A DNA stretch of 64,000 nt, taken from the NCBI RefSeq assembly GCF_003097495.1, contig NZ_QEOP01000001.1, positions 806,001 through 870,000 on the forward strand, in the 5' to 3' direction. Position numbers and translations under genes: made by a program. Shown one piece after another: positions 1 to 64,000 of the stretch (its first letter is position 1; every line of letters begins with the position of its first letter). This stretch comes from Amnibacterium flavum. GTDB lineage: Bacteria > Actinomycetota > Actinomycetes > Actinomycetales > Microbacteriaceae. The notes under the pieces are model-generated. The model was not told where the DNA came from, ran no database searches, and saw only the letters and a list, made by a program, of their open reading frames with translations.

Positions 1-713
1 ATTCCCTGCGCGATCCACTTGAGCGGGAAGACCGATGCGAACGTCTGCAGCCAGTCGGGGAGGACGGAGAACTGGATGTAGACGCCGGAGACGAACTGGA
101 GGACCAGGAGGATCGGCACGATGACCGCGGATGCGCTCTTCCCGGTACGGGGAACGCGCGACAGGGCGATGCCCAACGCTGCGGACGTGGCGATTCCCAG
201 CAGGTACACCCAGCCGAATCGGGCCCAGTGCTCGGCGTCGCCGGGCAGCTCCACCCCGAAGACGAGCCTCGCGACGAGGAAGAGAAGCAGGAGCTGCAGG
301 ATCGAGGTGACGAGCACCTGGCCGAACTTGCCGAGGAAGTAGGAGAGGACAGGGAGAGGGGATCCCGCCAGTCGCTTCAGCGTCCCGTCCGACCGCTCGG
401 TCGCGATATCGACGGCGAGGTTCTGGATCCCGCTCAAGAGCACACCCGCCGCCGCCATGCCCGGAAGGTAGTAGGCGGCCATGCTGATCCCGCCGGTGCC
501 GTCGGGTCCTGCACCGACGTCACCGCTCGATCCGAACGCCACCGCGAAGATCACGAAGATCACGGTGGGGAAGAGGAAGGTGAAGAAGAGCGAGTCACCC
601 TGCCGGAAGTAGCTTCGCGTCTCGTACACGGCGCGACCCGCGCCGAGCCGGAGGATCCTGCCGGGGCCGCCGAGCGTGCGGGTCGTGGTCGTCGTCGATC
701 GGATGGCGGTCAC
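1..713 (-). CDS. ABC-2 type exporter permease (3' end beyond window)
   Basis: This is the membrane subunit of a drug/lipid-type ABC exporter. The reading frame runs off the left edge, so the C-terminus is missing and 237 residues are visible. After a basic cytoplasmic N-terminus (VTAIRSTTTTRTLGG) come several hydrophobic segments, the first around FFTFLFPTVIFVIFAVAFG. A loop with ATERSDGTLKRLAGSPLPV matches the conserved ABC-2 region in which T-E/R-E-G-T-x-x-x-L recurs. The start is GTG at 713, whose bases overlap the stop of the ATPase gene (GTGA, 4-base overlap), so the two are translationally coupled. Substrate unknown. The family call is secure; the start is supported by the overlap. Confidence 0.88.
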   Translation of the reverse strand, partial: MTAIRSTTTTTRTLGGPGRILRLGAGRAVYETRSYFRQGDSLFFTFLFPTVIFVIFAVAFGSSGDVGAGPDGTGGISMAAYYLPGMAAAGVLLSGIQNLAVDIATERSDGTLKRLAGSPLPVLSYFLGKFGQVLVTSILQLLLLFLVARLVFGVELPGDAEHWARFGWVYLLGIATSAALGIALSRVPRTGKSASAVIVPILLVLQFVSGVYIQFSVLPDWLQTFASVFPLKWIAQG

Positions 714-1585
714 AGGGAGTTCCGTTCCTTCTCGTCGGCCTGGACGAGTTCGAGGTAGATGTCCTCCAGGCTCGGCCGGACGATCTCGAGGTCGCGCGGC
801 TCCCCGCCGGAGGCGGCGACGAGGTCGGCGACGAACGCGGCGGGAGTCTCCGTCCGCTGCTCGTGAGGTCCGTCGACGTCCCGCCACCGCACGAGCGGGA
901 TCCTGGCCTCATCGCCCCCGAGCCCGTCGATCCGTCCCAGCGCCACCATCCGGCCGCCCGCGATGACCGCGGCCCGATCGCTCAGCTGCGCCGCCTCGTC
1001 GAGATAGTGGGTCGTCAGGAGGATCGTCGTCCCCTCCCGCTGGAGCGACCGGATCAGATCCCAGAACTGGTGGCGGGCCTCGGGATCGAATCCGGTGGTC
1101 GGTTCGTCGAGGAACAGCAGTTCCGGGCGCCCGATCACACCCAGTGCGACGTCGACGCGTCGGCGCTGACCACCGGACAGCGAGCGGATGAGGGTCTTGG
1201 CCTTCTCCTCGAGTCCGACCGCGCGGATCACCTCGTCGACGTTGCGGGGGTCGGGGTAGAAGCTCGCGAAGTGGCTGAGCTGCTCGTGGACGGTCACGTT
1301 GCCGGGCTCGCCGGTGCTCTGCAGCACGATGCCGAGTCGCGCCTTCCAGTCGATCCCGCCGTGGGTGGGATCGGTGCCCAGCACGGTCGCGTCGCCGGCG
1401 GTCCGATCGCGGAAGCCCTCGAGGATCTCGATGGTCGTCGACTTGCCGGCCCCGTTGGGTCCGAGCAGCGCGAAGGTCTCTCCGGGTGCGATGTCGAACG
1501 TGACCCCGCGGAGCGCTTCCACCTCGCCGTAGTGCTTGGTGAGTCCCGCGACGGAGACGACGGGCGCGCTGGCGGATTCGGTCAT
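710..1585 (-). CDS. ABC exporter ATP-binding protein
   Basis: Nucleotide-binding subunit (291 aa) of the exporter whose permease follows immediately. Walker A GPNGAGKST lies at residues 42-50, followed by the signature LSGGQRRRVDVALG, Walker B ELLFLDEPTTG and the H-loop LTTHYLDEA. A C-terminal extension of about 70 residues is of the DrrA/CcmA type. An open frame extends upstream to 1702, but the ATG at 1585 places the ABC domain at a normal distance from the N-terminus and leaves the divergent promoter region free, so I chose it. Transcription is away from a second complete ABC exporter, and two related dyads lie in the shared region. Function inferred: export of a hydrophobic compound or lipid. 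Confidence 0.92.
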   Translation of the reverse strand: MTESASAPVVSVAGLTKHYGEVEALRGVTFDIAPGETFALLGPNGAGKSTTIEILEGFRDRTAGDATVLGTDPTHGGIDWKARLGIVLQSTGEPGNVTVHEQLSHFASFYPDPRNVDEVIRAVGLEEKAKTLIRSLSGGQRRRVDVALGVIGRPELLFLDEPTTGFDPEARHQFWDLIRSLQREGTTILLTTHYLDEAAQLSDRAAVIAGGRMVALGRIDGLGGDEARIPLVRWRDVDGPHEQRTETPAAFVADLVAASGGEPRDLEIVRPSLEDIYLELVQADEKERNSL

Positions 1586-1612
1586 CGACCCATCGTGCCG
1601 TCCCCGGCCGTC

Positions 1613-1629
1613 CGCCGACAGTGTCGGCG
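1613..1629. promoter_or_regulatory. 17-bp dyad, putative operator 1
   Basis: CGCCGACAGTGTCGGCG is a perfect inverted repeat around a central base. It lies 28 bases upstream of the ATPase start at 1585. Its core ACA-n-TGT is shared with the dyad at 1712-1726, which suggests that one regulator (TetR-like in site geometry) controls both divergent exporters. No regulator gene is adjacent, so it must be encoded elsewhere. Confidence 0.5.
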
Positions 1630-1711
1630 CCGCGAAATCTCGACATCGGGCCCATCCGATGGGTTGATCGTGGCGACTCGCCGGATGCGGCTCTCCTGAC
1701 ATCCCGGAGAT

Positions 1712-1726
1712 GTTGACACTGTGAAC
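1712..1726. promoter_or_regulatory. 15-bp dyad, putative operator 2
   Basis: GTTGACACTGTGAAC is symmetric (GTT-n-ACA-n-TGT-n-AAC) and overlaps the -35 box of the rightward promoter, an ideal place for a repressor. It shares the ACA-n-TGT core with the dyad at 1613-1629. Confidence 0.5.
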
Positions 1727-1741
1727 CGGCGCACAGACAAT
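1713..1741 (+). promoter_or_regulatory. Sigma-70-type promoter of the rightward ABC exporter
   Basis: TTGACA at 1713-1718, a 17-base spacer and GACAAT at 1736-1741 form one of the best housekeeping promoters in the window. Transcription would start near 1748, downstream of the GTG at 1721. This rules out that codon as the start of the following gene. Confidence 0.7.
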
Positions 1742-1780
1742 GGCACCCTGTGGCCCGTCGCGGCCCGCTGGGAGGACTTA

Positions 1781-2749
1781 GTGGCGATCATCGAGGCTCG
1801 TGCACTGGCGCGCACGTTCACCGGCAGGAAAGGGCGTGAGAAGACCGAGGTCGTCGCGGTCGCGGGCGTCGACCTCTCGGTCGACGAGGGCGAGATCGTC
1901 GGATTCCTCGGACCCAATGGTGCGGGCAAGACGACGACGCTCCGCATGCTGACCACCCTCCTACGTCCCACCTCGGGCACCGCGACGGTCGCGGGATTCG
2001 ACGTCGCCCGCGACCCGGTGGAGGTCCGCCAGCGCATCGGCTACGTGTCGCAGAGCGGTTCCACCTCGCCCGAGGCACGCGCGGGCGAAGAGGTCGTCGA
2101 CCACGGCCTGCTCTACGGCATCAGCAAAGCGCAGGCCGAAGCCCGCGGACGCGAGCTGTTCGAGCAGCTCGACCTCGACGGGCTGTGGGAACGTCAGCCT
2201 AAGGCCATGTCGGGCGGCCAGCGGCGGCGCCTCGACATCGCGATGGGGCTCGTCCACGACCCATCCCTGGTCTTCCTCGACGAGCCGACGACCGGACTAG
2301 ACCCCCAGGCCCGCGCCAATCTCTGGGAGCACATCGCGGACCTCCGCGACAAGCGCGGTCGGACCGTGTTCCTCACGACCCACTACCTCGACGAAGCGGA
2401 CGCGCTCTGCGACAGGATCCTCGTCATCGACCAGGGGATGATCGTCGCGAGCAACACCCCGGACGCGCTGAAGAGGGAGGTGTCGGGGGATCTGATCATG
2501 CTCGAGCTCGTCGACCCGTCCCGCGCGGGCGACGCGGCGGAACGGCTCAAGGCCGCCGGTTCGACCGAGCCCGAGATCGACGGGGCATCGGTCCAGGCGC
2601 GAGTGCCGGGGGCCGGATCGGTGCTCGCCGGCCTGCTGCGCAGCCTCGACTCGGTCGGCGTCGAGCTCGCCTCCATCGACGTGCGTCGGCCCACACTTGA
2701 CGACGTCTTCCTCACCGTGACCGGCCGATCGCTCCGGGAGGGCGCATGA
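1781..2749 (+). CDS. ABC exporter ATP-binding protein, DrrA-like
   Basis: ATPase subunit (322 aa) of a DrrAB-type exporter. Walker A GPNGAGKTT is at about residues 44-52, followed by Q-loop YVSQSG, signature MSGGQRRRLDIAMG, Walker B SLVFLDEPTTG and H-loop LTTHYLDEADALCD. The C-terminal domain carries VRRPTLDDVFLTVTGRSLREG, the motif that follows the ABC domain in DrrA proteins. The GTG start at 1781 has GGAGG five bases upstream and lies after the promoter at 1713-1741. The gene overlaps the permease start by four bases (ATGA). Family function is export of drugs or lipids; the substrate cannot be told from sequence. Confidence 0.93.
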   Translation: MAIIEARALARTFTGRKGREKTEVVAVAGVDLSVDEGEIVGFLGPNGAGKTTTLRMLTTLLRPTSGTATVAGFDVARDPVEVRQRIGYVSQSGSTSPEARAGEEVVDHGLLYGISKAQAEARGRELFEQLDLDGLWERQPKAMSGGQRRRLDIAMGLVHDPSLVFLDEPTTGLDPQARANLWEHIADLRDKRGRTVFLTTHYLDEADALCDRILVIDQGMIVASNTPDALKREVSGDLIMLELVDPSRAGDAAERLKAAGSTEPEIDGASVQARVPGAGSVLAGLLRSLDSVGVELASIDVRRPTLDDVFLTVTGRSLREGA

Positions 2750-3564
2750 CCACGACCCCCACCGCCTCCGCGGTGACGACAGCGACCGGCAAGCGGCGCT
2801 CGAGCTTCTGGCACGACACCTTCGTCATCTTCCGTCGGCAGTTCCGCCTGGCGGTGCGCAATCCCGCGTGGGTGATCATCGGGCTCCTGCAGCCCGTCCT
2901 TTACCTCGTGCTGTTCGGACCGCTGCTGGAGCCGCTCGCGGGAGCGATCGGTGCGGAGAACGCGTACACGTTCTTCGTGCCCGGTCTGCTGGTTCAGCTC
3001 GGCATCTTCGGTGCGTTCTTCGCAGGATTCAGTCTGATCTCGGAGTGGCGGTCCGGGGTCGTCGAGGCAGAACGTGTGACCCCCGCCAGCCGCACCGCGC
3101 TCCTGGTCGGCAGGGTGCTCCGCGATGTCGTGCAGCTGTTCGTCCAGGGCGTGGTGCTCATCGTCCTGTCCTTCGCCTTCGGGCTGCGCGCGTCGCCGGG
3201 GGGACTGCTTCTCGGGCTGCTCATCGTCGTGCTGCTCGGTGTCGCCTGCGCGTCCGCGTCGAACGCGCTCGCGCTCACGACGAAGAGCGAGGACGTCATG
3301 GCCCCGCTCATCAACAGCATCGCGCTCCCCGTGCTTCTGCTGTCGGGCATCCTGCTGCCGATCAGCGCGCGCAGCGGTGCCCCCGACTGGCTGGTCACGC
3401 TGAGCGACTTCATGCCGACGAAGTACATCGTCAACGCGGTCCGCGACGCCTTCGCGTCGGACTTCACCACGGCGAACGTGCTCTGGGGAGTGCTTTGGAC
3501 CATCGGGCTCACGGCGCTCGCCGTCTGGGCGGGCACCCGCACGTTCCGCCGCGAGAACTCCTGA
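2746..3564 (+). CDS. ABC-2 type exporter permease, DrrB-like
   Basis: Membrane partner (272 aa) of the preceding ATPase, starting within its stop codon. About six membrane segments are visible, beginning at NPAWVIIGLLQPVLYLVLFGPLLEPL. The loop SEWRSGVVEAERVTPASRTALLVGRVLRD is the conserved ABC-2 motif; the last segment is VLWGVLWTIGLTALAVWAG. Length is normal for the family. The gene ends the operon; two small hairpins follow before a convergent gene. Confidence 0.92.
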   Translation: MTTTPTASAVTTATGKRRSSFWHDTFVIFRRQFRLAVRNPAWVIIGLLQPVLYLVLFGPLLEPLAGAIGAENAYTFFVPGLLVQLGIFGAFFAGFSLISEWRSGVVEAERVTPASRTALLVGRVLRDVVQLFVQGVVLIVLSFAFGLRASPGGLLLGLLIVVLLGVACASASNALALTTKSEDVMAPLINSIALPVLLLSGILLPISARSGAPDWLVTLSDFMPTKYIVNAVRDAFASDFTTANVLWGVLWTIGLTALAVWAGTRTFRRENS

Positions 3565-3571
3565 TCCTGCA

Positions 3572-3614
3572 CAGATCGAGGAGATCTGCGCCGGTGTTCA
3601 TCGACTGTCGATGA
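3572..3614. terminator. Two short hairpins between convergent genes
   Basis: CAGATC/GATCTG (3572-3588, 5-base loop) and TCATCGA/TCGATGA (3598-3614, 3-base loop) sit between two converging genes. No clear T-run follows, so these are only probable terminators. Confidence 0.35.
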
Positions 3615-3662
3615 CATCCGGCCCGAAACCGGTCTGGTCTCTTTGATCGGTGCGGGGCGGGG

Positions 3663-4697
3663 TCAGGGGGTCGCGGTGACGGAGGAGAGGAAGTCGAGCG
3701 TCTGCTGGAGCGCGGTCTTCGCCCCGTCGAAGTCGAGGTGGAACTGGTACTCGTGCGGTAGCGAGGGGGTGTGGTCATCGGGCCAGAAGAGCTCTGTCAC
3801 CGGCACCCCGAGCTCGGTCAGTCGGGCGGCGAAGGGTTTGGACTGCCCCGCGGTCAGACCGTCGCCGTTCCCGCCCGAGATGTACGTCGCGGGGAAGTCC
3901 GCTGTCACGAAGTCGATCGTGGACATCTGCGCGCCCGCTCTGGTGTCCGACCAGTCGCGCTCCCCGGTGTAGGCCCACAGCGCAGTCTTGAAACCCCACC
4001 CGGTGATGCCGGTGGCCGTCGCCGACAGCTCGTCCAGGTCGTACACGCCGCAGTTGAGGATCACCGCCCGCAGCTGAGTGGGTGAGAGCGCCGGCTCGAT
4101 GCCGGCTTCCTGCGCGAACGCCGGGTTGGTGGTCATCGCGGCGACCTGGCTGGCCAGCTGCGATCCGGCCGAATCCCCCGCGAGCACGATCCGATTCGGA
4201 TCGATCCGCAGCGTCGCCGCGTTCTCGAGAAGGTAGGCGAGCGCGGAGTTGATCTGGGTGATCGCCGTCGGGTAGTCGGCTTCCGGCGCGATCGTGTAGT
4301 TGACCCCGACCGTCGTGTAGCCGTCAGCCGCGAGGATCTGGAGGTAGGGCGCCACATTGCTCTTGTCGCCCGAGATCCAGGCTCCGCCGTGGATCCACAC
4401 CACGGTCGGCAGAGCGTCCCCGCCCACCTCGGAGGAGAACACGTCGAGCGTGGTGTCCGGCCCCGACGGTCCGTAGGGGATGTTCAGCTGCGAGGTGAAG
4501 CCCGCAGCCGGCACGTAGGGCGTCATCTCCCGAACCGTGCCGTCGGCCCCGTTGGTGAACACGGCGCGGATGAGAAGTGAGGAGAGCCAGGGGCTGACCA
4601 GCGAGTAGGCGACGGTCGCCACGAGCGCCGCAAGGGCGACCGCGGGGATGGCGCGGGAAGGTCGTCGGTACCACGGTCGTGTCCGGTGAACGCTCAC
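3663..4697 (-). CDS. Membrane-tethered alpha/beta hydrolase (esterase, HSL/BD-FAE type)
   Basis: A 344-residue serine hydrolase. One N-terminal membrane segment (about residues 16-36, IPAVALAALVATVAYSLVS) probably places the catalytic domain outside the cell. The oxyanion motif HGGAW is at 103-107 and the nucleophile elbow GDSAG at 174-178 (Ser176). A late Asp and His (for example in DDHTPSLPHEYQF) complete a plausible triad. This pattern fits carboxylesterases of the hormone-sensitive-lipase/BD-FAE group; the natural substrate is unknown. The GTG start at 4697 has TAACTT six bases upstream, the leaderless pattern seen repeatedly in this window, so it may have its own promoter although the aminotransferase lies upstream on the same strand. 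Confidence 0.85.
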   Translation of the reverse strand: MSVHRTRPWYRRPSRAIPAVALAALVATVAYSLVSPWLSSLLIRAVFTNGADGTVREMTPYVPAAGFTSQLNIPYGPSGPDTTLDVFSSEVGGDALPTVVWIHGGAWISGDKSNVAPYLQILAADGYTTVGVNYTIAPEADYPTAITQINSALAYLLENAATLRIDPNRIVLAGDSAGSQLASQVAAMTTNPAFAQEAGIEPALSPTQLRAVILNCGVYDLDELSATATGITGWGFKTALWAYTGERDWSDTRAGAQMSTIDFVTADFPATYISGGNGDGLTAGQSKPFAARLTELGVPVTELFWPDDHTPSLPHEYQFHLDFDGAKTALQQTLDFLSSVTATP

Positions 4698-4749
4698 GTG
4701 GTCAAGTTAGGGGACCGCCCACTCGGCGCGGGGTGTACGCGCCGGTCGG

Positions 4750-5976
4750 TCAGGCGAAGAGACGCTGGAGGCGCTGCACGCCCTCGAGAAGAGCGTCGTC
4801 GCCGAGCGCGTAGCTGAAGCGCAGGTAGCCGCCCGGGCCGAACGCCTCGCCGGGAACCGCCGCGACCTCGGCCTGGTCGAGGATCAGGTCCGCCAGTTCG
4901 AGCGAGGTGCGAGGTGTCACGCCGCCCCACTCGCGACCGAGCAGCCCGCGCACATCGGGGTAGACGTAGAACGCCCCCTGCGGTGTCGGCGTGATGAACC
5001 CGTCGATCTTGTTGAGCTCGCGGACCATCGTGTGACGGCGCCGGTCGAAGGCCTGGCGCATGGCCTCGACCTCGTCCTGCGGGCCGGTCAGTGCGGCGAT
5101 CGCGGCGCGCTGCGACACGTTGGAGACATTCGAGGTGAGGTGCGACTGCAGGTTCGCGGCGGCCTTGATCGCATCGGCGGGACCGATCATCCAGCCGAGT
5201 CGCCAGCCCGTCATCGCGTAGGACTTGGCGACGCCGTTGACGAGGATGGTGCGGTCGGCGAGCGACGGGACGGCCTCGACGATCGAAATGGCGGCCTTGG
5301 GCGTCTCGCCCGGGGCGAGACCGTCGGGGTAGACGAGGTTCTGGTAGATCTCGTCGGTGATGACCCACAGGTCGTTCGCATCGGCCCATTCGCCGATGGC
5401 CTTCGTCTGCTCGGCCGAGTAGACGGCACCGGTCGGGTTCGAGGGGGAGACGAACAGCAGCACCTTGGTGCGGTCGGTGCGCGCGGCCTCGAGCTGCTCG
5501 ACCGTGACGAGGTAGTCCTGGTCGGCCCCGGCGAACACCTCGACCGGGACGCCGCCCGCGAGCTTCACGACCTCGGGGTAGGTGGTCCAGTAGGGCGCGG
5601 GCAGGATCGCCTCGTCGCCGTCTCCGAGGACGGCCTGGAAGGCCTGGTACACACCCTGCTTGCCGCCGTTGGTCACGATGATCTGCGACGGGTCGACGGC
5701 CAGGCCGCTGTCGCGGAGCGTCTTCGCTGCGATCGCTTCGCGGAGCTCGGGCAGACCGGCGGCCGCGGTGTAGCGGTGGTTGCGCGGATCGCGCACAGCG
5801 GCCACGGCGGCCTCGACGATGAAGTCGGGGGTCGGGAAATCGGGCTCGCCCGCGGCGTAGCTGATGACGGGGCGTCCCTCCGCCTGGAGCGCTTTGGCCT
5901 TGGAGTCGACCTTCAGCGTCGCAGAGGGTGCGATCGCTGCGAGTCGAGGAGAGATGCGGGGACGTTCGCCGGTCAT
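4750..5976 (-). CDS. Pyridoxal-phosphate aminotransferase, aspartate aminotransferase type
   Basis: Class I/II fold-type I aminotransferase of 408 residues. The PLP lysine is K251 in [17 protein letters not shown]. Other family marks are [14 protein letters not shown] near the N-terminus, [30 protein letters not shown] and FRFSYAL-like C-terminal residues ([10 protein letters not shown]). These fit the subgroup Ib aspartate aminotransferases, which transfer the amino group between aspartate and 2-oxoglutarate. Position just before tRNA-Trp and secE is typical for related actinobacteria. The ATG at 5976 is preferred to an upstream GTG because TAGGCT lies seven bases before it (leaderless pattern). 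It could also act on other amino acids. Confidence 0.9.
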
Positions 5977-6206
5977 GCTTCCCAGCCTACGGGCCGGGGC
6001 GGACCCTACGATGAAGCCGTCGCGCACTCGTGCCCACGGGCTCCCCGAACGGGGATCGCCGACGGCCTAGCGGCACGTCGGAGTCGCGGTGTTAGACTTG
6101 GCGGCACTGGTTGAAAGATGCCATGCTTCGCCGCGCCTGTCGTCGGCCCTGGGTGAGAGCCCATCCTCGAGTGTCGTGGCGAAGCTGTGCGTCTTTCAGT
6201 CGCTTT

Positions 6207-6279
6207 AGGGCGGTGGCTCAATTGGTAGAGCAGCGGTCTCCAAAACCGCAGGTTGCAGGTTCGAGTCCTGTCCGCCCTG
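6207..6279 (+). tRNA. tRNA-Trp (anticodon CCA)
   Basis: A full cloverleaf can be drawn. Acceptor AGGGCGG pairs with CCGCCCT and the discriminator is G6279. The D stem is GCTC/GAGC. The anticodon stem GCGGT/ACCGC encloses loop CTCCAAA, with CCA at 6240-6242. The T stem is GCAGG/CCTGT with loop TTCGAGT. The 3' CCA is not encoded. A tRNA-Trp directly before secE is usual in actinobacteria. Confidence 0.95.
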
Positions 6280-6357
6280 CTCGTCTCCTCAGGCAAGCCT
6301 GCCGGGAGATGCGGTCGCTGGACGGCCGGAGAAACGACAGAAGATGGAAGGTCCCAC

Positions 6358-6639
6358 GTGGCGCGTAAGGTCGTCGACGAGCCCAGCGAGGACGTCGTAG
6401 CCATTGCCCGGGCAGAGCGGCAGGCGAGGCGCTCGCCGTTCGCTCGCATCGCGCTGTTCGTGCGCCAGGTGATCGCCGAACTGCGGAAGGTCGTCACGCC
6501 CACGCGGCGCGAGCTCCTCGGGTTCACGACGGTCGTTCTGGTCTTCGTGATCATCATGATGGCGATCGTCGGGGTCCTCGACTACGCCTTCAGTGCTCTC
6601 GTCGTGTTCATCTTCGGAGATCCGTCCGCCGTCCTGTGA
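6358..6639 (+). CDS. secE: Preprotein translocase subunit SecE
   Basis: Small SecYEG channel subunit, 93 aa. The amphipathic segment [23 protein letters not shown] is followed by a single membrane span ([29 protein letters not shown]), as in all SecE proteins. The GTG at 6358 has GGAAGG (6346-6351) upstream. An in-frame ATG at 6253 lies inside tRNA-Trp and is rejected. The N-terminus is short and charged. It is the first gene of the secE-nusG unit. Confidence 0.95.
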
Positions 6640-6689
6640 CGTGCCCGGCGCTACCCGGCGTCGAACTTACGAAAAGAGAGTTAGCAACA

Positions 6690-7703
6690 GTGTCGAACAC
6701 CGACCGCGATCCCCGCGACGACATCGACCTGGGTCCCGCTGCAGAGCAGGGCTCAGAGGTCGATGAGAACCAAACGGGCGACGTCTACGAGTCCGACGAG
6801 CGTCAGAGCGAATCGGCCGAGCACACCGCTCTGTCCGTCGTCTCCGACGATTGGACCAACATCGACGAGGTCCTCGAGGCCATTGAGGAGACGGCGGATC
6901 CCGCCGCCGACGCCGTTGTCGACGAGGCCCTCGAAGTCCACGATCTCGACCAGGCCGTTGCCGCCGAAGAGGCGACCGAGGACGAGGCCGAGGAGAACTT
7001 GGCTGAGAACCCGGTCTCCGTCGTCGAATCGCTCGAGGGCGACCTCGCCGACGAGGCGAGCGCCGAAGACGACGACGCAGAGGTCGACCCGTACGACGAG
7101 TTCCGCAAGGAGCTCCGCGCCAAGTTCGGCAAGTGGTACGTCATCCACTCGTACGCCGGCTTCGAGAAGCGCGTGAAGCAGAACATCGAGCAGCGCAAGG
7201 GCAGCCTCGGCCAGGAAGACTCCGTCTTCGAGGTCCAGGTCCCGATGGAAGACGTCGTCGAGATCAAGAACGGGCAGCGCAAGCTGGTCAACCGCGTCCG
7301 CATCCCCGGATACGTGCTGGTCCGCATGGACCTGAATGAGGAGTCGTGGTCGGTCGTCCGTCACACCCCGGGCGTCACAGGCTTCGTCGGCAACTCGCAC
7401 AACCCGACGCCGCTGCGCTTCGAAGAGGCCTTCAACATGCTGAAGAGCACGGTCCAGATCGCCGAGGCCCCCGTCAAGGCCGGCACCGGCACGAAGGGCT
7501 CGCCCACGCAGGCCCGTTCGATCCCCGCCGAGGTCGACTTCGAAATCGGCGAGACCATCACCATCAAGGAAGGCTCGTTCGCGGGTCTCCCCGGAACCAT
7601 CAGCGAGATCAAGCCCGAGAGCGGCAAGCTCACGGTCCTCGTCTCGCTGTTCGAGCGCGAGACGCCGGTCGAGCTCAGCTTCGACCAGGTCACGAAGCTG
7701 TAG
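6690..7703 (+). CDS. nusG: Transcription termination/antitermination protein NusG
   Basis: NusG of 337 aa, longer than the roughly 180 aa of Escherichia coli because of an acidic N-terminal extension of about 145 residues (rich in Glu, Asp and Ala). Such extensions are common in actinobacterial NusG. The NGN domain begins at [19 protein letters not shown] (W149) and contacts RNA polymerase. The KOW domain fills the last 55 residues ([20 protein letters not shown]). The GTG at 6690 is preceded by AAGAGAG and follows secE by 50 bases. The upstream in-frame ATG at 6636 overlaps secE and is less likely. Confidence 0.95.
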
Positions 7704-7828
7704 CTCGCGACACGGTCGAGCAGGCCCGCGAAGCGGCCATGGCGCGACCCGGATAAAAGACCACCGCGCCCCGGAATCGCCGGGGAGGCGGGAGAGCAGC
7801 CAAGAGGCTGCTCGAGAAAGGAAAGAAA

Positions 7829-8260
7829 ATGGCAGCGAAGAAGAAGGTCACGGGGCTCATCAAGCTCCAGATCAACGCTGGCGCCGCGAACCCCGCACCG
7901 CCCATCGGGCCTGCGCTCGGTCAGCACGGCGTCAACATCATGGAGTTCTGCAAGGCGTACAACGCGGCGACCGAATCGCAGCGCGGCAACGTCATCCCCG
8001 TCGAGATCACCGTGTACGAGGACCGCTCGTTCACGTTCGTGCTCAAGACCCCGCCGGCAGCCGAGCTGATCAAGAAGGCAGCGGGCGTCGGCAAGGGATC
8101 CGCAACTCCTCACACGGTCAAGGTCGCCAAGCTCACCCGTGAGCAGGTCCGCGAGATCGCCGTGCAGAAGCAGCCCGACCTCAACGCGAACGACATCGAT
8201 GCAGCGGCGAAGATCATCGCCGGCACCGCCCGTTCCATGGGCATCACGGTCGAAGGCTGA
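7829..8260 (+). CDS. rplK: 50S ribosomal protein L11
   Basis: L11 of 143 aa, the usual length. [20 protein letters not shown], the proline-rich hinge [19 protein letters not shown] and the C-terminal RNA-binding domain ending [10 protein letters not shown] are all present. It binds 23S rRNA at the GTPase-associated centre. A strong ribosome site (GAAAGGAAAG) precedes the ATG. It lies 125 bases after nusG and 11 bases before rplA. Confidence 0.98.
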
Positions 8261-8271
8261 GGACAGGGAAC

Positions 8272-8961
8272 ATGGCACAGAAGAGCAAGGCATACCGCGC
8301 AGCAGCGGAGAAGATCGAAGAAGGCAAGTTCTACACGCCCAGCGAGGCTGTCGACCTGGCCAAGGTCACCGGTTCGTCCAAGTTCGACTCGACCGTCGAG
8401 GTCGCGCTGAAGCTGGGCGTCGACCCCCGTAAGGCGGACCAGATGGTGCGCGGCACCGTCCTCCTGCCCCACGGCACCGGCAAGACCGCCCGCGTCATCG
8501 TGTTCGCGACCGGCCCCGCAGCTGAGGCGGCTCTCGCCGCCGGTGCTGACGAGGTCGGCGGCGACGAGCTGATCGAGAAGGTGGCGAACGGCTACACGTC
8601 GTTCGACGCCGCCGTGTCGACCCCCGAGCTCATGGGCAAGGTCGGTCGTCTCGGAAAGGTCCTCGGCCCCCGTGGCCTCATGCCCAACCCCAAGACCGGT
8701 ACCGTCACGCCCAACGCGGCGCAGGCTGTCACCGACATCAAGGGCGGCAAGATCGAGTTCCGCACCGACAAGCACGCCAACGTGCACTTCGTCGTCGGCA
8801 AGGCCGGCTTCAGCGAAGAGCAGCTGAACGAGAACCTGAAGGCAGCGCTCGACGAGGTCCAGCGCCTCAAGCCGTCGTCCTCGAAGGGCCGTTACATCCA
8901 GAAGGGGTCGGTCTCGACCACGTTCGGCCCGGGCATCCCGCTCGACGTCAACGCCCTCTGA
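8272..8961 (+). CDS. rplA: 50S ribosomal protein L1
   Basis: L1 of 229 aa, normal length. Recognisable blocks are [47 protein letters not shown] and [16 protein letters not shown]1 forms the L1 stalk of the large subunit and in many bacteria represses its own mRNA. It is the last gene of the rplKA unit; a long perfect hairpin follows 50 bases after its stop. In many bacteria rplJL lies next, but here it is 49 kb away. Confidence 0.98.
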
Positions 8962-9005
8962 GTTCGTACCGACGCTGAGTCAGCCCCGCAGCTGATCGCA
9001 TCCGC

Positions 9006-9611
9006 GTGACTGAGATGCCCGGCACCACGAACCGCCTACCCGGCGGGGAGAAGGTGCCGGGCATCTCTGCGTCCGGCGAGCGCGTCTTCAGTGTCCGCCC
9101 CGCTGTCGCCTCCGACGCGGCGGGCCTCGCTGCAGTCGCCGCGTTAACCTTCCCGCTCGCGTGCCCGCCGACGACGACCGATGCGGCCAAGGCCGAGTTC
9201 ATCCGCGTGCATCTCACGGAGGAGCGCTTCGACAGCTACCTCGCGGATCCGTCGCGACGGCTCGTGATCGCCGAGGTCGATGGCGAGATGGTCGGCTACA
9301 CGATGCTCGTCTTCGCGGAACCGTACGACGCCGACGTCGCGGCGGCGGTTCAGCTGCGCCCGACCGCGGAGTTGAGCAAGTGCTACGTACTCCCCGGGCA
9401 TCACGGCAATGGAATAGCCCGGGCTCTCATCGAGTCGAGCGTCGACATCGCCCGGCGGAACGGCGCCGTCTCCGTCTGGCTCGGCGTCAACCATCTCAAC
9501 GCCCGCGCGAACCGGTTCTACGAGAAGAACGGTTTCGAACGGGTCGGCACCAAGAAGTTCCTGGTCGGCGACGTCTGGGAGGACGACTTCGTCCGCGAGA
9601 TCCGGCTCTGA
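9006..9611 (+). CDS. GNAT family N-acetyltransferase
   Basis: GNAT fold enzyme of up to 201 aa. The acetyl-CoA loop is YVLPGHHGNGIARALIESS, followed by GVNHLNARANRFYEKNGFERVGTKKFLVG, the usual beta5-alpha4-beta6 region. Substrate unknown. The start is uncertain: GTG 9006, ATG 9015 and GTG 9054 are all in frame, and the first conserved strand (FSVRPAV) begins only about 28 codons after 9006. The rplA hairpin (9012-9067) overlaps every possible start, so a start at 9054 or a hairpin-regulated start is conceivable. Confidence 0.82.
   Translation: MTEMPGTTNRLPGGEKVPGISASGERVFSVRPAVASDAAGLAAVAALTFPLACPPTTTDAAKAEFIRVHLTEERFDSYLADPSRRLVIAEVDGEMVGYTMLVFAEPYDADVAAAVQLRPTAELSKCYVLPGHHGNGIARALIESSVDIARRNGAVSVWLGVNHLNARANRFYEKNGFERVGTKKFLVGDVWEDDFVREIRL
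9012..9067. terminator. Long perfect hairpin after rplA
   Basis: A 15-base arm (GAGATGCCCGGCACC, 9012-9026) is exactly complementary to 9053-9067, with a 26-base loop. It follows the last gene of the L11-L1 unit and probably ends or attenuates that transcript. There is no T-run, so it could instead protect the 3' end. It overlaps the 5' part of the next frame. Confidence 0.6.
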
Positions 9612-9639
9612 GACGTCTCCGCGGATAGCGGCGGCGGGG

Positions 9640-10662
9640 TCAGTAGTCGCTGATCTTGAGCACGACTTTGCCGCGCACGTGACCGCTCTCGACGAGGCGG
9701 TGAGCATCGGCCGCCTGCTCGAGGTCGAATACGTGATCGGCCGCGATCTTGACGTCTCCCGAGGTGATGAGGCGGGCGATGACGGAGAGCGTGCTCGCGT
9801 CGGGGATCACCCAGTACCCGGTCGCGCGCCGACCGGCCGCCTCGGCCGTCGCGACGATCGCGTCGATCCCGTCACCGGGCAAGGACACCAGCAGGCCACC
9901 CTGCCGGAGCACCGGGATGGATCGCGTCGCGGTGCTGGACTTGGCCTCGCCGACGCAGTCGATCACGACGTCGAAATCGTCGAGGATGTCGTCGAACCGG
10001 GTGGTGGTGTAGTCGATCACTTCGCGCGCGCCGAGTGACAGCAGCCAGTCGGCGTTCGCGGCGGAGGCGGTGGTGGTGACGTCGGCTCCGAAGTAGGCGG
10101 CGAACTGCACTGCGAGGTGGCCGACACCCCCGGCGCCCGCGTGAACGAGGACGCGCTGGCCCTCGTGCGCTTTGGCGACATCGACGGTCGCGCCCCACGC
10201 GGTCAGCGCCGCGAGGGGAACCGCTGCCGCTTCGGTATGCGAGAGCACACTCGGCTTGCGGGCGACATTGAGGGCGGGGACCGACACGTACTCGGCGTAG
10301 CTGCCACCCTGATGCGGGAATGCGGTCATGCCGAAGACCTCGTCGCCCGGCTGGAGACCGAAGGACCTGTAGGGGGATTCCACGACGACACCGCTGAAGT
10401 CGTAGCCGAGGATGGTCGGCCACCCGGGCAGACCTGCGGCGACGCCGACACCAGCGCGCGTCTTGGCGTCGACCGGATTGACCCCCGCCGCCAGCACGCG
10501 GACGAGAACCTCGCTGCCGACGCGGGTGGGGGAGGTGACGAGTTCGGTGCCGAGCACTTCGGGGCCACCGGCCTTCTGGGCGAGGACGGCTCTCATCGTG
10601 GTGGGGAGGGCCGTCCGTTCGATGGGTGGCGACACGATGCCACTCATCCTCTCGGTGGTCAC
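9640..10662 (-). CDS. Zinc-type/quinone oxidoreductase family protein (MDR superfamily)
   Basis: Medium-chain dehydrogenase/reductase of 340 aa. The catalytic N-domain (LVRVLAAGVNPVDAKTRAGVG, LGYDFSGVVVES) and the Rossmann fold (VLVHAGAGGVGHLAVQFAAYFGA) match NADPH:quinone reductases of the zeta-crystallin group. The zinc ligands of true alcohol dehydrogenases are not evident, so it is most likely a zinc-free, NADPH-dependent reductase of quinones or enones. The GTG at 10662 has GAAGGG upstream; MRAVLAQKAGG at 10596 is an alternative start. Divergent from the phosphatase gene, it converges with the acetyltransferase. Confidence 0.85.
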   Translation of the reverse strand: MTTERMSGIVSPPIERTALPTTMRAVLAQKAGGPEVLGTELVTSPTRVGSEVLVRVLAAGVNPVDAKTRAGVGVAAGLPGWPTILGYDFSGVVVESPYRSFGLQPGDEVFGMTAFPHQGGSYAEYVSVPALNVARKPSVLSHTEAAAVPLAALTAWGATVDVAKAHEGQRVLVHAGAGGVGHLAVQFAAYFGADVTTTASAANADWLLSLGAREVIDYTTTRFDDILDDFDVVIDCVGEAKSSTATRSIPVLRQGGLLVSLPGDGIDAIVATAEAAGRRATGYWVIPDASTLSVIARLITSGDVKIAADHVFDLEQAADAHRLVESGHVRGKVVLKISDY

Positions 10663-10880
10663 AGAGTTGCCCTTCGATCGCCGCCTCGTCGGATGTCGGG
10701 CGTGTGGACACAGTCAACTTCCCCAATGCTTCGGCGGTGTTACGGGGGTGTTCCCGGTGGGCAACATTCTCGAAGCGGCGCGAGAGCGCTCATTCCGCGG
10801 AAGTCGATGCGGTCGTATCGAGCTCGGCGAGGGCGGTCGGATCAGCGATCGTGGTGGTTGGCCTGCGTAGGCTTTGCGGA

Positions 10881-11537
10881 ATGCGCCTCATCCTGATTCG
10901 GCACGGTCAGACGGTCGACAACGTGAACGGGGCGCTCGGCACCGAGGTCCCGGGGCCGGGTCTCACAGCGCTCGGGCAGTCGCAGGCGTCGGCCGTTCCC
11001 GCCGCGCTGTCGGAGGAGCGCATCGATGCGATCGCCGTGTCCACGATGAGGCGCACCCATGCGACGGCGGCGCCCCTCGCCTCAGCGCGGGACCTCGAGC
11101 CCAAGGAGCTGGACGGACTGCAGGAGATCTCCGCCGGCGATCTCGAGGGCCGATCCGACTGGGACGCGGTGCACACCTATCTCCGCACCATGCTGGAGTG
11201 GTGGAACGACTTCAGTGCCCGCATCCCGGGTGGCGAGAGCGGAACGGAGTTCTTCGCGCGCTACGACGCGGCGGTCCGCGCGGTGGTCGAGCGCCATCCC
11301 GAGGGAACGGTGGCCCTGTTCAGCCACGGCGCCGCGATCCGCACGTGGGCGTCGTGGGTCTCGGCGAACATCGATGCGGACTTCAGTCGTGTCAACGGCC
11401 TCGAGAACACCGGCATCGTGATCCTCGAAGGCTCACCCGACACCGGATGGACCTGCGTGCGGTGGCAGGACACCCCGCTCGGCGGGTCGGCGCTCGAGGA
11501 CGACTCCGCCCCCGACCCCCTGGGTGACCCCGACTAA
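10881..11537 (+). CDS. Histidine phosphatase family protein
   Basis: Phosphoglycerate-mutase-like phosphatase of 218 aa. The catalytic phospho-histidine motif LIRHGQT is at residues 5-11 (His8) and the second His is in VALFSHGAAIRTW. An acidic general acid lies in between (GDLEGRSDWDAV). The substrate range of this superfamily is too wide to name one. ATG 10881 is preceded by TAGGCT with seven bases between, so the mRNA is probably leaderless; longer in-frame starts upstream lack family sequence. Confidence 0.9.
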   Translation: MRLILIRHGQTVDNVNGALGTEVPGPGLTALGQSQASAVPAALSEERIDAIAVSTMRRTHATAAPLASARDLEPKELDGLQEISAGDLEGRSDWDAVHTYLRTMLEWWNDFSARIPGGESGTEFFARYDAAVRAVVERHPEGTVALFSHGAAIRTWASWVSANIDADFSRVNGLENTGIVILEGSPDTGWTCVRWQDTPLGGSALEDDSAPDPLGDPD

Positions 11538-11613
11538 CTCCGCTGACACTGTTCCCGGACGACAGGTGCCGGGCTCGTGGCATGGGGCGCACCGGGAGGG
11601 GTAGCGTCTGAGG

Positions 11614-12435
11614 ATGCGCGAATTGCAGGCCACGATCATCGCCGACCTCAACGTGGAGCCCACCATCGACGCCGCCGAGCAGGTGCGTCGACGCGTCGAC
11701 TTCCTCAAGGACTACCTCCGAAAGACGGGAGCCGCCGGATTCCTGCTCGCGATCAGCGGCGGGCAGGACTCGTCACTGGCCGGGAAGCTCGCCCAACAGG
11801 CCGTCGAGGAGCTGCGTGCCGACGGCACCGACGCGGTGTTCTTCGCCGTGCGGATGCCCCATAAGGTGCAGGCCGACGAGGAGGATGCGCAGCTCGCGCT
11901 CGAGTTCATCCAGCCCGACCGCCGTCTCGTCTTCAACATCGAGCGGCCCGTGGCCGGCTTCGACGCCGAGTTCGGCGACTCGACGGGGGAACCGATCCGC
12001 GACTTCACCCGCGGCAACGTCAAGGCCCGTTCGCGCATGGTCGGCCAGTACGCCATCGCCGGTCAGCACAACCTCCTCGTCATCGGAACGGACCACGCGG
12101 CCGAGGCGGTCATGGGGTTCTTCACCAAGTTCGGCGACGGCGGTGCCGACCTCCTCCCGCTCACCGGACTGAGCAAGCGGCAGGGGCGAGCGCTGCTCGA
12201 ACACCTCGACTCCCCGGAGCGGCTGTGGCTCAAGGCTCCCACCGCCGACCTGCTCGACGACGACCCCGGCCAGACCGACGAGGCCAACCTCGGCATCACC
12301 TACCGCGAGATCGACGACTTCCTCGAAGGCAAGGACATCGATCCGGAGATCGCCGAGAAGATCGAACAGCGCTACCTGTCGACCGAGCACAAGCGGCGCC
12401 CGCCGGTCTCGATGTTCGACGACTGGTGGCGCTGA
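11614..12435 (+). CDS. nadE: Ammonia-dependent NAD(+) synthetase
   Basis: NadE of 273 aa, which converts deamido-NAD to NAD with ATP and ammonia. The PP-loop SGGQDSS starts at S48. Also seen are [28 protein letters not shown] and the C-terminal [13 protein letters not shown] block. There is no N-terminal glutaminase domain, so it is the short, ammonia-using form. TAGCGT lies six bases before ATG 11614 (leaderless pattern). A long palindrome follows and separates it from the convergent ABC gene. Confidence 0.95.
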
Positions 12436-12447
12436 CCCCTCCACCAC

Positions 12448-12509
12448 GCCGAATTGCCCAGTTCGGGCAGTGCGAGCGAAGAAACACTGCCTGAACTGGG
12501 CAACTCGGC
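12448..12509. terminator. Bidirectional terminator-like palindrome, family copy A
   Basis: Arms 12448-12472 and 12485-12509 (25 bases each) pair except for one A/C mismatch and one G-T wobble, around a 12-base loop. It lies between two converging genes. Its core (TTGCCCAGTTC and GGCAGTG) recurs at 19834-19891, also between converging genes and also with a 12-base loop. Confidence 0.7.
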
Positions 12510-12515
12510 CGCCGG

Positions 12516-13184
12516 CTAGCGCTCCGAGACGGTCCCGTTCTTGATCCGGAGGCGGCGCGGCGCCCGCTTCGCGACGGCCGAATCGTGCGTGACGACGATG
12601 AACGTGAACCCGCGCTCACGCCACTCGGCTTCGAGCAGGTCCATGATCTCGTCACGGGTCTGCTCGTCGAGGTTGCCCGTCGGTTCGTCGGCGAGCAGCA
12701 CCCGAGGCTGCTTCACCAGGGCCCGAGCGATGGCGACCCGCTGCTGTTGTCCACCGGACAGCTCACTCGGGAGGTGGTGGATCCGGTCTCCCAGCCCCAC
12801 CTTCTCGAGCGCCTCGACCGAGCGGTCGCGCCGGTCGGTCGTTCCGAAGCCGAGCGGTGCGAGCGCGGTCTCGACGTTCTCGAGGGCGGTCAACGTCGGG
12901 ATGAGGTTGAAGCCCTGGAAGACGAAGCCGATCTCCTGAGCACGGATCGTCGCCAGCTTCCCGTCACCGAGTGAGGAGAGGTCGGCGTCGTCGAGCTTGA
13001 CGGAGCCCGAGGAGGAGCGGTCGAGTGCGCCGAGCAACTGCAGCAGAGTCGACTTGCCGCCACCCGTCGGTCCCTGGATGGCGACGAGCTCGCCGTTCTC
13101 GATGACGAGGTCGACTCCGCTCAGTGCGGTGACCTTGCGCTTGGACTGGTCGTACGTCTTGGTGACTCCGGAGAGCGTGTACAT
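12516..13184 (-). CDS. ABC transporter ATP-binding protein, MacB/LolD type
   Basis: ATPase of 222 aa for the FtsX-like permease upstream. Walker A is in IQGPTGGGKSTLLQLLGAL, the signature is LSGGQQQRVAIARAL, Walker B is VLLADEPTGNLD, and the MacB-type end is FIVVTHDSAVAKRAPRRLRI. These systems work as mechanotransmitters or exporters acting on lipoproteins, peptides or the cell envelope. ATG 13184 has GAAAGG upstream; an open frame further upstream has no family sequence. Only 25 bases separate it from the permease, so both form one operon divergent from a two-component system. Confidence 0.94.
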   Translation of the reverse strand: MYTLSGVTKTYDQSKRKVTALSGVDLVIENGELVAIQGPTGGGKSTLLQLLGALDRSSSGSVKLDDADLSSLGDGKLATIRAQEIGFVFQGFNLIPTLTALENVETALAPLGFGTTDRRDRSVEALEKVGLGDRIHHLPSELSGGQQQRVAIARALVKQPRVLLADEPTGNLDEQTRDEIMDLLEAEWRERGFTFIVVTHDSAVAKRAPRRLRIKNGTVSER

Positions 13185-13209
13185 GGTGAACCTTTCGTTG
13201 CGTCGGAGG

Positions 13210-14688
13210 TCAGTTGACCGAGCGGAATGCGGCAGCGGGACGCAGGCGGGAGGCCCGCCACCCGCCGAATGCACCGGCGATGAGTCCGCCGAGGATCGCG
13301 ATCCCCACCGCGATGCCGATGACCGCGAACGTGACCGGCAGCTGGAGGGTGATATCCGTGGTCGATGCGATGGCCTGCTGGCCGAAGCCCGCCGCACCGG
13401 GGCCGCCGGGCATGCCGCCGGGGCCGGCGGCCTCGGTGGTCGTCGCCGTTCCCGAACCGAGGGTCGGGGCGATCAGGTTGACGATCAGGATCCCGACGAG
13501 GCCGAGTGCGATGCCCACGACGCCGCCGATGGCGCCCTGTACGAGCGACTCGCCCGCGACCTGACCGACGATGCGCTTGTTGCTCCAGCCGATCGCCTTC
13601 AGGGTGCCGAACTCGCGGGTGCGGCGGGTGACGCCCGAGATGGTGAAGAGGATCGCGACGAGGAACGCGGCGATCAGCACGATGATCGACAGCCAGGTGC
13701 CCAGGCTCGTGATGAGGCCGGTCGCGCTGGACAGCGAACCCGAGACGCTGGACGCGAGATCCTCCTGCGTGTTGACGGTCGCGTCGGGGAGGGCGGTCTC
13801 GAGGTCCGCCTTCACGGCGTCGATCGAGTCCGCCGAGTCGGCCTGCACGTAGACGCTCGAGATCTGGTCGTCGAGTCCCGCGAGGGTCTGCGCGGTGACG
13901 AGCGGGATGTACACGTTCGAGGCGCTGGTGCCGTCGGCGGAGGTCGAGGTGACGATGCCGACGATCTCGAACGAGGTACCGCCGATGTCGATGGTGTCGC
14001 CGACCGCCAGGTCGGACTCGGTGGCGTAGGTGCTGTCGATGATCGCGACATCGGCACCGGCGTCGGACGCCTCGAGCACGCGCCCGTCGGAGAGCGTCGC
14101 CGCGGTCAGGGGCCCGACGGCCGCCGCTGCCGGGTCGTACCCGAGAACGGTGAACGAGTCGATGTCGAAGGAGCTTCCGCCCGCGCCGTCGGGGCCTCCG
14201 GAGGGGGGCTGCGCGCCGGAACCGGGTGCGCCGTCTGTTCCGCCCTGCTGCATCTGCGAGAAGTCGGGCAGTTCGCCGTCGAAGGTGGTGTTCGTCAGCG
14301 ACAGCACACCGACGGCTGCCGCGACGCCGTCGGTGCCGGCCGCGGTGTCGATCGCGGAGGCGTCGAAGGTGCTGCTCCCCCGCGCGGCCTCCAGGCGGGA
14401 CTGGCTGACGGCGGTGGTTCCATCGGTGGTCGTTCCGTCGCCCGACCCGAAGTCGAACTGCTGCCCCGGGCCCTGGCCCTCGGTGGGTGCTTCGGGTTCC
14501 TGGGTGATTGTGATGTCGGTGCCGACGCCGTAGACCGATTCAAGTACGGCCGCCTGCGCGTTCTTCACGCCGCCGGACACGGAGTTGACGATGATGACGA
14601 GGGCGATCGCGAGGGCCATGCCGATCGCGATGATGATCGTCTGTCGCCGTCGGTTCAGCAGCTCTCGCCGCAGGTAGATTCCGAACAC
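13210..14688 (-). CDS. MacB-like FtsX-family permease
   Basis: Permease of 492 aa with the MacB layout: one N-terminal membrane segment (TIIIAIGMALAIALVIIVNSVSGG), a long extracellular domain of roughly 270 residues, then three membrane segments at the end (SIIVLIAAFLVAILFTISGV, GIALGLVGILIVNLIAPTLG and GIAVGIAILGGLIAGAFGGW). The outer domain is rich in Thr, Ser, Gly and Gln. GTG 14688 has GGAGAAGG upstream. Together with the ATPase and the divergent sensor-regulator pair it looks like an envelope-stress or antimicrobial-peptide response module; this role is inferred from context. Confidence 0.92.
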   Translation of the reverse strand: MFGIYLRRELLNRRRQTIIIAIGMALAIALVIIVNSVSGGVKNAQAAVLESVYGVGTDITITQEPEAPTEGQGPGQQFDFGSGDGTTTDGTTAVSQSRLEAARGSSTFDASAIDTAAGTDGVAAAVGVLSLTNTTFDGELPDFSQMQQGGTDGAPGSGAQPPSGGPDGAGGSSFDIDSFTVLGYDPAAAAVGPLTAATLSDGRVLEASDAGADVAIIDSTYATESDLAVGDTIDIGGTSFEIVGIVTSTSADGTSASNVYIPLVTAQTLAGLDDQISSVYVQADSADSIDAVKADLETALPDATVNTQEDLASSVSGSLSSATGLITSLGTWLSIIVLIAAFLVAILFTISGVTRRTREFGTLKAIGWSNKRIVGQVAGESLVQGAIGGVVGIALGLVGILIVNLIAPTLGSGTATTTEAAGPGGMPGGPGAAGFGQQAIASTTDITLQLPVTFAVIGIAVGIAILGGLIAGAFGGWRASRLRPAAAFRSVN

Positions 14689-14758
14689 TGGATGCCTTCT
14701 CCTCTTGGGTGGGCCGCGTTTCTCTCACGGCGGACAGGGGAGAAGGTAGGAACGCCGT

Positions 14759-14786
14759 CTATGGGCGCCCTATGGCACGGTTATGG
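14759..14786. promoter_or_regulatory. Three 11-bp-phased TATGG direct repeats, putative response-regulator sites
   Basis: CTATGG at 14759 and 14770 and TTATGG at 14781 start exactly 11 bases apart. OmpR-family regulators bind head-to-tail direct repeats with this period. They sit 71 bases upstream of the MacB permease start and 139 bases upstream of the response-regulator gene. A weaker CTATGA/CATGCT pair occurs near 14854-14870. Confidence 0.55.
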
Positions 14787-14924
14787 CTCTCGCATCACTG
14801 CCGACGAGCCGCCGATGCGTGATGGATAAGGGGAAGTCGCACCTGTGCGGCACCTATGAACTCTCATGCTCAGGACATAGTTTTGGCTCAGACGACTCAT
14901 AGAAATCTGCGGATACTTGGAGTC

Positions 14925-15671
14925 ATGCCTGCTTTCGACTCGACTCGCACCCAGCCCGCGCCCATCACTCGCGCTGACGGCTCGCCCATCCGCGTGCTCG
15001 TCGTCGACGACGAGCCCACCCTGACCGATCTGCTCTCGATGGCCCTGCGCTACGAGGGCTGGGAGGTCAAGACGGCATCCGATGGCAAGGCGGCACTGAA
15101 CGTCGCCCGGGACTTCAAGCCCGATGCCGTCGTGCTCGACATCATGCTCCCCGACATCGACGGGCTGCAGGTCCTGTCGCGTCTCCGCGCCGACGGCAGC
15201 GACACCGCCGTCCTCTTCCTCACCGCGAAGGACTCCCTCGACGACCGCATCACCGGTCTGACCGCGGGCGGCGACGACTACGTCACCAAGCCGTTCAGCC
15301 TCGAGGAGCTGGTCGCACGCCTCCGCGGCCTCATCCGCCGTTCCATCGCGTCGGTGACGGCCGAGAACGACCCGGTCATCCGCATCGGCGACCTCTCCCT
15401 CGACGAGGACAGCCACGAGGTCTTCCGCGACGGCGAACTCATCGAGCTCACCGCCACCGAGTTCGAGCTGCTCCGCTTCCTCATGCGCAATCCCCGCCGC
15501 GTGCTCAGCAAGGCGCAGATCCTCGACCGGGTCTGGAGCTACGACTTCGGCGGCAAGTCGAGCGTCGTGGAGATCTACATCTCCTACCTGCGCCGCAAGA
15601 TCGATGCCGGCCGCACCCCGATGATCCACACCGTGCGAGGAGCCGGGTACCTCATCAAGCCGGCGCCGTGA
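14925..15671 (+). CDS. OmpR/PhoB-family response regulator
   Basis: DNA-binding regulator of 248 aa. The receiver domain has the acidic pair in VLVVDDEPT, phospho-acceptor D72 in VVLDIMLPD, the conserved Thr in FLTAKD and Lys in YVTKPFSLEEL. The winged helix (about 150-245) contains LTATEFELLRFLMRNPRRVLSKAQILDRVW and YISYLRRKI. ATG 14925 fits the family; an ATG at 14856 would add 23 unrelated residues. It overlaps the kinase gene by four bases. It probably binds the phased repeats at 14759-14786 and so controls itself and the divergent MacB-like operon. Confidence 0.95.
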   Translation: MPAFDSTRTQPAPITRADGSPIRVLVVDDEPTLTDLLSMALRYEGWEVKTASDGKAALNVARDFKPDAVVLDIMLPDIDGLQVLSRLRADGSDTAVLFLTAKDSLDDRITGLTAGGDDYVTKPFSLEELVARLRGLIRRSIASVTAENDPVIRIGDLSLDEDSHEVFRDGELIELTATEFELLRFLMRNPRRVLSKAQILDRVWSYDFGGKSSVVEIYISYLRRKIDAGRTPMIHTVRGAGYLIKPAP

Positions 15672-17251
15672 GAGGCACCCGTACGCTCCGATCCCGGCTC
15701 GTCCTGATCGTCGTCGCCCTGACGGCCGTAGTCAGCGTGATCGTCGGCGTCGCGAGCGTCACACTGCTCAACGGATACCTCGTCGAGCAGCTCGACGCGT
15801 CGCTGACCCAGTCGGCAGGACGCGCGCAGGGGGCCTTGGGCCCACTCGGTCCACCCCTGCAGGAATCGCACGACGAGATGCCCGACGGGTCCGGCGACGG
15901 CTTCCTGGACGCTCCCGGCCAGGCGTCCGGCACGATCTCGGGCATCATCGTCAACAACGTGCTGCTCCTCGCCGGCTACCCCGACGCCGAGGGCGTCTCC
16001 CAATTCCTCGACAACCAGGAGCTGCGCAGTCTCGCGCAGGTGCCGCTCGACGGCAGTCCGCACACCGTGGACCTCGGTGAGGACCTCGGCGAGTACCGCG
16101 TCGTCAGCCACACCACGTCGGCGGGCTACGTCATCCTGACCGGTCTCCCGCTTGCGTCGGTGAATGCCGTCGTCGGTCAGCTCGCCCTGGTGATCGCGCT
16201 CGTCGCCCTCGTCGGTCTGGGCCTCGCCGCGCTCGGCGCGCGCGCCATCGTCGGCGTCGCCCTCCGGCCCCTCAATCGTGTGGCCGCGACCGCGGCGAGC
16301 GTCGCCAGGCTGCCGCTCGACCGCGGCGACGTCGACATCTCGATCCGCGTACCCGAACGGGACACCGACCCCACGACCGAGGTCGGTCAGGTCGGCACGG
16401 CCCTCAACAGCCTGCTCGGCCATGTCGGCTCAGCGCTCGCCGCCCGCCAGCGCAGCGAGGACAAGGTGCGCCACTTCGTCGCCGATGCGAGCCACGAGCT
16501 CCGGACGCCTCTCGCGAGCATCCGCGGCTACTCGGAGCTGACCACCCGCACGCAGCCCGACCTCCCGCCCGAGGTCAGCCGCAACCTCGGCCGCATCGAG
16601 AGCGAAGCGATGCGGATGACCTCGCTCGTCGAGGACCTCCTCCTGCTCGCGCGACTCGACTCGCAGCCCGAACTCCGGCAGGACGAGGTCGACATGTCGA
16701 TACTCGTACTCGAGACCGTCGGCGACGCGCATGCGGCAGGTCCCGATCACAACTGGGTCATCGACCTGCCGGAGGAGCCCGTCGTCGTCATCGGCGACGA
16801 TCCCCGACTGCGGCAGATCGTGGTCAACCTGCTCGCCAACGCCCGCACGCACACGCCGCCCGGGACGACGGTGACCACCAGCCTCGAGCGTTCGGGTGAC
16901 GACGTCAGACTGCGAGTAGCGGACGACGGGCCCGGTATCGATCCGGAACTCGTCGGCACACTCTTCGAACGATTCGTCCGAGGCGACGAGTCGCGCAACC
17001 GGTCCACCGGGAGCACCGGCCTCGGCCTCTCGATCGTCAAAGCGGTCGTCGAGGCGCACGGCGGCACGGTGGAGGTCGAGAGCGAACCCGGGGACACCGT
17101 GTTCACCGTCACGCTCCCGGCCGCCACGGGCGCGACCTACGATGCGGCACCCGAGATCGAGGCTGACGAAGAGCTCGACCTCGACATCGATTCGGAGGAC
17201 TCGCGCTTCGACGAGCTCAGCGAGCAGAACGACGCGCCGCCCGCCCGCTGA
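15668..17251 (+). CDS. Sensor histidine kinase
   Basis: Membrane kinase of 527 aa, partner of the preceding regulator (GTGA overlap). The first membrane span is near residues 10-35, the extracellular loop covers about 36-165, and the second span is near 170-195, then HAMP. The phospho-His is H276 in DASHELRTPLASIRGYSEL. The ATPase domain has NLLANARTHTPPG, VADDGPGI and GSTGLGLSIVKAVVEAHGG. The last residues (RFDELSEQ and the stop) are encoded by copies of an intergenic repeat, so the C-terminal tail seems to be an acquired extension. The ligand is unknown; the linked MacB-like pair suggests envelope stress or peptides. Confidence 0.94.
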   Translation: MRGTRTLRSRLVLIVVALTAVVSVIVGVASVTLLNGYLVEQLDASLTQSAGRAQGALGPLGPPLQESHDEMPDGSGDGFLDAPGQASGTISGIIVNNVLLLAGYPDAEGVSQFLDNQELRSLAQVPLDGSPHTVDLGEDLGEYRVVSHTTSAGYVILTGLPLASVNAVVGQLALVIALVALVGLGLAALGARAIVGVALRPLNRVAATAASVARLPLDRGDVDISIRVPERDTDPTTEVGQVGTALNSLLGHVGSALAARQRSEDKVRHFVADASHELRTPLASIRGYSELTTRTQPDLPPEVSRNLGRIESEAMRMTSLVEDLLLLARLDSQPELRQDEVDMSILVLETVGDAHAAGPDHNWVIDLPEEPVVVIGDDPRLRQIVVNLLANARTHTPPGTTVTTSLERSGDDVRLRVADDGPGIDPELVGTLFERFVRGDESRNRSTGSTGLGLSIVKAVVEAHGGTVEVESEPGDTVFTVTLPAATGATYDAAPEIEADEELDLDIDSEDSRFDELSEQNDAPPAR

Positions 17252-17381
17252 GCCCGCATCCCGCTGAGCCCGCATCCCGCCCGCTGAGCCCGTCGAAGCG
17301 CAGGTCGAACCTGCCGGGCGTCGCGCGCTCCGACGAGCTCAGCCAGCAGGGGGCCGCCCCCTGAGCGCAGCGAAGCGCAGG
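17203..17381. repeat. Cluster of GCTGAGC-type intergenic repeats, reaching into the kinase gene
   Basis: Units related to CGCTGAGCCCGTCGAAGCGC occur in both orientations. One inverted unit at 17203-17227 is inside the kinase coding sequence. An exact 16-base tandem duplicate lies at 17245-17260 and 17261-17276, with further units at 17281-17301, 17330-17346 (inverted) and 17357-17381. The TGA inside the unit is the stop codon of the kinase. The same family lies at 23366-23467. Confidence 0.65.
17347..17363. terminator. GC-rich hairpin after the two-component operon
   Basis: CAGGGGG and CCCCCTG flank a 3-base loop, giving a perfect 7-bp stem downstream of the kinase. There is no T-run. Confidence 0.4.
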
Positions 17382-17492
17382 CCTTCCCATCGACTCCGCT
17401 TTCAGCCCGTCTCCAGTGATCCCTCAGCACATCGCAAGTCGCGCGCCCCCGCCGCGGGTTTAGCGTGACGGAGGATCGAAAGGCGGAGCACT

Positions 17493-18953
17493 GTGGCTCA
17501 TGACACCGGCAGGGCAGCGACGGGCACCCGCCCGACAGTGACGACGAGCGTCCCGCAACGGATGGACCGACTCCCGTGGTCGAGGTTCCACTGGCTGGTC
17601 ATCCTCGGTCTCGGCACGGTCTGGATCCTCGACGGTCTCGAGGTCACGATCGTCGGGGCTCTCGGAAGTCGTCTGACCGAGCCCGACGCCGGCCTCGGGC
17701 TGACAACCGCCGATGTCGGTCTCGCCGCCGCCATCTACGTCGCCGGCGCGTGCCTCGGGGCACTGGGCTTCGGCTACCTCACCGACCGGTTCGGTCGGAA
17801 GAAGCTCTTCATCGCGACCCTCGGCCTCTACCTCCTCGCGACTGTGGCAACCGCGTTCGCACCGAACCCGCTGTTCTTCTTCGTCTGCCGGTTCCTGACG
17901 GGGGCCGGCATCGGCGGCGAGTACGCGGCGATCAACTCGGCCATCGACGAGCTCATCCCGGCGCGCCGCCGCGGGGTGGTCGACCTCGCGATCAACGGCT
18001 CCTACTGGTTGGGCACGGCCGCGGGCGCCCTGCTCACCGTCGTACTGCTCGACACCAACCTCTTCCCGGCCGATCTCGGCTGGCGTCTCGCCTTCGGACT
18101 GGGCGCGGTGCTCGGCCTGTTGATCTTCATCGTCCGCCGCACCGTTCCCGAGTCGCCGCGCTGGTCCGTCATCCACGGTCGCGATGAGGATGCGGAGAAG
18201 ACGGTCAGCGACATCGAGGGGCGCATCGAGAAGGAACGCGGAGAGGCGCTACCGCCCGCCGAGGGCGAGATGAAGATCCACCAGCGGAAGTCGACCGGCT
18301 TCGGCGAGATCATCTCGGTCCTGGTCCGCAAGTACCCGAAGAGGCTCGTCCTCGGGCTCTCCCTGTTCATCGGCCAGGCGTTCCTCTACAACGCGGTCTT
18401 CTTCACCTACGCCCTGGTCCTGACCAAGCTCCTCGACGTCCCCGACAACATCGCGCCGTACTCGCTGGTCCCGATCGCGGTCGGCAACTTCCTCGGACCC
18501 CTGCTGCTCGGTCACCTCTTCGACGTGGTCGGCCGCAAGATCATGATCAGCACCTGCTACATCGGCTCCGGCGTCCTCCTCGTCGGCACCGGGATCCTGT
18601 TCGACAACGGGGCTCTCGACGCCGTCACGCTCACGATCTGCTGGGTGACCGTGTTCTTCTTCGCCTCGGCCGGCACCAGCGCCGCCTACCTGACGGTTAG
18701 CGAGATCTTCCCCATGGAGACGCGCGCGATGGCCATCGCCTTCTTCTACGCCGTCGGAACAGGGCTCGGCGGCATCATCGGCCCCATCCTCTTCGGCCGG
18801 TTCATCGAGGAAGGCGTCCACTCGGTCGTCATCGGCTACTACATCGGGGCAGGATTGATGATTGCCGCGGGCCTCGTCGAGGTCTTCCTCGGAGTCGCCG
18901 CCGAGCGCAAGTCGCTCGAGGAGATCGCGGAACCCCTGAGCACAGCGGCGTGA
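17493..18953 (+). CDS. MFS transporter, sugar/aromatic-acid porter type
   Basis: Twelve-helix secondary transporter of 486 aa. The family signature between helices 2 and 3 is GYLTDRFGRKKLF, repeated after helix 8 as GHLFDVVGRKIM. RFLTGAGIGGEYAAINSAIDELIPARRRG matches sugar-porter/metabolite:H+ symporters. The central loop of about 60 residues is charged. GTG 17493 has a purine-rich site (AAAGGCGGAG) upstream, and TAGCGT at 17461-17466 is a possible -10 box. It is followed after 23 bases by an NAD-dependent epimerase, so the pair may import and convert a sugar or sugar acid; the substrate cannot be fixed. Confidence 0.9.
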   Translation: MAHDTGRAATGTRPTVTTSVPQRMDRLPWSRFHWLVILGLGTVWILDGLEVTIVGALGSRLTEPDAGLGLTTADVGLAAAIYVAGACLGALGFGYLTDRFGRKKLFIATLGLYLLATVATAFAPNPLFFFVCRFLTGAGIGGEYAAINSAIDELIPARRRGVVDLAINGSYWLGTAAGALLTVVLLDTNLFPADLGWRLAFGLGAVLGLLIFIVRRTVPESPRWSVIHGRDEDAEKTVSDIEGRIEKERGEALPPAEGEMKIHQRKSTGFGEIISVLVRKYPKRLVLGLSLFIGQAFLYNAVFFTYALVLTKLLDVPDNIAPYSLVPIAVGNFLGPLLLGHLFDVVGRKIMISTCYIGSGVLLVGTGILFDNGALDAVTLTICWVTVFFFASAGTSAAYLTVSEIFPMETRAMAIAFFYAVGTGLGGIIGPILFGRFIEEGVHSVVIGYYIGAGLMIAAGLVEVFLGVAAERKSLEEIAEPLSTAA

Positions 18954-18976
18954 CTCATGCCGCACGGAAGGAAACC

Positions 18977-19831
18977 ATGCGCATCGCGCTCACCGGCGGA
19001 AGCGGAAAACTCGGGCGACACGTCCTGAAGTACCTGCGCGACGCGGGGCACTCGGTCACCAACCTCGACAGGGTGGGTTCTCGCGGCGAGGACTTCATCC
19101 CCGTCGACCTCAGCGACTACGGGCAGGTCGTCGACGCCCTCATGGGAACGGATGGTCACGACGGCCCGTACGACTCGGTCGTCCACCTCGCCGCGATCCC
19201 GGCGCCTGGTTTCGCCACCAATGCGGCCCTGTTCGCCAACAACATGGTGTCGACGTTCAACGTGCTCAACGCGGCCATCAAGGTCGGCATCCGCAACATC
19301 GTCTACGCATCGAGCGAGACCGTGCTCGGGCTGCCGTTCGAGATCGCCCCTCCCTACCTTCCCGTCGACGAGAGGTATCCGGCGCGCCCCGAGAGCACCT
19401 ATTCGCTGGTGAAGACCCTCGAGGAGCACATGGCCGGGCAGTTCACCCGCTGGCACCCCGACCTCAAGATCTTCGCGCTGCGCTTCTCGAACGTGCAGGA
19501 GCCGCAGGACTACGCGGAGTTCCCCACCTGGCAGGGCGACCCCGAGGCGCGCAAGTGGAACCTCTGGGGCTACATCGATGCCCGCGACGGCGGCCAGGCC
19601 GTGCTGCGTGCCCTGCAGTCCGACCGGATGGGGTTCGACACGTTCATCATCGCGGCCGCCGACACCGTGATGGACATCCCCAGCGCGGAGCTCGCCGCGA
19701 CGGTGTTCCCCGAGGTCGAACTGCCCCGACCGCTCGAGGGGTACGAGACGTTGCTCGGCATCGACCACGCCCGCGAGGTGCTCGGCTTCGAACCCGAGCA
19801 CTACTGGCGCACCGAACCCGGGCTGTCCTGA
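18977..19831 (+). CDS. NAD-dependent epimerase/dehydratase (extended SDR)
   Basis: Extended short-chain dehydrogenase of 284 aa. The NAD-binding motif is TGGSGKLGRHV at residues 6-16, VVHLAAIPAPG follows, and the catalytic YxxxK is in YSLVKTLEE. The C-terminal half (FALRFSNVQEP, WGYIDARDGGQAVLRAL) resembles UDP-sugar epimerases and uronate dehydrogenases. ATG 18977 has GGAAGGAAA upstream. It is cotranscribed with the MFS transporter, which makes sugar or sugar-acid metabolism likely. The exact substrate is not visible. Confidence 0.87.
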   Translation: MRIALTGGSGKLGRHVLKYLRDAGHSVTNLDRVGSRGEDFIPVDLSDYGQVVDALMGTDGHDGPYDSVVHLAAIPAPGFATNAALFANNMVSTFNVLNAAIKVGIRNIVYASSETVLGLPFEIAPPYLPVDERYPARPESTYSLVKTLEEHMAGQFTRWHPDLKIFALRFSNVQEPQDYAEFPTWQGDPEARKWNLWGYIDARDGGQAVLRALQSDRMGFDTFIIAAADTVMDIPSAELAATVFPEVELPRPLEGYETLLGIDHAREVLGFEPEHYWRTEPGLS

Positions 19832-19833
19832 GG

Positions 19834-19891
19834 CGAGTCGCCCACTTCAGGCAGTGTTTCGTGCCCAGCACTGCCTGAAGTGGGCAACTCG
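19834..19891. terminator. Bidirectional terminator-like palindrome, family copy B
   Basis: Arms 19834-19856 and 19869-19891 (23 bases) pair with a single C/A mismatch around a 12-base loop. It lies between two converging genes and shares its core with the element at 12448-12509. Confidence 0.7.
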
Positions 19892-19902
19892 GCTAGCCGG
19901 GC

Positions 19903-20643
19903 TCAGAGGGTGGCCTTCTTCTCGTGCCACGGGGCGCCGAGATGACCCAGCACCGCGACGGCGACCGTGATCGCCGCAGCGAGCGCGATGCCCGAGATCA
20001 GGCCCACCTGCAGCAGGAGCGCGCCGCAGAGGGCGCCGAGCGCGATGAGTACGATCGCGAACAGTCGGCGCATCCACTGCTGACCGACGCGGCGGCCGAG
20101 CCATGAGTCGAAAGCCAACCCGACGAGGGTCGAGGTGACGACGACGGTGGTGACATCGGCGACGGCGAGGTGCCGGGCCACGCCCGCCTGCATCCCCATC
20201 GCCGCGCCCAGCATGGTCGTGACGGTGAACAGCGCGGCTTCGGGGTACGGGTGCGAGGTCACGAGCAGCGGGATCATGCTCGCGACGATGATCGCCGCGA
20301 CGACGCCGAGCAGCCAGGTCGCCCGTCGGCGCCAGCCCTTCTCCGCCCCGCGGAGAACACGGCCCGCGACCATCGCGCCGAGGACGAAGCCGACGAGTGC
20401 GAGGACCGGACCGACGATCGGCAGGTCGTCCGCACCCGTGAGCGCCATGCCGAGGATGACGACGTTGCCGGTCATGTTGCCGGTGAAGACCCTGTCGAGG
20501 CCGAGGTAGCCGACGGCATCCACGACCCCCGTCGAGAACGTCAACGCGAGCATCAGGGAGAGATGCAGCCCGCCTTGATTGCTGCGGAGTCGTCGGAGCA
20601 CGAGACCTTCCTGCACGCCGCGCTCGCGGCGATGCTCCGCCAT
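19903..20643 (-). CDS. DUF1275 (YoaK-type) membrane protein
   Basis: A 246-residue membrane protein of the DUF1275 family. The family hallmark is TGVVDAVGYLGLDRVFTGNMTGNVVILG; about six to seven membrane segments follow (for example LVGFVLGAMVAGRVLR and WLLGVVAAIIVASMIPLLV). Its function is not established in any organism that I know of. ATG 20643 is the natural family start. It stands alone, converging with the epimerase and divergent from the formamidase operon. Confidence 0.88.
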   Translation of the reverse strand: MAEHRRERGVQEGLVLRRLRSNQGGLHLSLMLALTFSTGVVDAVGYLGLDRVFTGNMTGNVVILGMALTGADDLPIVGPVLALVGFVLGAMVAGRVLRGAEKGWRRRATWLLGVVAAIIVASMIPLLVTSHPYPEAALFTVTTMLGAAMGMQAGVARHLAVADVTTVVVTSTLVGLAFDSWLGRRVGQQWMRRLFAIVLIALGALCGALLLQVGLISGIALAAAITVAVAVLGHLGAPWHEKKATL

Positions 20644-20726
20644 TGAAGCGCACGCGTGTTTCCCCGCCGTAACGCAGGCTGGCTATCGTGAACGTGTCGC
20701 GACGAGTGTCGGGCCGGAAGGAACAG

Positions 20727-21815
20727 ATGACCCAGCTACCCGTCCTGCAACCGGGCCCCAGCGAGGTCACCGGCGACCACTACCTCCCCGCCCGTGTCGA
20801 CGAGGTGTACTGGGGGCGACTGCCGTGCGAGGCGGACTCGCCCGTCCTCACCATCGAGTCGGGCGAGACCGTCACGATCGACACCCTCAGCCACGAGGGC
20901 GTCCTCGAGGACCAGGGCCGCGACCCGGTCGCGTTCTTCGCCGGTCACGGCATCGCGCGAGACGGGGTCCTGGACGACGCCGTCGCGCTCGCCGCATCCG
21001 ATCACTCCCGCGTCGTCGGTGTCGACGGACCGCATGTCGTCACGGGTCCCATCGCCGTCCGCGGTGCCCGCCCCGGTGACCTCCTCGTGATGGAAGTCGT
21101 CGAACTGCTGCCCCGAGTGCCGTACGGAGTGGTGTCGAATCGACACGGGCGCGGCGCCCTGCCGGGGGAGTTCCCGCTCCAGGGTGAGGCGTTCAGCGTG
21201 TTCGCGAGCGTCGTCGAACGCGCCGACGGCCGCCTCGCGGGCAGCCTGCCCGTCGCCCCGGCATCGCAGAAGCGCGCGGTGTTCGACCTCGCCCCGTTCC
21301 TCGGTGTCATGGGGGTCGCCGTCGCGGGTGACAGTCGGCCGCACTCGGTACCGCCGGGAGCCTTCGGGGGGAACATCGACATCAAGCTCCTCGTCGAGGG
21401 GGCCAAGCTCTACCTGCCCGTCCAGGTCGACGGAGCCCTCGCATACGTGGGCGACCCGCACTTCGCCCAGGGCGACGGCGAGGTCGCACTGACCGCCATG
21501 GAGGCATCCCTCCGCGCGACCGTGCGGTTCACGGTCCTGCGGGAGGACGAGGCGATCGCGCAGTTCGGCCGGCTGACCGGTCCCATGGTCGAGACCGAGG
21601 AGTTCCTCGTCCCGACTGGCATGGACGAGGACCTCGACGAAGCGGTGAAGAACTGCGTCCGCGCGGCCATCGATCTCCTCGAGGCCCGCTGGGGCTTCGA
21701 CCGCTCGCACGCGCTCGCCTACCTCTCGGCCGCGACCGACTTCGACATCTCGCAGGTCGTCGACATCGTCAAGGGCGTGCACGCGAAGATCCGGGTCGCT
21801 GATCTCGATGGCTGA
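20727..21815 (+). CDS. Acetamidase/formamidase family protein
   Basis: FmdA/AmdA-family amidase of 362 aa. Visible blocks are HYLPARVDEVYWGRLPCEADSPVLTIESGETVTIDTLSHEG near the N-terminus and FLGVMGVAVAGD, PPGAFGGNIDIKLLVEGAKLYLPVQVDGALAYVGDPHFAQGDGEV in the middle, the acidic and His residues of which bind metal in the family. These enzymes free ammonia from formamide or acetamide. As the first gene of an operon with an AtzH-amidase, it probably acts on a late ureide fragment (inference). ATG 20727 has GGAAGGAAC upstream. The next gene starts 8 bases before its end. Confidence 0.9.
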   Translation: MTQLPVLQPGPSEVTGDHYLPARVDEVYWGRLPCEADSPVLTIESGETVTIDTLSHEGVLEDQGRDPVAFFAGHGIARDGVLDDAVALAASDHSRVVGVDGPHVVTGPIAVRGARPGDLLVMEVVELLPRVPYGVVSNRHGRGALPGEFPLQGEAFSVFASVVERADGRLAGSLPVAPASQKRAVFDLAPFLGVMGVAVAGDSRPHSVPPGAFGGNIDIKLLVEGAKLYLPVQVDGALAYVGDPHFAQGDGEVALTAMEASLRATVRFTVLREDEAIAQFGRLTGPMVETEEFLVPTGMDEDLDEAVKNCVRAAIDLLEARWGFDRSHALAYLSAATDFDISQVVDIVKGVHAKIRVADLDG

Positions 21816-23376
21816 GTTCACGGTCGACACGAGCGCGCCCGTCGAGGGCAACGCTCCGCTTCCCGCCGGCCTCATCGAGGCGTTCTGGCGCTACGAGCGC
21901 GCACTCATGGCCGACGACGTGCCTGCTCTCGATGCCCTCTTCGTCGACGATCCGTCGACGCTCCGAGGCGACGGATCGGGTCTTCTCGTCGGACATGAGC
22001 GCATCGCCGCGTTCCGGCGCGGACGAGGGGGCGCACCGAAGCGACGCATCCTCGAGGTGCACGCGCAGGTGATCGATGATGACGATGCGCTGCTCGTCGC
22101 GGTGCTCGGCCCGCTCGCCGGTGGCCGTGGGCAGCAGACGCAACTGTGGCGGCGCTCGGACGAGAACGGCTGGCAGGTGTCCGCCGCGCATGTCAGCGCG
22201 CCAGCACCGGCCATCGACCCGCGGATCTGGCGCATCGTCGGCACCCCGCTGGTCGGGTCGACCGAGACCGGACCGCTCGACGGCGAGACCGTGGCGGTCA
22301 AGGACCTGTTCTCGATCGCCGGGCATCGCGTCGGGGCCGGTGTGCCCCGGTACCTGGCCCGAGCCACCCCCGGCCGCGTGACCGCCCCTGCGGTGAGCGC
22401 GCTGCTCGGCGCCGGTGCGACCGTTCGCGGCATCGCACGCACCGACGAGTTCGCCTACAGCATCGCCGGCGTCAATCCGCATTACGGGACCCCGCCCAAC
22501 GCGGCGGTGCCCGGTGCGATACCGGGCGGATCGTCGAGCGGACCCGCCAGCGCCGTCGCCTCGGGGCAGGCGAGCATCGGTCTCGCGACCGACACCGCCG
22601 GATCCATCCGGGTCCCGGCCTCGTATCAGGGCCTCTGGGGACTGCGGACGACGCACGGCGCGATCTCGGCCGACGGACTGCTCCCGCTCGCCCCGTCGTT
22701 CGACACCGTGGGTTGGCTGACCCGCTCCGGCGAGCTGCTGGCGCGCATCACCCGCCTGCTGCTGCCATCGCCTGTCGGGCTGCCGGCGCGCGTCGCCATC
22801 GCTCCCGGGGTGCTGGACACCCTCGAACCCGACATCGCCGGCACCTTCCGGGCTGGCATCGACACCCTCGTCGCGGAGGGGCTCATCCCCAAGCCGTCCG
22901 AGGTGGAACTGCCCGACGCCGCGGCGGCGCTCGCGACCTTCCGCACTGTTCAAGCCGCTGAAGCATGGCGGGCCCACGGCGCCTGGATCACCGAGAACCC
23001 CGGAGCCGTGAGCGGCGCCGTCGCCGAACGGTTCCGGATCGCGCAGGCCGTCACCGCGGAGCAGGAGTCCGAGGCGCGCGAGCAGCTCGGCCGTCTCCGC
23101 GGGGAGCTGCGGGAGATCCTCGACGATCGTGTGCTGCTCGTCCCGGCCGCCGCATCGACGGCGCCGCAGACGACCGCGTCACCCGACGAGATCGATGCCG
23201 TCCGCACCGCGACCCTCCAGATCACCTGCTTCGCCGGAATCGCGGGAGCACCGAGCGTCTCGGCGCCCCTGCTGTCGACCTCGGCCGGGCCTCTCGGCTT
23301 GGCGCTCGTGGGCCCTCCGGGAAGCGACACGGCCCTGGTGGACTTCGCCACACGCCTGACCCCGCTCGCCCGCTGA
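21808..23376 (+). CDS. AtzH-like (SnoaL fold) domain fused to an amidase-signature enzyme
   Basis: A two-domain protein of 522 aa. Residues 15-133 form a SnoaL/DUF3225 domain like AtzH of cyanuric acid degradation (EAFWRYERALMADDVPALDALF, TLRGDGSGLLVGHERIAAFR). Residues 140-522 are an amidase-signature domain: Lys165 (VAVKDLF), cis-Ser among S242-S244 (GGSSSGPASAVASG), and nucleophile Ser266 (TDTAGSIRVPASYQGLWG). The closest named amidases are AtzE/AtzF-like. In s-triazine degradation such proteins act on carboxybiuret and allophanate; here the neighbours (PucG, AllC) suggest a ureido acid such as oxalurate or allophanate. The stop codon lies in a copy of the GCTGA repeat. Substrate is inferred. 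Confidence 0.88.
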   Translation: MAEFTVDTSAPVEGNAPLPAGLIEAFWRYERALMADDVPALDALFVDDPSTLRGDGSGLLVGHERIAAFRRGRGGAPKRRILEVHAQVIDDDDALLVAVLGPLAGGRGQQTQLWRRSDENGWQVSAAHVSAPAPAIDPRIWRIVGTPLVGSTETGPLDGETVAVKDLFSIAGHRVGAGVPRYLARATPGRVTAPAVSALLGAGATVRGIARTDEFAYSIAGVNPHYGTPPNAAVPGAIPGGSSSGPASAVASGQASIGLATDTAGSIRVPASYQGLWGLRTTHGAISADGLLPLAPSFDTVGWLTRSGELLARITRLLLPSPVGLPARVAIAPGVLDTLEPDIAGTFRAGIDTLVAEGLIPKPSEVELPDAAAALATFRTVQAAEAWRAHGAWITENPGAVSGAVAERFRIAQAVTAEQESEAREQLGRLRGELREILDDRVLLVPAAASTAPQTTASPDEIDAVRTATLQITCFAGIAGAPSVSAPLLSTSAGPLGLALVGPPGSDTALVDFATRLTPLAR

Positions 23377-23467
23377 CCCGACGAAGCACGATGGGCCCGC
23401 CCATTGAGCCCGTCGAAACGAAGGGCCGGCTGGTGCCCCCGCCCGCTGAGCGCAGCGAAGCGAAGGG
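23366..23467. repeat. Tandem GCTGAGC-type repeats between amidase and aminotransferase genes
   Basis: Three diverged units (about 23366-23390, 23397-23425 and 23440-23467) share CGCTGA...GAAGC with the cluster at 17203-17381. The first overlaps the end of the amidase gene and provides its TGA stop. Confidence 0.55.
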
Positions 23468-23544
23468 TGCGCCCTCGAAACCTGCCCGCAATGGGCACTG
23501 CCTAAGCTCAAGGGGTAGATTCCGCCCGCAGTGAGGAGGCCTCC

Positions 23545-24774
23545 GTGCCCGCGCTTCAGATCGACCCGCCCGCACGGCTGCTCATGGGCCCCGGCCCCAT
23601 CAACGCCGACCCCCGCGTGCTGCGCGCGATGTCAGCCCAGCTGGTCGGCCAGTACGACCCGTCGATGACCGCCTACATGGCCGAGACGCAGGAGCTCTAC
23701 CGCGGCGTGTTCCGCACTCGGAACGACGCCACCCTTCTGGTCGATGGCACCAGCCGAGCCGGCATCGAGGCGGCACTCGTCTCGCTCATCACCCCCGGCG
23801 ATCGAGTCCTCGTCCCCGTCTTCGGGCGCTTCGGGCACCTCCTGGTCGAGATCGCGGAGCGCTGCGGAGCCGAGGTCCACACCATCGAAACCGACTGGGG
23901 CACCGTCTTCCGGCCCGAGCAGATCGAGGAGGCCATCGTCCGGGTGCAGCCGAAGCTGCTCGCGGTCGTCCACGGCGACACCTCGACGACGGTCGCGCAG
24001 CCGCTCGACGAACTCGGCGCGATCTGCCGGGCCAACGGGGTCCTCTTCTACACCGACGTCACCGCCACGATCGGAGGCAACGAGTTCGAGGCCGACGAGT
24101 GGGGCCTCGACGCTGTGACCGGCGGACTGCAGAAATGCCTCGGCGGCCCGTCGGGCAGCGCGCCGATCACTCTCTCGGCGAAGGCGGTCGAGGTGATCAG
24201 CGCCCGCAAGAGCATCGAGGCAGGCATCCGCGAGCCGGGGGAGACCAGTCGTCCCGACCGGATCCGCAGCAACTACTTCGATCTCGCCCAGATCCTCGAC
24301 TACTGGGGTCCGCGCCGCCTCAACCACCACACCGAGGCGACGACGATGCTCTACGGCTCGCGCGAGTGCGCCCGCATCCTCCTGGAGGAGGGCGTCGACG
24401 CGGCCGTCGCCCGTCATCGCCTGCACGGCACGGCGATGCTCGAGGGGCTCCGTGCGCTCGGCCTCAGCATCTTCGGCGATCAGGAGCATCGCATGACGAA
24501 CGTCGTCGGCGTCGCAATCCCCGACGGGGTCAACGGCGACGCGGTCCGCGGCGAGCTGCTGAGCGACTACGGTATCGAGATCGGCACCTCGTTCGGCCCC
24601 CTCCACGGCAAGATCTGGCGGGTGGGCACCATGGGATACAACGCTCGCAAGGATGCCGTGCTCGTCACCCTCGCCTCTCTCGAGCAGGTCCTCCGCCGCG
24701 CGGGCGCACCGGTCACCGGGGGTGCCGGGGCCGCGGCCGCCTACGACGTCTACGACTCCGAGTCGGCTGTATGA
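23545..24774 (+). CDS. pucG: Class V aminotransferase, probable (S)-ureidoglycine--glyoxylate aminotransferase
   Basis: PLP enzyme of 409 aa in the alanine-glyoxylate/serine-pyruvate group. The PLP lysine is K197 in GLQKCLGGPSGSAPI; LLMGPGPINADPRVLRAMS, LVDGTSRAGIEAALVS and the Asp in YTDVTATIGG are typical. Bacillus PucG moves the amino group of ureidoglycine to glyoxylate, giving glycine and oxalurate. Direct coupling to allC (ATGA overlap) supports this specific role over a general serine-glyoxylate enzyme. GTG 23545 has GAGGAGG upstream, and TAGATT near 23516 may be a -10 box. Confidence 0.85.
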   Translation: MPALQIDPPARLLMGPGPINADPRVLRAMSAQLVGQYDPSMTAYMAETQELYRGVFRTRNDATLLVDGTSRAGIEAALVSLITPGDRVLVPVFGRFGHLLVEIAERCGAEVHTIETDWGTVFRPEQIEEAIVRVQPKLLAVVHGDTSTTVAQPLDELGAICRANGVLFYTDVTATIGGNEFEADEWGLDAVTGGLQKCLGGPSGSAPITLSAKAVEVISARKSIEAGIREPGETSRPDRIRSNYFDLAQILDYWGPRRLNHHTEATTMLYGSRECARILLEEGVDAAVARHRLHGTAMLEGLRALGLSIFGDQEHRMTNVVGVAIPDGVNGDAVRGELLSDYGIEIGTSFGPLHGKIWRVGTMGYNARKDAVLVTLASLEQVLRRAGAPVTGGAGAAAAYDVYDSESAV

Positions 24775-26039
24775 CCGGTCACACCGCGCACCCCCGCGTC
24801 CCCGCCGGCGCTGAGCGAGCGCTCGCGCACTGCCACGAACTGGCCCGGATCAGCTCTCTCGAGGGCGGGATCGAGCGCGTCCACTTCACGCCAGAGCACA
24901 AGGTCGCCAACGCTCTCGCGGCGGCATGGATGCAGGAGGTCGGCCTCGAGACCTGGCAGGACGAGGCGGGCAACCAGTGCGGCCGCATGGAGGGGCGCGA
25001 GCCGGGCCTGCCGGCACTCGTCCTCGGCAGCCACCTCGACACCGTCACCGACGCGGGTGAGTACGACGGGATGCTCGGCGTCATGCTCGCGATCGAGGTC
25101 GCCGACAGGCTCAGGGCGCGCGCATCCGAACTGCCGTTCGCGCTCGAACTCGTCGCGTTCAGCGACGAGGAGGGCACCCGCTTCGGCAACGCGCTCACCG
25201 GAAGCCGCGCGTTCGCGGGCAGCTGGGACGACGCGTGGCTCGACATCGAGGACCGCAAAGGCGTCACCCTGCGACAGGCGGCCCGCACCTTCGGGATCGA
25301 CCCCGACGAGATCGGTTCCGCGGCGCGTTCGCCGGAGGACCTCGTCGGCTACCTCGAGGTCCACATCGAACAGGGCCCTTACCTGCTCGACGCCGGTCGC
25401 GCGCTGGGCGTCGTCTCGGCGATCGCGGGCGCCCGCCGTTTCGCGCTGACCGTGACCGGTCGGGCGGGGCACGCCGGCGGAACCCCGTACGCACGTCGCC
25501 GTGACGCTCTCGTCGGGGCGAGCGAGATCATCGTCGAGATCGAGCGCATCGCCAAGCGCACCGGCACGGTCGCGACAGTCGGACGCGTCCGCGCGTTCCC
25601 GGGTGGGGTGAACGTCGTCCCGGGTGTCGCCCGCTTCTCGCTGGACCTCCGCGCCGAGTCCGACGCCGACCGGGATGCCGCGTTCGACGAGATCGAGGAG
25701 TTCGCTCGCTCGGTCGTGGCGGAACGCGGGCTGCAGTGGGCGGTCGACGAGTTCTATCGGGCCGACGCCGTCACCTGCGACCCGGTTCTCCGGGCTGCGG
25801 TGGAGCAGGGGGTTCGCTCGACAGGCGATGACGACCCGATGGTGTTGTGGAGTCGCGCCGGTCATGACGGCATGGCCGTCGAAGCGGTGACGGGTGTCGC
25901 GATGCTGTTCCTCCGCTGCGGCAATGACGGCATCAGCCACCATCCCGACGAGATCGTCGAACAGGGCGATGTCGCCCTCGCGCTCGAGGCGTTGGAGGGC
26001 GCGGTCCTCGCGCTCGCCGAACAGCATCGGAACCGCTGA
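24771..26039 (+). CDS. allC: Allantoate amidohydrolase (M20 family)
   Basis: Zinc/manganese amidohydrolase of 422 aa. Metal ligands are in GSHLDTV (His88), DAGEYDGMLGV (Asp), SDEEGTRF (Glu) and VHIEQGPYL (His), with the late His in the ISHHPDE block. The dimerisation domain includes AGHAGGTPYARRRDAL. It opens allantoate to ureidoglycine, ammonia and CO2. Related M20 carbamoylases act on N-carbamoyl amino acids, but linkage to pucG, uricase and allantoinase genes favours allantoate. The ATG overlaps the pucG stop. Earlier in-frame starts lie inside pucG and are rejected. Confidence 0.9.
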   Translation: MTGHTAHPRVPAGAERALAHCHELARISSLEGGIERVHFTPEHKVANALAAAWMQEVGLETWQDEAGNQCGRMEGREPGLPALVLGSHLDTVTDAGEYDGMLGVMLAIEVADRLRARASELPFALELVAFSDEEGTRFGNALTGSRAFAGSWDDAWLDIEDRKGVTLRQAARTFGIDPDEIGSAARSPEDLVGYLEVHIEQGPYLLDAGRALGVVSAIAGARRFALTVTGRAGHAGGTPYARRRDALVGASEIIVEIERIAKRTGTVATVGRVRAFPGGVNVVPGVARFSLDLRAESDADRDAAFDEIEEFARSVVAERGLQWAVDEFYRADAVTCDPVLRAAVEQGVRSTGDDDPMVLWSRAGHDGMAVEAVTGVAMLFLRCGNDGISHHPDEIVEQGDVALALEALEGAVLALAEQHRNR

Positions 26040-26044
26040 CGCCC

Positions 26045-26500
26045 ATGGGTTCCGTCCGCGAGCTGCGGAGATCGCTGCTCGAAGACCATGCGCGGCGACG
26101 CGACGGATACGGTGCGCCCGGGGGCGACCTGATCGGTCACCTACGATCCGACACCTGCGGGGACGAGGTCACCGTGCGGGTCGCCGTGTCCGATGACGCG
26201 ATCTCCGCACTCGGCTGGGAGGGGATCGGCTGCCAGATCTGCACGGCCTCCGCCGCCATACTCAGTGGATTCGCGCCGGGGCTGCGGGTCGCAGACCTCC
26301 CCGCCGCCGTCGCGGTGATCGAGCGGGTGCTGGCATCGGACGGCGAGGCCGACCTGACGGATGAGATCGCGGAGCTCGGTTTCCTCGGCGGCGACGCCGA
26401 GGATCTCGAGTCGTTGGCGGGAATCGCCCGCTACCCCCTGCGGGCGAAATGCGCCCTCCTCCCGTGGCGCGCACTCACGGTCGCGGTCGAGGCTTCGTAG
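26045..26500 (+). CDS. SufU-like iron-sulfur cluster assembly protein
   Basis: A 151-residue IscU/SufU-fold protein. C38 and D40 (TCGDEV), C63 (GWEGIGCQICTASAAIL) and C136 (RAKCALLPWRAL) match the three Cys and one Asp that hold zinc in Bacillus SufU. The usual SufU function is to receive sulfur from SufS. No suf genes are near; the start is 5 bases after allC and shows no good ribosome site, so translation is probably coupled. It may help mature the iron-sulfur xanthine dehydrogenase encoded in the same region (inference). Sequence between the motifs is clearly more diverged than in a core SufU. Confidence 0.8.
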   Translation: MGSVRELRRSLLEDHARRRDGYGAPGGDLIGHLRSDTCGDEVTVRVAVSDDAISALGWEGIGCQICTASAAILSGFAPGLRVADLPAAVAVIERVLASDGEADLTDEIAELGFLGGDAEDLESLAGIARYPLRAKCALLPWRALTVAVEAS

Positions 26501-26560
26501 CCACGGGGCCCGGCACGGAGGTCGAGCGGCGCGCAGCGCGTAACGAGACCATGTCCGGTA

Positions 26561-27112
26561 TCAGCGCGTGTCCGTGTCCTGACCGTCGAACAGGTCGCCG
26601 CACTCCACGGTCTCCGCACCGTGAGCTCGCAGGTACCGGCCCGCCCCCGTGTCGCCGCCCAGCGAAGCGATCAGTGCCGGCCAGTGCTCGCGGCCGATGA
26701 GCACCGGATGCCCGGGACGCCCGTCGTAGACCGCTCGTCGCAGCACCGAAGCGCCATGAGCCGAGCCGACCACGCGTCGGACGGCCTCGACGGGGAGCAG
26801 AGGCAGATCGACCGTCGTGATGACGACCGCACGCGTCCGGTCATCGAGCCGCTGGATCCCGGCCCGCAACGAATCGCTGAGACCCGTCGACTCCACGGGT
26901 GCATCGACCACCCGGACCCCGGCGGGCGCGAGAGCACGCGCCTCCGACAGGCCCGCGGGAATGACCGCGATGACGTCGTCGACCACCTCGGCGAGAGTCC
27001 CGCACACCCGGGTCAGCCACGGCAGCCCGTCGTCCGAGACCGCGAGCGCCTTGGGTCCGCCGAACCGCTCGCCGCGACCGCCTGCGAGCACGAGTCCGCT
27101 GAGGTGCCCCAT
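26561..27112 (-). CDS. MobA-like nucleotidyltransferase (MocA type)
   Basis: NTP transferase of 183 aa. The glycine-rich nucleotide loop is SGLVLAGGRGERFGGPKAL at the N-terminus, and ITTVDLPLLPVEAVRRVV holds the metal-binding Asp. MocA and similar proteins attach CMP to molybdopterin to give the cofactor used by xanthine dehydrogenase, which fits the cluster. ATG 27112 is only 16 bases from the divergent uraD start. MobA-type GMP transfer is an alternative, though the short length and the XDH context favour MocA. Confidence 0.83.
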   Translation of the reverse strand: MGHLSGLVLAGGRGERFGGPKALAVSDDGLPWLTRVCGTLAEVVDDVIAVIPAGLSEARALAPAGVRVVDAPVESTGLSDSLRAGIQRLDDRTRAVVITTVDLPLLPVEAVRRVVGSAHGASVLRRAVYDGRPGHPVLIGREHWPALIASLGGDTGAGRYLRAHGAETVECGDLFDGQDTDTR

Positions 27113-27128
27113 GGCTACAGTTAATCCC

Positions 27129-27626
27129 ATGCCCGACCTGAGCGATGCCGAACTCCGCGACCGACTGACGGCCGCCCTCGGCATCGTGCGCTGGGTCGAT
27201 GCGGTGGCTGCGCACGCGCCCTATGCCTCTGTCGAGCAGTTGCAGAGGATCGGTCGCGACGAAGCCACGCCCCTCAGCGCCGCAGAACTCGACGAGGCGG
27301 TATCGCACCACCCGCGCATCGGCGAGAAGGCCCAGCAGACCGGAACCTCCGCCACCCTCTCCGCCGGTGAGCAGGGCGGCCTCGGCGACGCCGACGCGCG
27401 GATCGACGCGGACATCGCCGCCGGCAATGCCGCGTACGAAGAGCGGTTCGGACGTGTGTTCCTCATCCGGGCCGCAGGACGGTCGCGCGCGGAGGTGCTC
27501 GCCGAACTCACTCGGAGGCTCGAATCGAGCCCCCAAGCGGAATCGGACGAGGCCGCGGAACAGCTGCGTCAGATCATGGAACTGCGACTCGCGACCCTGT
27601 TCGCCGATGGAAAGGGCATCTCATGA
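27129..27626 (+). CDS. uraD: OHCU decarboxylase (uric acid pathway)
   Basis: 2-oxo-4-hydroxy-4-carboxy-5-ureidoimidazoline decarboxylase, 165 aa. The catalytic block is VSHHPRIGEK (His60/61), and VFLIRAAGRSRAEVLAELTRRL with QLRQIMELRLATLF are the conserved C-terminal helices. It makes S-allantoin from OHCU, the product of UraH. ATG 27129 follows TACAGT by seven bases (leaderless). It overlaps uraH by four bases (ATGA). Confidence 0.93.
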   Translation: MPDLSDAELRDRLTAALGIVRWVDAVAAHAPYASVEQLQRIGRDEATPLSAAELDEAVSHHPRIGEKAQQTGTSATLSAGEQGGLGDADARIDADIAAGNAAYEERFGRVFLIRAAGRSRAEVLAELTRRLESSPQAESDEAAEQLRQIMELRLATLFADGKGIS

Positions 27627-27955
27627 GCCAGGTCACCACCCACGTCCTCGACTCCGCGCTCGGCATTCCCGCCGAAGGAGTCGGTGTCCTGCTCGAGACG
27701 GTGCTGCCCGACGGGTGGAGCCCCATCGGCGAAGGCGAGACCGATGCCGACGGACGCATCGGCGAGCTCGGGCCCAGCAGCCTTCCCGAGGGCTGGTACC
27801 GCTTGACCTTCGCGACGGACGGCTACTTCACGCGGTCAGGACGCGAGACGTTCTATCCCGAGGTGTCCATCACCTTCGCGGTGACGACTTCCGATCACTA
27901 CCACGTGCCGCTTCTGCTGAGCCCGTTCGGCTACACCACCTACCGAGGCAGCTGA
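27623..27955 (+). CDS. uraH: 5-hydroxyisourate hydrolase (transthyretin-like)
   Basis: HIU hydrolase of 110 aa, the full family length. The N-terminal THVLDSALGIPAEGV carries the first active-site His, and the C-terminal signature YTTYRGS is exact. PEVSITFAVTTSDHYHVPLLLSPFGY is also typical. It converts hydroxyisourate, made by uricase, to OHCU. It is translationally coupled to uraD and converges on guaD. Confidence 0.95.
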   Translation: MSQVTTHVLDSALGIPAEGVGVLLETVLPDGWSPIGEGETDADGRIGELGPSSLPEGWYRLTFATDGYFTRSGRETFYPEVSITFAVTTSDHYHVPLLLSPFGYTTYRGS

Positions 27956-27973
27956 ACGCTCGAGCGAGAGCAC

Positions 27974-28468
27974 TCAGTAGTCGGTGCGAGCCTCGTGCTT
28001 GAGCCAGGCGTCGAACGGTGCGGCTGCGTTGGCCGGGCGGACCTCATCGATCGGCACGTGCCATTCGGAGCGGGGCTTCTCGAACAGGTCGTAGAACGCG
28101 CTGTCGTCGAAACCGCCGCGGGCTGCGTCGTCCCGGTCGGCCGCGAACACGACCCGGTCGACCCGAGCCCACAGCGAGGCGGAAAGACAGAGCGGGCACG
28201 GCTCGCACGAGGTGTAGAGAACGGCGCCCGCGAGGGAGAAGCTCCCCGCGGCCTGGCATGCGGCCCGGATCGCCTGCACCTCGGCGTGCGCGGTGGGGTC
28301 CAGGTCGCGCGTGACGCGGTTCTTGCCCTCGGCGAGCAGGACCCCGTCGCGCACGATGACGGCGCCGAACGGGCCACCGCCCTCCGACACGTTCTCGACC
28401 GCGAGCTGCACGGCTCGTTCGAGCCAGACGGCGTCGGCCGTGCTGTCGGCCTCGATGCTGTCGGCCAT
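27974..28468 (-). CDS. guaD: Guanine deaminase, cytidine-deaminase fold
   Basis: Small zinc deaminase of 164 aa. Zinc ligands are H61 of HAE and C91/C94 of PCPLC, with Glu63 as proton carrier. RGGFDDSAFYDLF, which follows the active site, resembles Bacillus GuaD (156 aa) rather than TadA. It turns guanine into xanthine. Its ATG shares one base with the stop of the uricase gene, so both are one operon. tRNA adenosine deaminase is an alternative fold member but does not fit the context. Confidence 0.87.
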   Translation of the reverse strand: MADSIEADSTADAVWLERAVQLAVENVSEGGGPFGAVIVRDGVLLAEGKNRVTRDLDPTAHAEVQAIRAACQAAGSFSLAGAVLYTSCEPCPLCLSASLWARVDRVVFAADRDDAARGGFDDSAFYDLFEKPRSEWHVPIDEVRPANAAAPFDAWLKHEARTDY

Positions 28469-29367
28469 CAGGCGAGTCCCGCCGAGATGCGCCAGGCGTC
28501 GCCGGCCGGCGGAGCGTCGTCGCGCTCGACCGTGGTCTGGATGAGCCCGTAGGGGCGGTCGTCGGCGTGGAAGACCTCGCCGTTGTTCTCGACGTCGAAG
28601 TGGCTGAAGTCGACGAGGAAGTGATGCTTGTTGGGTGCGGACAGTCGGATCTCGGCGATCTGCGGGTAGAGCTCGAGCGCGGCCCGGCCCATCTCCCACA
28701 GCGTCTGCTGCAGCGCGAGCGAATGCAGGTTGGCAAAGCGCTCGACCATCGCCGACTTCACGCCCGCGTACATCCCGTTCCAGTCGATGCCGTCGAGATC
28801 GCCGCTGACCCGCCACTGCGCGACAAGCGAGGTCGCCATGACCCGATCGGTCGTCGGCTGCAGGGTGGTGTACTCGTCGATGAGGAAGTCCTTGAACTCG
28901 GATCCCGTCGACTTGAGGATGACGAAGTCCTTCAGGCCCTGCACGACGTGGCTCTCACCGCTCTTCTCGACGGTGATCGCAGCGGTCCTGATCTCCTCGC
29001 CGGAGCGGATCCAGGTGTGGTCGTGCTCGGTGCCGTCGATGGCGACGCGCTTCCAGCCGAAGCGCTCGATCTCGATGCGGGCGGCCACGATCGGCTCGAC
29101 CTCGACGAAGTGCCGGGCGAGGCTCAGGCCGTACTCCTCGATGGGGTCGGGGTCGTGGGTCTTCGACCAGACGTACGCCGTGTTCTTCTGAGTGTCCGTC
29201 GGCAGAACGCGGCGCTGGTCGCCCGACACGAACGCCTCGGAGAAGTCGCCGCGCATCGCGGTGGTCACGTTGAGGTCGACGATCTCGTGGCGAGGGGTGT
29301 CGCGCGTGATGCGCACGAGGTGCGTCTCCGCCTTGCCGTACTGGTTGGGTCCGAGAACGATGGCCAT
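28468..29367 (-). CDS. uox: Urate oxidase (uricase)
   Basis: Cofactor-free uricase of 299 aa. MAIVLGPNQYGKAETHLVRI starts the first T-fold half and contains the catalytic Lys. The conserved Thr is in VLPTDTQKNTAYVWSK, and LKSTGSEFKDFLIDEYTTLQPTTDRVMAT and APNKHHFLVDF mark the second half. It oxidises urate to 5-hydroxyisourate with oxygen. Its partners UraH and UraD are encoded within 1.5 kb on the other strand. The ATG is the family start. Confidence 0.95.
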   Translation of the reverse strand: MAIVLGPNQYGKAETHLVRITRDTPRHEIVDLNVTTAMRGDFSEAFVSGDQRRVLPTDTQKNTAYVWSKTHDPDPIEEYGLSLARHFVEVEPIVAARIEIERFGWKRVAIDGTEHDHTWIRSGEEIRTAAITVEKSGESHVVQGLKDFVILKSTGSEFKDFLIDEYTTLQPTTDRVMATSLVAQWRVSGDLDGIDWNGMYAGVKSAMVERFANLHSLALQQTLWEMGRAALELYPQIAEIRLSAPNKHHFLVDFSHFDVENNGEVFHADDRPYGLIQTTVERDDAPPAGDAWRISAGLA

Positions 29368-29458
29368 GCCTGGGATGATCGCAGACCCGTGTGTCGGCGG
29401 TGTTTCGAGGACGGCACCATCCAGTAGGAGTCAGAGCCCTGTTGGATACAGTGATTCT

Positions 29459-29806
29459 GTGACGTCAGCCGATTCTCCCGCCGCGCACGGGACCGTCGGT
29501 GCTCTCTTCGCCCGGCGTCCTTGGCGATGGGGCCTGAGGGGCGATGTCTACCTCTGGCAGGAGATGGAGCAGAACCTCGCCGACGTGTCGCTGCCGTCCA
29601 GCCTCTGGGATCTCCGCAATCTGCTCGAGTCGTCGTGGAGGGAGGCTGTGGGCGTCCCGCTCAGCGATTCCGCGGAGCCGATCTACATTCAGCGTTTCGA
29701 CCCCGGCTCCGGAATGTCGGCGGGCGCGGTGCTCCCCGCCTGGTGGAACGCGACCGGCTTGCCGATCCTGCTCGACCGCTTCGACGCTTCGAACCCGGCG
29801 GGCTGA
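29459..29806 (+). CDS. Hypothetical protein
   Basis: A 115-residue protein that I do not recognise. It is Trp-rich and has no membrane span or signal peptide. The stretch GALFARRPWRWGLRGDVYLWQEMEQ and the end DATGLPILLDRFDASN-like residues (NATGLPILLDRF) look like an ordinary soluble domain. GTG 29459 is preceded by TACAGT with six bases between, a leaderless pattern that supports a real gene. It stands at the border between the purine genes and a glycan cassette, 52 bases before the latter. Confidence 0.6.
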   Translation: MTSADSPAAHGTVGALFARRPWRWGLRGDVYLWQEMEQNLADVSLPSSLWDLRNLLESSWREAVGVPLSDSAEPIYIQRFDPGSGMSAGAVLPAWWNATGLPILLDRFDASNPAG

Positions 29807-29858
29807 GCCGCTCCACTGCATTCCGCTTCTGATCAGCGGGTGCTGACATGATGACCCG

Positions 29859-30788
29859 GTGTCGCCGACCCCTGTACCCGCGCAGGTCGATCCCCGCACC
29901 CTCCACTTCGGCGTCTTCTACCGTGTGCGGGAGCCGGTGACCGATGCGCCCGTTCTGCTCGTGCACGGCAACTGTCAGGCCGAGTCGGTGCGGATCCTCC
30001 TCGATGCGGGCGATGTCGAAGCGGTCCGGATGCCGCCCGTGCACGAACTCACCTCGGACGACATTCCGCACCTCGCGCACTGGGTGGCTCGGGCCGACTA
30101 CCTGGTGAGCCAGCCGGTCGCCGACGACTACCACGGGCTCCCGGTGGGAACGCGTCAGCTGGTCGCCGGCCTGCGCGCGGGCGCCCGGGTCGCCCGGTTC
30201 CCGGTCATCCGGTTCGCCGGCCTGTACCCCACGCAGGCGATCATCAGGCCGCCCGCCGATCCGGGCACGGCGCCCCCTGTCGTTCCGTACCACGACCTCA
30301 TCACCCTCGCCCGGGCCGCCGGACTCGACGTCGCCCGGGATCACACGCCGACCCCGGCAATGGTGCGGACGATCGCGGAGGAGTCGATCGCGCAGCTCAC
30401 GCGTCGCGAGGAGGCGCATTCCACGGTGCTGGTCTCCGACCTCTTCACGTCTCCCCGCTTCGCGCTCATGCGGACCATCAACCACCCGGGCAACGCCCTG
30501 CTGGCACCGATCGCCGAGCGGGTGCGGGACTCCCTCGGCATCCCGGCCGCCGCTGTCGACCCCGGGCGGCAGCTGCTCTCGGGTGTGCAGGCTCCGCGGA
30601 TTCCGGCCGTCATCGAGGCGTTCGGACTCGACGAGCCGGCCGAGCCCGACTGGATCGTCGACGGCACGCATGTCCCACCTGAGGTGGTGGAGGCCGCCCA
30701 GCTCGACTGGTACCGCTCGCGCCCCGACGTCGTCGAAGCCGGCCTCACCCGCCACGCGGGTGCCCTGCGCGCCCTGGGGCTGCTGTGA
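29859..30788 (+). CDS. WcbI-like polysaccharide biosynthesis acyltransferase
   Basis: A 309-residue protein with the WcbI signature VLLVHGNCQAESVRILL near residue 35. WcbI-family proteins are thought to add acetyl groups during capsule synthesis. SQPVADDYHGLPVGTRQL and RFPVIRFAGLYPTQ also fit the family. Two glycosyltransferase genes follow with 4-base overlaps, so the three form a surface-glycan cassette. GTG 29859 is chosen for position and a weak CATGAT box six bases upstream. Function by family only. Confidence 0.8.
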   Translation: MSPTPVPAQVDPRTLHFGVFYRVREPVTDAPVLLVHGNCQAESVRILLDAGDVEAVRMPPVHELTSDDIPHLAHWVARADYLVSQPVADDYHGLPVGTRQLVAGLRAGARVARFPVIRFAGLYPTQAIIRPPADPGTAPPVVPYHDLITLARAAGLDVARDHTPTPAMVRTIAEESIAQLTRREEAHSTVLVSDLFTSPRFALMRTINHPGNALLAPIAERVRDSLGIPAAAVDPGRQLLSGVQAPRIPAVIEAFGLDEPAEPDWIVDGTHVPPEVVEAAQLDWYRSRPDVVEAGLTRHAGALRALGLL

Positions 30789-31768
30789 AGCCCCCGCTCC
30801 ACGTCACGATCGGCGCCGACACCCACGGTGTGACGCGCTACGCCCTGGCCGTCGCCGCGGGGGTCGGCGCGCCCGTGGTACGGCTGACCGACATCGCCGA
30901 ACTGCACGGAGCCGCGGGCGTGACAGGCGATCCCATCCACCTGCACTTCACCGACCGTCTCTTCGGCGCCAGCCCCGAGGATGCTGCGGCGACCGTGGTG
31001 GCGCTCGCCGCATCCCGTCCGACCACGGTCACGTTGCACGATCTTCCCCAGCCCTCGGACGGGCCGCGCAACGAACCGCGCAGGTCCGCCGCCTACCGGG
31101 CCGTGGCGCAAGCGGCACGCGGCGTCGTCGTGAGCAGTCGGCACGAGGCCGCACTGCTCGAGTCCATCGGGGTTACGGGTGCCCAGGTGATCGAGCTCCC
31201 CGTCGAAAGACCCGCATCCGGTACGCCGACGATCGGTCCGCGCCCCGCCGCAGTCGGAGTCCTGGGCTTCATCTACCCGGGCAAGGGCCACCGGGAGGTG
31301 ATCGAGGCGGTGGCAGGTCTCGACGTGGTGTCGAGTGTGACCGCTCTCGGCGCTGCATCTCCCGGCCACGACCGGGATGTCGACGCTCTGCGCCGCCTCG
31401 CCGACGCGAACGGTGTCGAGTTCGAGGTCACCGGGTACCTCGACGACGACGAGCTGATGTCGCGGGCGAGCTCGGTCGCCGTCCCCGTCGCCGCGCATCG
31501 GCACGTGTCGGCGTCCGGATCGATGGTGTCCTGGCTCGAAGCCGGACGGCGCCCGATCGTCCTCGCGGGCCGCTACACCCGGGAGATGGCGCAACTCCGG
31601 CCCGGCACGCTGTCGCTCGTGGACCCCGACGGACTCGCCCGCGCGATCGGAGCAGCCGTCGAGGACCCGTCGCTGACCCGCCTCGCGGCGGGCATCGACC
31701 TGCGCCCGCACCTTCCGGACACCGCGGAGCGCTACCTCCGCTGGTGGCACGACGCGGTTCACGCATGA
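30785..31768 (+). CDS. Glycosyltransferase, GT4-like
   Basis: A 327-residue GT-B fold protein. The region GVLGFIYPGKGHREVIEAVAGL corresponds to the start of the second Rossmann domain in GT4 enzymes, and the late segment SGSMVSWLEAGRRPIVLAG with downstream charged residues occupies the nucleotide-sugar site. The classical E-x7-E motif is not obvious, so the subfamily is open. The GTG start overlaps the wcbI-like stop, and its own stop overlaps the next gene. It probably adds a sugar to a cell-surface glycan. Confidence 0.78.
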   Translation: MKPPLHVTIGADTHGVTRYALAVAAGVGAPVVRLTDIAELHGAAGVTGDPIHLHFTDRLFGASPEDAAATVVALAASRPTTVTLHDLPQPSDGPRNEPRRSAAYRAVAQAARGVVVSSRHEAALLESIGVTGAQVIELPVERPASGTPTIGPRPAAVGVLGFIYPGKGHREVIEAVAGLDVVSSVTALGAASPGHDRDVDALRRLADANGVEFEVTGYLDDDELMSRASSVAVPVAAHRHVSASGSMVSWLEAGRRPIVLAGRYTREMAQLRPGTLSLVDPDGLARAIGAAVEDPSLTRLAAGIDLRPHLPDTAERYLRWWHDAVHA

Positions 31769-33087
31769 CCGCTCGCCGCGCCGTTCCGGGCAACCGGTGG
31801 GATCTGCTCGACGGGATCGATCCTGTCGAGGCGCCGAAGGTCTCGGTCGTCGTCGTGCATTTCGAGCAGCACGACCAGCTCCGCCGGACCCTTGCGGCTC
31901 TCGCGCGACAGACTCTCGTCCCGCACCAGGTGATCGTCGTCGACGACGGGTCAGCCGAGCCTCCCGTCGTTCCCTCCGGCGTCGAGCTGATCGTTCAGGA
32001 GGACCTCGGCTTCCGACTCGCCGCGGCCCGCAACGCAGGCGTGCGCGCGGCGACGGGGGAGGTCGTGGTCTTCCTCGACGCCGACACCGCCCCCGAGCCC
32101 GCCTACCTGGAACGGATGTCGCGGCTTCCCGCGCTCACCGGCGACACGGTCGCGGTCGGCCGTCGACGCCATGCCGATCTCAGCGGCCTCGGCCCCGACG
32201 AACCCATCGAGCTCGCCGAGCGCGCGGAACTCGACGAGCCCGAGTGGCTGCGCTCCGCGTACCGCCGGTCGCGGAACCTGCTCGACGCGGACGACCGGTC
32301 CTACCGATATCTGATCGGCGCGGTGCTCGCCTGCTCCCGTGACTTCGTCGACGAGGTCGGAGGGTTCGACGAGAGTCTGATCGGCTACGGCGGCGAGGAC
32401 TGGGATTGGGCCTACCGCGCCTGGCTGGCCGGAGCCGTGTTCGCGCACGTGCCCGACGCCGTCGCCTGGCACGACGGACCCGACTTCGCAGGGCGCGAGA
32501 GCAGCGATGCCGGCGATCAGAAGACTCGCGAGACCCTCCGACTGGCCGAACGGATCCCGGTGCCGGGGTCTCGTGCCCGCGGACTGCGCTCGGTAGCAGC
32601 GGATATCGTGGCCGTCGTCGGCTCGGGCATGTCGCGTGCTCAGGCGGCGATCACCGCGGACTCGCTGCTCGCCGCGGTTCCCGGACTCGACGTGGTCGTC
32701 AATTCGGAGTTCGCGGAGATCGCGGCCCTCGATTCCCGCATCCGCGCCGCCGACGACCTCGCTGACGCTATCCGGGAGGGGTGGCTGCCCCTCGCCGCAC
32801 CCCTCGACCGAGTTCGCAAGATCATCGTGGTCGAGGCCCCGCTGCTGATCACCGACGACCGCGCGCTGCGTGAGATCCTCGCGCCGGAGCGCCCGTCGCC
32901 CCCGCGCGAGGTGCGGGTGAGCGGCGCCGGGGGCGCCGCCGCGCTGAGGGTCCTCGACGTCCGCTCGCTCCGACGCCAGCTGCGCTGGCATCGGAACGAC
33001 CTGTCCGAGGTCGAGGCCGTGACCGTTCCGTGGATCGTGTCGGCGGGCGACAACCTGGAGGCGCACCTCGGCGGCTGGGCGACCTAG
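31765..33087 (+). CDS. Glycosyltransferase family 2 protein with C-terminal extension
   Basis: A 440-residue protein. The GT2 domain (about 25-235) has VSVVVVHFEQHDQLRRTLAAL, VIVVDDGS, the DxD-type VVFLDADTAPEPAYL (Asp105/Asp107) and GYGGEDWDWAYRAWLAG. Residues after about 240 form a second domain that I cannot name. Its TAG stop lies in CTAG, the same four bases that end the convergent acetyltransferase. It is the last gene of the glycan cassette. Confidence 0.87.
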   Translation: MTARRAVPGNRWDLLDGIDPVEAPKVSVVVVHFEQHDQLRRTLAALARQTLVPHQVIVVDDGSAEPPVVPSGVELIVQEDLGFRLAAARNAGVRAATGEVVVFLDADTAPEPAYLERMSRLPALTGDTVAVGRRRHADLSGLGPDEPIELAERAELDEPEWLRSAYRRSRNLLDADDRSYRYLIGAVLACSRDFVDEVGGFDESLIGYGGEDWDWAYRAWLAGAVFAHVPDAVAWHDGPDFAGRESSDAGDQKTRETLRLAERIPVPGSRARGLRSVAADIVAVVGSGMSRAQAAITADSLLAAVPGLDVVVNSEFAEIAALDSRIRAADDLADAIREGWLPLAAPLDRVRKIIVVEAPLLITDDRALREILAPERPSPPREVRVSGAGGAAALRVLDVRSLRRQLRWHRNDLSEVEAVTVPWIVSAGDNLEAHLGGWAT

Positions 33088-33650
33088 TCGGAAGGGTGAG
33101 CGGCTCGCCATTCCCGGTCGAGGATCGCGTAGACGGCCGTGTCCGACCATTCCCCGTCGGCGAAGAAGTCCTCGACGAAGTCGGCTTCGCGTCTCATCCC
33201 GAGTCGCTCGAGCACCCGAGCCGAGGCGGTGTTGCGCGGATCGAGCCGGCCGATCACCCGGTGGAGCCCGAGGGAGTCGAAGGCGACTGCCAGCATCGCG
33301 ACGGCCGCCTCCGTCGCGTAGCCGCGCCCTGTCGCCTCGGGGGAGAGCACGTAGCCGATCTCGCCCTGCCGTTCGGCTCCGGCCGACCAGAACAGGACGA
33401 CGTCGCCGACCAGTCGCCCACTGGAGGTTTCGACGATCGCGAGCGTGCGGGCGTCGCCGGGGGCGGCGAGCACCGTCGTCGACCACTGCTCGGTGATGCG
33501 CCGGTCGACCTCGGCCGCGTCCATCGGCGGGAAGGGCAGATAGCGGCACACTTCGGGCAGCGAACGGTAAGCCAGGAGCGCGGCACGGTCGGTGGTCTCG
33601 ACCGGCCTCAGCGTGAGCCGTTCGGTGACTACGGTGACCGGATCGCTCAC
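33084..33650 (-). CDS. GNAT family N-acetyltransferase, RimJ/RimL type
   Basis: Acetyltransferase of 188 aa. TERLTLRPVETTDRAALLAYRS, GEIGYVLSPEATGRGYATEA and HRVIGRLDPRNTASARVLERLGMRREA are classic for the RimJ/RimL group. The substrate may be a protein N-terminus or a small amine. GTG 33650 overlaps the stop of the allantoinase gene by four bases (GTGA), so it is cotranscribed with allB, though a link to ureide metabolism is not clear. Confidence 0.87.
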   Translation of the reverse strand: MSDPVTVVTERLTLRPVETTDRAALLAYRSLPEVCRYLPFPPMDAAEVDRRITEQWSTTVLAAPGDARTLAIVETSSGRLVGDVVLFWSAGAERQGEIGYVLSPEATGRGYATEAAVAMLAVAFDSLGLHRVIGRLDPRNTASARVLERLGMRREADFVEDFFADGEWSDTAVYAILDREWRAAHPSD

Positions 33651-34987
33651 GGCCGGGTGAGCAGACGTCCGCGCCGGTCGGGGGACTCGATGTCGACGCG
33701 CACCCCGCCGAGGATGGTCTCGCGGACGACGCCGCTGAGGTTCTCGCCGTCGTAGGCGCTGACCTTGTTCTTGTGCTGCAATGCGGCCGCGTCGACGGTG
33801 AGACCGGCGTCGGGTGCGAAGACGACGAGGTCGGCCCGGGTGCCCTCGCGGATCGCTCCGCGGTCGCTGAACCCGGCGAACCGGGCGGTCGCGCCCGCCA
33901 TCCACTCGACGACCTCCGCGAGCGGAACTCCTCGCGATCGTGCGGCGGTCCACATTGCCGCGAGTCCGAGCTGCAGGCCGGCGATGCCGCCCCAGGCGAC
34001 CTGGAAGTCGCCGTCGCCCGCGAACTTCATCTCCACGGTGCTGGGGGAGTGGTCGGAGACGACGATGTCGAGGGTCCCGTCGCGGAGACCGGCCCAGAGC
34101 GCGTCCTGGTTGCGGCGATCGCGGATGGGCGGGCAGCACTTGAACTGCGTCGCCCCGTCGGGGATCTGCTCGGCGTCGATGGTCAGATAGTGGGGGCAGG
34201 TCTCCGCCGTGATCCGGAGCCCTTCGGCCTTGGCCGCGGCGATGAGCGGGAGCGCCGCCGCGGAGGCCAAGTGCAGGATGTGGGCGCGCGCGCCCGTCTC
34301 GCGGACCCCGTCGATCACGGCCGCAATGGCCTCGAGTTCGGCCTCGGGGGGTCGCGAGCGGACGAAGCGTGCATAGCTCGGCCCGCCGTCGCCCTCGGAC
34401 GCCTCGAGCACACCCGGGTCCTCGGCGTGGACGATCAGGAGGCCGTCGAACGAGGCGATCTCGTCGAGCGCCGCCCGCAGCTGAGCCCGGTCGAGGTGGG
34501 GGAACTCGTCGACCCCGCTGGGCGCGAGGAAGGCCTTGAAGCCGAAGACGCCCGCATCCTGCAGCTCTCGCAGCGAGCCGAGCGACGACGGGACCGCGCC
34601 ACCCCAGAACCCCACGTCGACGGCGACGGATCCGCGCGCCGCCGCCTGTTTGATCCGCAGCGACGGCACATCGATGGTCGGCGGGATCGAGTTGAGCGGC
34701 ATGTCGATGACCGTCGTCACGCCTCCGGCGGCTGCGGCACGGGTGGCGGAGTCGAAGCCCTCCCATTCGGTGCGGCCGGGCTCGTTGATGTGCACGTGGG
34801 TGTCGACGAGACCGGGGATGAGCACCTCGTCGTCGTCGACCTCGATGAGGGACGCGCTCTCGAGACCGGCTCCCGCGGCGGCGACACGGGTGATGACGCC
34901 GTCGGTGATGCCGATCTCCGCGGCCACGAACTCGCCGTCGACGAGCACTCGTCGTCCGGTGACGACGACATCGAACGCCTCGACCAT
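33647..34987 (-). CDS. allB: Allantoinase
   Basis: Binuclear amidohydrolase of 446 aa. Zinc ligands H64 and H66 (VDTHVHINEPGRTEWEGF), carboxylated K151 (GVFGFKAFL) and Asp in VVSDHSPS are all in place; ETCPHYLTIDAEQIPDGATQFKCCPP is typical of AllB. It opens allantoin to allantoate. ATG 34987 has GGAGAGG upstream. Much longer in-frame starts overlap the divergent xdhC gene and are shadows. The shared promoter region with xdhC holds an 18-bp dyad and two CGTAACAC motifs. Confidence 0.95.
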   Translation of the reverse strand: MVEAFDVVVTGRRVLVDGEFVAAEIGITDGVITRVAAAGAGLESASLIEVDDDEVLIPGLVDTHVHINEPGRTEWEGFDSATRAAAAGGVTTVIDMPLNSIPPTIDVPSLRIKQAAARGSVAVDVGFWGGAVPSSLGSLRELQDAGVFGFKAFLAPSGVDEFPHLDRAQLRAALDEIASFDGLLIVHAEDPGVLEASEGDGGPSYARFVRSRPPEAELEAIAAVIDGVRETGARAHILHLASAAALPLIAAAKAEGLRITAETCPHYLTIDAEQIPDGATQFKCCPPIRDRRNQDALWAGLRDGTLDIVVSDHSPSTVEMKFAGDGDFQVAWGGIAGLQLGLAAMWTAARSRGVPLAEVVEWMAGATARFAGFSDRGAIREGTRADLVVFAPDAGLTVDAAALQHKNKVSAYDGENLSGVVRETILGGVRVDIESPDRRGRLLTRP

Positions 34988-35055
34988 GGTGCAGTCCTCT
35001 CCTCGCCCTGGAACCTCGCCGTAACACGGGGCATCTACAGTGTGTGCGACGCAGT

Positions 35056-35073
35056 GTTCACTACTGAGTGAAC
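35056..35073. promoter_or_regulatory. 18-bp dyad between allB and xdhC, putative purine-regulon operator
   Basis: GTTCACTACTGAGTGAAC has perfect 7-base arms around a 4-base centre. The half site GTGTTCACT recurs at 46302-46310 upstream of the xanthine dehydrogenase genes. CGTAACAC motifs lie nearby on both strands (35020-35027 forward, 35092-35099 reverse) and at 46278-46285. Confidence 0.5.
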
Positions 35074-35133
35074 CAGTGGAATGGGTCGAGCGTGTTACGC
35101 AGCTCCCCGTCGTCGACCGAAGAGGAGGCCGTG

Positions 35134-36255
35134 ATGTTCGAGATCGCCGACCGTCTCCTCGCCGCACTCGATACCGGCGCGGACACCGCGATCGCCACCG
35201 TGACGCGTGTGCTCGGCAGCGCGCCGCGCACCGTCGGCACCTCCATGGCTCTCGCCGACGGGCGCGTGCTCGGCAGCATCTCCGGCGGATGCGTGGAGGG
35301 TGCCGCGGTCGAGGCCTGCGAGCGGGTGCTCGGCTCGGGGCGCGCCGAGACCTCGCGCTTCGGCTTCTCCGACGACGACGCGTTCGCGGTCGGGCTCTCC
35401 TGCGGTGGGGAGCTCGACATCGTCGTCTCCCGACTGGATTCGCCCGCGGTCCGGGCCGAACTCGAGGCAGCGAGCGCCGGGCGTCCCGCCGGTCTCGCAA
35501 CCGTCGTCGGCGGGCCTGCCGCACTCCTGGGTGCGACGGTCGCCGCGGGTGAGGGCAGAGGCCTCGGCGGAGATCTCGACGAGGCCGCGCTGCGGGACGC
35601 CGGCGTCGACGACGTCTCACTCGACCGCATCCGCGCTGAGGTCGAGGCCTGGTTCGCCGCGGGTCGAACCGGCGAGCTGATCGTCGAGTGCGAATCCCGA
35701 CTCTCGCTGCTCGTGGAGACGCAGCGTCCGGCACCGCTGCTCGTCCTCGTCGGCGCCGTCGAGTTCGCTTCGGCGCTCGCCGCAGCGGCCCGTCCTCTCG
35801 GTTACCGGGTCGTCGTCTGCGATGCCAGGCCCGCCTTCGCCACCTCCGCGCGCTTCCCGGCGGCCCACGAGGTGGTGGTCGAGTGGCCGCACCTCTATCT
35901 CGCGGCCTGCGACATCGATGAGCGCACCGTCGTCTGCGTGCTCAGCCATGACGATCGGTTCGACATTCCCGTCCTGCGCGAGGCTCTCGAGTCCTCCGCC
36001 GGGTACGTCGGCGCGATGGGTTCGCGCCGCACCCACGAGCGCCGTGTCGCCGCCCTTCGCGAGGCGGGTGCGACCGCCGAGGCGATCGAACGCCTGCATT
36101 CGCCGATCGGGCTCGACCTCGGTGCCAGCACACCCGAGGAGACGGCGATCTCGATCCTCGCCGAGGTGCTCGCCACCCGCACGGGCACGACAGGGCGTTC
36201 GCTGCGCGAGATCGACGGACCCATCCATTCCCGCCGCGAGGAGCCCGCACGGTGA
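35134..36255 (+). CDS. xdhC: XdhC/CoxI-family molybdenum enzyme maturation factor
   Basis: A 373-residue XdhC family protein. The N-terminal XdhC/CoxI domain has TVTRVLGSAPRTVGTSMALADGRVLGSISGGCVEGA, and the C-terminal Rossmann-like domain has LLVLVGAVEFASALAAAARPLGYRVVVCDARPAFAT and GYVGAMGSRRTHERRVAALREAG. XdhC inserts the sulfurated molybdenum cofactor into xanthine dehydrogenase, encoded 11 kb downstream. ATG 35134 has GAGGAGG upstream. It overlaps the next gene by four bases. Confidence 0.92.
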   Translation: MFEIADRLLAALDTGADTAIATVTRVLGSAPRTVGTSMALADGRVLGSISGGCVEGAAVEACERVLGSGRAETSRFGFSDDDAFAVGLSCGGELDIVVSRLDSPAVRAELEAASAGRPAGLATVVGGPAALLGATVAAGEGRGLGGDLDEAALRDAGVDDVSLDRIRAEVEAWFAAGRTGELIVECESRLSLLVETQRPAPLLVLVGAVEFASALAAAARPLGYRVVVCDARPAFATSARFPAAHEVVVEWPHLYLAACDIDERTVVCVLSHDDRFDIPVLREALESSAGYVGAMGSRRTHERRVAALREAGATAEAIERLHSPIGLDLGASTPEETAISILAEVLATRTGTTGRSLREIDGPIHSRREEPAR

Positions 36256-37610
36256 CGACCACCATCATCGAGGGCGCCTACATCGCCACCGTCGACGCAT
36301 CCGGTGCCGAGTACGACGGCGGTCACGTGGTCATCGTCGACGGACGGATCTCCGCCGTCGGCGCGGGACCGGCGGCCGAGGAGCTGCGTTCAGGCGCCCA
36401 GATCGTCGACGGCCGCGGCTGTCTGGTCACACCCGGTCTCGTCAACACCCACCATCACCTGTATCAGTGGCTGACCCGCGGCTGGGCGCAGGACGCGATC
36501 CTGTTCGACTGGCTGACCGCGCTGTACCCGACCTGGGCGCGCATCGACGCGGAGGTCGTGCAGGCGGGAGCCGCCGCCGCGATGGCCGTCCTCGCGCGGT
36601 CGGGCTGCACGCTGGTCGGCGACCACCACTACGTCTTCCCCCAGGGCGGCGGCGACATCCTCGGAGGCATCGTCGAGGCGGCCGGCGAGATCGGGGTACG
36701 CCTGCATGCGACCCGCGGATCGATGGATCTCGGTCGTTCGCAGGGCGGCCTGCCTCCCGACTTCGCGGTCGAGACGACCGACGCGATCCTCGCGGCGAGC
36801 GTCGACGCGGTCGCCCGGTTCCACGATCCGTCCGCCGATGCGCGCATCCAGGTGGCGCTCGCCCCGTGCTCGCCGTTCTCGGTGACCGCCGACCTGCTCC
36901 GCGAATCGGCGGTGCTCGCCCGCGAGCTCGGTGTCCGCCTGCACACTCACGGTGCCGAGACCGTCGAGGAGGAGGCGTTCTGCCGGGAGCGCTTCGGCAT
37001 GGGCCCGACCGACTACCTCGAGGGGCTCGGCTGGCTCGGTGACGACGTGTGGATGGCGCACTGCGTGCACCTCGGGGAGACGGACATCGCGAAGTTCGCG
37101 GCGACCGGCACCGGGGTCGCGCACTGCCCGTCGTCGAACGCGCGGCTCGCCGCCGGCATCGCCCCCATCCCGCAGCTGCTGGCCGCCGGGGTGCCCGTCG
37201 GGCTCGGCGTCGATGGCGCAGCCTCGAACGAGTCGGGTCAGCTCGCGAGCGAGATCCGACAGGCCGTGCTCATGAACCGCCTGCGTTCCGGCGCCGATTC
37301 GATCAGCGGCCGCGATGCGCTGCGGGTCGCCACGATCGGTGGTGCCAGGGTGCTCGGTCGGGACCGCGATCTGGGGTCGCTCGAGGTCGGCAAGCTCGCC
37401 GATATCGCGGTCTGGCGCATCGACGGGGTCGAGCACGCCGGTATCGTCGATCCGGTTGCCGCGCTCACCCTCGCCGCTCCGCCTCCGTTAGCCCTGCTGC
37501 TGGTCGGCGGCGAGCCGATCGTGCGCGACGGCGACCTGACAACGACAGACACCATGGCGGTGGCGCGCCGAGGGGCGCGCGCCGCCGCGACACTCGCGGA
37601 GCGCCGATGA
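36252..37610 (+). CDS. 8-oxoguanine deaminase (amidohydrolase superfamily)
   Basis: Zinc deaminase of 452 aa. The metal motif is GLVNTHHHLYQWLTRGWAQ (H67-H69), then DHHYVFP, HTHGAETVEEE, MAHCVHLGE and LGVDGAASNES. This arrangement, with LFDWLTALYPTWARID, is like the 8-oxoguanine deaminases of COG0402 that make urate directly from 8-oxoguanine. Product urate would enter the uricase branch encoded nearby. An S-triazine hydrolase or hydroxydechloroatrazine-type activity is the main alternative. Coupled to xdhC (GTGA) and the nucleoside hydrolase (ATGA). Confidence 0.86.
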   Translation: MTTTIIEGAYIATVDASGAEYDGGHVVIVDGRISAVGAGPAAEELRSGAQIVDGRGCLVTPGLVNTHHHLYQWLTRGWAQDAILFDWLTALYPTWARIDAEVVQAGAAAAMAVLARSGCTLVGDHHYVFPQGGGDILGGIVEAAGEIGVRLHATRGSMDLGRSQGGLPPDFAVETTDAILAASVDAVARFHDPSADARIQVALAPCSPFSVTADLLRESAVLARELGVRLHTHGAETVEEEAFCRERFGMGPTDYLEGLGWLGDDVWMAHCVHLGETDIAKFAATGTGVAHCPSSNARLAAGIAPIPQLLAAGVPVGLGVDGAASNESGQLASEIRQAVLMNRLRSGADSISGRDALRVATIGGARVLGRDRDLGSLEVGKLADIAVWRIDGVEHAGIVDPVAALTLAAPPPLALLLVGGEPIVRDGDLTTTDTMAVARRGARAAATLAERR

Positions 37611-38569
37611 CCGACCTGATCCCCGTCTACTTCGACTGCGACACGGGGATCGATGACACCCTCGCGCTCATCTATCTGCTGGGTCGCCCCAACGTCGAGG
37701 TCGTCGGAATCGGAACCGTCAGCGGAAACGTCGATGCCGCCACAGCAGCGCGCAACACCCTCGACCTGCTCGCGCTCGCCGGCAGGCAGGAGGTCCCGGT
37801 CGCAGTCGGCGCTCACGATTACCTCACCGAGGCGTACGCCGGCGGTGTCCCGCACATCCACGGCCGCAACGGGGTCGGCGATGTCGTCCTCGCACGCGGT
37901 GGCGAGCCCGTCGACGGCGACGCCGCCGATCTGCTCATCGCCCTGTCGAAACAGTACGAGGGCGCGCTGCAGATCATCGCCGTCGGACCGATGACGAACC
38001 TCGCCGTCGCGCTCGACCGCGACCCCGAGCTGGCGGGGCGCATCGCCCGCGTCACGATCATGGGCGGTGCCGCGCTCGCGCCGGGCAACCTGTCACCCGC
38101 CGCCGAGGCCAACATCGGGCACGACCCCGAGGCTTCCGCCGCCGTCTTCGACGCGGCCTGGCCCGTGACGATGGTTGGGCTCGACGTGACGATGCACCAC
38201 CGTCTGACCGACGAGCAGCGCGAACAGCTCGCGGCGTCGGACGGCGAGCTGCAGCGCACGATCGCGGCGATCCTCGACACCTACTTCAACTTCTACGACG
38301 GGATCCTCGGGGTGCGCGAGTGCACCCTGCACGACCCGCTCGCCGTGGCGGTCGCGACGGGCGACGCGATCCCGTCGCTCGCGCCGGTGGTGAAGGTGCA
38401 GGTCGAGACGGGGTCGGGCCCGGCGCGCGGCGCCACGGTCGCGGATCTGCGAGGCATGTACCGCGGCCACCCTCCCGTCGACGGCGCGCGGCACACGGTC
38501 GTGCTCACCATCGACGACCAGTTCGGCCCGCAGCTCCTCGACTCGCTCCTCGCCTACCCCGCGCCCTGA
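37607..38569 (+). CDS. Inosine/uridine-preferring nucleoside hydrolase
   Basis: Calcium-dependent ribohydrolase of 320 aa. The Asp cluster PVYFDCDTGIDDTLALIYLL (D10, D12, D16, D17) binds Ca2+ and ribose; GPMTNLAVAL and the late Asp in LHDPLAVAVA complete the site. It splits purine or pyrimidine nucleosides to base and ribose. It is the third gene of the xdhC operon. A GC-rich hairpin at 38577-38596 may end this operon. Confidence 0.93.
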   Translation: MTDLIPVYFDCDTGIDDTLALIYLLGRPNVEVVGIGTVSGNVDAATAARNTLDLLALAGRQEVPVAVGAHDYLTEAYAGGVPHIHGRNGVGDVVLARGGEPVDGDAADLLIALSKQYEGALQIIAVGPMTNLAVALDRDPELAGRIARVTIMGGAALAPGNLSPAAEANIGHDPEASAAVFDAAWPVTMVGLDVTMHHRLTDEQREQLAASDGELQRTIAAILDTYFNFYDGILGVRECTLHDPLAVAVATGDAIPSLAPVVKVQVETGSGPARGATVADLRGMYRGHPPVDGARHTVVLTIDDQFGPQLLDSLLAYPAP

Positions 38570-38576
38570 CGCGGCC

Positions 38577-38596
38577 CGCCGGGTGTCGGCCCGGCG
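38577..38596. terminator. GC-rich hairpin after the xdhC operon
   Basis: CGCCGGG and CCCGGCG surround a 6-base loop eight bases after the nucleoside hydrolase stop. No T-run follows. Confidence 0.35.
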
Positions 38597-38685
38597 CGGG
38601 CGTTCGACGGGTGACGCACGGTATGCCGCCGGTGCGGCGATGTGGTTCCGGGTTAGGTTCCTCCGTTGGAGTCGAGATAGGCAGG

Positions 38686-39636
38686 ATGGATGATCGAGTG
38701 AAGAACCGTGGGCTGTTCGGTGTCGTCGTCGGGGTGGTGGTCGCACTGCTCGGAGCCGGCCCGGTGGCGGCGATGACGATCTACGTCGATCCGCCCTCGG
38801 GGTCTCGTCTCGCCCTCGACGCGGAGCCGTCGGACTCGATCGAGAACATCCGGGCGAAGATCCAGGACGACATCGGCGTTGTTCCGGAGGAGCAGGTTCT
38901 GTCCTTCCAGGGGCGCACGCTGGAGGACGGGCGCACCCTGTCCGACTACAACATCCAGCGGAACAGCGTTCTCCAGCGGGAGTTCGTTTCGGGAAGCGGG
39001 GTGATGCCCCTGTACGTGCAGATCCCGTCGGGTGCGATTCTGACCCTGAGTGTCGCCGCCTCGGACAGTGTCGAGACGGTCCGTGCCCTCATCCAGTCTC
39101 AGATCGGCGTCCCCGGCGAGGCTCAGACCCTGAACTTCGCCGGTGGCACTCTCGAAAACGGGTTCGCTCTCGCCGACTACAACGTGCAGGCGGGGGACAC
39201 CGTCGTGCTGACCCTGCCGGCGCCCCAGTGGCCCGATGCGACCATCGGGGCAGGACGAGTGGGGGTGCCGTACCTCGCGACACTGTCCGTGACCGGATTC
39301 AGCCCCTCCTATTCGGTGATCGATGGCACGCTGCCGTCCGGACTGACGCTCGACCCGGCGACCGGAGCGATCAGCGGCACACCGACGATCCCCGCGAGCG
39401 TTCGGTTCACTGTGCAAGTAGTTACGTTGTCGGGAACACTGACTCGAACCCTGACGCTCGACGTCGCGGCGTCCTGCTCGGAAGCGGACAGCCCGGCTGC
39501 CGCGGACAGGCTCGCAGCGACCGGCGGGACAGCCGATCAGCTTCTTCCCCTCCTTGTGAGCCTGCTGCTCACCGGATCGGCCATGGTCACCGTCGACGCC
39601 GCGACCCGACACAGGGGTCGCCGCCGGGAGTCCTGA
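38686..39636 (+). CDS. Exported, cell-wall-sorted protein with two tandem ubiquitin-like domains
   Basis: A 316-residue protein. Signal peptide about 8-29 (LFGVVVGVVVALLGAGPVAA). Ubiquitin-like domain 1 at 30-101 is strikingly close to eukaryotic ubiquitin: EPSDSIENIRAKIQDDIG and LEDGRTLSDYNIQRNSVLQ are nearly textbook. Domain 2 at 107-178 is more diverged (SDSVETVRALIQSQIGVPGE, LADYNVQAGD). Residues 183-262 look like a putative Ig (He_PIG-type) domain (LPSGLTLDPATGAISGTPT). The C-terminus has LAATG (276-280), a membrane segment and RHRGRRRES, a class E sortase signal. No free di-glycine tail exists. ATG 38686 is used; GTG 38698 with GGATGGA upstream is a good alternative. TAGGTT at 38654-38659 may be its -10 box. 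Function unknown. Confidence 0.9.
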   Translation: MDDRVKNRGLFGVVVGVVVALLGAGPVAAMTIYVDPPSGSRLALDAEPSDSIENIRAKIQDDIGVVPEEQVLSFQGRTLEDGRTLSDYNIQRNSVLQREFVSGSGVMPLYVQIPSGAILTLSVAASDSVETVRALIQSQIGVPGEAQTLNFAGGTLENGFALADYNVQAGDTVVLTLPAPQWPDATIGAGRVGVPYLATLSVTGFSPSYSVIDGTLPSGLTLDPATGAISGTPTIPASVRFTVQVVTLSGTLTRTLTLDVAASCSEADSPAAADRLAATGGTADQLLPLLVSLLLTGSAMVTVDAATRHRGRRRES

Positions 39637-39776
39637 GAGGCGAACTGCCGGGCCTGCCGCGCAGCTGGGCCGCGAACATCGGCGCTAGTCCCGACTTCGT
39701 GTTCCACCTCGACAACGGGGAGAGGGCGGATCTACCTGCGGTGGGCACGGTGGGTCCAAGACTCGTTCAGCGCCGC

Positions 39777-39805
39777 TTGCCTGTGGTCTGACCACAGGCT
39801 ACTCT
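39777..39805 (+). promoter_or_regulatory. Promoter of lldR-lldD
   Basis: TTGCCT (39777-39782), a 17-base spacer and TACTCT (39800-39805). One GntR operator fills the spacer and the second covers the start site, so binding should shut the promoter. Confidence 0.65.
39781..39797. promoter_or_regulatory. GntR/FCD operator, site 1
   Basis: CTGTGGTCTGACCACAG, perfect dyad with the TGGTC-n-GACCA core of FadR/LldR-type regulators, inside the -35/-10 spacer. Confidence 0.8.
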
Positions 39806-39820
39806 GTGGTCAGACCACAG
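39804..39820. promoter_or_regulatory. GntR/FCD operator, site 2
   Basis: CTGTGGTCAGACCACAG, identical to site 1 except the central base, centred 23 bases downstream of it and covering the expected transcription start. Confidence 0.8.
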
Positions 39821-39829
39821 GAGGTGTCG

Positions 39830-40594
39830 ATGGCGACCGAACGCGCTTGGGAGCTCGTGCTCGCGCGAATCGAGTCCGATCTCCTCAATGGAACGTTGAA
39901 GATCGGCGATCATCTGCCCCCTGAGCGCACCCTCGCGGCCGAGCTCGATGTCGGGCGGTCGTCGGTGCGCGAGGCGGTCCGCGTGCTCGAAGTGCTCGGG
40001 CTCGTACGAATCGGCACCGGATCGGGGCCGACAGCCGGCGCGGTCGTCGTCTCCCGCCCGGGTGGAGGCATGTCGGCTCTGATGCGACTGCAGGTTGCGG
40101 GCCGCGGCTTCGCGGTCGACGACGTGGTGCGCACCCGTGTGCTGCTCGAATCGTCCGTCGCGGCCGAGCTCGCGTCCGCCGTCCAGGACCTCACCGACGC
40201 CCACAGCCTGCTCGAAGTGATGGACCGCGCCTCGCCGCCCGAGGAGTTCCTCGCGCTCGACGCCCAGTTCCACTACCTCCTCGCTGAGATGTCGGGCAAC
40301 ACCGTCGTCGCGGCCGTGATGGCGGGCCTTCGCGGGTCGATCGAGGGCTATGTCGTCGACGGGGCGCGCGGCTTCGCTGACTGGCCCGCCGTCGCCTCAC
40401 GACTGCAGGGAGAACACCGCGGCCTGCTCGCCGCCATCGAGGCGGGCGACGCCGCTGGAGCCTCCGCGCTCGTGGCCGAGCACATCCGCTCCTACTACCG
40501 CGACAGCAACCTTTCGGTCGGTTCACTCGACCAGTCGTCTGCGCGGAGTCGTGCCGACGTCAGCCGCTCGCACCCCAACCAGCACCAGCGATAA
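39830..40594 (+). CDS. lldR: GntR-family (FCD) regulator, probable lactate-responsive LldR
   Basis: Repressor of 254 aa. The winged helix-turn-helix is at about 5-75 ([42 protein letters not shown]). The FCD effector domain follows, with [21 protein letters not shown] and [26 protein letters not shown] giving the metal-binding Asp/His residues. ATG 39830 has AGGAGG upstream. Two perfect operators in its own promoter imply autorepression. The next gene, 16 bases on, is an L-lactate dehydrogenase, so lactate is the likely inducer. Confidence 0.88.
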
Positions 40595-40610
40595 GAAGAG
40601 AACAGAAACC

Positions 40611-41849
40611 GTGGTCCAACGCCAGCTCCCCAAGCCGCTCGAGCTTCTCGAGCTCATGCAGTTCAAACGCCCCGACCTCAACGCCCGACGGCGACGCCTC
40701 AACTCCGCGCTGACGATCGAGGACCTCCGGCGGATCGCGAAGCGGCGCACCCCGAAGGCGGCTTTCGACTACACCGACGGGGCCGCGGAGGGGGAGCTGT
40801 CGATCTGCCGCGCTCGGACCGCCTTCCGGGACATCGAGTTCCACCCCCAAGTGCTCCGCGATGTGGAGCACGTGGACACGCATCGAGAGGTCCTCGGCGG
40901 ACCGATGGCGCTCCCGTTCGCCATCGCCCCGACCGGGTTCACACGTCTCATGCAGACCGAGGGCGAGAGCGCCGGTGCGGGTGCGGCGGCTGCCGCGGGC
41001 ATCCCCTTCACCCTCTCCACTCTCGGCACGACCTCCATCGAAGATGTCGCCGCTGCCAACCCCCATGGACGCAGCTGGTTCCAGCTGTACGTCATGAAGC
41101 AGCGCGACATCTCCTACGGTCTGGTCGAGCGAGCCGCGAAGGCCGGTTTCGACACCCTCTTCTTCACGGTCGACACCCCCGTCGCCGGAGCGCGTCTGCG
41201 CGACAAGCGCAACGGCTTCTCGATCCCGCCGCAGCTGACGCTCGGCACGATCATCAACGCGATCCCACGCCCCTGGTGGTGGTACGACTTCCTCACCACT
41301 CCCAAACTCGAGTTCGCATCGCTCTCCACGACCGGCGGAACCGTAGGGGAACTCCTCAACTCGGCGATGGATCCGACGATCAGCTTCGACGACCTCGACA
41401 TCATCCGCGGCATGTGGCCGGGCAGGATCGTGATCAAGGGCGTGCAGACCATCGAGGACGCCAAAGCCTTCGCCGACCGAGGAGTCGACGGCATCGTGCT
41501 GTCCAACCACGGCGGCCGCCAGCTGGATCGCGCCCCAATCCCATTCCATCTCCTGCCCGACGTCGCCAGAGAAGTCGGCAAGGACCTCGAGGTCGGGATC
41601 GACACCGGCATCATGAACGGGGCCGACATCGTGGCATCGATCGCTCTCGGCGCCCGGTTCACTCTGATCGGCCGCGCCTACCTCTACGGCCTGATGGCAG
41701 GCGGGCGTCAGGGCGTCGACCGGGCCATCGAGATCCTCGCCACCGAGGTGACGCGGACGATGCGGCTTCTCGGCGCGCACACCCTCGACGAGCTCACTCC
41801 GCAGCACGTCACCCAACTCGAACGAATGGTGCCGAGGGCCCGTCAGTAG
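40611..41849 (+). CDS. lldD: FMN-dependent L-lactate dehydrogenase / alpha-hydroxy-acid oxidase
   Basis: FMN enzyme of 412 aa. The catalytic His is H300 in [55 protein letters not shown]-type [18 protein letters not shown] and [37 protein letters not shown] match the family. It oxidises L-lactate to pyruvate at the membrane. The N-terminus is about 25 residues longer than in short homologues. GTG 40611 has AGAAGAG upstream. Glycolate or mandelate oxidation is possible, but lldR linkage favours lactate. Confidence 0.92.
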
Positions 41850-41913
41850 AGGGCCTCCGGGGGCGATCCGCTGTGTTCGCCTTGCTCGGGGGTCGACGGC
41901 ACGCGCGCCGGGG

Positions 41914-42654
41914 TCACCCGACGAGATCTCCGATCGATCCATCGGGCAGGGCGACCCACCCTTCGCGACGGGCGACCGCCTCGAGTTCCGGGGGTGGTCC
42001 TTCGAAGAGCCCGAGAACTGCTGCCCGGGCAGCGAGAGCCGCGATCACCGCGTCGAACGCATCCGCCGACCTCACCATCAGCGGTGCGTGTCCCTCGACA
42101 CGCAGCCACGGCGCCTCGTCGAGGAGTGCCGCGAGCAGACGCTCCCTCGCCGCCGGATCCGCTCGATAGCCGTCGGGGAGAAATCCCCAGAGCCGGATGG
42201 ATGCTCCGGGGTACACCTCGGCCACCTTGCCCGTGCCGGAGCGGTCGACGTCGAACCCGCTCTCCCGCAGCCTCGCCAACAGGCCGGCGCATCGCATCGC
42301 CGTCAGGCCCAGTCGGTCCGTCGAGACGCTCAGCGGCCAGCGTCCGACGCGCGCCCTCACTCGACGATCGGTTTCACGGTAGGCGAGGGTGCGCCGCCAC
42401 TCCATCCCGCCGTCGACGGCAGCGGGCTCGGGTGCGAGCGTGGCGTGGGCTGCGACGAATGCGACGAAATCGTCCGGCCAGCCGAAGGCGCAATCGATGC
42501 CCAGCTTCTCGACCGAGTGAGCGGTGGCGACGATCTGCGGGTCATGCACGTCCAGGTGCAGTTCCCGGACCGTCGCGTCTCGCTCTCTCCACTCGATGAC
42601 CGCGAGCGCCGTCCCTCTGCTCTCAGCGGCGAGGTCCACTCCGGCCGTCAACAT
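41914..42654 (-). CDS. DUF429 domain protein
   Basis: A 246-residue protein of the DUF429 family. It starts MLTAGVDLAAESRGTALAVIEW, an RNase H-like first strand with an acidic residue (GVD), then KLGIDCAFGWPDDFVAF with a second Asp, and RRTLAYRETDRRVR. Its biological role is unknown. ATG 42654 is preceded by TATGGT with six bases between (leaderless pattern). It converges with lldD and is divergent from a helix-turn-helix protein gene. Confidence 0.85.
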   Translation of the reverse strand: MLTAGVDLAAESRGTALAVIEWRERDATVRELHLDVHDPQIVATAHSVEKLGIDCAFGWPDDFVAFVAAHATLAPEPAAVDGGMEWRRTLAYRETDRRVRARVGRWPLSVSTDRLGLTAMRCAGLLARLRESGFDVDRSGTGKVAEVYPGASIRLWGFLPDGYRADPAARERLLAALLDEAPWLRVEGHAPLMVRSADAFDAVIAALAARAAVLGLFEGPPPELEAVARREGWVALPDGSIGDLVG

Positions 42655-42756
42655 CCGGCCACCATAAGCGGGTTGCGCGATCGTGGCGAGCTCGGGAAGA
42701 CGGGCGTCGGGCTGGGTCCGGTTCTGGTGAGGGCACGCCGACCGCGTCACGGGCTG

Positions 42757-42786
42757 TTGCATCCGCTTGCGCCGTAAAGCTAGGCT
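42757..42786 (+). promoter_or_regulatory. Promoter of the HTH/DUF3887 gene
   Basis: TTGCAT (42757-42762), an 18-base spacer and TAGGCT (42781-42786), six bases before the ATG, so the transcript should have no leader. Confidence 0.55.
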
Positions 42787-42792
42787 TGACGT

Positions 42793-43404
42793 ATGCCAGA
42801 TAGCTTGACGGAAGCGATGCGAGATCTCCGACGGCATTCCGACGCCTTGCTCGCTTCGCGCGTTCTCACCGACGATGACGACGACTTCGTCGGAGCGATC
42901 GGATACGCACTGCGGATCCAGGCGTCCGCCGACGAGGTCGTCCGAGCCGTCGTCCAGCAGGCGCGGGAGCGTGGCACGACGTGGCAGGCCATCGGTGAGG
43001 CCCTCGGCGTGACCCGTCAGGCAGCGTTCCAGCGCTATGGCAAACCGATCGACCCGCGAACAGGAGCAATCATGAATACAACACCTCTCGCCGGTGCGGC
43101 CGAACTCGCCCGCTCGGTCATCGAAGATCTCGCAGCAGGTCGGTGGGAGCTCGTGACAGAACGCTTCGACCCGACGATGCGCGCCGGTCTGTCCGAGGAC
43201 GCGTTGGCCGCAGCGTGGGCCCAGATCGTCGGTACCTCGGGTGCGTTCGAGGCGCAGGGCGAGGCGGATGTCGCGCGTGCCGGCGATATCACCGTGACGA
43301 ACACCCCCCTCTCGATGGAGGCGGGCGATTACATGGCGCGCATCGCGTTCCGTGACGACCACACGATCGCCGGGCTGCACATCCTGCTCCCGCAGGCCTC
43401 ATGA
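42793..43404 (+). CDS. HTH protein with DUF3887-like C-terminal domain
   Basis: A 203-residue protein. The helix-turn-helix is around 60-82 ([24 protein letters not shown]), as in small actinobacterial proteins that test for growth. The second half ([47 protein letters not shown]) resembles the DUF3887 fold. It may be a DNA-binding sensor. The next gene, an intramembrane protease, starts 4 bases before its end (ATGA), suggesting a regulator-protease pair. Confidence 0.8.
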
Positions 43405-44513
43405 GCGCCTCCACGTCGTCGGTGCCGCAGGTGTCCGACCGAGCGCCTCGGATCGGTCGACGCGACCTCCTGTCGATCGCCGCCTTCGTCGGCATCTCCT
43501 TCGCTCTCGCTTGGCTGGTCGCCCTGCCCCTGTGGCTGGGTGACGGGCTCGCCAGTCCGGTGTTCCCGGTCGTCGCCGTCGCCATGATGGCTACGCCCGC
43601 GGCTGCGGCCCTCATCGTGGTGTTCTTCATCGACAAGCCGAGGCGCAAGGCGCGCGCACTCGGTCTGTGGCCGCTGAAGCCGGTGCGCCGATTCATCGAA
43701 TTTTCCGCGCTCGGCATCTTCGTCCCCATTGTTCTCGTACTCATCGCTCTACCTGTCGGGGCGGTGCTGGGCGTGTATCCGGCTGACTTCGCAGGCTTCT
43801 CGGGATTCGAGCAGCTGGTCACCGAGCAGGTGCGGGCCGCGGGAGTCGGAGCCCTGCCTCTGACCGTGGGTGCTCTCGTGGCGATCCAGCTGGTCACGCT
43901 CCCCGCGGCCGCTTTCATCAACCTCATCCCGGCGCTCGGCGAGGAACTCGGATGGCGGGGGTGGCTCCTGCCGAAGCTCATGCCGCTCGGGGCGGTACCC
44001 GCGATCGTGATCTCGGGTGTCATCTGGGGCCTCTGGCACTCGCCGCTCATCCTCCTCGGCTACAACTATCCCGACGCACCGGGCTGGCTCGGCGTCGCGG
44101 CGATGGTCGGGGTCTGCATCACCTTCGGCGGGTTCTTCGGGTGGCTGCGGCTCCGATCCGACTCCGTGTGGCCTGCCGCTCTCGCTCACGCCTCTTTCAA
44201 CGGCGCAGCCGGCGCATACCTGCTGTTCTCGATGGCCGGGGAGCGGATCGACACCACGCAGGCGACGGTGCTGGGCTGGAGCGGATGGATCGTGCCGCTC
44301 GTCCTGGTGATCGTGCTCGTCGCCACCGGCCGGTTCCGTCGGCCGATCGTCGCGAGCGACGTTCCGACGACCGCGACCAGCCGAGCTCGCGCGGATTCTC
44401 GAGCGCCTCGACCTGCCCCTCCGTCGCGGCGGCTGAGTCGTCGGTTCCGACCTTCACGTCATCGGAGCGCGACAGAGCGGTGCTCGCAACCCAGACGATC
44501 GTCAGCAGATTGA
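43401..44513 (+). CDS. CPBP-family intramembrane metalloprotease with an odd tail
   Basis: A 370-residue multi-span membrane protein of the CPBP (CAAX protease and bacteriocin-processing) family. Motif 1 is [15 protein letters not shown], motif 2 is [13 protein letters not shown], and motif 3 is [13 protein letters not shown]. About eight membrane segments are visible and the last ends near residue 310. The remaining 57 residues are Arg/Ser/Pro-rich, show poorer codon bias, and lie opposite a coding-like minus-strand fragment, so they were probably added by a rearrangement. Coupled to the HTH/DUF3887 gene. Confidence 0.85.
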
Positions 44514-44530
44514 ACGCGCAACCGACCTCG
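44360..44530 (-). pseudogene. Possible remnant of a minus-strand gene
   Basis: On the minus strand one frame reads [20 protein letters not shown], followed by an acidic stretch with [17 protein letters not shown]. Nearly every third codon position is G or C, unlike the overlapping plus-strand frame. No start codon or ribosome site and no natural end are visible. It may be a broken gene piece fused to the CPBP gene end. Evidence is codon use only. Confidence 0.3.
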
Positions 44531-44532
44531 TC

Positions 44533-44569
44533 GACACGTGTCGTCGCTACACTCGCCACGACACGTGTC
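44533..44569. promoter_or_regulatory. Twin GACACGTGTC palindromes around a -10 box
   Basis: GACACGTGTC occurs at 44533-44542 and 44560-44569, 27 bases apart centre to centre, with TACACT (44548-44553) between them. This looks like paired operators over the promoter of the nucleoside phosphorylase gene 109 bases downstream. The regulator is not adjacent. Confidence 0.5.
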
Positions 44570-44677
44570 CTATCACCGTGGCGGCGGCAGCTCATCGAGC
44601 GGCCCCGATCACCAGGCGGGGGCGACCCAGACCGGGGCGCTTTCTCCAGCGTCCCGCCGACCTGCGGAGGACGCAGT

Positions 44678-45475
44678 ATGACCGCCGATCTCACGAAAAC
44701 AAGCAGCGCCAGCTCTATCGTCGACAAGTCGGCAGCCGGGGTCGACGCCCGGCAGTACCACATCGGCGTCGCGCCCGGCGAAGTGTCGAGTGTCGCGCTG
44801 CTGCCGGGCGACCCGTTCCGGGTGCCGATGATCGCCGAGTTCCTCACCGACGTCGTCGAGGTCGCACACCAGCGCGAGCACCTCACGATGACAGGCACCT
44901 ACAAGGGTCGCCGCATCACCGCGACGTCCACCGGGATGGGCTGCCCCTCGACCGCCATTGCGGTCGAGGAACTCGCGCGCGTCGGCGTGACCTCGTTCAT
45001 CCGCGTCGGCAGCTCGGCGGGACTGCAGCCGGGGATCAAACCGGGAGACCTGCTCGTCAGCGAGGGAACTCTGCGCAACGACGGCACGACCGCCGCCTAC
45101 GCCCACCATGGATTCCCCGCGGTGCCCGACCTCGAGATCGCGCTCACCCTGCGCCGGATCGCCGAGGAACGGACCGCCGGAACCGGCACCTCCGTCTTCT
45201 CGGGCATCAACGCCAGCGACGACGCCTTCTACGCCGAGACCCCGGCCTGGATCGCCGAACTGAACGCGCTCGGCATCCTCAACGTCGAGATGGAGAGCTC
45301 GGCTCTCTACGTCGTCGCCCGGCTCCGCGGCCTGCGGGCGGGGATGATCTGCGCCACCTCGAGCAACCTCGTCGACGGCGCGAGCCTCTACGACGGGACG
45401 AAGGACGCGCTGAAGGACGGGTGGATGCGCAGCATCGAGGTCGCGCTCGACACCGCGGTGGCACTCGAGCTCTAA
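44678..45475 (+). CDS. Nucleoside phosphorylase, uridine phosphorylase-like
   Basis: NP-I family phosphorylase of 265 aa. The phosphate site is in VALLPGDPFRVPMIAEFL, GTYKGRRITATSTGMGCPSTAIAVEELARVG is the classic region, and LNVEMESSALYVVARLRGLRAGMICATSSNL holds the ribose-binding Glu. It splits nucleosides with phosphate to base and ribose 1-phosphate. Sequence favours the uridine phosphorylase group, though purine nucleosides cannot be excluded given the context. ATG 44678 has GCGGAGG seven bases upstream. Confidence 0.88.
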   Translation: MTADLTKTSSASSIVDKSAAGVDARQYHIGVAPGEVSSVALLPGDPFRVPMIAEFLTDVVEVAHQREHLTMTGTYKGRRITATSTGMGCPSTAIAVEELARVGVTSFIRVGSSAGLQPGIKPGDLLVSEGTLRNDGTTAAYAHHGFPAVPDLEIALTLRRIAEERTAGTGTSVFSGINASDDAFYAETPAWIAELNALGILNVEMESSALYVVARLRGLRAGMICATSSNLVDGASLYDGTKDALKDGWMRSIEVALDTAVALEL

Positions 45476-45488
45476 GAGCCTCCGCGCC

Positions 45489-46232
45489 TCAGCTCCGCGG
45501 CGACCGGCCCGGCGATGCCGCGTCGCCGAAGCTCGCCCTTTCCTCATCGACCGCGGCGGACCAGCCCTGCGCGGCGCCCTCGGTGTCGAATCCTCCCCGC
45601 GCGAGCCGGAACCCGACGTCCGGATGCTGCGATCGCGGAGCGCCGCCGCGTCGAGTCGACGCGCGCACGTTCCGGGCATCGTCGGCGAACCCGCCTCCAC
45701 GGAACACCCGATGGCCGTCGTCGCGGGCGGCATCGAGAAGATCCCAGCACCACTCCGACACGTTGCCGAGGGTGTCGAACAGGCCGTTCAGGTTGGGCAG
45801 CTTGCCGCCGACGTTCTGCGGCGCCGTCACTCCGTCGAGGCTCGTCCACGCCACCTCGGCGATCGGGCCGTACTGCGGGGTCTTCGAGCCGGCGCGGCAG
45901 GCGAACTCCCACTCGGCCTCGGTGGGCAGACGGTAGCCGTCGGCGTCGACATGCCAGGTGACGTCCTCGCCGTCGAACGTGTAGGCCGGGTCGAGACCCT
46001 CCCACTCGCTCGCCGCATTGCAGAAGCGGATGGCCTGCAGCCAGCTCACGTCGGCGGCAGGGCGTCGGGGATGCATCCCGCCGTCGCCGAGCAGCTCGCC
46101 GACCTGCTCCTGGGTCACCGGGAAGACGCCGATCTCGAACGGTTCGAGGTCGACGCTCCACCGGACCTTGCGGCGGGCGTCGTGCAGCTCGACCGAGCCG
46201 CCCGCGATCCGGGCCATCTCGATGTCATCCAC
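45489..46232 (-). CDS. Formylglycine-generating-enzyme-fold (SUMF1) protein
   Basis: A 247-residue FGE-sulfatase domain protein. Family marks are FEIGVFPVTQEQVGELL, YRLPTEAEWEFACRAGSK, GLFDTLGNVSEWCWD and the end RNVRASTRRGG...GFRLAR. The paired Cys that bind copper in true formylglycine-generating enzymes are absent from the C-terminal region, where GGGFADDARNVRASTRRGG is seen instead, and no sulfatase gene is near. It is therefore probably a fold relative with another role. GTG 46232 is the likely start. Confidence 0.83.
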   Translation of the reverse strand: MDDIEMARIAGGSVELHDARRKVRWSVDLEPFEIGVFPVTQEQVGELLGDGGMHPRRPAADVSWLQAIRFCNAASEWEGLDPAYTFDGEDVTWHVDADGYRLPTEAEWEFACRAGSKTPQYGPIAEVAWTSLDGVTAPQNVGGKLPNLNGLFDTLGNVSEWCWDLLDAARDDGHRVFRGGGFADDARNVRASTRRGGAPRSQHPDVGFRLARGGFDTEGAAQGWSAAVDEERASFGDAASPGRSPRS

Positions 46233-46334
46233 CTCGGCAGTGTGTCACAGAGCGCACCGGGGGAGCGCTCGCGTGCCCGTAACACCCGCGACACAACCCT
46301 GGTGTTCACTGGGTCGACCGGGAGAGGAGGCGAC

Positions 46335-47147
46335 ATGGATCTCGGCACCATCCAGAGCTATCGACGAGCGACGACGCGCGCCGACCTCGTGCTCGCGCCC
46401 GGAGAGAAATTCGTCGCGGGCGGCACCTGGCTCTACTCCGAACCACAGCCGCGGCTCACGGGTCTGGTCGACATCACCTCGCTCGACATCCCGACGCTCG
46501 AGGTGACGGGCGCCGGCGATCTCGTCATCGGCGTCCCGTGCACCATCGCCGAGCTGCTCGCGCTCCCGGCGCGGACGGAATGGCGGGCACAGCCGCTGTT
46601 CTTCGACTGCGCGAGCGCCCTGCTGGCCTCGTTCAAGATCTGGAACACCGCCACCGTGCTGGGCAACATCTGCCAGTCCTTCTCCGCGGCCGGCATGGTC
46701 TCGCTGTGCGCCGCGCTCGACGCGATGGCCCTGGTCTGGCGTCCCGACGGGACCGACTACTCGCTCCCGGTCGCGGACCTCATGACCGGAAACGGCACCA
46801 ACGCACTGGCGGCCGGCGAGCTGCTCGCCCAGGTCACCATCCCCGCACGATCGCTTCGTGCCACGACCGCCTACCGGAAGATCGCACTCGCCGAGCTCGG
46901 CAGATCGGGTGCCGTGCTCACCGGCCGCGTCGACGAGGACGGCTCCGCGGTGTTCGCGATCACCGCCGCGACGCTCACCCCGACCGTCCTGCGGTACGAC
47001 CGGCTGCCGCGCGAAGGCGCGCTCCGCTCCGACGTGCTCACCGCCACCGGCTACTACACCGATCCCCTCGGAACCGCGGACTGGCGTCGCGGAGTGAGCG
47101 CCGTCCTCCTCGAGGAGATCCGTCAGCAGCTCGAGGCGGCCGCATGA
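46335..47147 (+). CDS. Xanthine dehydrogenase FAD-binding subunit
   Basis: FAD subunit (CoxM/XdhB type) of 270 aa. The FAD site is in VLAPGEKFVAGGTWLYSEPQ and FKIWNTATVLGNICQSFSAAG (replacing the common TIGGN). It passes electrons from the iron-sulfur centres to NAD or another acceptor. The ATG at 46335 has GAGAGGAGG upstream; upstream in-frame sequence is the shadow of the divergent gene. It is coupled to the next gene (ATGA). Its promoter region shares CGTAACAC and GTGTTCACT with the allB-xdhC region. Confidence 0.92.
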   Translation: MDLGTIQSYRRATTRADLVLAPGEKFVAGGTWLYSEPQPRLTGLVDITSLDIPTLEVTGAGDLVIGVPCTIAELLALPARTEWRAQPLFFDCASALLASFKIWNTATVLGNICQSFSAAGMVSLCAALDAMALVWRPDGTDYSLPVADLMTGNGTNALAAGELLAQVTIPARSLRATTAYRKIALAELGRSGAVLTGRVDEDGSAVFAITAATLTPTVLRYDRLPREGALRSDVLTATGYYTDPLGTADWRRGVSAVLLEEIRQQLEAAA

Positions 47148-49933
47148 GATTCGAGGTCAACGGCGAGACGGTCGAGGCCGAGCCCCGTCCCGGCCAAGTC
47201 CTCCGCACCCTGCTGCGCGAGAGCGCGCATTTCGAGGTCAAGAAGGGCTGCGACGCCGGCGACTGCGGCGCCTGCAGCGTCATCGTCGACGGCGACCCCG
47301 TCCACTCCTGCATCTACCCCGCGCAGCGCATCGAGGGACGCGCGGTCACGACTGTTGCAGGCCTCGGTGACGCCGAGCACCTGCACCCGATGCAGGAGGC
47401 GTTCACCGAGAACTTCGGCTTCCAATGCGGCTTCTGCACGGCGGGCATGATCGTCACGGCGTCGACCCTCGACGAGGACGACCTCGACGACCTGCCGCGC
47501 AAGATGAAGGGCAACCTGTGCCGCTGCACGGGGTACCGATCGATTGAGCAGTCGATCCGAGCCGGTGTCGCTGCGAGGCAGGGGGCGACCAACCTCGGCT
47601 CGACAGGCCTCGACGACCGGCCTGCGTGCGGGCACGATCACGGTGACGCGCAGCGAACGGACACGGTCGGCCACTCCGCCCAGCCGCCCGCAGCCCGCAG
47701 GGTCGTGTCGGGAACCGAGCCGTTCACGTTCGACACCGACCTGACCGGCGCACTGCACCTGCGGGTGCTCGGCAGCCCCCACCCTCACGCACGCATCCTC
47801 TCCATCGACACAAGCGAGGCGGAGCGGGTCGAGGGAGTCGAGCTGATCCTCACCCACCGCGACGTGCCCGACGCCATCTACTCGACCGCACGGCACGAGC
47901 ACCGCACCGACGATCCCGACGACACCCGCATGCTCGACACCGTCGTCCGCTTCCGCGGGCAGCGGGTGGCCGCCGTCGTCGCGGCGAGCGTCGACGCGGC
48001 CGAGCGGGCCTGCTCGCTGATCCGCGTCGAGTACGAGGTGCTCCCCGCCGTCTTCGATCCCGAAGAGGCGAGGACCCCAGGAGCGCCGCTCCTGCACCCG
48101 GATCGCACCCCCGAGGACCGTGTCGACCACGCCGATCGCAACGTCGTCGCGGCGCTGCATTCCGGATTCGGCGACGTCGACACCGCGCTCGCCACCGCTG
48201 ACGTCACGGTGAGCGGCGAATGGCGCACCCAGCGCGTCGTGCACGCTCAGCTCGAGACCCACGGCTCGATCGCCTGGCTCGACGAGGCCGGACGCCTCGT
48301 CGTCCGCACGAGCTCGCAGGTCCCGTTCCTCGTCCGCGACGAGCTGTGCCGCATCTTCGGGCTCGACCGCGAGGCGGTCCGGGTGCTCACCGCACGCGTC
48401 GGAGGCGGCTTCGGCGGCAAGCAGGAGATGTTCACCGAGGACCTCGTCGCCCTCGCGGTGCTCCGGACCGGGCGCCGCGTCGCATGGGAGATGAGCCGCA
48501 ACGACGAGTTCGTGCGCACCAGCGTGCGCCACCCGATGCGTATCGGCGTCACGCTCGGCGCTCGGTCCGACGGTGTTCTCACCGCGATGAGGATCGAAGG
48601 ACTGAGCGACACCGGCGCCTACGGGAACCACTCCCGAGGTGTGATGTTCCACGGCATGGCCGAGTCGATCAGCCTCTACCGCTCGCCGGCCAAGCGCATC
48701 GACGCCGAGGTCGTCTACACGAACAACGTGCCCTCCGGCGCCTTCCGCGGCTACGGTCTCGGTCAGGTCATCTTCGCGGTCGAATCGGCGATGGACGAAC
48801 TCGCGCTCAAGCTGGGGATCGACCCCTTCGACCTCCGCCGCATCAATGCGATCACCGAGGGCGAGCCCGTTCTCGCCGGCCACGGCGAAGCGGAGGCCGA
48901 TCTGGTGTGGGGGAGCTACGGGCTCGACCAGTGCCTCGATCTCGCGCAGTCCGCGCTCGAACGCGGGCGCGGCGAGATTCCCGATCTCGGTCCGCGATGG
49001 CGGATCGGCGAGGGCATGGCGGCCGCGATGATCGCGACCATGGCTCCGCACGGCCACATCGCGCGGGTCACGGTCGCGCTGCGGCCGAGCGGCGACTACG
49101 AGCTGGGCGTCGGCACCACCGAGTTCGGCAACGGCACCACCACGGTCCACCAGCAGATCGCGACGACCGTTCTCGGAACCGATGCCGACCGCATCACGAT
49201 CCGGCAGTCCGACACCGACGCCGCCGACTACGACACCGGCGCCTTCGCCTCAGCGGGGATCACCGTCGCGGGCAAGGCGCTCTACGGGGCCGCGATGGCG
49301 TTGCGCGCCGCGATGCTCGACATCGCCTCGACGCTCACCGGTTTCCCTGCCCGCGACGCCGTGCTCGAGCGCGACGGGGTCCGTCTCGGCGGACGCCTGA
49401 TCGCCTTCCCCGAGCTCATCGCCGCGGCGCCCGCCGACCGTCGATCGGGCGACGGCCTGCTCGCACGGGGGAGCGAGTTCGGCGACGTCCGCTCCCTCGC
49501 GTTCAACGTCCAGGCCTTCCGCGTCGCCGTCGACGTCGAGACCGGTAAGGTCCGGATCCTGCAGTCGGTGCAGGCCGCCGACGCGGGCACGGTGATGAAC
49601 CCCGAGCAGTGCCGCGGTCAGGTCGAGGGCGGCGTCGCGCAGGCGATCGGCGGTGCGCTCTACGAAGAGGTCATGCTCGAGGACGGGGTGATCCTCAACC
49701 CGGTGTTCCGCACCTACCGCGTGCCGCAGATGGCCGACATCCCGACAACCGAGGTCTACTTCGCCGCGACCAGCGACGATCTCGGACCGTTCGGCGCCAA
49801 GTCGATGAGCGAGTCGCCCTACAACCCGGTCGCCGGGGCGCTCGGCAACGCGATCCGACGTGCGATCGGCGAGCGGCCCTACGAGACCCCGTTCTCCCGC
49901 GACCGGATCTGGCGGATCGCCGCCTCCCGGTGA
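47144..49933 (+). CDS. Xanthine dehydrogenase: [2Fe-2S] subunit fused to molybdenum subunit
   Basis: A 929-residue fusion. The plant-type [2Fe-2S] cluster uses C36, C41, C44 and C56; the second uses C95, C98, C126 and C128. A linker (about 148-190) leads to the molybdopterin domain with the GGGFGGK loop, SGAFRGYGLGQVIFAVE (Arg that holds the substrate) and the catalytic Glu in FGAKSMSESPYNPVAGALGNAI. It hydroxylates hypoxanthine and xanthine to urate. Usually these two parts are separate chains in prokaryotes or joined with FAD in eukaryotes; here only FAD is separate. ATG 47144 overlaps the FAD gene stop. Confidence 0.93.
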   Translation: MRFEVNGETVEAEPRPGQVLRTLLRESAHFEVKKGCDAGDCGACSVIVDGDPVHSCIYPAQRIEGRAVTTVAGLGDAEHLHPMQEAFTENFGFQCGFCTAGMIVTASTLDEDDLDDLPRKMKGNLCRCTGYRSIEQSIRAGVAARQGATNLGSTGLDDRPACGHDHGDAQRTDTVGHSAQPPAARRVVSGTEPFTFDTDLTGALHLRVLGSPHPHARILSIDTSEAERVEGVELILTHRDVPDAIYSTARHEHRTDDPDDTRMLDTVVRFRGQRVAAVVAASVDAAERACSLIRVEYEVLPAVFDPEEARTPGAPLLHPDRTPEDRVDHADRNVVAALHSGFGDVDTALATADVTVSGEWRTQRVVHAQLETHGSIAWLDEAGRLVVRTSSQVPFLVRDELCRIFGLDREAVRVLTARVGGGFGGKQEMFTEDLVALAVLRTGRRVAWEMSRNDEFVRTSVRHPMRIGVTLGARSDGVLTAMRIEGLSDTGAYGNHSRGVMFHGMAESISLYRSPAKRIDAEVVYTNNVPSGAFRGYGLGQVIFAVESAMDELALKLGIDPFDLRRINAITEGEPVLAGHGEAEADLVWGSYGLDQCLDLAQSALERGRGEIPDLGPRWRIGEGMAAAMIATMAPHGHIARVTVALRPSGDYELGVGTTEFGNGTTTVHQQIATTVLGTDADRITIRQSDTDAADYDTGAFASAGITVAGKALYGAAMALRAAMLDIASTLTGFPARDAVLERDGVRLGGRLIAFPELIAAAPADRRSGDGLLARGSEFGDVRSLAFNVQAFRVAVDVETGKVRILQSVQAADAGTVMNPEQCRGQVEGGVAQAIGGALYEEVMLEDGVILNPVFRTYRVPQMADIPTTEVYFAATSDDLGPFGAKSMSESPYNPVAGALGNAIRRAIGERPYETPFSRDRIWRIAASR

Positions 49934-49954
49934 TGACCGTCGACGCGCCGCGTG

Positions 49955-50188
49955 TCAGTCGATGCCGGCCGCGCGGCGGGCGTTCACGTCGCGGGTCTGC
50001 CTCTTGAGCGTGAAGAGGTCGTAGATCGACCCGATGCCGAAGAGACCCCAGGTGATCAGCCAGATCACCCCCCGCAGGGGACGCCCCAGGTAGAAGTGCT
50101 GCAGACCGGCGACGAGGACGAGAGTGAGTGCGAGGAGGACGTAGGCGATGCCGGAGTCCTTCGGGGGGAGCGGTCCTGAGGTGCGCAT
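49955..50188 (-). CDS. Small TM2-like membrane protein
   Basis: A 77-residue protein with two membrane segments (AYVLLALTLVLVAGLQHFYLG and GVIWLITWGLFGIGSIYDLF). The spacing and the HFYLGRPLRG turn match TM2-domain proteins, whose role in bacteria is unknown. ATG 50188 has GGAAGGAAGG upstream, an excellent site. It converges with the xanthine dehydrogenase gene. Confidence 0.85.
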   Translation of the reverse strand: MRTSGPLPPKDSGIAYVLLALTLVLVAGLQHFYLGRPLRGVIWLITWGLFGIGSIYDLFTLKRQTRDVNARRAAGID

Positions 50189-50292
50189 GGCCTTCCTTCC
50201 GGGCGATCGGGAGCGCCTCGACGGGAGCCGCTCGCGCCCTGAGCCTAACCAGCCGGAGGTCTGAGTTAACCTCAAGGCCATACGATGCGGGG

Positions 50293-50490
50293 GTGTCTAC
50301 TGAATTCGATCCCGATGAGGTCGTGCGCCAGGTCGTGGAACGTCTGAGCGCCAAGTTCCCCGACGTCGAACCCGCCACCGTCCAGTCCATCGTGCGGTCC
50401 GAGGTCGATGTCCTCGCCGACCGCCCCGTCCACGACTACGTCTCCGTCCTCGCGGAGCGCGCGGCGAAGAGGCAGCTGAAGTCCCTCTGA
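50293..50490 (+). CDS. Three-helix-bundle dimerisation domain protein
   Basis: A 65-residue helical protein (FDPDEVVRQVVERLSAKFPD, VQSIVRSEVDVLADRPVHDYVSVLAERAAKRQL). This pattern is known from small actinobacterial proteins called three-helix-bundle dimerisation proteins. GTG 50293 has TACGAT six bases upstream, the leaderless arrangement. No partner is visible. Confidence 0.75.
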   Translation: MSTEFDPDEVVRQVVERLSAKFPDVEPATVQSIVRSEVDVLADRPVHDYVSVLAERAAKRQLKSL

Positions 50491-50557
50491 GCCCGACCGG
50501 TCCGAGACGAGACCGGCCCCGCCCAGGTGCGGACGGGGCCGGATCGGCGTCAGGACG

Positions 50558-51595
50558 TCAGAGCTCCACTCCGTGGGCCGCAGCGTAGTCGCGCACCGAT
50601 GAGACGTAGGCCTCGCGACGACCGGCGGGCAGCCAGGACGCCTCGAACGAGTTGATCGCCAGCTGTGCGAGATCGGCCGCCCCGAGCCCTGCCTGCTCGG
50701 CGAGGGCGACGTAGTTGTCGGCCACGTAGGCGCCGAAGTAGGCGGGGTCATCCGAGTTGATCATCACCCGGACGCCGCGGTGCATCAGGTCGACGATCTC
50801 ATCCGATTTCATCTGCTCGGTCACGAACGAGTTCGACACCGGGCAGGTCGTGAGGCCGAGGCCCTTCGCCTTGACCAGCTCGACGAGGGCGTCGTTCTCG
50901 ACGATGTTGGTGCCGTGGTCGATGCGATCGACGCCGATCTCCTCGATCACCTGACGGATGTTCTCGATCGAGCCGACCTGGTCGATGTCGCAGTGCATGG
51001 TGAGGAAGAAGCCTTCGGCCTTGGCACGAGCGAAAACGGCGGCGAACTTCGACGGCGGGTTGTCGCGCTCGTCGGAGTCGAGACCGACGCCGACGATCCA
51101 CTGCTTGTAGGGGAGCGCCTCCATGAGCGTGGCCATCGCGTATTCGGCCGAGAAGTCGCGCAGGAAGCAGAGGATCAGCTCGGCCGAGATGCCGAGCTCG
51201 TCCTGGGCTCGCACCGCCGCCCGTCGGTAGCCCGAGATGAGGGTCTCGAACGGCACGCCGCGGCTCGTGTGCGCCTGCGGATCGAAGAACATCTCGACGT
51301 GCACGACGCCCTGCTCCGCCGCGCGCTGCAGATAGGCCCAGGCGAGATCGTGGAAGTCGTCGGCGGTGACGAGCACCCGCATGGCCGGGTAGTAGACCTG
51401 TAGGAAGCTCGTGAGGTCGGTGAAGTTGTAGGTCGCCTTGACCTCCTCGACCGTCTTCTCGGGAAGGTCGATGCCGTTGCGGGCGGCGAGCTCGAACTTG
51501 AGCTCGGGTTCGAGGGTGCCCTCGAGATGCAGGTGCAGTTCGGCCTTGGGCAGACCGAACGCGAAGGCGGTGAGATCGGGGGTGGTGTCAGTCAT
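50558..51595 (-). CDS. Adenine/adenosine deaminase family protein with altered HAGE motif
   Basis: A 345-residue amidohydrolase. LPKAELHLHLEGTLEPELKFELAARNGI, VVHVEMFFDPQAHTSRGVPFE, VGLDSDERDNPPSKF, IDHGTNIVEND and MINSDDPAYFGAYVADN match the adenine-deaminase branch (PA0148-like) better than adenosine deaminase. However, the catalytic HAGE is replaced by HCDIDQ, so the usual Glu proton donor is missing. Activity on adenine, adenosine or an N6-substituted purine is open. The location next to the purine genes supports a purine substrate. Confidence 0.87.
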   Translation of the reverse strand: MTDTTPDLTAFAFGLPKAELHLHLEGTLEPELKFELAARNGIDLPEKTVEEVKATYNFTDLTSFLQVYYPAMRVLVTADDFHDLAWAYLQRAAEQGVVHVEMFFDPQAHTSRGVPFETLISGYRRAAVRAQDELGISAELILCFLRDFSAEYAMATLMEALPYKQWIVGVGLDSDERDNPPSKFAAVFARAKAEGFFLTMHCDIDQVGSIENIRQVIEEIGVDRIDHGTNIVENDALVELVKAKGLGLTTCPVSNSFVTEQMKSDEIVDLMHRGVRVMINSDDPAYFGAYVADNYVALAEQAGLGAADLAQLAINSFEASWLPAGRREAYVSSVRDYAAAHGVEL

Positions 51596-51658
51596 CCCCG
51601 CAGGATAGCGAGGGCAGATTTCGCCCTCGTTTCCCCGTCGCCGACGCGGTCGGCCCGG

Positions 51659-52537
51659 TCAGGATCCGCGGCCCGCCATGCCCATGCGGGCCAGCACGAC
51701 CGCCTCGATGATCTGCACGAGCTGGTACAGCACGAGCGAGACCACGGTGACGACGACCACGGCCGCCCACAGGTCGGGGAACTTCGCCTGGGTCGCGTAG
51801 GTGACGGCCGCGCGACCGATGCCGTCGCCCGTTGAGAGGACCTCGGCGAGCAGCGCGCCCGTGATCGCACCCGGGACGGAGACGCGGATCGCCGCGAACA
51901 GCGACGGGAGCGCACCGGGCAGCGCCACCTTGCGGACCGCGGTCATGGTGCCGCCGCCGTACACGGCGACGACATCGAGCATCTGCGGCGACGCGTTCTT
52001 CAGGCCGAACGCGATCGTGACGAGCGCGGGGAAGAGAACGACGATCCCACCGATGACGGCGACCGATGCGTCGGAGCCGAAACCGAAGGCGAGGATGATG
52101 ACGGGGGCGATCGCGACCAGCGGTACGGAGCGCAAGAGGGTCGCCACGGGCATCAGGGCCGACTCGATCGTCCGCGAGAGCCGGAACAGGATGGCTCCGA
52201 TGATCGCCGCGATCAGGCCGGCGACGAAGCCGATGGCCGAATGACGGAGAGTGACCAGCAGGTTGGCCCAGAGCTCCGCGCGGTTCGCCGCGGCGTCCTC
52301 CTCGATGAAGAGGAAGTTGACGACGTCGAGCGGGCCTTTGGCGACGTAGGGCGAGATGCCGGTCAGGTAGACGACACCGAGCCAGATGAGCAGCACGATG
52401 ACGAGGGTCGAGAGCCCGACGAGCGAGCTGCGACCGATCGCCCGACCGATCCCGCGGGCCGTGGAATTGGAGGGTCGGGTCTTGGCCAGCTGTTCGCCGA
52501 CACCGGGGAGGGTCCCGGCGGGGAGTCCGCCGCTCAT
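51659..52537 (-). CDS. ABC importer permease, NitT/TauT type (second)
   Basis: Permease of 292 aa with about six membrane helices. The EAA loop region (VYGGGTMTAVRKVALPGALPSLFAAIRVSVPGAITGALLAEVL) is a clear contact site for the ATPase. It has a hydrophilic N-terminal tail of some 35 residues. The start overlaps the first permease stop (ATGA). It pairs with that permease to form the membrane channel. Confidence 0.9.
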   Translation of the reverse strand: MSGGLPAGTLPGVGEQLAKTRPSNSTARGIGRAIGRSSLVGLSTLVIVLLIWLGVVYLTGISPYVAKGPLDVVNFLFIEEDAAANRAELWANLLVTLRHSAIGFVAGLIAAIIGAILFRLSRTIESALMPVATLLRSVPLVAIAPVIILAFGFGSDASVAVIGGIVVLFPALVTIAFGLKNASPQMLDVVAVYGGGTMTAVRKVALPGALPSLFAAIRVSVPGAITGALLAEVLSTGDGIGRAAVTYATQAKFPDLWAAVVVVTVVSLVLYQLVQIIEAVVLARMGMAGRGS

Positions 52538-53334
52538 ACGCCGGCCTTCGTTCCCGCGGACCAGGGCGCGATGACGCGGCCGATCAGACCGACGATCGCG
52601 AAGCCGATGATCGCGACGATCGCGCAGAGGAGGAACAGTCCCCACACGCGAGGCGAGTTGAGCGACACCTGTGCGGCCACCAGGATCGGACCGACCCCGC
52701 GCTCGATCTTGCCGAAGTACTCGCCGAGGATGGCGCCGAGGAATGCGGCGGGGACGGCGATCTGCAAGGCGTTGAGGATGCTGGGCAGCGCGGCGATCAG
52801 ACGCACCTTGCGCAGCTGGGTCAGGCGGGAGCCGCCGTAGACGGCGACGACGTCGAGCGCGGCCTTGTCGGCCGCCTTGAGCCCGAGCAGGGCGCCGACG
52901 ATGGTCGTGAACATCACCGACAGCGCAGCGAAGAAGACGGCCGTGGCCGACGGGTCGCCCGCGGTCTTGGCGCCGCCCAGGATCACGATCGCGAGCGGGC
53001 CGATCGCGACGATCGGCACGCAGTAGGTGATCACGGCGAACTGGTTGATGACCCCGTCGAGGAAGGGGAAGATCAGCACGAGCGCCGCGAGGATGAGGGC
53101 GATCAGGTTGCCCCAGAAGTAGCCGATGCCCGCTTCGGCGATCGTCACCGAGAAGTTCGGCCAGTAGAAGCCGATGCCGTCGGTGACGAGCGTCTCGAGG
53201 ACCGCGGGCGGTGACGGCACGGGCGCATAGGTCCCCGTCGTCGGCACGATGATCGACGCGAGCCACCACACGGCGATGATCGCGACGGCGCCGATCAGGC
53301 TCGAGGCCCAGCCGGGCATCCGGAACGCTCTCAT
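52534..53334 (-). CDS. ABC importer permease, NitT/TauT type (first)
   Basis: Permease of 266 aa. Six helices are visible, beginning [19 protein letters not shown]. The EAA loop is [43 protein letters not shown]. Two different permeases in one operon imply a heterodimeric channel. It overlaps the ATPase stop by four bases. Confidence 0.9.
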
Positions 53335-54215
53335 ACGCTCTGCTCAGTCGACGCCGGAGCAGCCGGCGACACGATCCCGGTCGGAGCGGTCGACGGCGCG
53401 TCGGTCGCGGCGCCCCCGGTGCCGAAGAGCAGCTCGGAGGCGTGGTCGACGTAGGCGTGGAACTCGGGTGTGCGCATCATCTCGGGCGTGCGCGGGCGCG
53501 GCAGGTCGATCTCCATGACCTCTTTGATGCGCCCGGGACGCGGTGACATCACGGCGACCTGGTCGGAGAGGAAGATCGCCTCGGAGATGCCGTGCGTGAC
53601 GAGGAGGGTCGTCGCCGGCTTCTCGGTCCAGATGCGCAGCAGCTCGAGGTTGAGTCGCTGACGGGTCATGTCGTCGAGCGCGCCGAACGGCTCGTCGAGC
53701 AGCAGCACCGATGGCTTCATCACCAGGGAGCGTGCGATGGAGACACGCTGTCGCATGCCGCCGGAAAGCTGTGCGGGCTTCGCCTTCTCGAATCCGCGGA
53801 GACCGACGAGGTCGATGAGCTCGTCGACGTACGCCTTGTCGACGGGCTTGCCCGCGATCTCGAAGGGCAGCCGGATGTTCGAGTAGACGGAACGCCACGG
53901 GAGGAGGGCGTGGTCCTGGAAGGCGATGCCGAGCTCGTTGTTCTTGCGGAGCTCTTTGGGGCTCTTTCCGTCGACACGGGTGGTGCCCGACGACGGATCC
54001 TCGAGGCCCGCGAGGATGCGGAGGATCGTGGACTTGCCGCACCCCGACGGACCGAGAAGGGCAAGGAAGCTGCCCTGGTCGGTGTGGAGGTTGGCGTCCT
54101 GGAGCGCGACGACGGACTTAGCGCCGACGCGGAACTCCTTGTGAAGGCCGCTGATGTGCAGGCCGGTGCCCGAGGCCTGCTGGCCTCGGGCACCGGTCAC
54201 GGAAGTATCCGTCAC
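53331..54215 (-). CDS. ABC importer ATP-binding protein, NitT/TauT type
   Basis: ATPase of 294 aa. Walker A is [20 protein letters not shown]-loop is [18 protein letters not shown], signature is [15 protein letters not shown], Walker B is [16 protein letters not shown] and H-loop is [14 protein letters not shown], as in SsuB/TauB/ThiZ. A C-terminal tail of about 30 residues rich in Ala, Pro and Thr is unusual. GTG start lies 14 bases after the binding-protein gene. Confidence 0.93.
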
Positions 54216-54229
54216 TTGTGGATCAGTCC

Positions 54230-55306
54230 TCAGCCCGCGTAGTCGATCAGGTCGGGGTTCTCCTCGTAGACCTCGTCGAGCAGCGACAGGTCGAAGAGGT
54301 CCTCGGCCGAGACGTCGATGCCGGCGGCGGCGAGCGACTTGATCGTGCTCGCCTGCAGGTCGTCGCTGATCACGAAGAGGCCGTTCGCCTCGGTGTCGGC
54401 CGAGACCGCGAGCTTCGCCTGCGCCTCTGCGCCGGCCGTCGAGGTCTCGATGTTGAGGCCGAGGTCGGCGCCGTAGGTGTTGACGGCGAGGTCCGCTGCG
54501 GCGGCCGGGTCGGCGATCGCGTCGGTCCAGCCCTTGATCTCGGCGACGAGGAACGCCTTGAGCTTCTCGCGGTCCTCAGCGATCATCTGGTCGGTGACCG
54601 TGACGGTCTCGGCGACGAACGGCAGGCCGTTGTCGGCGAAGTTGAGGAGGGTCACCGGGTTGCCGCCGGCGGGGACCGTGATGGCCTCGTTGGTCTGGTA
54701 CGCGACGAAGCCGTCGACGTCGCCGTTGACGAGCACCGACGGGTCGTACTCGACGGGGACGACGGTGAGCGACGAGGGGTCGATGTCGTTGACGGTGAGG
54801 AAGGCCTCGAACAGCGACGTGTTCGATGCCTGGACGCCGATCTTCTTGCCGACCATCTCCTCGGGGGTCGTGATGTTCGCGCCGTCCTTGAGGGACAGGA
54901 TCGTGAACGGGTTCGCCTGGAAGGTGGCGCCGATGATCTTGAGCGGTGCGTCCTCGTTCGCGATGACCGTTCCGACCGAGACGGAGTCCGAGAGGGCGAC
55001 GTCGGCGCTGCCCGAGAGCAGCTCGGCGGTGCCGGTCGACGGGCCGGGGGTCATGTTGACGGCGCTGAATCCGGCGTCGGTGTAGTAGCCCTTGGAGTCG
55101 GCGAAGAACTCGCCCGCGAACTCCTCGTTCTTGATCCAGGAGAGCTGCAGGTTCAGCTCGCCGAAGTCGGCGTCGGCTCCGTCGTCGCCCGAGCCGGAGC
55201 CCGAGTCGCTCGTGCCTCCGGAGCAGGCGGCCAGGGTCAGCGCCACGGCTGCGGCAGCGACCGCGAGTGCGGTCTTGCGCGCCGTCTTGGGGGTGAATCG
55301 TGCCAT
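54230..55306 (-). CDS. ABC importer substrate-binding lipoprotein, NMT1/THI5-like
   Basis: Lipoprotein of 358 aa. The lipobox is LTLAACSGG with Cys28, then a Ser/Gly/Asp linker. The NMT1-like fold starts [30 protein letters not shown], and [18 protein letters not shown] and FVAYQTNEA follow. Relatives bind hydroxymethylpyrimidine, riboflavin or other heterocycles. Proximity to purine genes suggests a nucleobase or ureide, but this is inference. ATG 55306 has GGAGACG nine bases upstream; GTG 55324 is an alternative. Confidence 0.88.
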
Positions 55307-55559
55307 TGGTGTGATCGTCTCCACTCGTTGGGTGTGGGGCGGCGGAACGCTTCTTCCGATGGCGGGCCGTCGGTGCTGTGGGCGACGCCGCCGAGGTACA
55401 GCAGTCCGACATTAGGGTGACGAGATTTCGCGAAGGGTCACCCATGTTTCCCGGATGTAAAAACTCCTGTGAGGAATCGATGCATCGCGATACCGTTCCG
55501 AGACACCCCTCCGCCACGCTACCCAACGCGGCTCGGACGACCCACCCGAAAGGTTCCTC

Positions 55560-57227
55560 GTGGACCCCTGCATCCTTCCCTCGACGGGTTTCGACCCGTC
55601 CCTCCTCCTCGGTCTCACCGCGGTCGCCATCCTCGGCGGCGGCCTGAGCGTGTGGGCCGCCCGTCGCCGATCGAAGCGGAGCGGGGTCGCACTCGCCGTT
55701 CCCTTCCTCGTCCTCCTCCTGCTCGCGGGCAGTCAGGTCACGCCTCCCGCCGCGAGTGCCGCGGTGGCGTGCCCGCCCGCCCCGGCCGGAGCGCCGGCGA
55801 CCGGGGGAGGGACGACTGCTCCCGTGACCTTCGAGCCCGGGTCCGCCGGAATCGGCGATCCGTACTATCCGCTCGACGGCAACGGCGGGTACGACGTGCA
55901 GAACTACGATCTCGACCTGGCGTACGACCCGGCGACCGATGTGCTCGCGGGCACGGCGACCATCGACCTCGTCGCCACGCAGAACCTGTCGGCCTTCAAC
56001 CTCGACTTCGACACCCGCGATGCCGCGGGGGCCGACAGCATCGTGATCGGCGACGTCCGAGTCGACGGTGCGAGCACCGCCTTCTCCCTCGCCTCGACGC
56101 AGATCAGCCTCGTGACGGCTCAGCCCGTCGGCGACGGCAGCCCCGATGCCGTCGCCGAACCCCCGCGCACCGAGCTCACGGTCATGCCGGCCACCGGGAT
56201 CCTCTCGGGCACCGAGCTCTCCGTCGAGGTCGACTACGCGGGCGTTCCGATCACCATCGACGACGCCTTCGGTCTGGGCGGGGTCCTGCACACACCCGAC
56301 GGCATGGTCCCGGTCGGTCAGCCGCGTGCTGCGGCGGTCTGGTTCCCCTCGAACGACCACCCCGCCGACAAGGCCACCCTCACGATGTCGATGACGGTTC
56401 CGATCGGACTCGACGTGATCGGCAACGGAGTGCTGGCCTCAACGGTCGACAACGGCCCGACGTCCACCTGGACCTACGTGATGGACCGCCCGATGGCGAC
56501 CTACCTGGCCACGGCCGTGGTCGGCGACTACGACGTGCAGACCACCACGGTCGACGGCGTGACCTATCGCGACGCGGTGGCGCAGAGCCTGTACAGCCAG
56601 GGGACCCTCGGCGCGGACGCGCGAACCGCGCTCGATCTGAACCCCGACGTGATCGCCTACCTCTCCTCGATCTACGGGCCCTACCCGTTCACCGAATCCG
56701 GTGGGATCGCGGTGGATCTGCCCGACCTGGGCTACGCCCTCGAGAACCAGACGCGTCCGATCTACGGCTTCATCGACGAGCCGACGGTCGTCCACGAGCT
56801 CGCCCACCAGTGGTACGGCGACGACGTGGCGATCGAACGGTGGTCGGACATCTGGCTCAACGAGGCGTTCGCCACCTACTCGGAGTGGCTCTGGTCCGAG
56901 GACCACGGCGGCGACACCGCGCAGCAGATCTTCGACGACACCTACTCGCTCGATGCGTCGGATCCGTTCTGGTCGGTCGAGGTCGCCGATCCGGGAGCGC
57001 CGCGGTTGTTCGACAATGCCACCTACTACCGAGGCGCGATGACGCTGCACGCTCTGCGCCTCGAGGTTGGCGACCCGGTCTTCTTCGGCATCCTGCGCGG
57101 CTGGGCCGCTGACAACGCGGGTGGGAACGTCTCGACCGCGCAGTTCGAGGCGTACGCCTCGGCAGCTGCGGGAACGGATCTGAGCGGGTTCTTCGACACC
57201 TGGATCCACTCGAGCGTCAAGCCGTGA
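55560..57227 (+). CDS. Surface M1-family metallopeptidase with N-terminal LPSTG-like segment
   Basis: A 555-residue peptidase. The zinc site is HELAHQW (H412, E413, H416) plus E435 in NEAFATYSEW, exactly 18 residues later; the exopeptidase motif region ALENQTRPIYGF replaces GAMEN. The N-terminus is odd: LPSTG at 6-10, a membrane span at 14-33, then RRRSKR, which is the layout of a sortase signal but at the wrong end. A second span with an AASAA cleavage-like site follows. GTG 55560 has AAAGG upstream. It is probably a surface aminopeptidase. Confidence 0.9.
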   Translation: MDPCILPSTGFDPSLLLGLTAVAILGGGLSVWAARRRSKRSGVALAVPFLVLLLLAGSQVTPPAASAAVACPPAPAGAPATGGGTTAPVTFEPGSAGIGDPYYPLDGNGGYDVQNYDLDLAYDPATDVLAGTATIDLVATQNLSAFNLDFDTRDAAGADSIVIGDVRVDGASTAFSLASTQISLVTAQPVGDGSPDAVAEPPRTELTVMPATGILSGTELSVEVDYAGVPITIDDAFGLGGVLHTPDGMVPVGQPRAAAVWFPSNDHPADKATLTMSMTVPIGLDVIGNGVLASTVDNGPTSTWTYVMDRPMATYLATAVVGDYDVQTTTVDGVTYRDAVAQSLYSQGTLGADARTALDLNPDVIAYLSSIYGPYPFTESGGIAVDLPDLGYALENQTRPIYGFIDEPTVVHELAHQWYGDDVAIERWSDIWLNEAFATYSEWLWSEDHGGDTAQQIFDDTYSLDASDPFWSVEVADPGAPRLFDNATYYRGAMTLHALRLEVGDPVFFGILRGWAADNAGGNVSTAQFEAYASAAAGTDLSGFFDTWIHSSVKP

Positions 57228-57273
57228 GCCGAGGCGCTCCGCCCCGCGACGGGCGGAGCGCCTCAGCGGGCGG

Positions 57274-57783
57274 TCACAGCGTCAGTCGCCATTCGATGGC
57301 TTCCATCCAGGAGCCGGCCGGATACTCGATCTCGACGAGGCCGACCCGGCGGAAGCCGGACTTGCGACAGACCGCGTTCGACGCCGCGTTCTCCGAACCC
57401 GGGAACGCGAGAAGAGTCGAGTGGAGTCCGCTCGCCCTCACCACGGGGATGATCATGGCGACTGCCGCGGTGGCGATCCCGCGCCCCTGGTGGGATTCGA
57501 GCACGCTCCAGCCGGTTTCCCACACCTGCTCGCCGTGCCAGATCGCGGGCCAGAAGCCGACGCTGCCGACCGATCCGCCTTCCGCATCGACGATCGCGAA
57601 CATCGAGCCGATGCCGGACTCGACGAGGGTCAGATAGCGCTCGAGCCGTTCGAGGACCTTGGCCCGGCTCTCGGGGCCGCCGAGGTGCTCGGTCATGGCG
57701 GGACTGTTGATCCGCTCGAGGAGCGGGAGATCCGAGCGCTGCCATGCCCGGAGGGTGATGTCGGGTCCGGCGGTCGAGGCCAT
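57274..57783 (-). CDS. GNAT family N-acetyltransferase
   Basis: Acetyltransferase of 169 aa. WSVLESHQGRGIATAAVAM is the acetyl-CoA loop, and PGSENAASNAVCRKSGFRRVGLVEIEYPAG the later strand-helix. It belongs to the RimJ/RimL-like branch; the substrate is unknown. ATG 57783 has TACCCT six bases upstream (leaderless pattern). It stands between the peptidase and the rplJ leader, on the opposite strand from both. Confidence 0.87.
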   Translation of the reverse strand: MASTAGPDITLRAWQRSDLPLLERINSPAMTEHLGGPESRAKVLERLERYLTLVESGIGSMFAIVDAEGGSVGSVGFWPAIWHGEQVWETGWSVLESHQGRGIATAAVAMIIPVVRASGLHSTLLAFPGSENAASNAVCRKSGFRRVGLVEIEYPAGSWMEAIEWRLTL

Positions 57784-57831
57784 GCGTGCAGGGTAGACGG
57801 CGTCGCCGACACCCGGCCGGGAGGGACGCGG

Positions 57832-57861
57832 TTGCCGAGGGGGCGAGGTATCGCGTACTGT
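57832..57861 (+). promoter_or_regulatory. rplJL promoter
   Basis: TTGCCG (57832-57837), an 18-base spacer and TACTGT (57856-57861). Confidence 0.6.
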
Positions 57862-58002
57862 GGGCGATGAAGCCGAAGACCGCCGGTTGTCGTCGTGCGC
57901 AGAAGTTCTCTTCTGAGCATGTCGCCTAAGGCTCGCGTGAGCGAGGACCTGCGCAGGTGTATGAAGTTCGTGAAGTGTCCCGATCAGTCGGGTTGCATCC
58001 TG

Positions 58003-58038
58003 AAGCTCCGTGCGTCTGCGCCGGAGCTTTCCTTGTTT
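58003..58038 (+). terminator. Attenuator-like hairpin in the rplJ leader
   Basis: AAGCTCCG (58003-58010) pairs with CGGAGCTT (58022-58029) around an 11-base loop, followed by a T-rich run (TTCCTTGTTT). Placed within the leader, it could end transcription early when L10 is in excess. Confidence 0.5.
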
Positions 58039-58114
58039 CCGCGTGGCGAATCGCTCGCGGAGCCCTCCGTATGCGGGGGCGGTGGTCTTCTCCAACCAAC
58101 AATCAAGGAGTCCC

Positions 58115-58630
58115 ATGGCGACGAAGGAAGCATCGGTTGCCGAGCTCTCGGACAAGTTCCAGAACTCGAACGCCGCCCTGCTGACCGAGTACCGCGGGCT
58201 CACCGTTGCTCAGCTCAAGCAGCTGCGCACATCGATCGGTGAGCACGCGACGTACGCCGTGGTGAAGAACACGCTGACCAAGATCGCGGCGAACAACGCC
58301 GGCATCTCGTCGTTCGACGACGAGCTCGCCGGTCCGTCCGCGATCGCATTCGTGCACGGTGACACTGTCGCCGTCGCGAAGGCGCTGCGTGATTTCGCCA
58401 AGGCGAATCCTCTCCTGGTCGTGAAGAGCGGTTACTTCGACGGTGCGCCGATCTCGGCGTCCGACATCGGCAAGCTTGCCGACCTCGAACCCCGCGAGGT
58501 GCTGCTGGCCAAGGCCGCCGGCGCCATGAAGGCCACGCTCACGCGTGCCGTCTACACGATCAACGCGCCGCTGTCGAAGGCCGTTCGCACGGTCGACGCT
58601 CTGCGCGAGAAGCAGGAGTCCGCAGCCTGA
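58115..58630 (+). CDS. rplJ: 50S ribosomal protein L10
   Basis: L10 of 171 aa. KEASVAELSDKFQNSNAALLTEYRGLTVAQL and VVKNTLTKIAANNAG are typical, and the C-terminal helix (TVDALREKQES) binds L7/L12. ATG 58115 has AAGGAG upstream; the in-frame ATG at 58010 lies in the leader and is rejected. L10 anchors L7/L12 to the ribosome and usually represses its own mRNA through the leader. Confidence 0.97.
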   Translation: MATKEASVAELSDKFQNSNAALLTEYRGLTVAQLKQLRTSIGEHATYAVVKNTLTKIAANNAGISSFDDELAGPSAIAFVHGDTVAVAKALRDFAKANPLLVVKSGYFDGAPISASDIGKLADLEPREVLLAKAAGAMKATLTRAVYTINAPLSKAVRTVDALREKQESAA

Positions 58631-58678
58631 GAGTCAGGCCCGCGGTGGATAAGTACCTACAACACAAGGAGATAAACG

Positions 58679-59062
58679 ATGGCAAAGCTGTCGACTGACG
58701 AGCTGCTCGAGGCGTTCAAGGAGCTTTCCCTGATCGAGCTCAGCGAGTTCGTGAAGAAGTTCGAAGAGGCCTTCGACGTGACCGCTGCCGCGCCCGTCGC
58801 GGTTGCCGGTGCCGCTGGCCCCGCCGCCCCCGCTGAGGAGGTCGAGGAGAAGACCGAGTTCGACGTCATCCTCGAAGCTGCCGGCGACAAGAAGATCCAG
58901 GTCATCAAGGAGGTGCGCGCCCTCACCAGCCTCGGCCTCGGTGAGGCGAAGGCGGTCGTCGATGGTGCTCCCGGTGCCGTCCTCGAGGGCGTCAACAAGG
59001 AGACCGCTGACAAGGCGAAGGCTCAGCTCGAAGCAGCTGGCGCCACCGTCACCGTCAAGTAA
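58679..59062 (+). CDS. rplL: 50S ribosomal protein L7/L12
   Basis: L7/L12 of 127 aa. The N-terminal dimerisation helix pair ([29 protein letters not shown]), an Ala/Pro hinge and the C-terminal factor-binding domain ([41 protein letters not shown]) are complete. AAGGAG lies before the ATG. A strong terminator follows. Confidence 0.98.
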
Positions 59063-59088
59063 TTCCTCGTAGCCTCGCTACACGAGAG

Positions 59089-59129
59089 AGCGCCGTCCCA
59101 CCTTCGGGTGGGGCGGCGCTTTCTTTTTT
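59089..59129 (+). terminator. Rho-independent terminator of rplJL
   Basis: A 14-bp stem (59089-59102 with 59107-59120, one G-T wobble) capped by a TTCG tetraloop is followed by TTCTTTTTT. This is the clearest intrinsic terminator in the window. Confidence 0.95.
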
Positions 59130-59510
59130 CGATGCCTCTCGGTTGCGCCACCCCGACCCCCGCGCCGGCATCGGGATGCGGCGGCTCTGTTCCAGGGGAG
59201 ACCTCCTGATTCCGACCGTTGTCCTTATGCCAAAGCACCGAGTTTCGATACGGATGCATCAATTCGGTCTGCGCCCTTGTGCCCCCGGATGGGGTCGCAT
59301 AGCTTTGTCCTCGCAAATGCGGACCGCTGCTGTCAATTGGGTGACAGACGGTGTCCCCCTCATGGGGGACTGTTCGTGATCTGCTCGCCCCCACATACTT
59401 CGAGACGGATCTCTCTCTGATCCGTTCGATTTACCCCTGCACCGCACCCCCCCCACCCCCACCCCCTCGTCGTGACTCTCCTCGTCACGCGATGTCGCAC
59501 AAAGGCCACA
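59130..59510. other. 381-base intergenic region before the pectinesterase gene
   Basis: No gene is visible. It holds a candidate promoter (TTGTGC 59277-59282, 17 bases, TAGCTT 59300-59305) and, downstream, three hairpins: CTGTCA/TGACAG (59330-59347), GTCCCCC/GGGGGAC (59353-59370) and ACGGATC/GATCCGT (59405-59425). A C-rich tract with runs of 8, 5 and 5 C (59447-59466) follows. The expected leader is about 200 bases long, which suggests control at the RNA level. I do not recognise a known riboswitch. Confidence 0.5.
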
Positions 59511-62500
59511 ATGCTGCCCAGCGTCCCCCCGCGCTCGCCCCTGCCCGCAACGAGCGAGAGCCGTCGACCCCGTTGGCACATGACCGTGCTGGCTGCGGCG
59601 ACCGCCGCCGTCCTCGCCGTCGGTGCTCTCGCCGCGTCTCCCGTGATGGCGGCGACCGATACCTCAGCTCCCAGCACTCCGGGCAGCCTCTCCGCCTCGT
59701 ACTACGGCGGCGTCGGCGCGGTCATCACCTGGGGCAAGGTCTCGGCATCCGACCTCGCCGAGTACCGCGTCTACCGGTCGACCTCGAAGACCGTCACCGC
59801 CTCCGCGGGTAACCTGGTCGCGAGCACGACCGCTCTGAAGGTCACCGATTCGACGGTGACGGGCGGGGCGACGGTGTACTACGCCGTGACCGCACGCGAC
59901 AAGACCGGCAACGAGTCGAAGGTCTCGAGCGTCAAGACGATCACCGCCAAGGACACGACCAAGCCCGATTCGCCGTCCAGCGTCAAGGCGACGGCATCCG
60001 CGAACGGGATCGCGCTCGACTGGGCCGACAATGACGAGCCCGACCTCCGCGGCTACGTCGTGTCACGCTCCGCCTCGTCGAGCGGCACCTATACGCAGCT
60101 GACCGGTTCGCCGATCACGACCTCGGCCTTCACCGACACCCAGGCTCCGGCGGCGACCAAGTCGTACTACCGGATCACCGCCGTCGACCTCACCGGCAAC
60201 ACCTCGTCGGCCTCGTCGACCTCGGCCACCCGCCCAGCCGGCACGCCGACGACTCCGACCACCCCCACCGCCCCCGCGGCACCCGCGGGTCTCACCGCCA
60301 CCATCGACAGCAACACCGCGGTCGTCCTCAAGTGGAGTGCGAGCACCGGCGCCACCAGCTACGTGGTCTCGCGCGGAACCTCGGCCGCCGGGCCCTTCAC
60401 CCGCATCAACGGGTCGACCCTCACCGCGACCACCTACACCGACGCGACGGCACCCGTCGGCGCCACGTCCTACTACTCGGTCACCGCCGTCAACGCCGCG
60501 GGCACCTCGGCGGGCGCCACCGCTTCGGCTGCAGTCCCGGCCGACACGACGCCGCCCAAGGCGCCGACCAGCCCCAAGGCCACCGTGCTCGCCAGTGGCG
60601 GCATCACCGCCACCTGGAAGGCGAGCACCGAATCCGACGTCGCCGGGTACATCGTCTACAAGCGCAACTCCGATGAGGAGTACGTGCAGTTCCTGCCCAC
60701 GGCCGGTGCCGCCACGTTCACGGCCACGACGTTCACCGACCTCGGCGTCACCGAGGGCAAGGTCGCGTACTACCGCATCCGTGCCATCGACCGCGCCGGC
60801 AACATCTCCAAGAACTACGTCGCGCTGACCGCCAACAACCCGAATGTGGCGCCCGCCGCCCCCACAGGGTTCACCGTCAAGCAGAACGCGACCGCCGGTC
60901 TCGACCTGGCCTGGTCGACCCCGAAGGACACCGACGTCGAGGGCTACACGATCTCGCGCAGCACCGCGAGCTCGGGCACCTACGTGCAGCTCACGAGCAT
61001 CACCGCCACCGCAGCGGGAACACCGCCGCACTTCACCGACACCAGCGCCCCCAAGGGCGTGACCGTCTACTACCGCGTGACCGCCGTCGACCTCGTCGGC
61101 AACGTCTCCAAGACCTCGAGCACCGTCTCGGGCACCTCGCTCACCACGCCGGTTCCGATCGCGGTGGACGAGACCGTCATCACCGTCGGCGCCGACAAGC
61201 AGTTCGCCACGATCACCGCGGCTCTCGCCACGGTGCCGAAGAACTCGCTCAAGCGCTACCGCCTCGACATCGACCCCGGAACCTACAACGAGGCGTTCGA
61301 GATCGAGTCGTCCAACATCACCCTGAACGGCCTCGGCGGCGACTCCTCCAAGGTCGTCATCAACGCCGCGCAGGCCTCGGGCAGCTCCGACCCCGACGAG
61401 CCCGAGAGCACTCTCGGCACCGCCGGCAGCGCCGTCGTGTTCGTCACGGGCCAGGACGTCACCCTCCGTGGTCTCACCGTGGTCAACTCGTTCGACGAGA
61501 AGGCCAACCCGCAGATCACGAGCGCCCAGGCCGTCGCTCTCCGGGTCGAAGGCGACCGCTTCGTCGCCGACACCGTGCGGCTCCTCGGCAACCAGGACAC
61601 GCTCCTCGCCGACACCCCGAAGCCCACGACGCGCATCCGCCAGTACTACGTCAACAGCTACATCGAGGGCGACGTCGACTACCTGTTCGGCGCCGGAACC
61701 GCCGTCTTCGATCGCGTGACCTTCAAGTCGCTCGACCGCGCCAAGAGCAACAACGGCTACCTCACCGCAGCCAGCACCGACAAGGGCAGCAAGTACGGCT
61801 TCCTCATCACCGACAGCAAGATCGTCAGCGATGCGGCAGCCGGCACGGTCAACCTCGGTCGTCCGTGGCACCCGAGCGCCGATCCCGACGCTCTCGGCTC
61901 GGTCGTGATCAAGAACACGTGGCTGCCGGCCGCCATCGACACGGCCGCTCCCTGGGATGACATGGCCTCGACCAACAGCTCGGGCGTCAAGGTCAACTTC
62001 AGCTGGACCACCGCTCGCTTCTCCGAGTTCGGCAACACCGGCCCCGGTGCCACCGTCAACGCCAACCGCCCCCAGCTGAGCGCGAAGGACGCCGCCAACG
62101 CGACGCCCGAGAAGTACCTCGCCGGCAAGGACGGCTGGAACCCCGTGGCCCCCACGGTCTCCGTCGCTCCCGCGGTTCCCTCCGGTGTGACCGCGACGGC
62201 CGACTCCCGCGTCGTCCACCTCACCTGGAACGACGACATCTCGGCGAGCACCACCGGCTGGACCGTCTACCGCTCCACCGCCGGCGGAGTCGCTCAGAAG
62301 ATCGCCTCGGTGAGCTCGCCCACCTACAGCGACACCACCGTCGAGAACGGCGTGAGCTACAGCTACAGCATCACCGCCGACTCCCGCTCCGGCGTCTCGT
62401 CGGCTGCGAGCACCCCGGTCGACATCCTCGTCGCCGCGGCCCCGCTCGTCGTCGACATCACCGTCGATCCCGCGGCCACCGCCAACGGCACCTCGGTGTT

Positions 62501-64000
62501 CACCACGCTCGCCTCGGCGCTCGCCGCAGCTCCCGCAGGAACCGCCACCAACCCGACGGTCATCCAGCTCGCTGCCGGTCGCTACGCCGAGTACGACGTG
62601 GTCGACAAGCCGTACACGATCCTCGTCGGCGCCACCGGTGTCGCTCAGGACGTGGTGATCACGGGCAACCGCGCCGCAGGCACCCCGACCGGCACGACCA
62701 CCGACGGTGTCGCCGACACCTACGGCACCTCGGGATCCGCGACCCTCGTGATCACGGGCAACAACGTGCAGCTCCGCGCACTGACCGTCGAGAACTCCTA
62801 CGTCGAGGGCACCTACGCCAACGGCCAGGCAGTCGCTCTCCGCACGACCGGCGACAAGCTGGTCCTCGAGAACACGCGTCTCCTCGGCAACCAGGACACC
62901 TTCTACGCGAACACCCCGAACACGGCGACCGGCTCCCGCGTCTACGTGCACGGCAGCTACATCGAGGGTGACGTCGACTTCGTCTTCGGACGCGCGACCG
63001 TCGTCATCGACGACAGCACGCTGAAGGCGCTCGACCACGGCACCTCGCCCAACGGCGCACTCACCGCGGCGAGCACGGACAAGAGCCAGAAGTACGGCTT
63101 CCTCATCACGGGCAGCCGTGTGATCGGCACTGCGCCCGACAACTCGCAGAACCTCGGCCGCCCCTGGCAGCCCGGGCAGAAGCAGGACGACGGCACGTCG
63201 ATCGCCGATGCGAACGCCATCGCCCAGGTCGTCGTCCGCGACAGCTGGCTCGGCCCGGTCGTCAGCACCTCGACGCCGTGGACCGACATGACCAACAGCG
63301 GCACCGTCACCAAGTGGCAGAGCGCCCGCTTCTTCGAGTACGGCAACACCGGACCCGGAGCAGCCACGGGAGACAACCACCCGCAGCTGACGGCGGCTCA
63401 GGCCGACGACTACACCGCTGAGGACTACCTCGCCGGTGCCGACGGCTGGAACCCGGTGGTCGAGCCGGCAGCCGACCTCGCCCCCGCGGCAGTCACGGGT
63501 CTCACCGCGACCGCCAACGAGAAGCAGGTCGGACTCAGCTGGAACGACGGCCCCGAGAGCGACACAGTCACCTACCGCGTGTATCGCTCCATCGGGTCCG
63601 ACGCCGTCGTAGCCGATGCCGCTCATCTCGTCGCCGAGGTCGCCAAGCCGACCTACCTCGACAAGGGCCTCGTCAACGGCACGGTTCACCACTACCTCGT
63701 GGTGGCAGTCGACCGCGCCGGCAACGCCTCGGCGCCGTCGATCACCGTCGACGCGACGCCGAACGTCGCGCCGCTCGTCGCCGACCTCACCGTCGCGCAG
63801 GACGGCAGCGGCGACTACACCTCGGTGCAGGCAGCGCTCACGGCCATCCAGCCGGGAACCGCGGCCAAGCCCAAGGTGATCATGGTCGCCCCGGGCACCT
63901 ACCACGAGGTCGTCATCTCCACGAAGGCCAACGTCATCCTCGCCGGCACCACGGGCAACGCCCGCGACGTCGTCATCGAGTTCGACAACGCCAACGGCAC
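59511..64000 (+). CDS. Very large exported multidomain pectinesterase (3' end beyond window)
   Basis: An open frame of at least 1496 codons that runs off the right edge. Signal segment about residues 23-46 (MTVLAAATAAVLAVGALAAS). Then five fibronectin III repeats (about 50-541), pectin methylesterase domain 1 (552-880), FN3 (885-976), pectinesterase domain 2 (980-1316), FN3 (1323-1418) and the start of a third pectinesterase domain (1423 on, VAQDGSGDYTSVQAALTAI). Domains 1 and 2 both keep the catalytic set: LGNQDT, YIEGDVDYLFG / YIEGDVDFVFG and LGRPW. They remove methyl esters from plant pectin. ATG 59511 has AAAGG five bases upstream. A plant-associated lifestyle is implied. Confidence 0.92.
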   Translation, partial: MLPSVPPRSPLPATSESRRPRWHMTVLAAATAAVLAVGALAASPVMAATDTSAPSTPGSLSASYYGGVGAVITWGKVSASDLAEYRVYRSTSKTVTASAGNLVASTTALKVTDSTVTGGATVYYAVTARDKTGNESKVSSVKTITAKDTTKPDSPSSVKATASANGIALDWADNDEPDLRGYVVSRSASSSGTYTQLTGSPITTSAFTDTQAPAATKSYYRITAVDLTGNTSSASSTSATRPAGTPTTPTTPTAPAAPAGLTATIDSNTAVVLKWSASTGATSYVVSRGTSAAGPFTRINGSTLTATTYTDATAPVGATSYYSVTAVNAAGTSAGATASAAVPADTTPPKAPTSPKATVLASGGITATWKASTESDVAGYIVYKRNSDEEYVQFLPTAGAATFTATTFTDLGVTEGKVAYYRIRAIDRAGNISKNYVALTANNPNVAPAAPTGFTVKQNATAGLDLAWSTPKDTDVEGYTISRSTASSGTYVQLTSITATAAGTPPHFTDTSAPKGVTVYYRVTAVDLVGNVSKTSSTVSGTSLTTPVPIAVDETVITVGADKQFATITAALATVPKNSLKRYRLDIDPGTYNEAFEIESSNITLNGLGGDSSKVVINAAQASGSSDPDEPESTLGTAGSAVVFVTGQDVTLRGLTVVNSFDEKANPQITSAQAVALRVEGDRFVADTVRLLGNQDTLLADTPKPTTRIRQYYVNSYIEGDVDYLFGAGTAVFDRVTFKSLDRAKSNNGYLTAASTDKGSKYGFLITDSKIVSDAAAGTVNLGRPWHPSADPDALGSVVIKNTWLPAAIDTAAPWDDMASTNSSGVKVNFSWTTARFSEFGNTGPGATVNANRPQLSAKDAANATPEKYLAGKDGWNPVAPTVSVAPAVPSGVTATADSRVVHLTWNDDISASTTGWTVYRSTAGGVAQKIASVSSPTYSDTTVENGVSYSYSITADSRSGVSSAASTPVDILVAAAPLVVDITVDPAATANGTSVFTTLASALAAAPAGTATNPTVIQLAAGRYAEYDVVDKPYTILVGATGVAQDVVITGNRAAGTPTGTTTDGVADTYGTSGSATLVITGNNVQLRALTVENSYVEGTYANGQAVALRTTGDKLVLENTRLLGNQDTFYANTPNTATGSRVYVHGSYIEGDVDFVFGRATVVIDDSTLKALDHGTSPNGALTAASTDKSQKYGFLITGSRVIGTAPDNSQNLGRPWQPGQKQDDGTSIADANAIAQVVVRDSWLGPVVSTSTPWTDMTNSGTVTKWQSARFFEYGNTGPGAATGDNHPQLTAAQADDYTAEDYLAGADGWNPVVEPAADLAPAAVTGLTATANEKQVGLSWNDGPESDTVTYRVYRSIGSDAVVADAAHLVAEVAKPTYLDKGLVNGTVHHYLVVAVDRAGNASAPSITVDATPNVAPLVADLTVAQDGSGDYTSVQAALTAIQPGTAAKPKVIMVAPGTYHEVVISTKANVILAGTTGNARDVVIEFDNANG

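Follow-up and report, generated by a model that had tools for sequence, protein, structure and literature searches.

A predicted sortase-anchored protein with two ubiquitin-sequence domains in Amnibacterium flavum

The window, a 64,000-nucleotide stretch of the Amnibacterium flavum genome, contains on the forward strand at 38686-39636 an open-reading frame of 316 amino acids, exactly as delimited in the first-pass annotation. The protein begins with a signal peptide (residues 1-29, 38686..38772, ending in LLGAGPVAA, best 19-residue hydropathy 2.4), followed by two ubiquitin domains delimited by sequence, Pfam and an AlphaFold2 model, which we refer to as Ubl1 (residues 30-101, 38773..38988) and Ubl2 (residues 107-178, 39004..39219), and by an Ig-like stalk domain of the He_PIG type (residues about 180-264, 39223..39477), assigned from Pfam PF05345 and all-beta in both models. 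The chain closes with an LAATG sorting motif of the class E sortase type (residues 276-280, 39511..39525), a hydrophobic segment (residues 286-306, 39541..39603, hydropathy 1.8 over 19 residues) and the basic tail TRHRGRRRES (39604..39633). Each surface element named in the first-pass annotation, namely the signal peptide, Ig-like domain, LAATG, membrane segment and Arg tail, is therefore present, and the predicted signal-peptidase site lies immediately 5′ of the Ubl1 Met1. The gene sits on a 1.64-Mb contig of a clean genome (99.99% complete, 0.17% contaminated) and carries a bacterial signal peptide and sorting signal, which rules out contamination with eukaryotic DNA. Upstream of it lies the gene for a nucleoside hydrolase; those for a FadR-type GntR regulator and an FMN-dependent dehydrogenase lie downstream. 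As the adjacent genes are metabolic or regulatory, an operon with conjugation enzymes is ruled out. A comparison within the genus yielded no clean empty site: the regulator-dehydrogenase pair is kept in two relatives and the upstream side is wholly different, which places the gene at the edge of a syntenic block.

Both domains carry the ubiquitin sequence itself. Ubl1 aligns with human ubiquitin without gaps, 38 of 67 positions being identical (57%, residues 30-96), and the run LEDGRTLSDYNIQ is found literally in the protein, in agreement with the half-identical, gap-free alignment that had been proposed by eye; the second copy proposed at residues 107-178 was also recovered, Ubl2 being identical to human ubiquitin at 31 of 71 positions (44%, ungapped, from residue 107). 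Alignment scores of 198 for Ubl1 and 148 for Ubl2 compare with 52 and 49 for the best of 5000 shuffles each. The Pfam ubiquitin family PF00240 is matched twice (100.6 bits in total, cut-off 25.4) and He_PIG once, at residues 191-260 (42.9 bits, cut-off 24); Pfam returned only ubiquitin-type models and He_PIG, with no match to the MucBP or Ig-binding families. A phmmer search against PDB places ubiquitin first, with E about 1e-19 for single-ubiquitin chains. The Ubl2 Met1 lies 77 residues past the Ubl1 Met1, compared with 76 in linear polyubiquitin, and the linker REFVSGSGV stands in place of LRLRGG.

We modelled residues 29-266 with AlphaFold2 from an alignment of two sequences, to which the relatives recovered by genome search were not added. 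The model shows two beta-grasp domains followed by an Ig-like domain that is all-beta (mean pLDDT 82.8), the fold expected for residues 30-101 being predicted there and in the second domain alike. Ubl1 superposes on ubiquitin with a VIA-align Z of 16.4 and an rmsd of 0.7-0.9 Å over 74 residues, and Ubl2 (model residues 77-150) on the ubiquitin variant 6cpm with Z 16.1 at 0.8 Å, whilst Foldseek returns linear diubiquitin as the top match for the model (E 5.8e-18), with linear polyubiquitin and ISG15 as its best structural matches. Because so many solved structures contain ubiquitin, the predictor may lean towards it, and the placement of the domains relative to one another is not reliable (pTM 0.57, low pLDDT at model residues 74-76). 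Modelled alone, the Ig domain is all-beta at moderate confidence (pLDDT 70.9) and its Foldseek matches, which include putative alpha-galactosidases and cadherin-like modules of the adhesin SraP, are weak, so the Ig fold rests on Pfam and the model.

Several ubiquitin features are missing from both copies, as had been noticed in the first reading of the sequence. There is no free Gly-Gly, positions 75-76 being S-G in Ubl1 and Q-W in Ubl2 and internal to the chain in both; the equivalents of K48 and K63 are R and R in Ubl1, G and A in Ubl2; I44 is replaced by S and N, respectively; and of the ubiquitin-type lysines Ubl1 retains K29 only and Ubl2 none. We compared 16 Ubls from the host's bacterial family with ubiquitin. 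Identity is 70% at the 14 core positions, where 93% of residues are hydrophobic, and 52% when all 72 sites are counted (P = 0.003); loop 51-62 likewise reaches 70% (P = 0.014). Identity falls to 17% in the I44 patch (P = 0.002) and to 12% at K6/K11/K48/K63 (P = 0.0001), all of these P values being indicative since the permutation tests take sites as independent and sequences as unrelated. Judged from this comparison, the fold is constrained and the signalling surface is not. In a small-genome group of the family, one Cys of the Ubl, close to ubiquitin position 42, co-occurs with one of the Ig domain, and an inter-domain disulphide joining the two is a possibility. The host genome gave no match to E2 with a panel that had no positive control, and its sole ThiF match is a MoeB/MoeZ-like cofactor enzyme with rhodanese. 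With no free Gly-Gly, almost no lysines, the wrong compartment and no E2 found, the protein would be conjugated to nothing.

Five sortase-family genes are present in the host genome. One belongs to class E (NF033747, 235.5 bits against a cut-off of 160); the other four are of class F type, with a score above the class F cut-off in one case. LAXTG is the reported recognition motif of class E sortases in Actinobacteria (PMC5148588), and the window protein has the signal peptide, L-x-x-T-G motif, hydrophobic segment and basic tail of a sortase substrate; its own tail passed no curated LPXTG model, and the G154 homologue, which is nearest to Ubl2 plus Ig, passes the Gram_pos_anchor and TIGR01167 cut-offs. 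From these features we infer that the protein is exported and anchored. A second protein of the host genome (L002 1462-2658) has a signal peptide, an Ice_binding (DUF3494) head (166.8 bits), a He_PIG stalk, LASTG and a basic tail. That one stalk and anchor bears different heads is the best evidence for the Ubl pair as a head module.

Searching the host's bacterial family, as the first-pass annotation had suggested, recovered further proteins combining a signal peptide, Ubl and LxxTG: PF00240 matches exceeded the cut-off in 12 of 400 genomes and 8 of 85 genera (the host genome is included in the sample), and in none of 14 control genomes. An LxxTG motif with hydrophobic segment and basic tail was present in 15 of the 16 family proteins, the exception being that of G257, and nearly all share an architecture of signal peptide, Ubl, mostly the same Ig domain and an LPxTG-, LAxTG- or LVxTG-type motif. 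Almost all relatives carry the Ubl at the N-terminus, generally as one copy and not as a repeat of variable number. In the small-genome group the gene adjoins mnmA/ligA, a position conserved across two genera, and dN/dS between pairs of homologues is 0.29-0.45, in line with selection on the gene, though a rough value as synonymous changes are near saturation. Elsewhere retention is sporadic: one genus has the gene in 1 of 16 species, and it is absent from all eight other genomes of the host genus, so any role is dispensable. Taken from these genomes, the picture is of a real gene family, patchily retained. No conserved partner gene was found across genera, nor any ligand-binding residue shared among the relatives.

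Identity to eukaryotic ubiquitin of >50%, and of up to ~90% in relatives, is most naturally explained by horizontal transfer of a eukaryotic ubiquitin. A secreted ubiquitin is known in Bacteroides fragilis (BfUbb; PMC3352274, PMC5705921; PDB 8hm2), an unlikely source because Ubl1 is only 35% identical to it (8hm2), compared with about 50% to eukaryotic ubiquitin. In a tree of 72 positions Ubl2 groups with the single Ubl of G154 (support 92/93) and Ubl1 weakly with G174, the remainder being poorly resolved and too weak for counting transfers. A simple internal tandem duplication is one candidate origin for the pair: Ubl1 and Ubl2 are 46-53% identical, depending on the stretch compared, but the tree places the two copies with different relatives. 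As Ubl2 and Ig together also resemble the Ubl and Ig of G154 along their whole length, Ubl2-Ig may be the original unit, with Ubl1 added later.

Ubiquitin-family genes were also found further afield, in samples of the order (3 of 346 genomes), class (3 of 345) and phylum (1 of 245), where several of the matches have no obvious signal peptide and appear to be of another kind. Three proteins from another family of the same order (L063 6584-8257, L064 1785-3530, L065 3284-4438) have ubiquitin domain(s), a long acidic Gly/Pro-rich linker and a C-terminal membrane segment, with no obvious signal peptide. Three others (L066 8496-9704, L067 8290-8904, L068 7677-9239) combine ubiquitin with a shared C-terminal domain, have no signal peptide and are encoded by gene copies that lie next to one another in G1016 and G1120; in G1120 one of the copies is split over two frames. 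A large actinobacterial protein (L028) with sialidase-like repeats contains a weak ubiquitin-like stretch.

Ubiquitins predicted to be exported occur in other groups too, on different anchors, and an A-x-A-type cleavage site directly precedes Met1 in 14 proteins, the window's included. A Candidatus Taylorbacteria protein has a signal peptide, ubiquitin, LamG and a peptidoglycan-binding domain; the Ruminococcus albus plasmid pRUMAL01 (L032 5926-6666) encodes a signal peptide and a ubiquitin 90% identical to human over 72 positions; and giant Ig-like or tandem-95 proteins encoded on Pseudoalteromonas megaplasmids start with a ubiquitin-like stretch. The pRUMAL01 gene lies within a same-strand run of genes that ends with a dockerin protein. 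Among IMG/VR contigs, L040 4808-5134 encodes a signal peptide and a complete ubiquitin with an RLRGG end, 94% identical to human over 72 positions, in a BfUbb-like layout; L043 2322-2765 (also L044 and L045) a signal peptide, a ubiquitin 88% identical to human and an IPTL-CTERM tail (TIGR04174, 33.6 bits, cut-off 20.5); and L092 2881-4338 and L093 1619-3082 a signal peptide, ubiquitin and an autotransporter beta-domain (PF03797, 63.4 bits in L092, cut-off 26). The L043 gene has a phage terminase gene next to it, and also one for a fusion of portal protein and Acb1 anti-CBASS domain. It is possibly a phage moron bearing a surface ubiquitin; this check of phage neighbourhoods covers L043 and, less firmly, L047, and the annotated phage collection gave no match. 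A broader reading would make the signal-peptide-ubiquitin unit a recurrent module borne on varied surface anchors (sortase, IPTL-CTERM, autotransporter, peptidoglycan-binding domain) across several phyla and perhaps phages, with a common extracellular role such as recognising other cells; we offer such an undescribed class tentatively, and consider it rather doubtful.

For the window protein, we lean towards an exapted ubiquitin fold serving as the head of a sortase-anchored surface protein and not as a modifier, a reading we hold to be somewhat better than even. On this reading, a ubiquitin gene of eukaryotic type would have been acquired, fused to a bacterial signal peptide and put to new use at the outer end of a cell-surface protein. 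The signal peptide would direct export of the chain, cleavage would leave the ubiquitin Met1 at or beside the mature N-terminus, and the class E sortase would join the chain to peptidoglycan at LAATG. The Ig-like domain would then be the stalk and the two ubiquitin folds a compact outer head, presumably binding some partner. A structural or adhesive surface module, as opposed to a modifier, was already the first-pass interpretation, and that part is supported indirectly by the class E sortase, the second LAxTG protein, the LxxTG tails of 15 of the 16 relatives, the lost conjugation features and the failure to find an E2 in the host genome; its other suggestion, a mimic that meets eukaryotic hosts, found no support.

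Such a mimic or decoy would engage ubiquitin-binding proteins or deubiquitinases of eukaryotic grazers or hosts after uptake, which would suit the high identity to eukaryotic ubiquitin and the near linear-diubiquitin arrangement (the best Foldseek match and the Met1 spacing of 77). Most ubiquitin-binding domains, however, read the I44 patch, which is among the parts of the family most consistently lost, the linker is REFVSGSGV instead of LRLRGG, and the Cys pair of the small-genome group could dock the ubiquitin face onto the stalk, so that we regard mimicry as very improbable. A wall-displayed head might instead inhibit neighbouring bacteria on contact in the fashion of BfUbb, which appears to have been acquired horizontally and is inhibitory to other strains of B. 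fragilis (PMC5705921); a patchy distribution would suit a trait used in competition, and signal-peptide-ubiquitin genes do occur on phage-like contigs. The low identity of Ubl1 to BfUbb (35%, vs. about 50% to eukaryotic ubiquitin), the apparent wall anchoring of a protein that is not free and the lack of any conserved neighbour across genera as a candidate immunity gene make antagonism of this kind improbable, if less so than mimicry. The ubiquitin domains might also be a pure spacer, binding nothing and only lengthening the wall-anchored stalk. Beta-grasp modules are described in Gram-positive adhesins, being part of the stem in SraP (PMC4047093) and occurring as repeats in Periscope proteins (PMC9704523), and a fold that is kept with a surface free to drift is what a spacer would allow, but with few exceptions the relatives have the ubiquitin at their N-terminal end, mostly as a single copy. 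We consider the spacer unlikely, though the strongest of these three alternatives, and retain the anchored ubiquitin head as the preferred reading.

The accepted view of ubiquitin is that of a signal inside eukaryotic cells. In a family that retains the fold but not the conjugation features, and bears signals for display outside the bacterial cell, ubiquitin would be serving as a stable scaffold and nothing else; the family also provides a natural experiment on which ubiquitin positions serve the fold and which serve signalling. That similar arrangements exist on other anchors, in some cases on phage-like contigs, suggests that this has occurred more than once, and such reuse is testable in culturable Actinomycetota.

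The first-pass annotation knew of no described system of this kind. In the literature that we searched, no paper describing ubiquitin-sequence domains with sortase anchoring was found, and to that extent the remark holds, but the parts themselves are known: secreted bacterial ubiquitin (PMC3352274, PMC5705921), beta-grasp adhesin modules (PMC4047093) and sortase anchoring each have precedents. Like linear polyubiquitin and ISG15, the window protein has tandem beta-grasp domains, at a Met1 spacing of 77 residues vs. 76, yet it carries export and anchor signals, has no Gly-Gly and retains hardly any of the lysines used in conjugation. Bacterial Ubl conjugation operons, in which polyUbl occurs with E1/E2/JAB (reviewed in PMC11354881), share with it ubiquitin-like domains that are sometimes in tandem, whereas the window gene has no adjacent partner enzymes and its product carries export signals. 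As in SraP beta-GF, Mub and protein L, a beta-grasp domain occurs in a wall protein next to stalk modules of Ig- or cadherin-like type, but the beta-grasp modules of those adhesins belong to the Ig-binding superfamily and lack ubiquitin sequence, whereas the domains of the window protein are ubiquitin by sequence. The BfUbb protein consists of one free ubiquitin, 63% identical to human, which binds E1 and inhibits related strains (PMC3352274, PMC5705921). The window protein resembles it in being bacterial, in the signal peptide before ubiquitin, and in its ubiquitin fold, apparent horizontal acquisition and sporadic presence, and differs from a freely secreted single ubiquitin in having two copies within a longer chain, an Ig stalk and a sortase signal.
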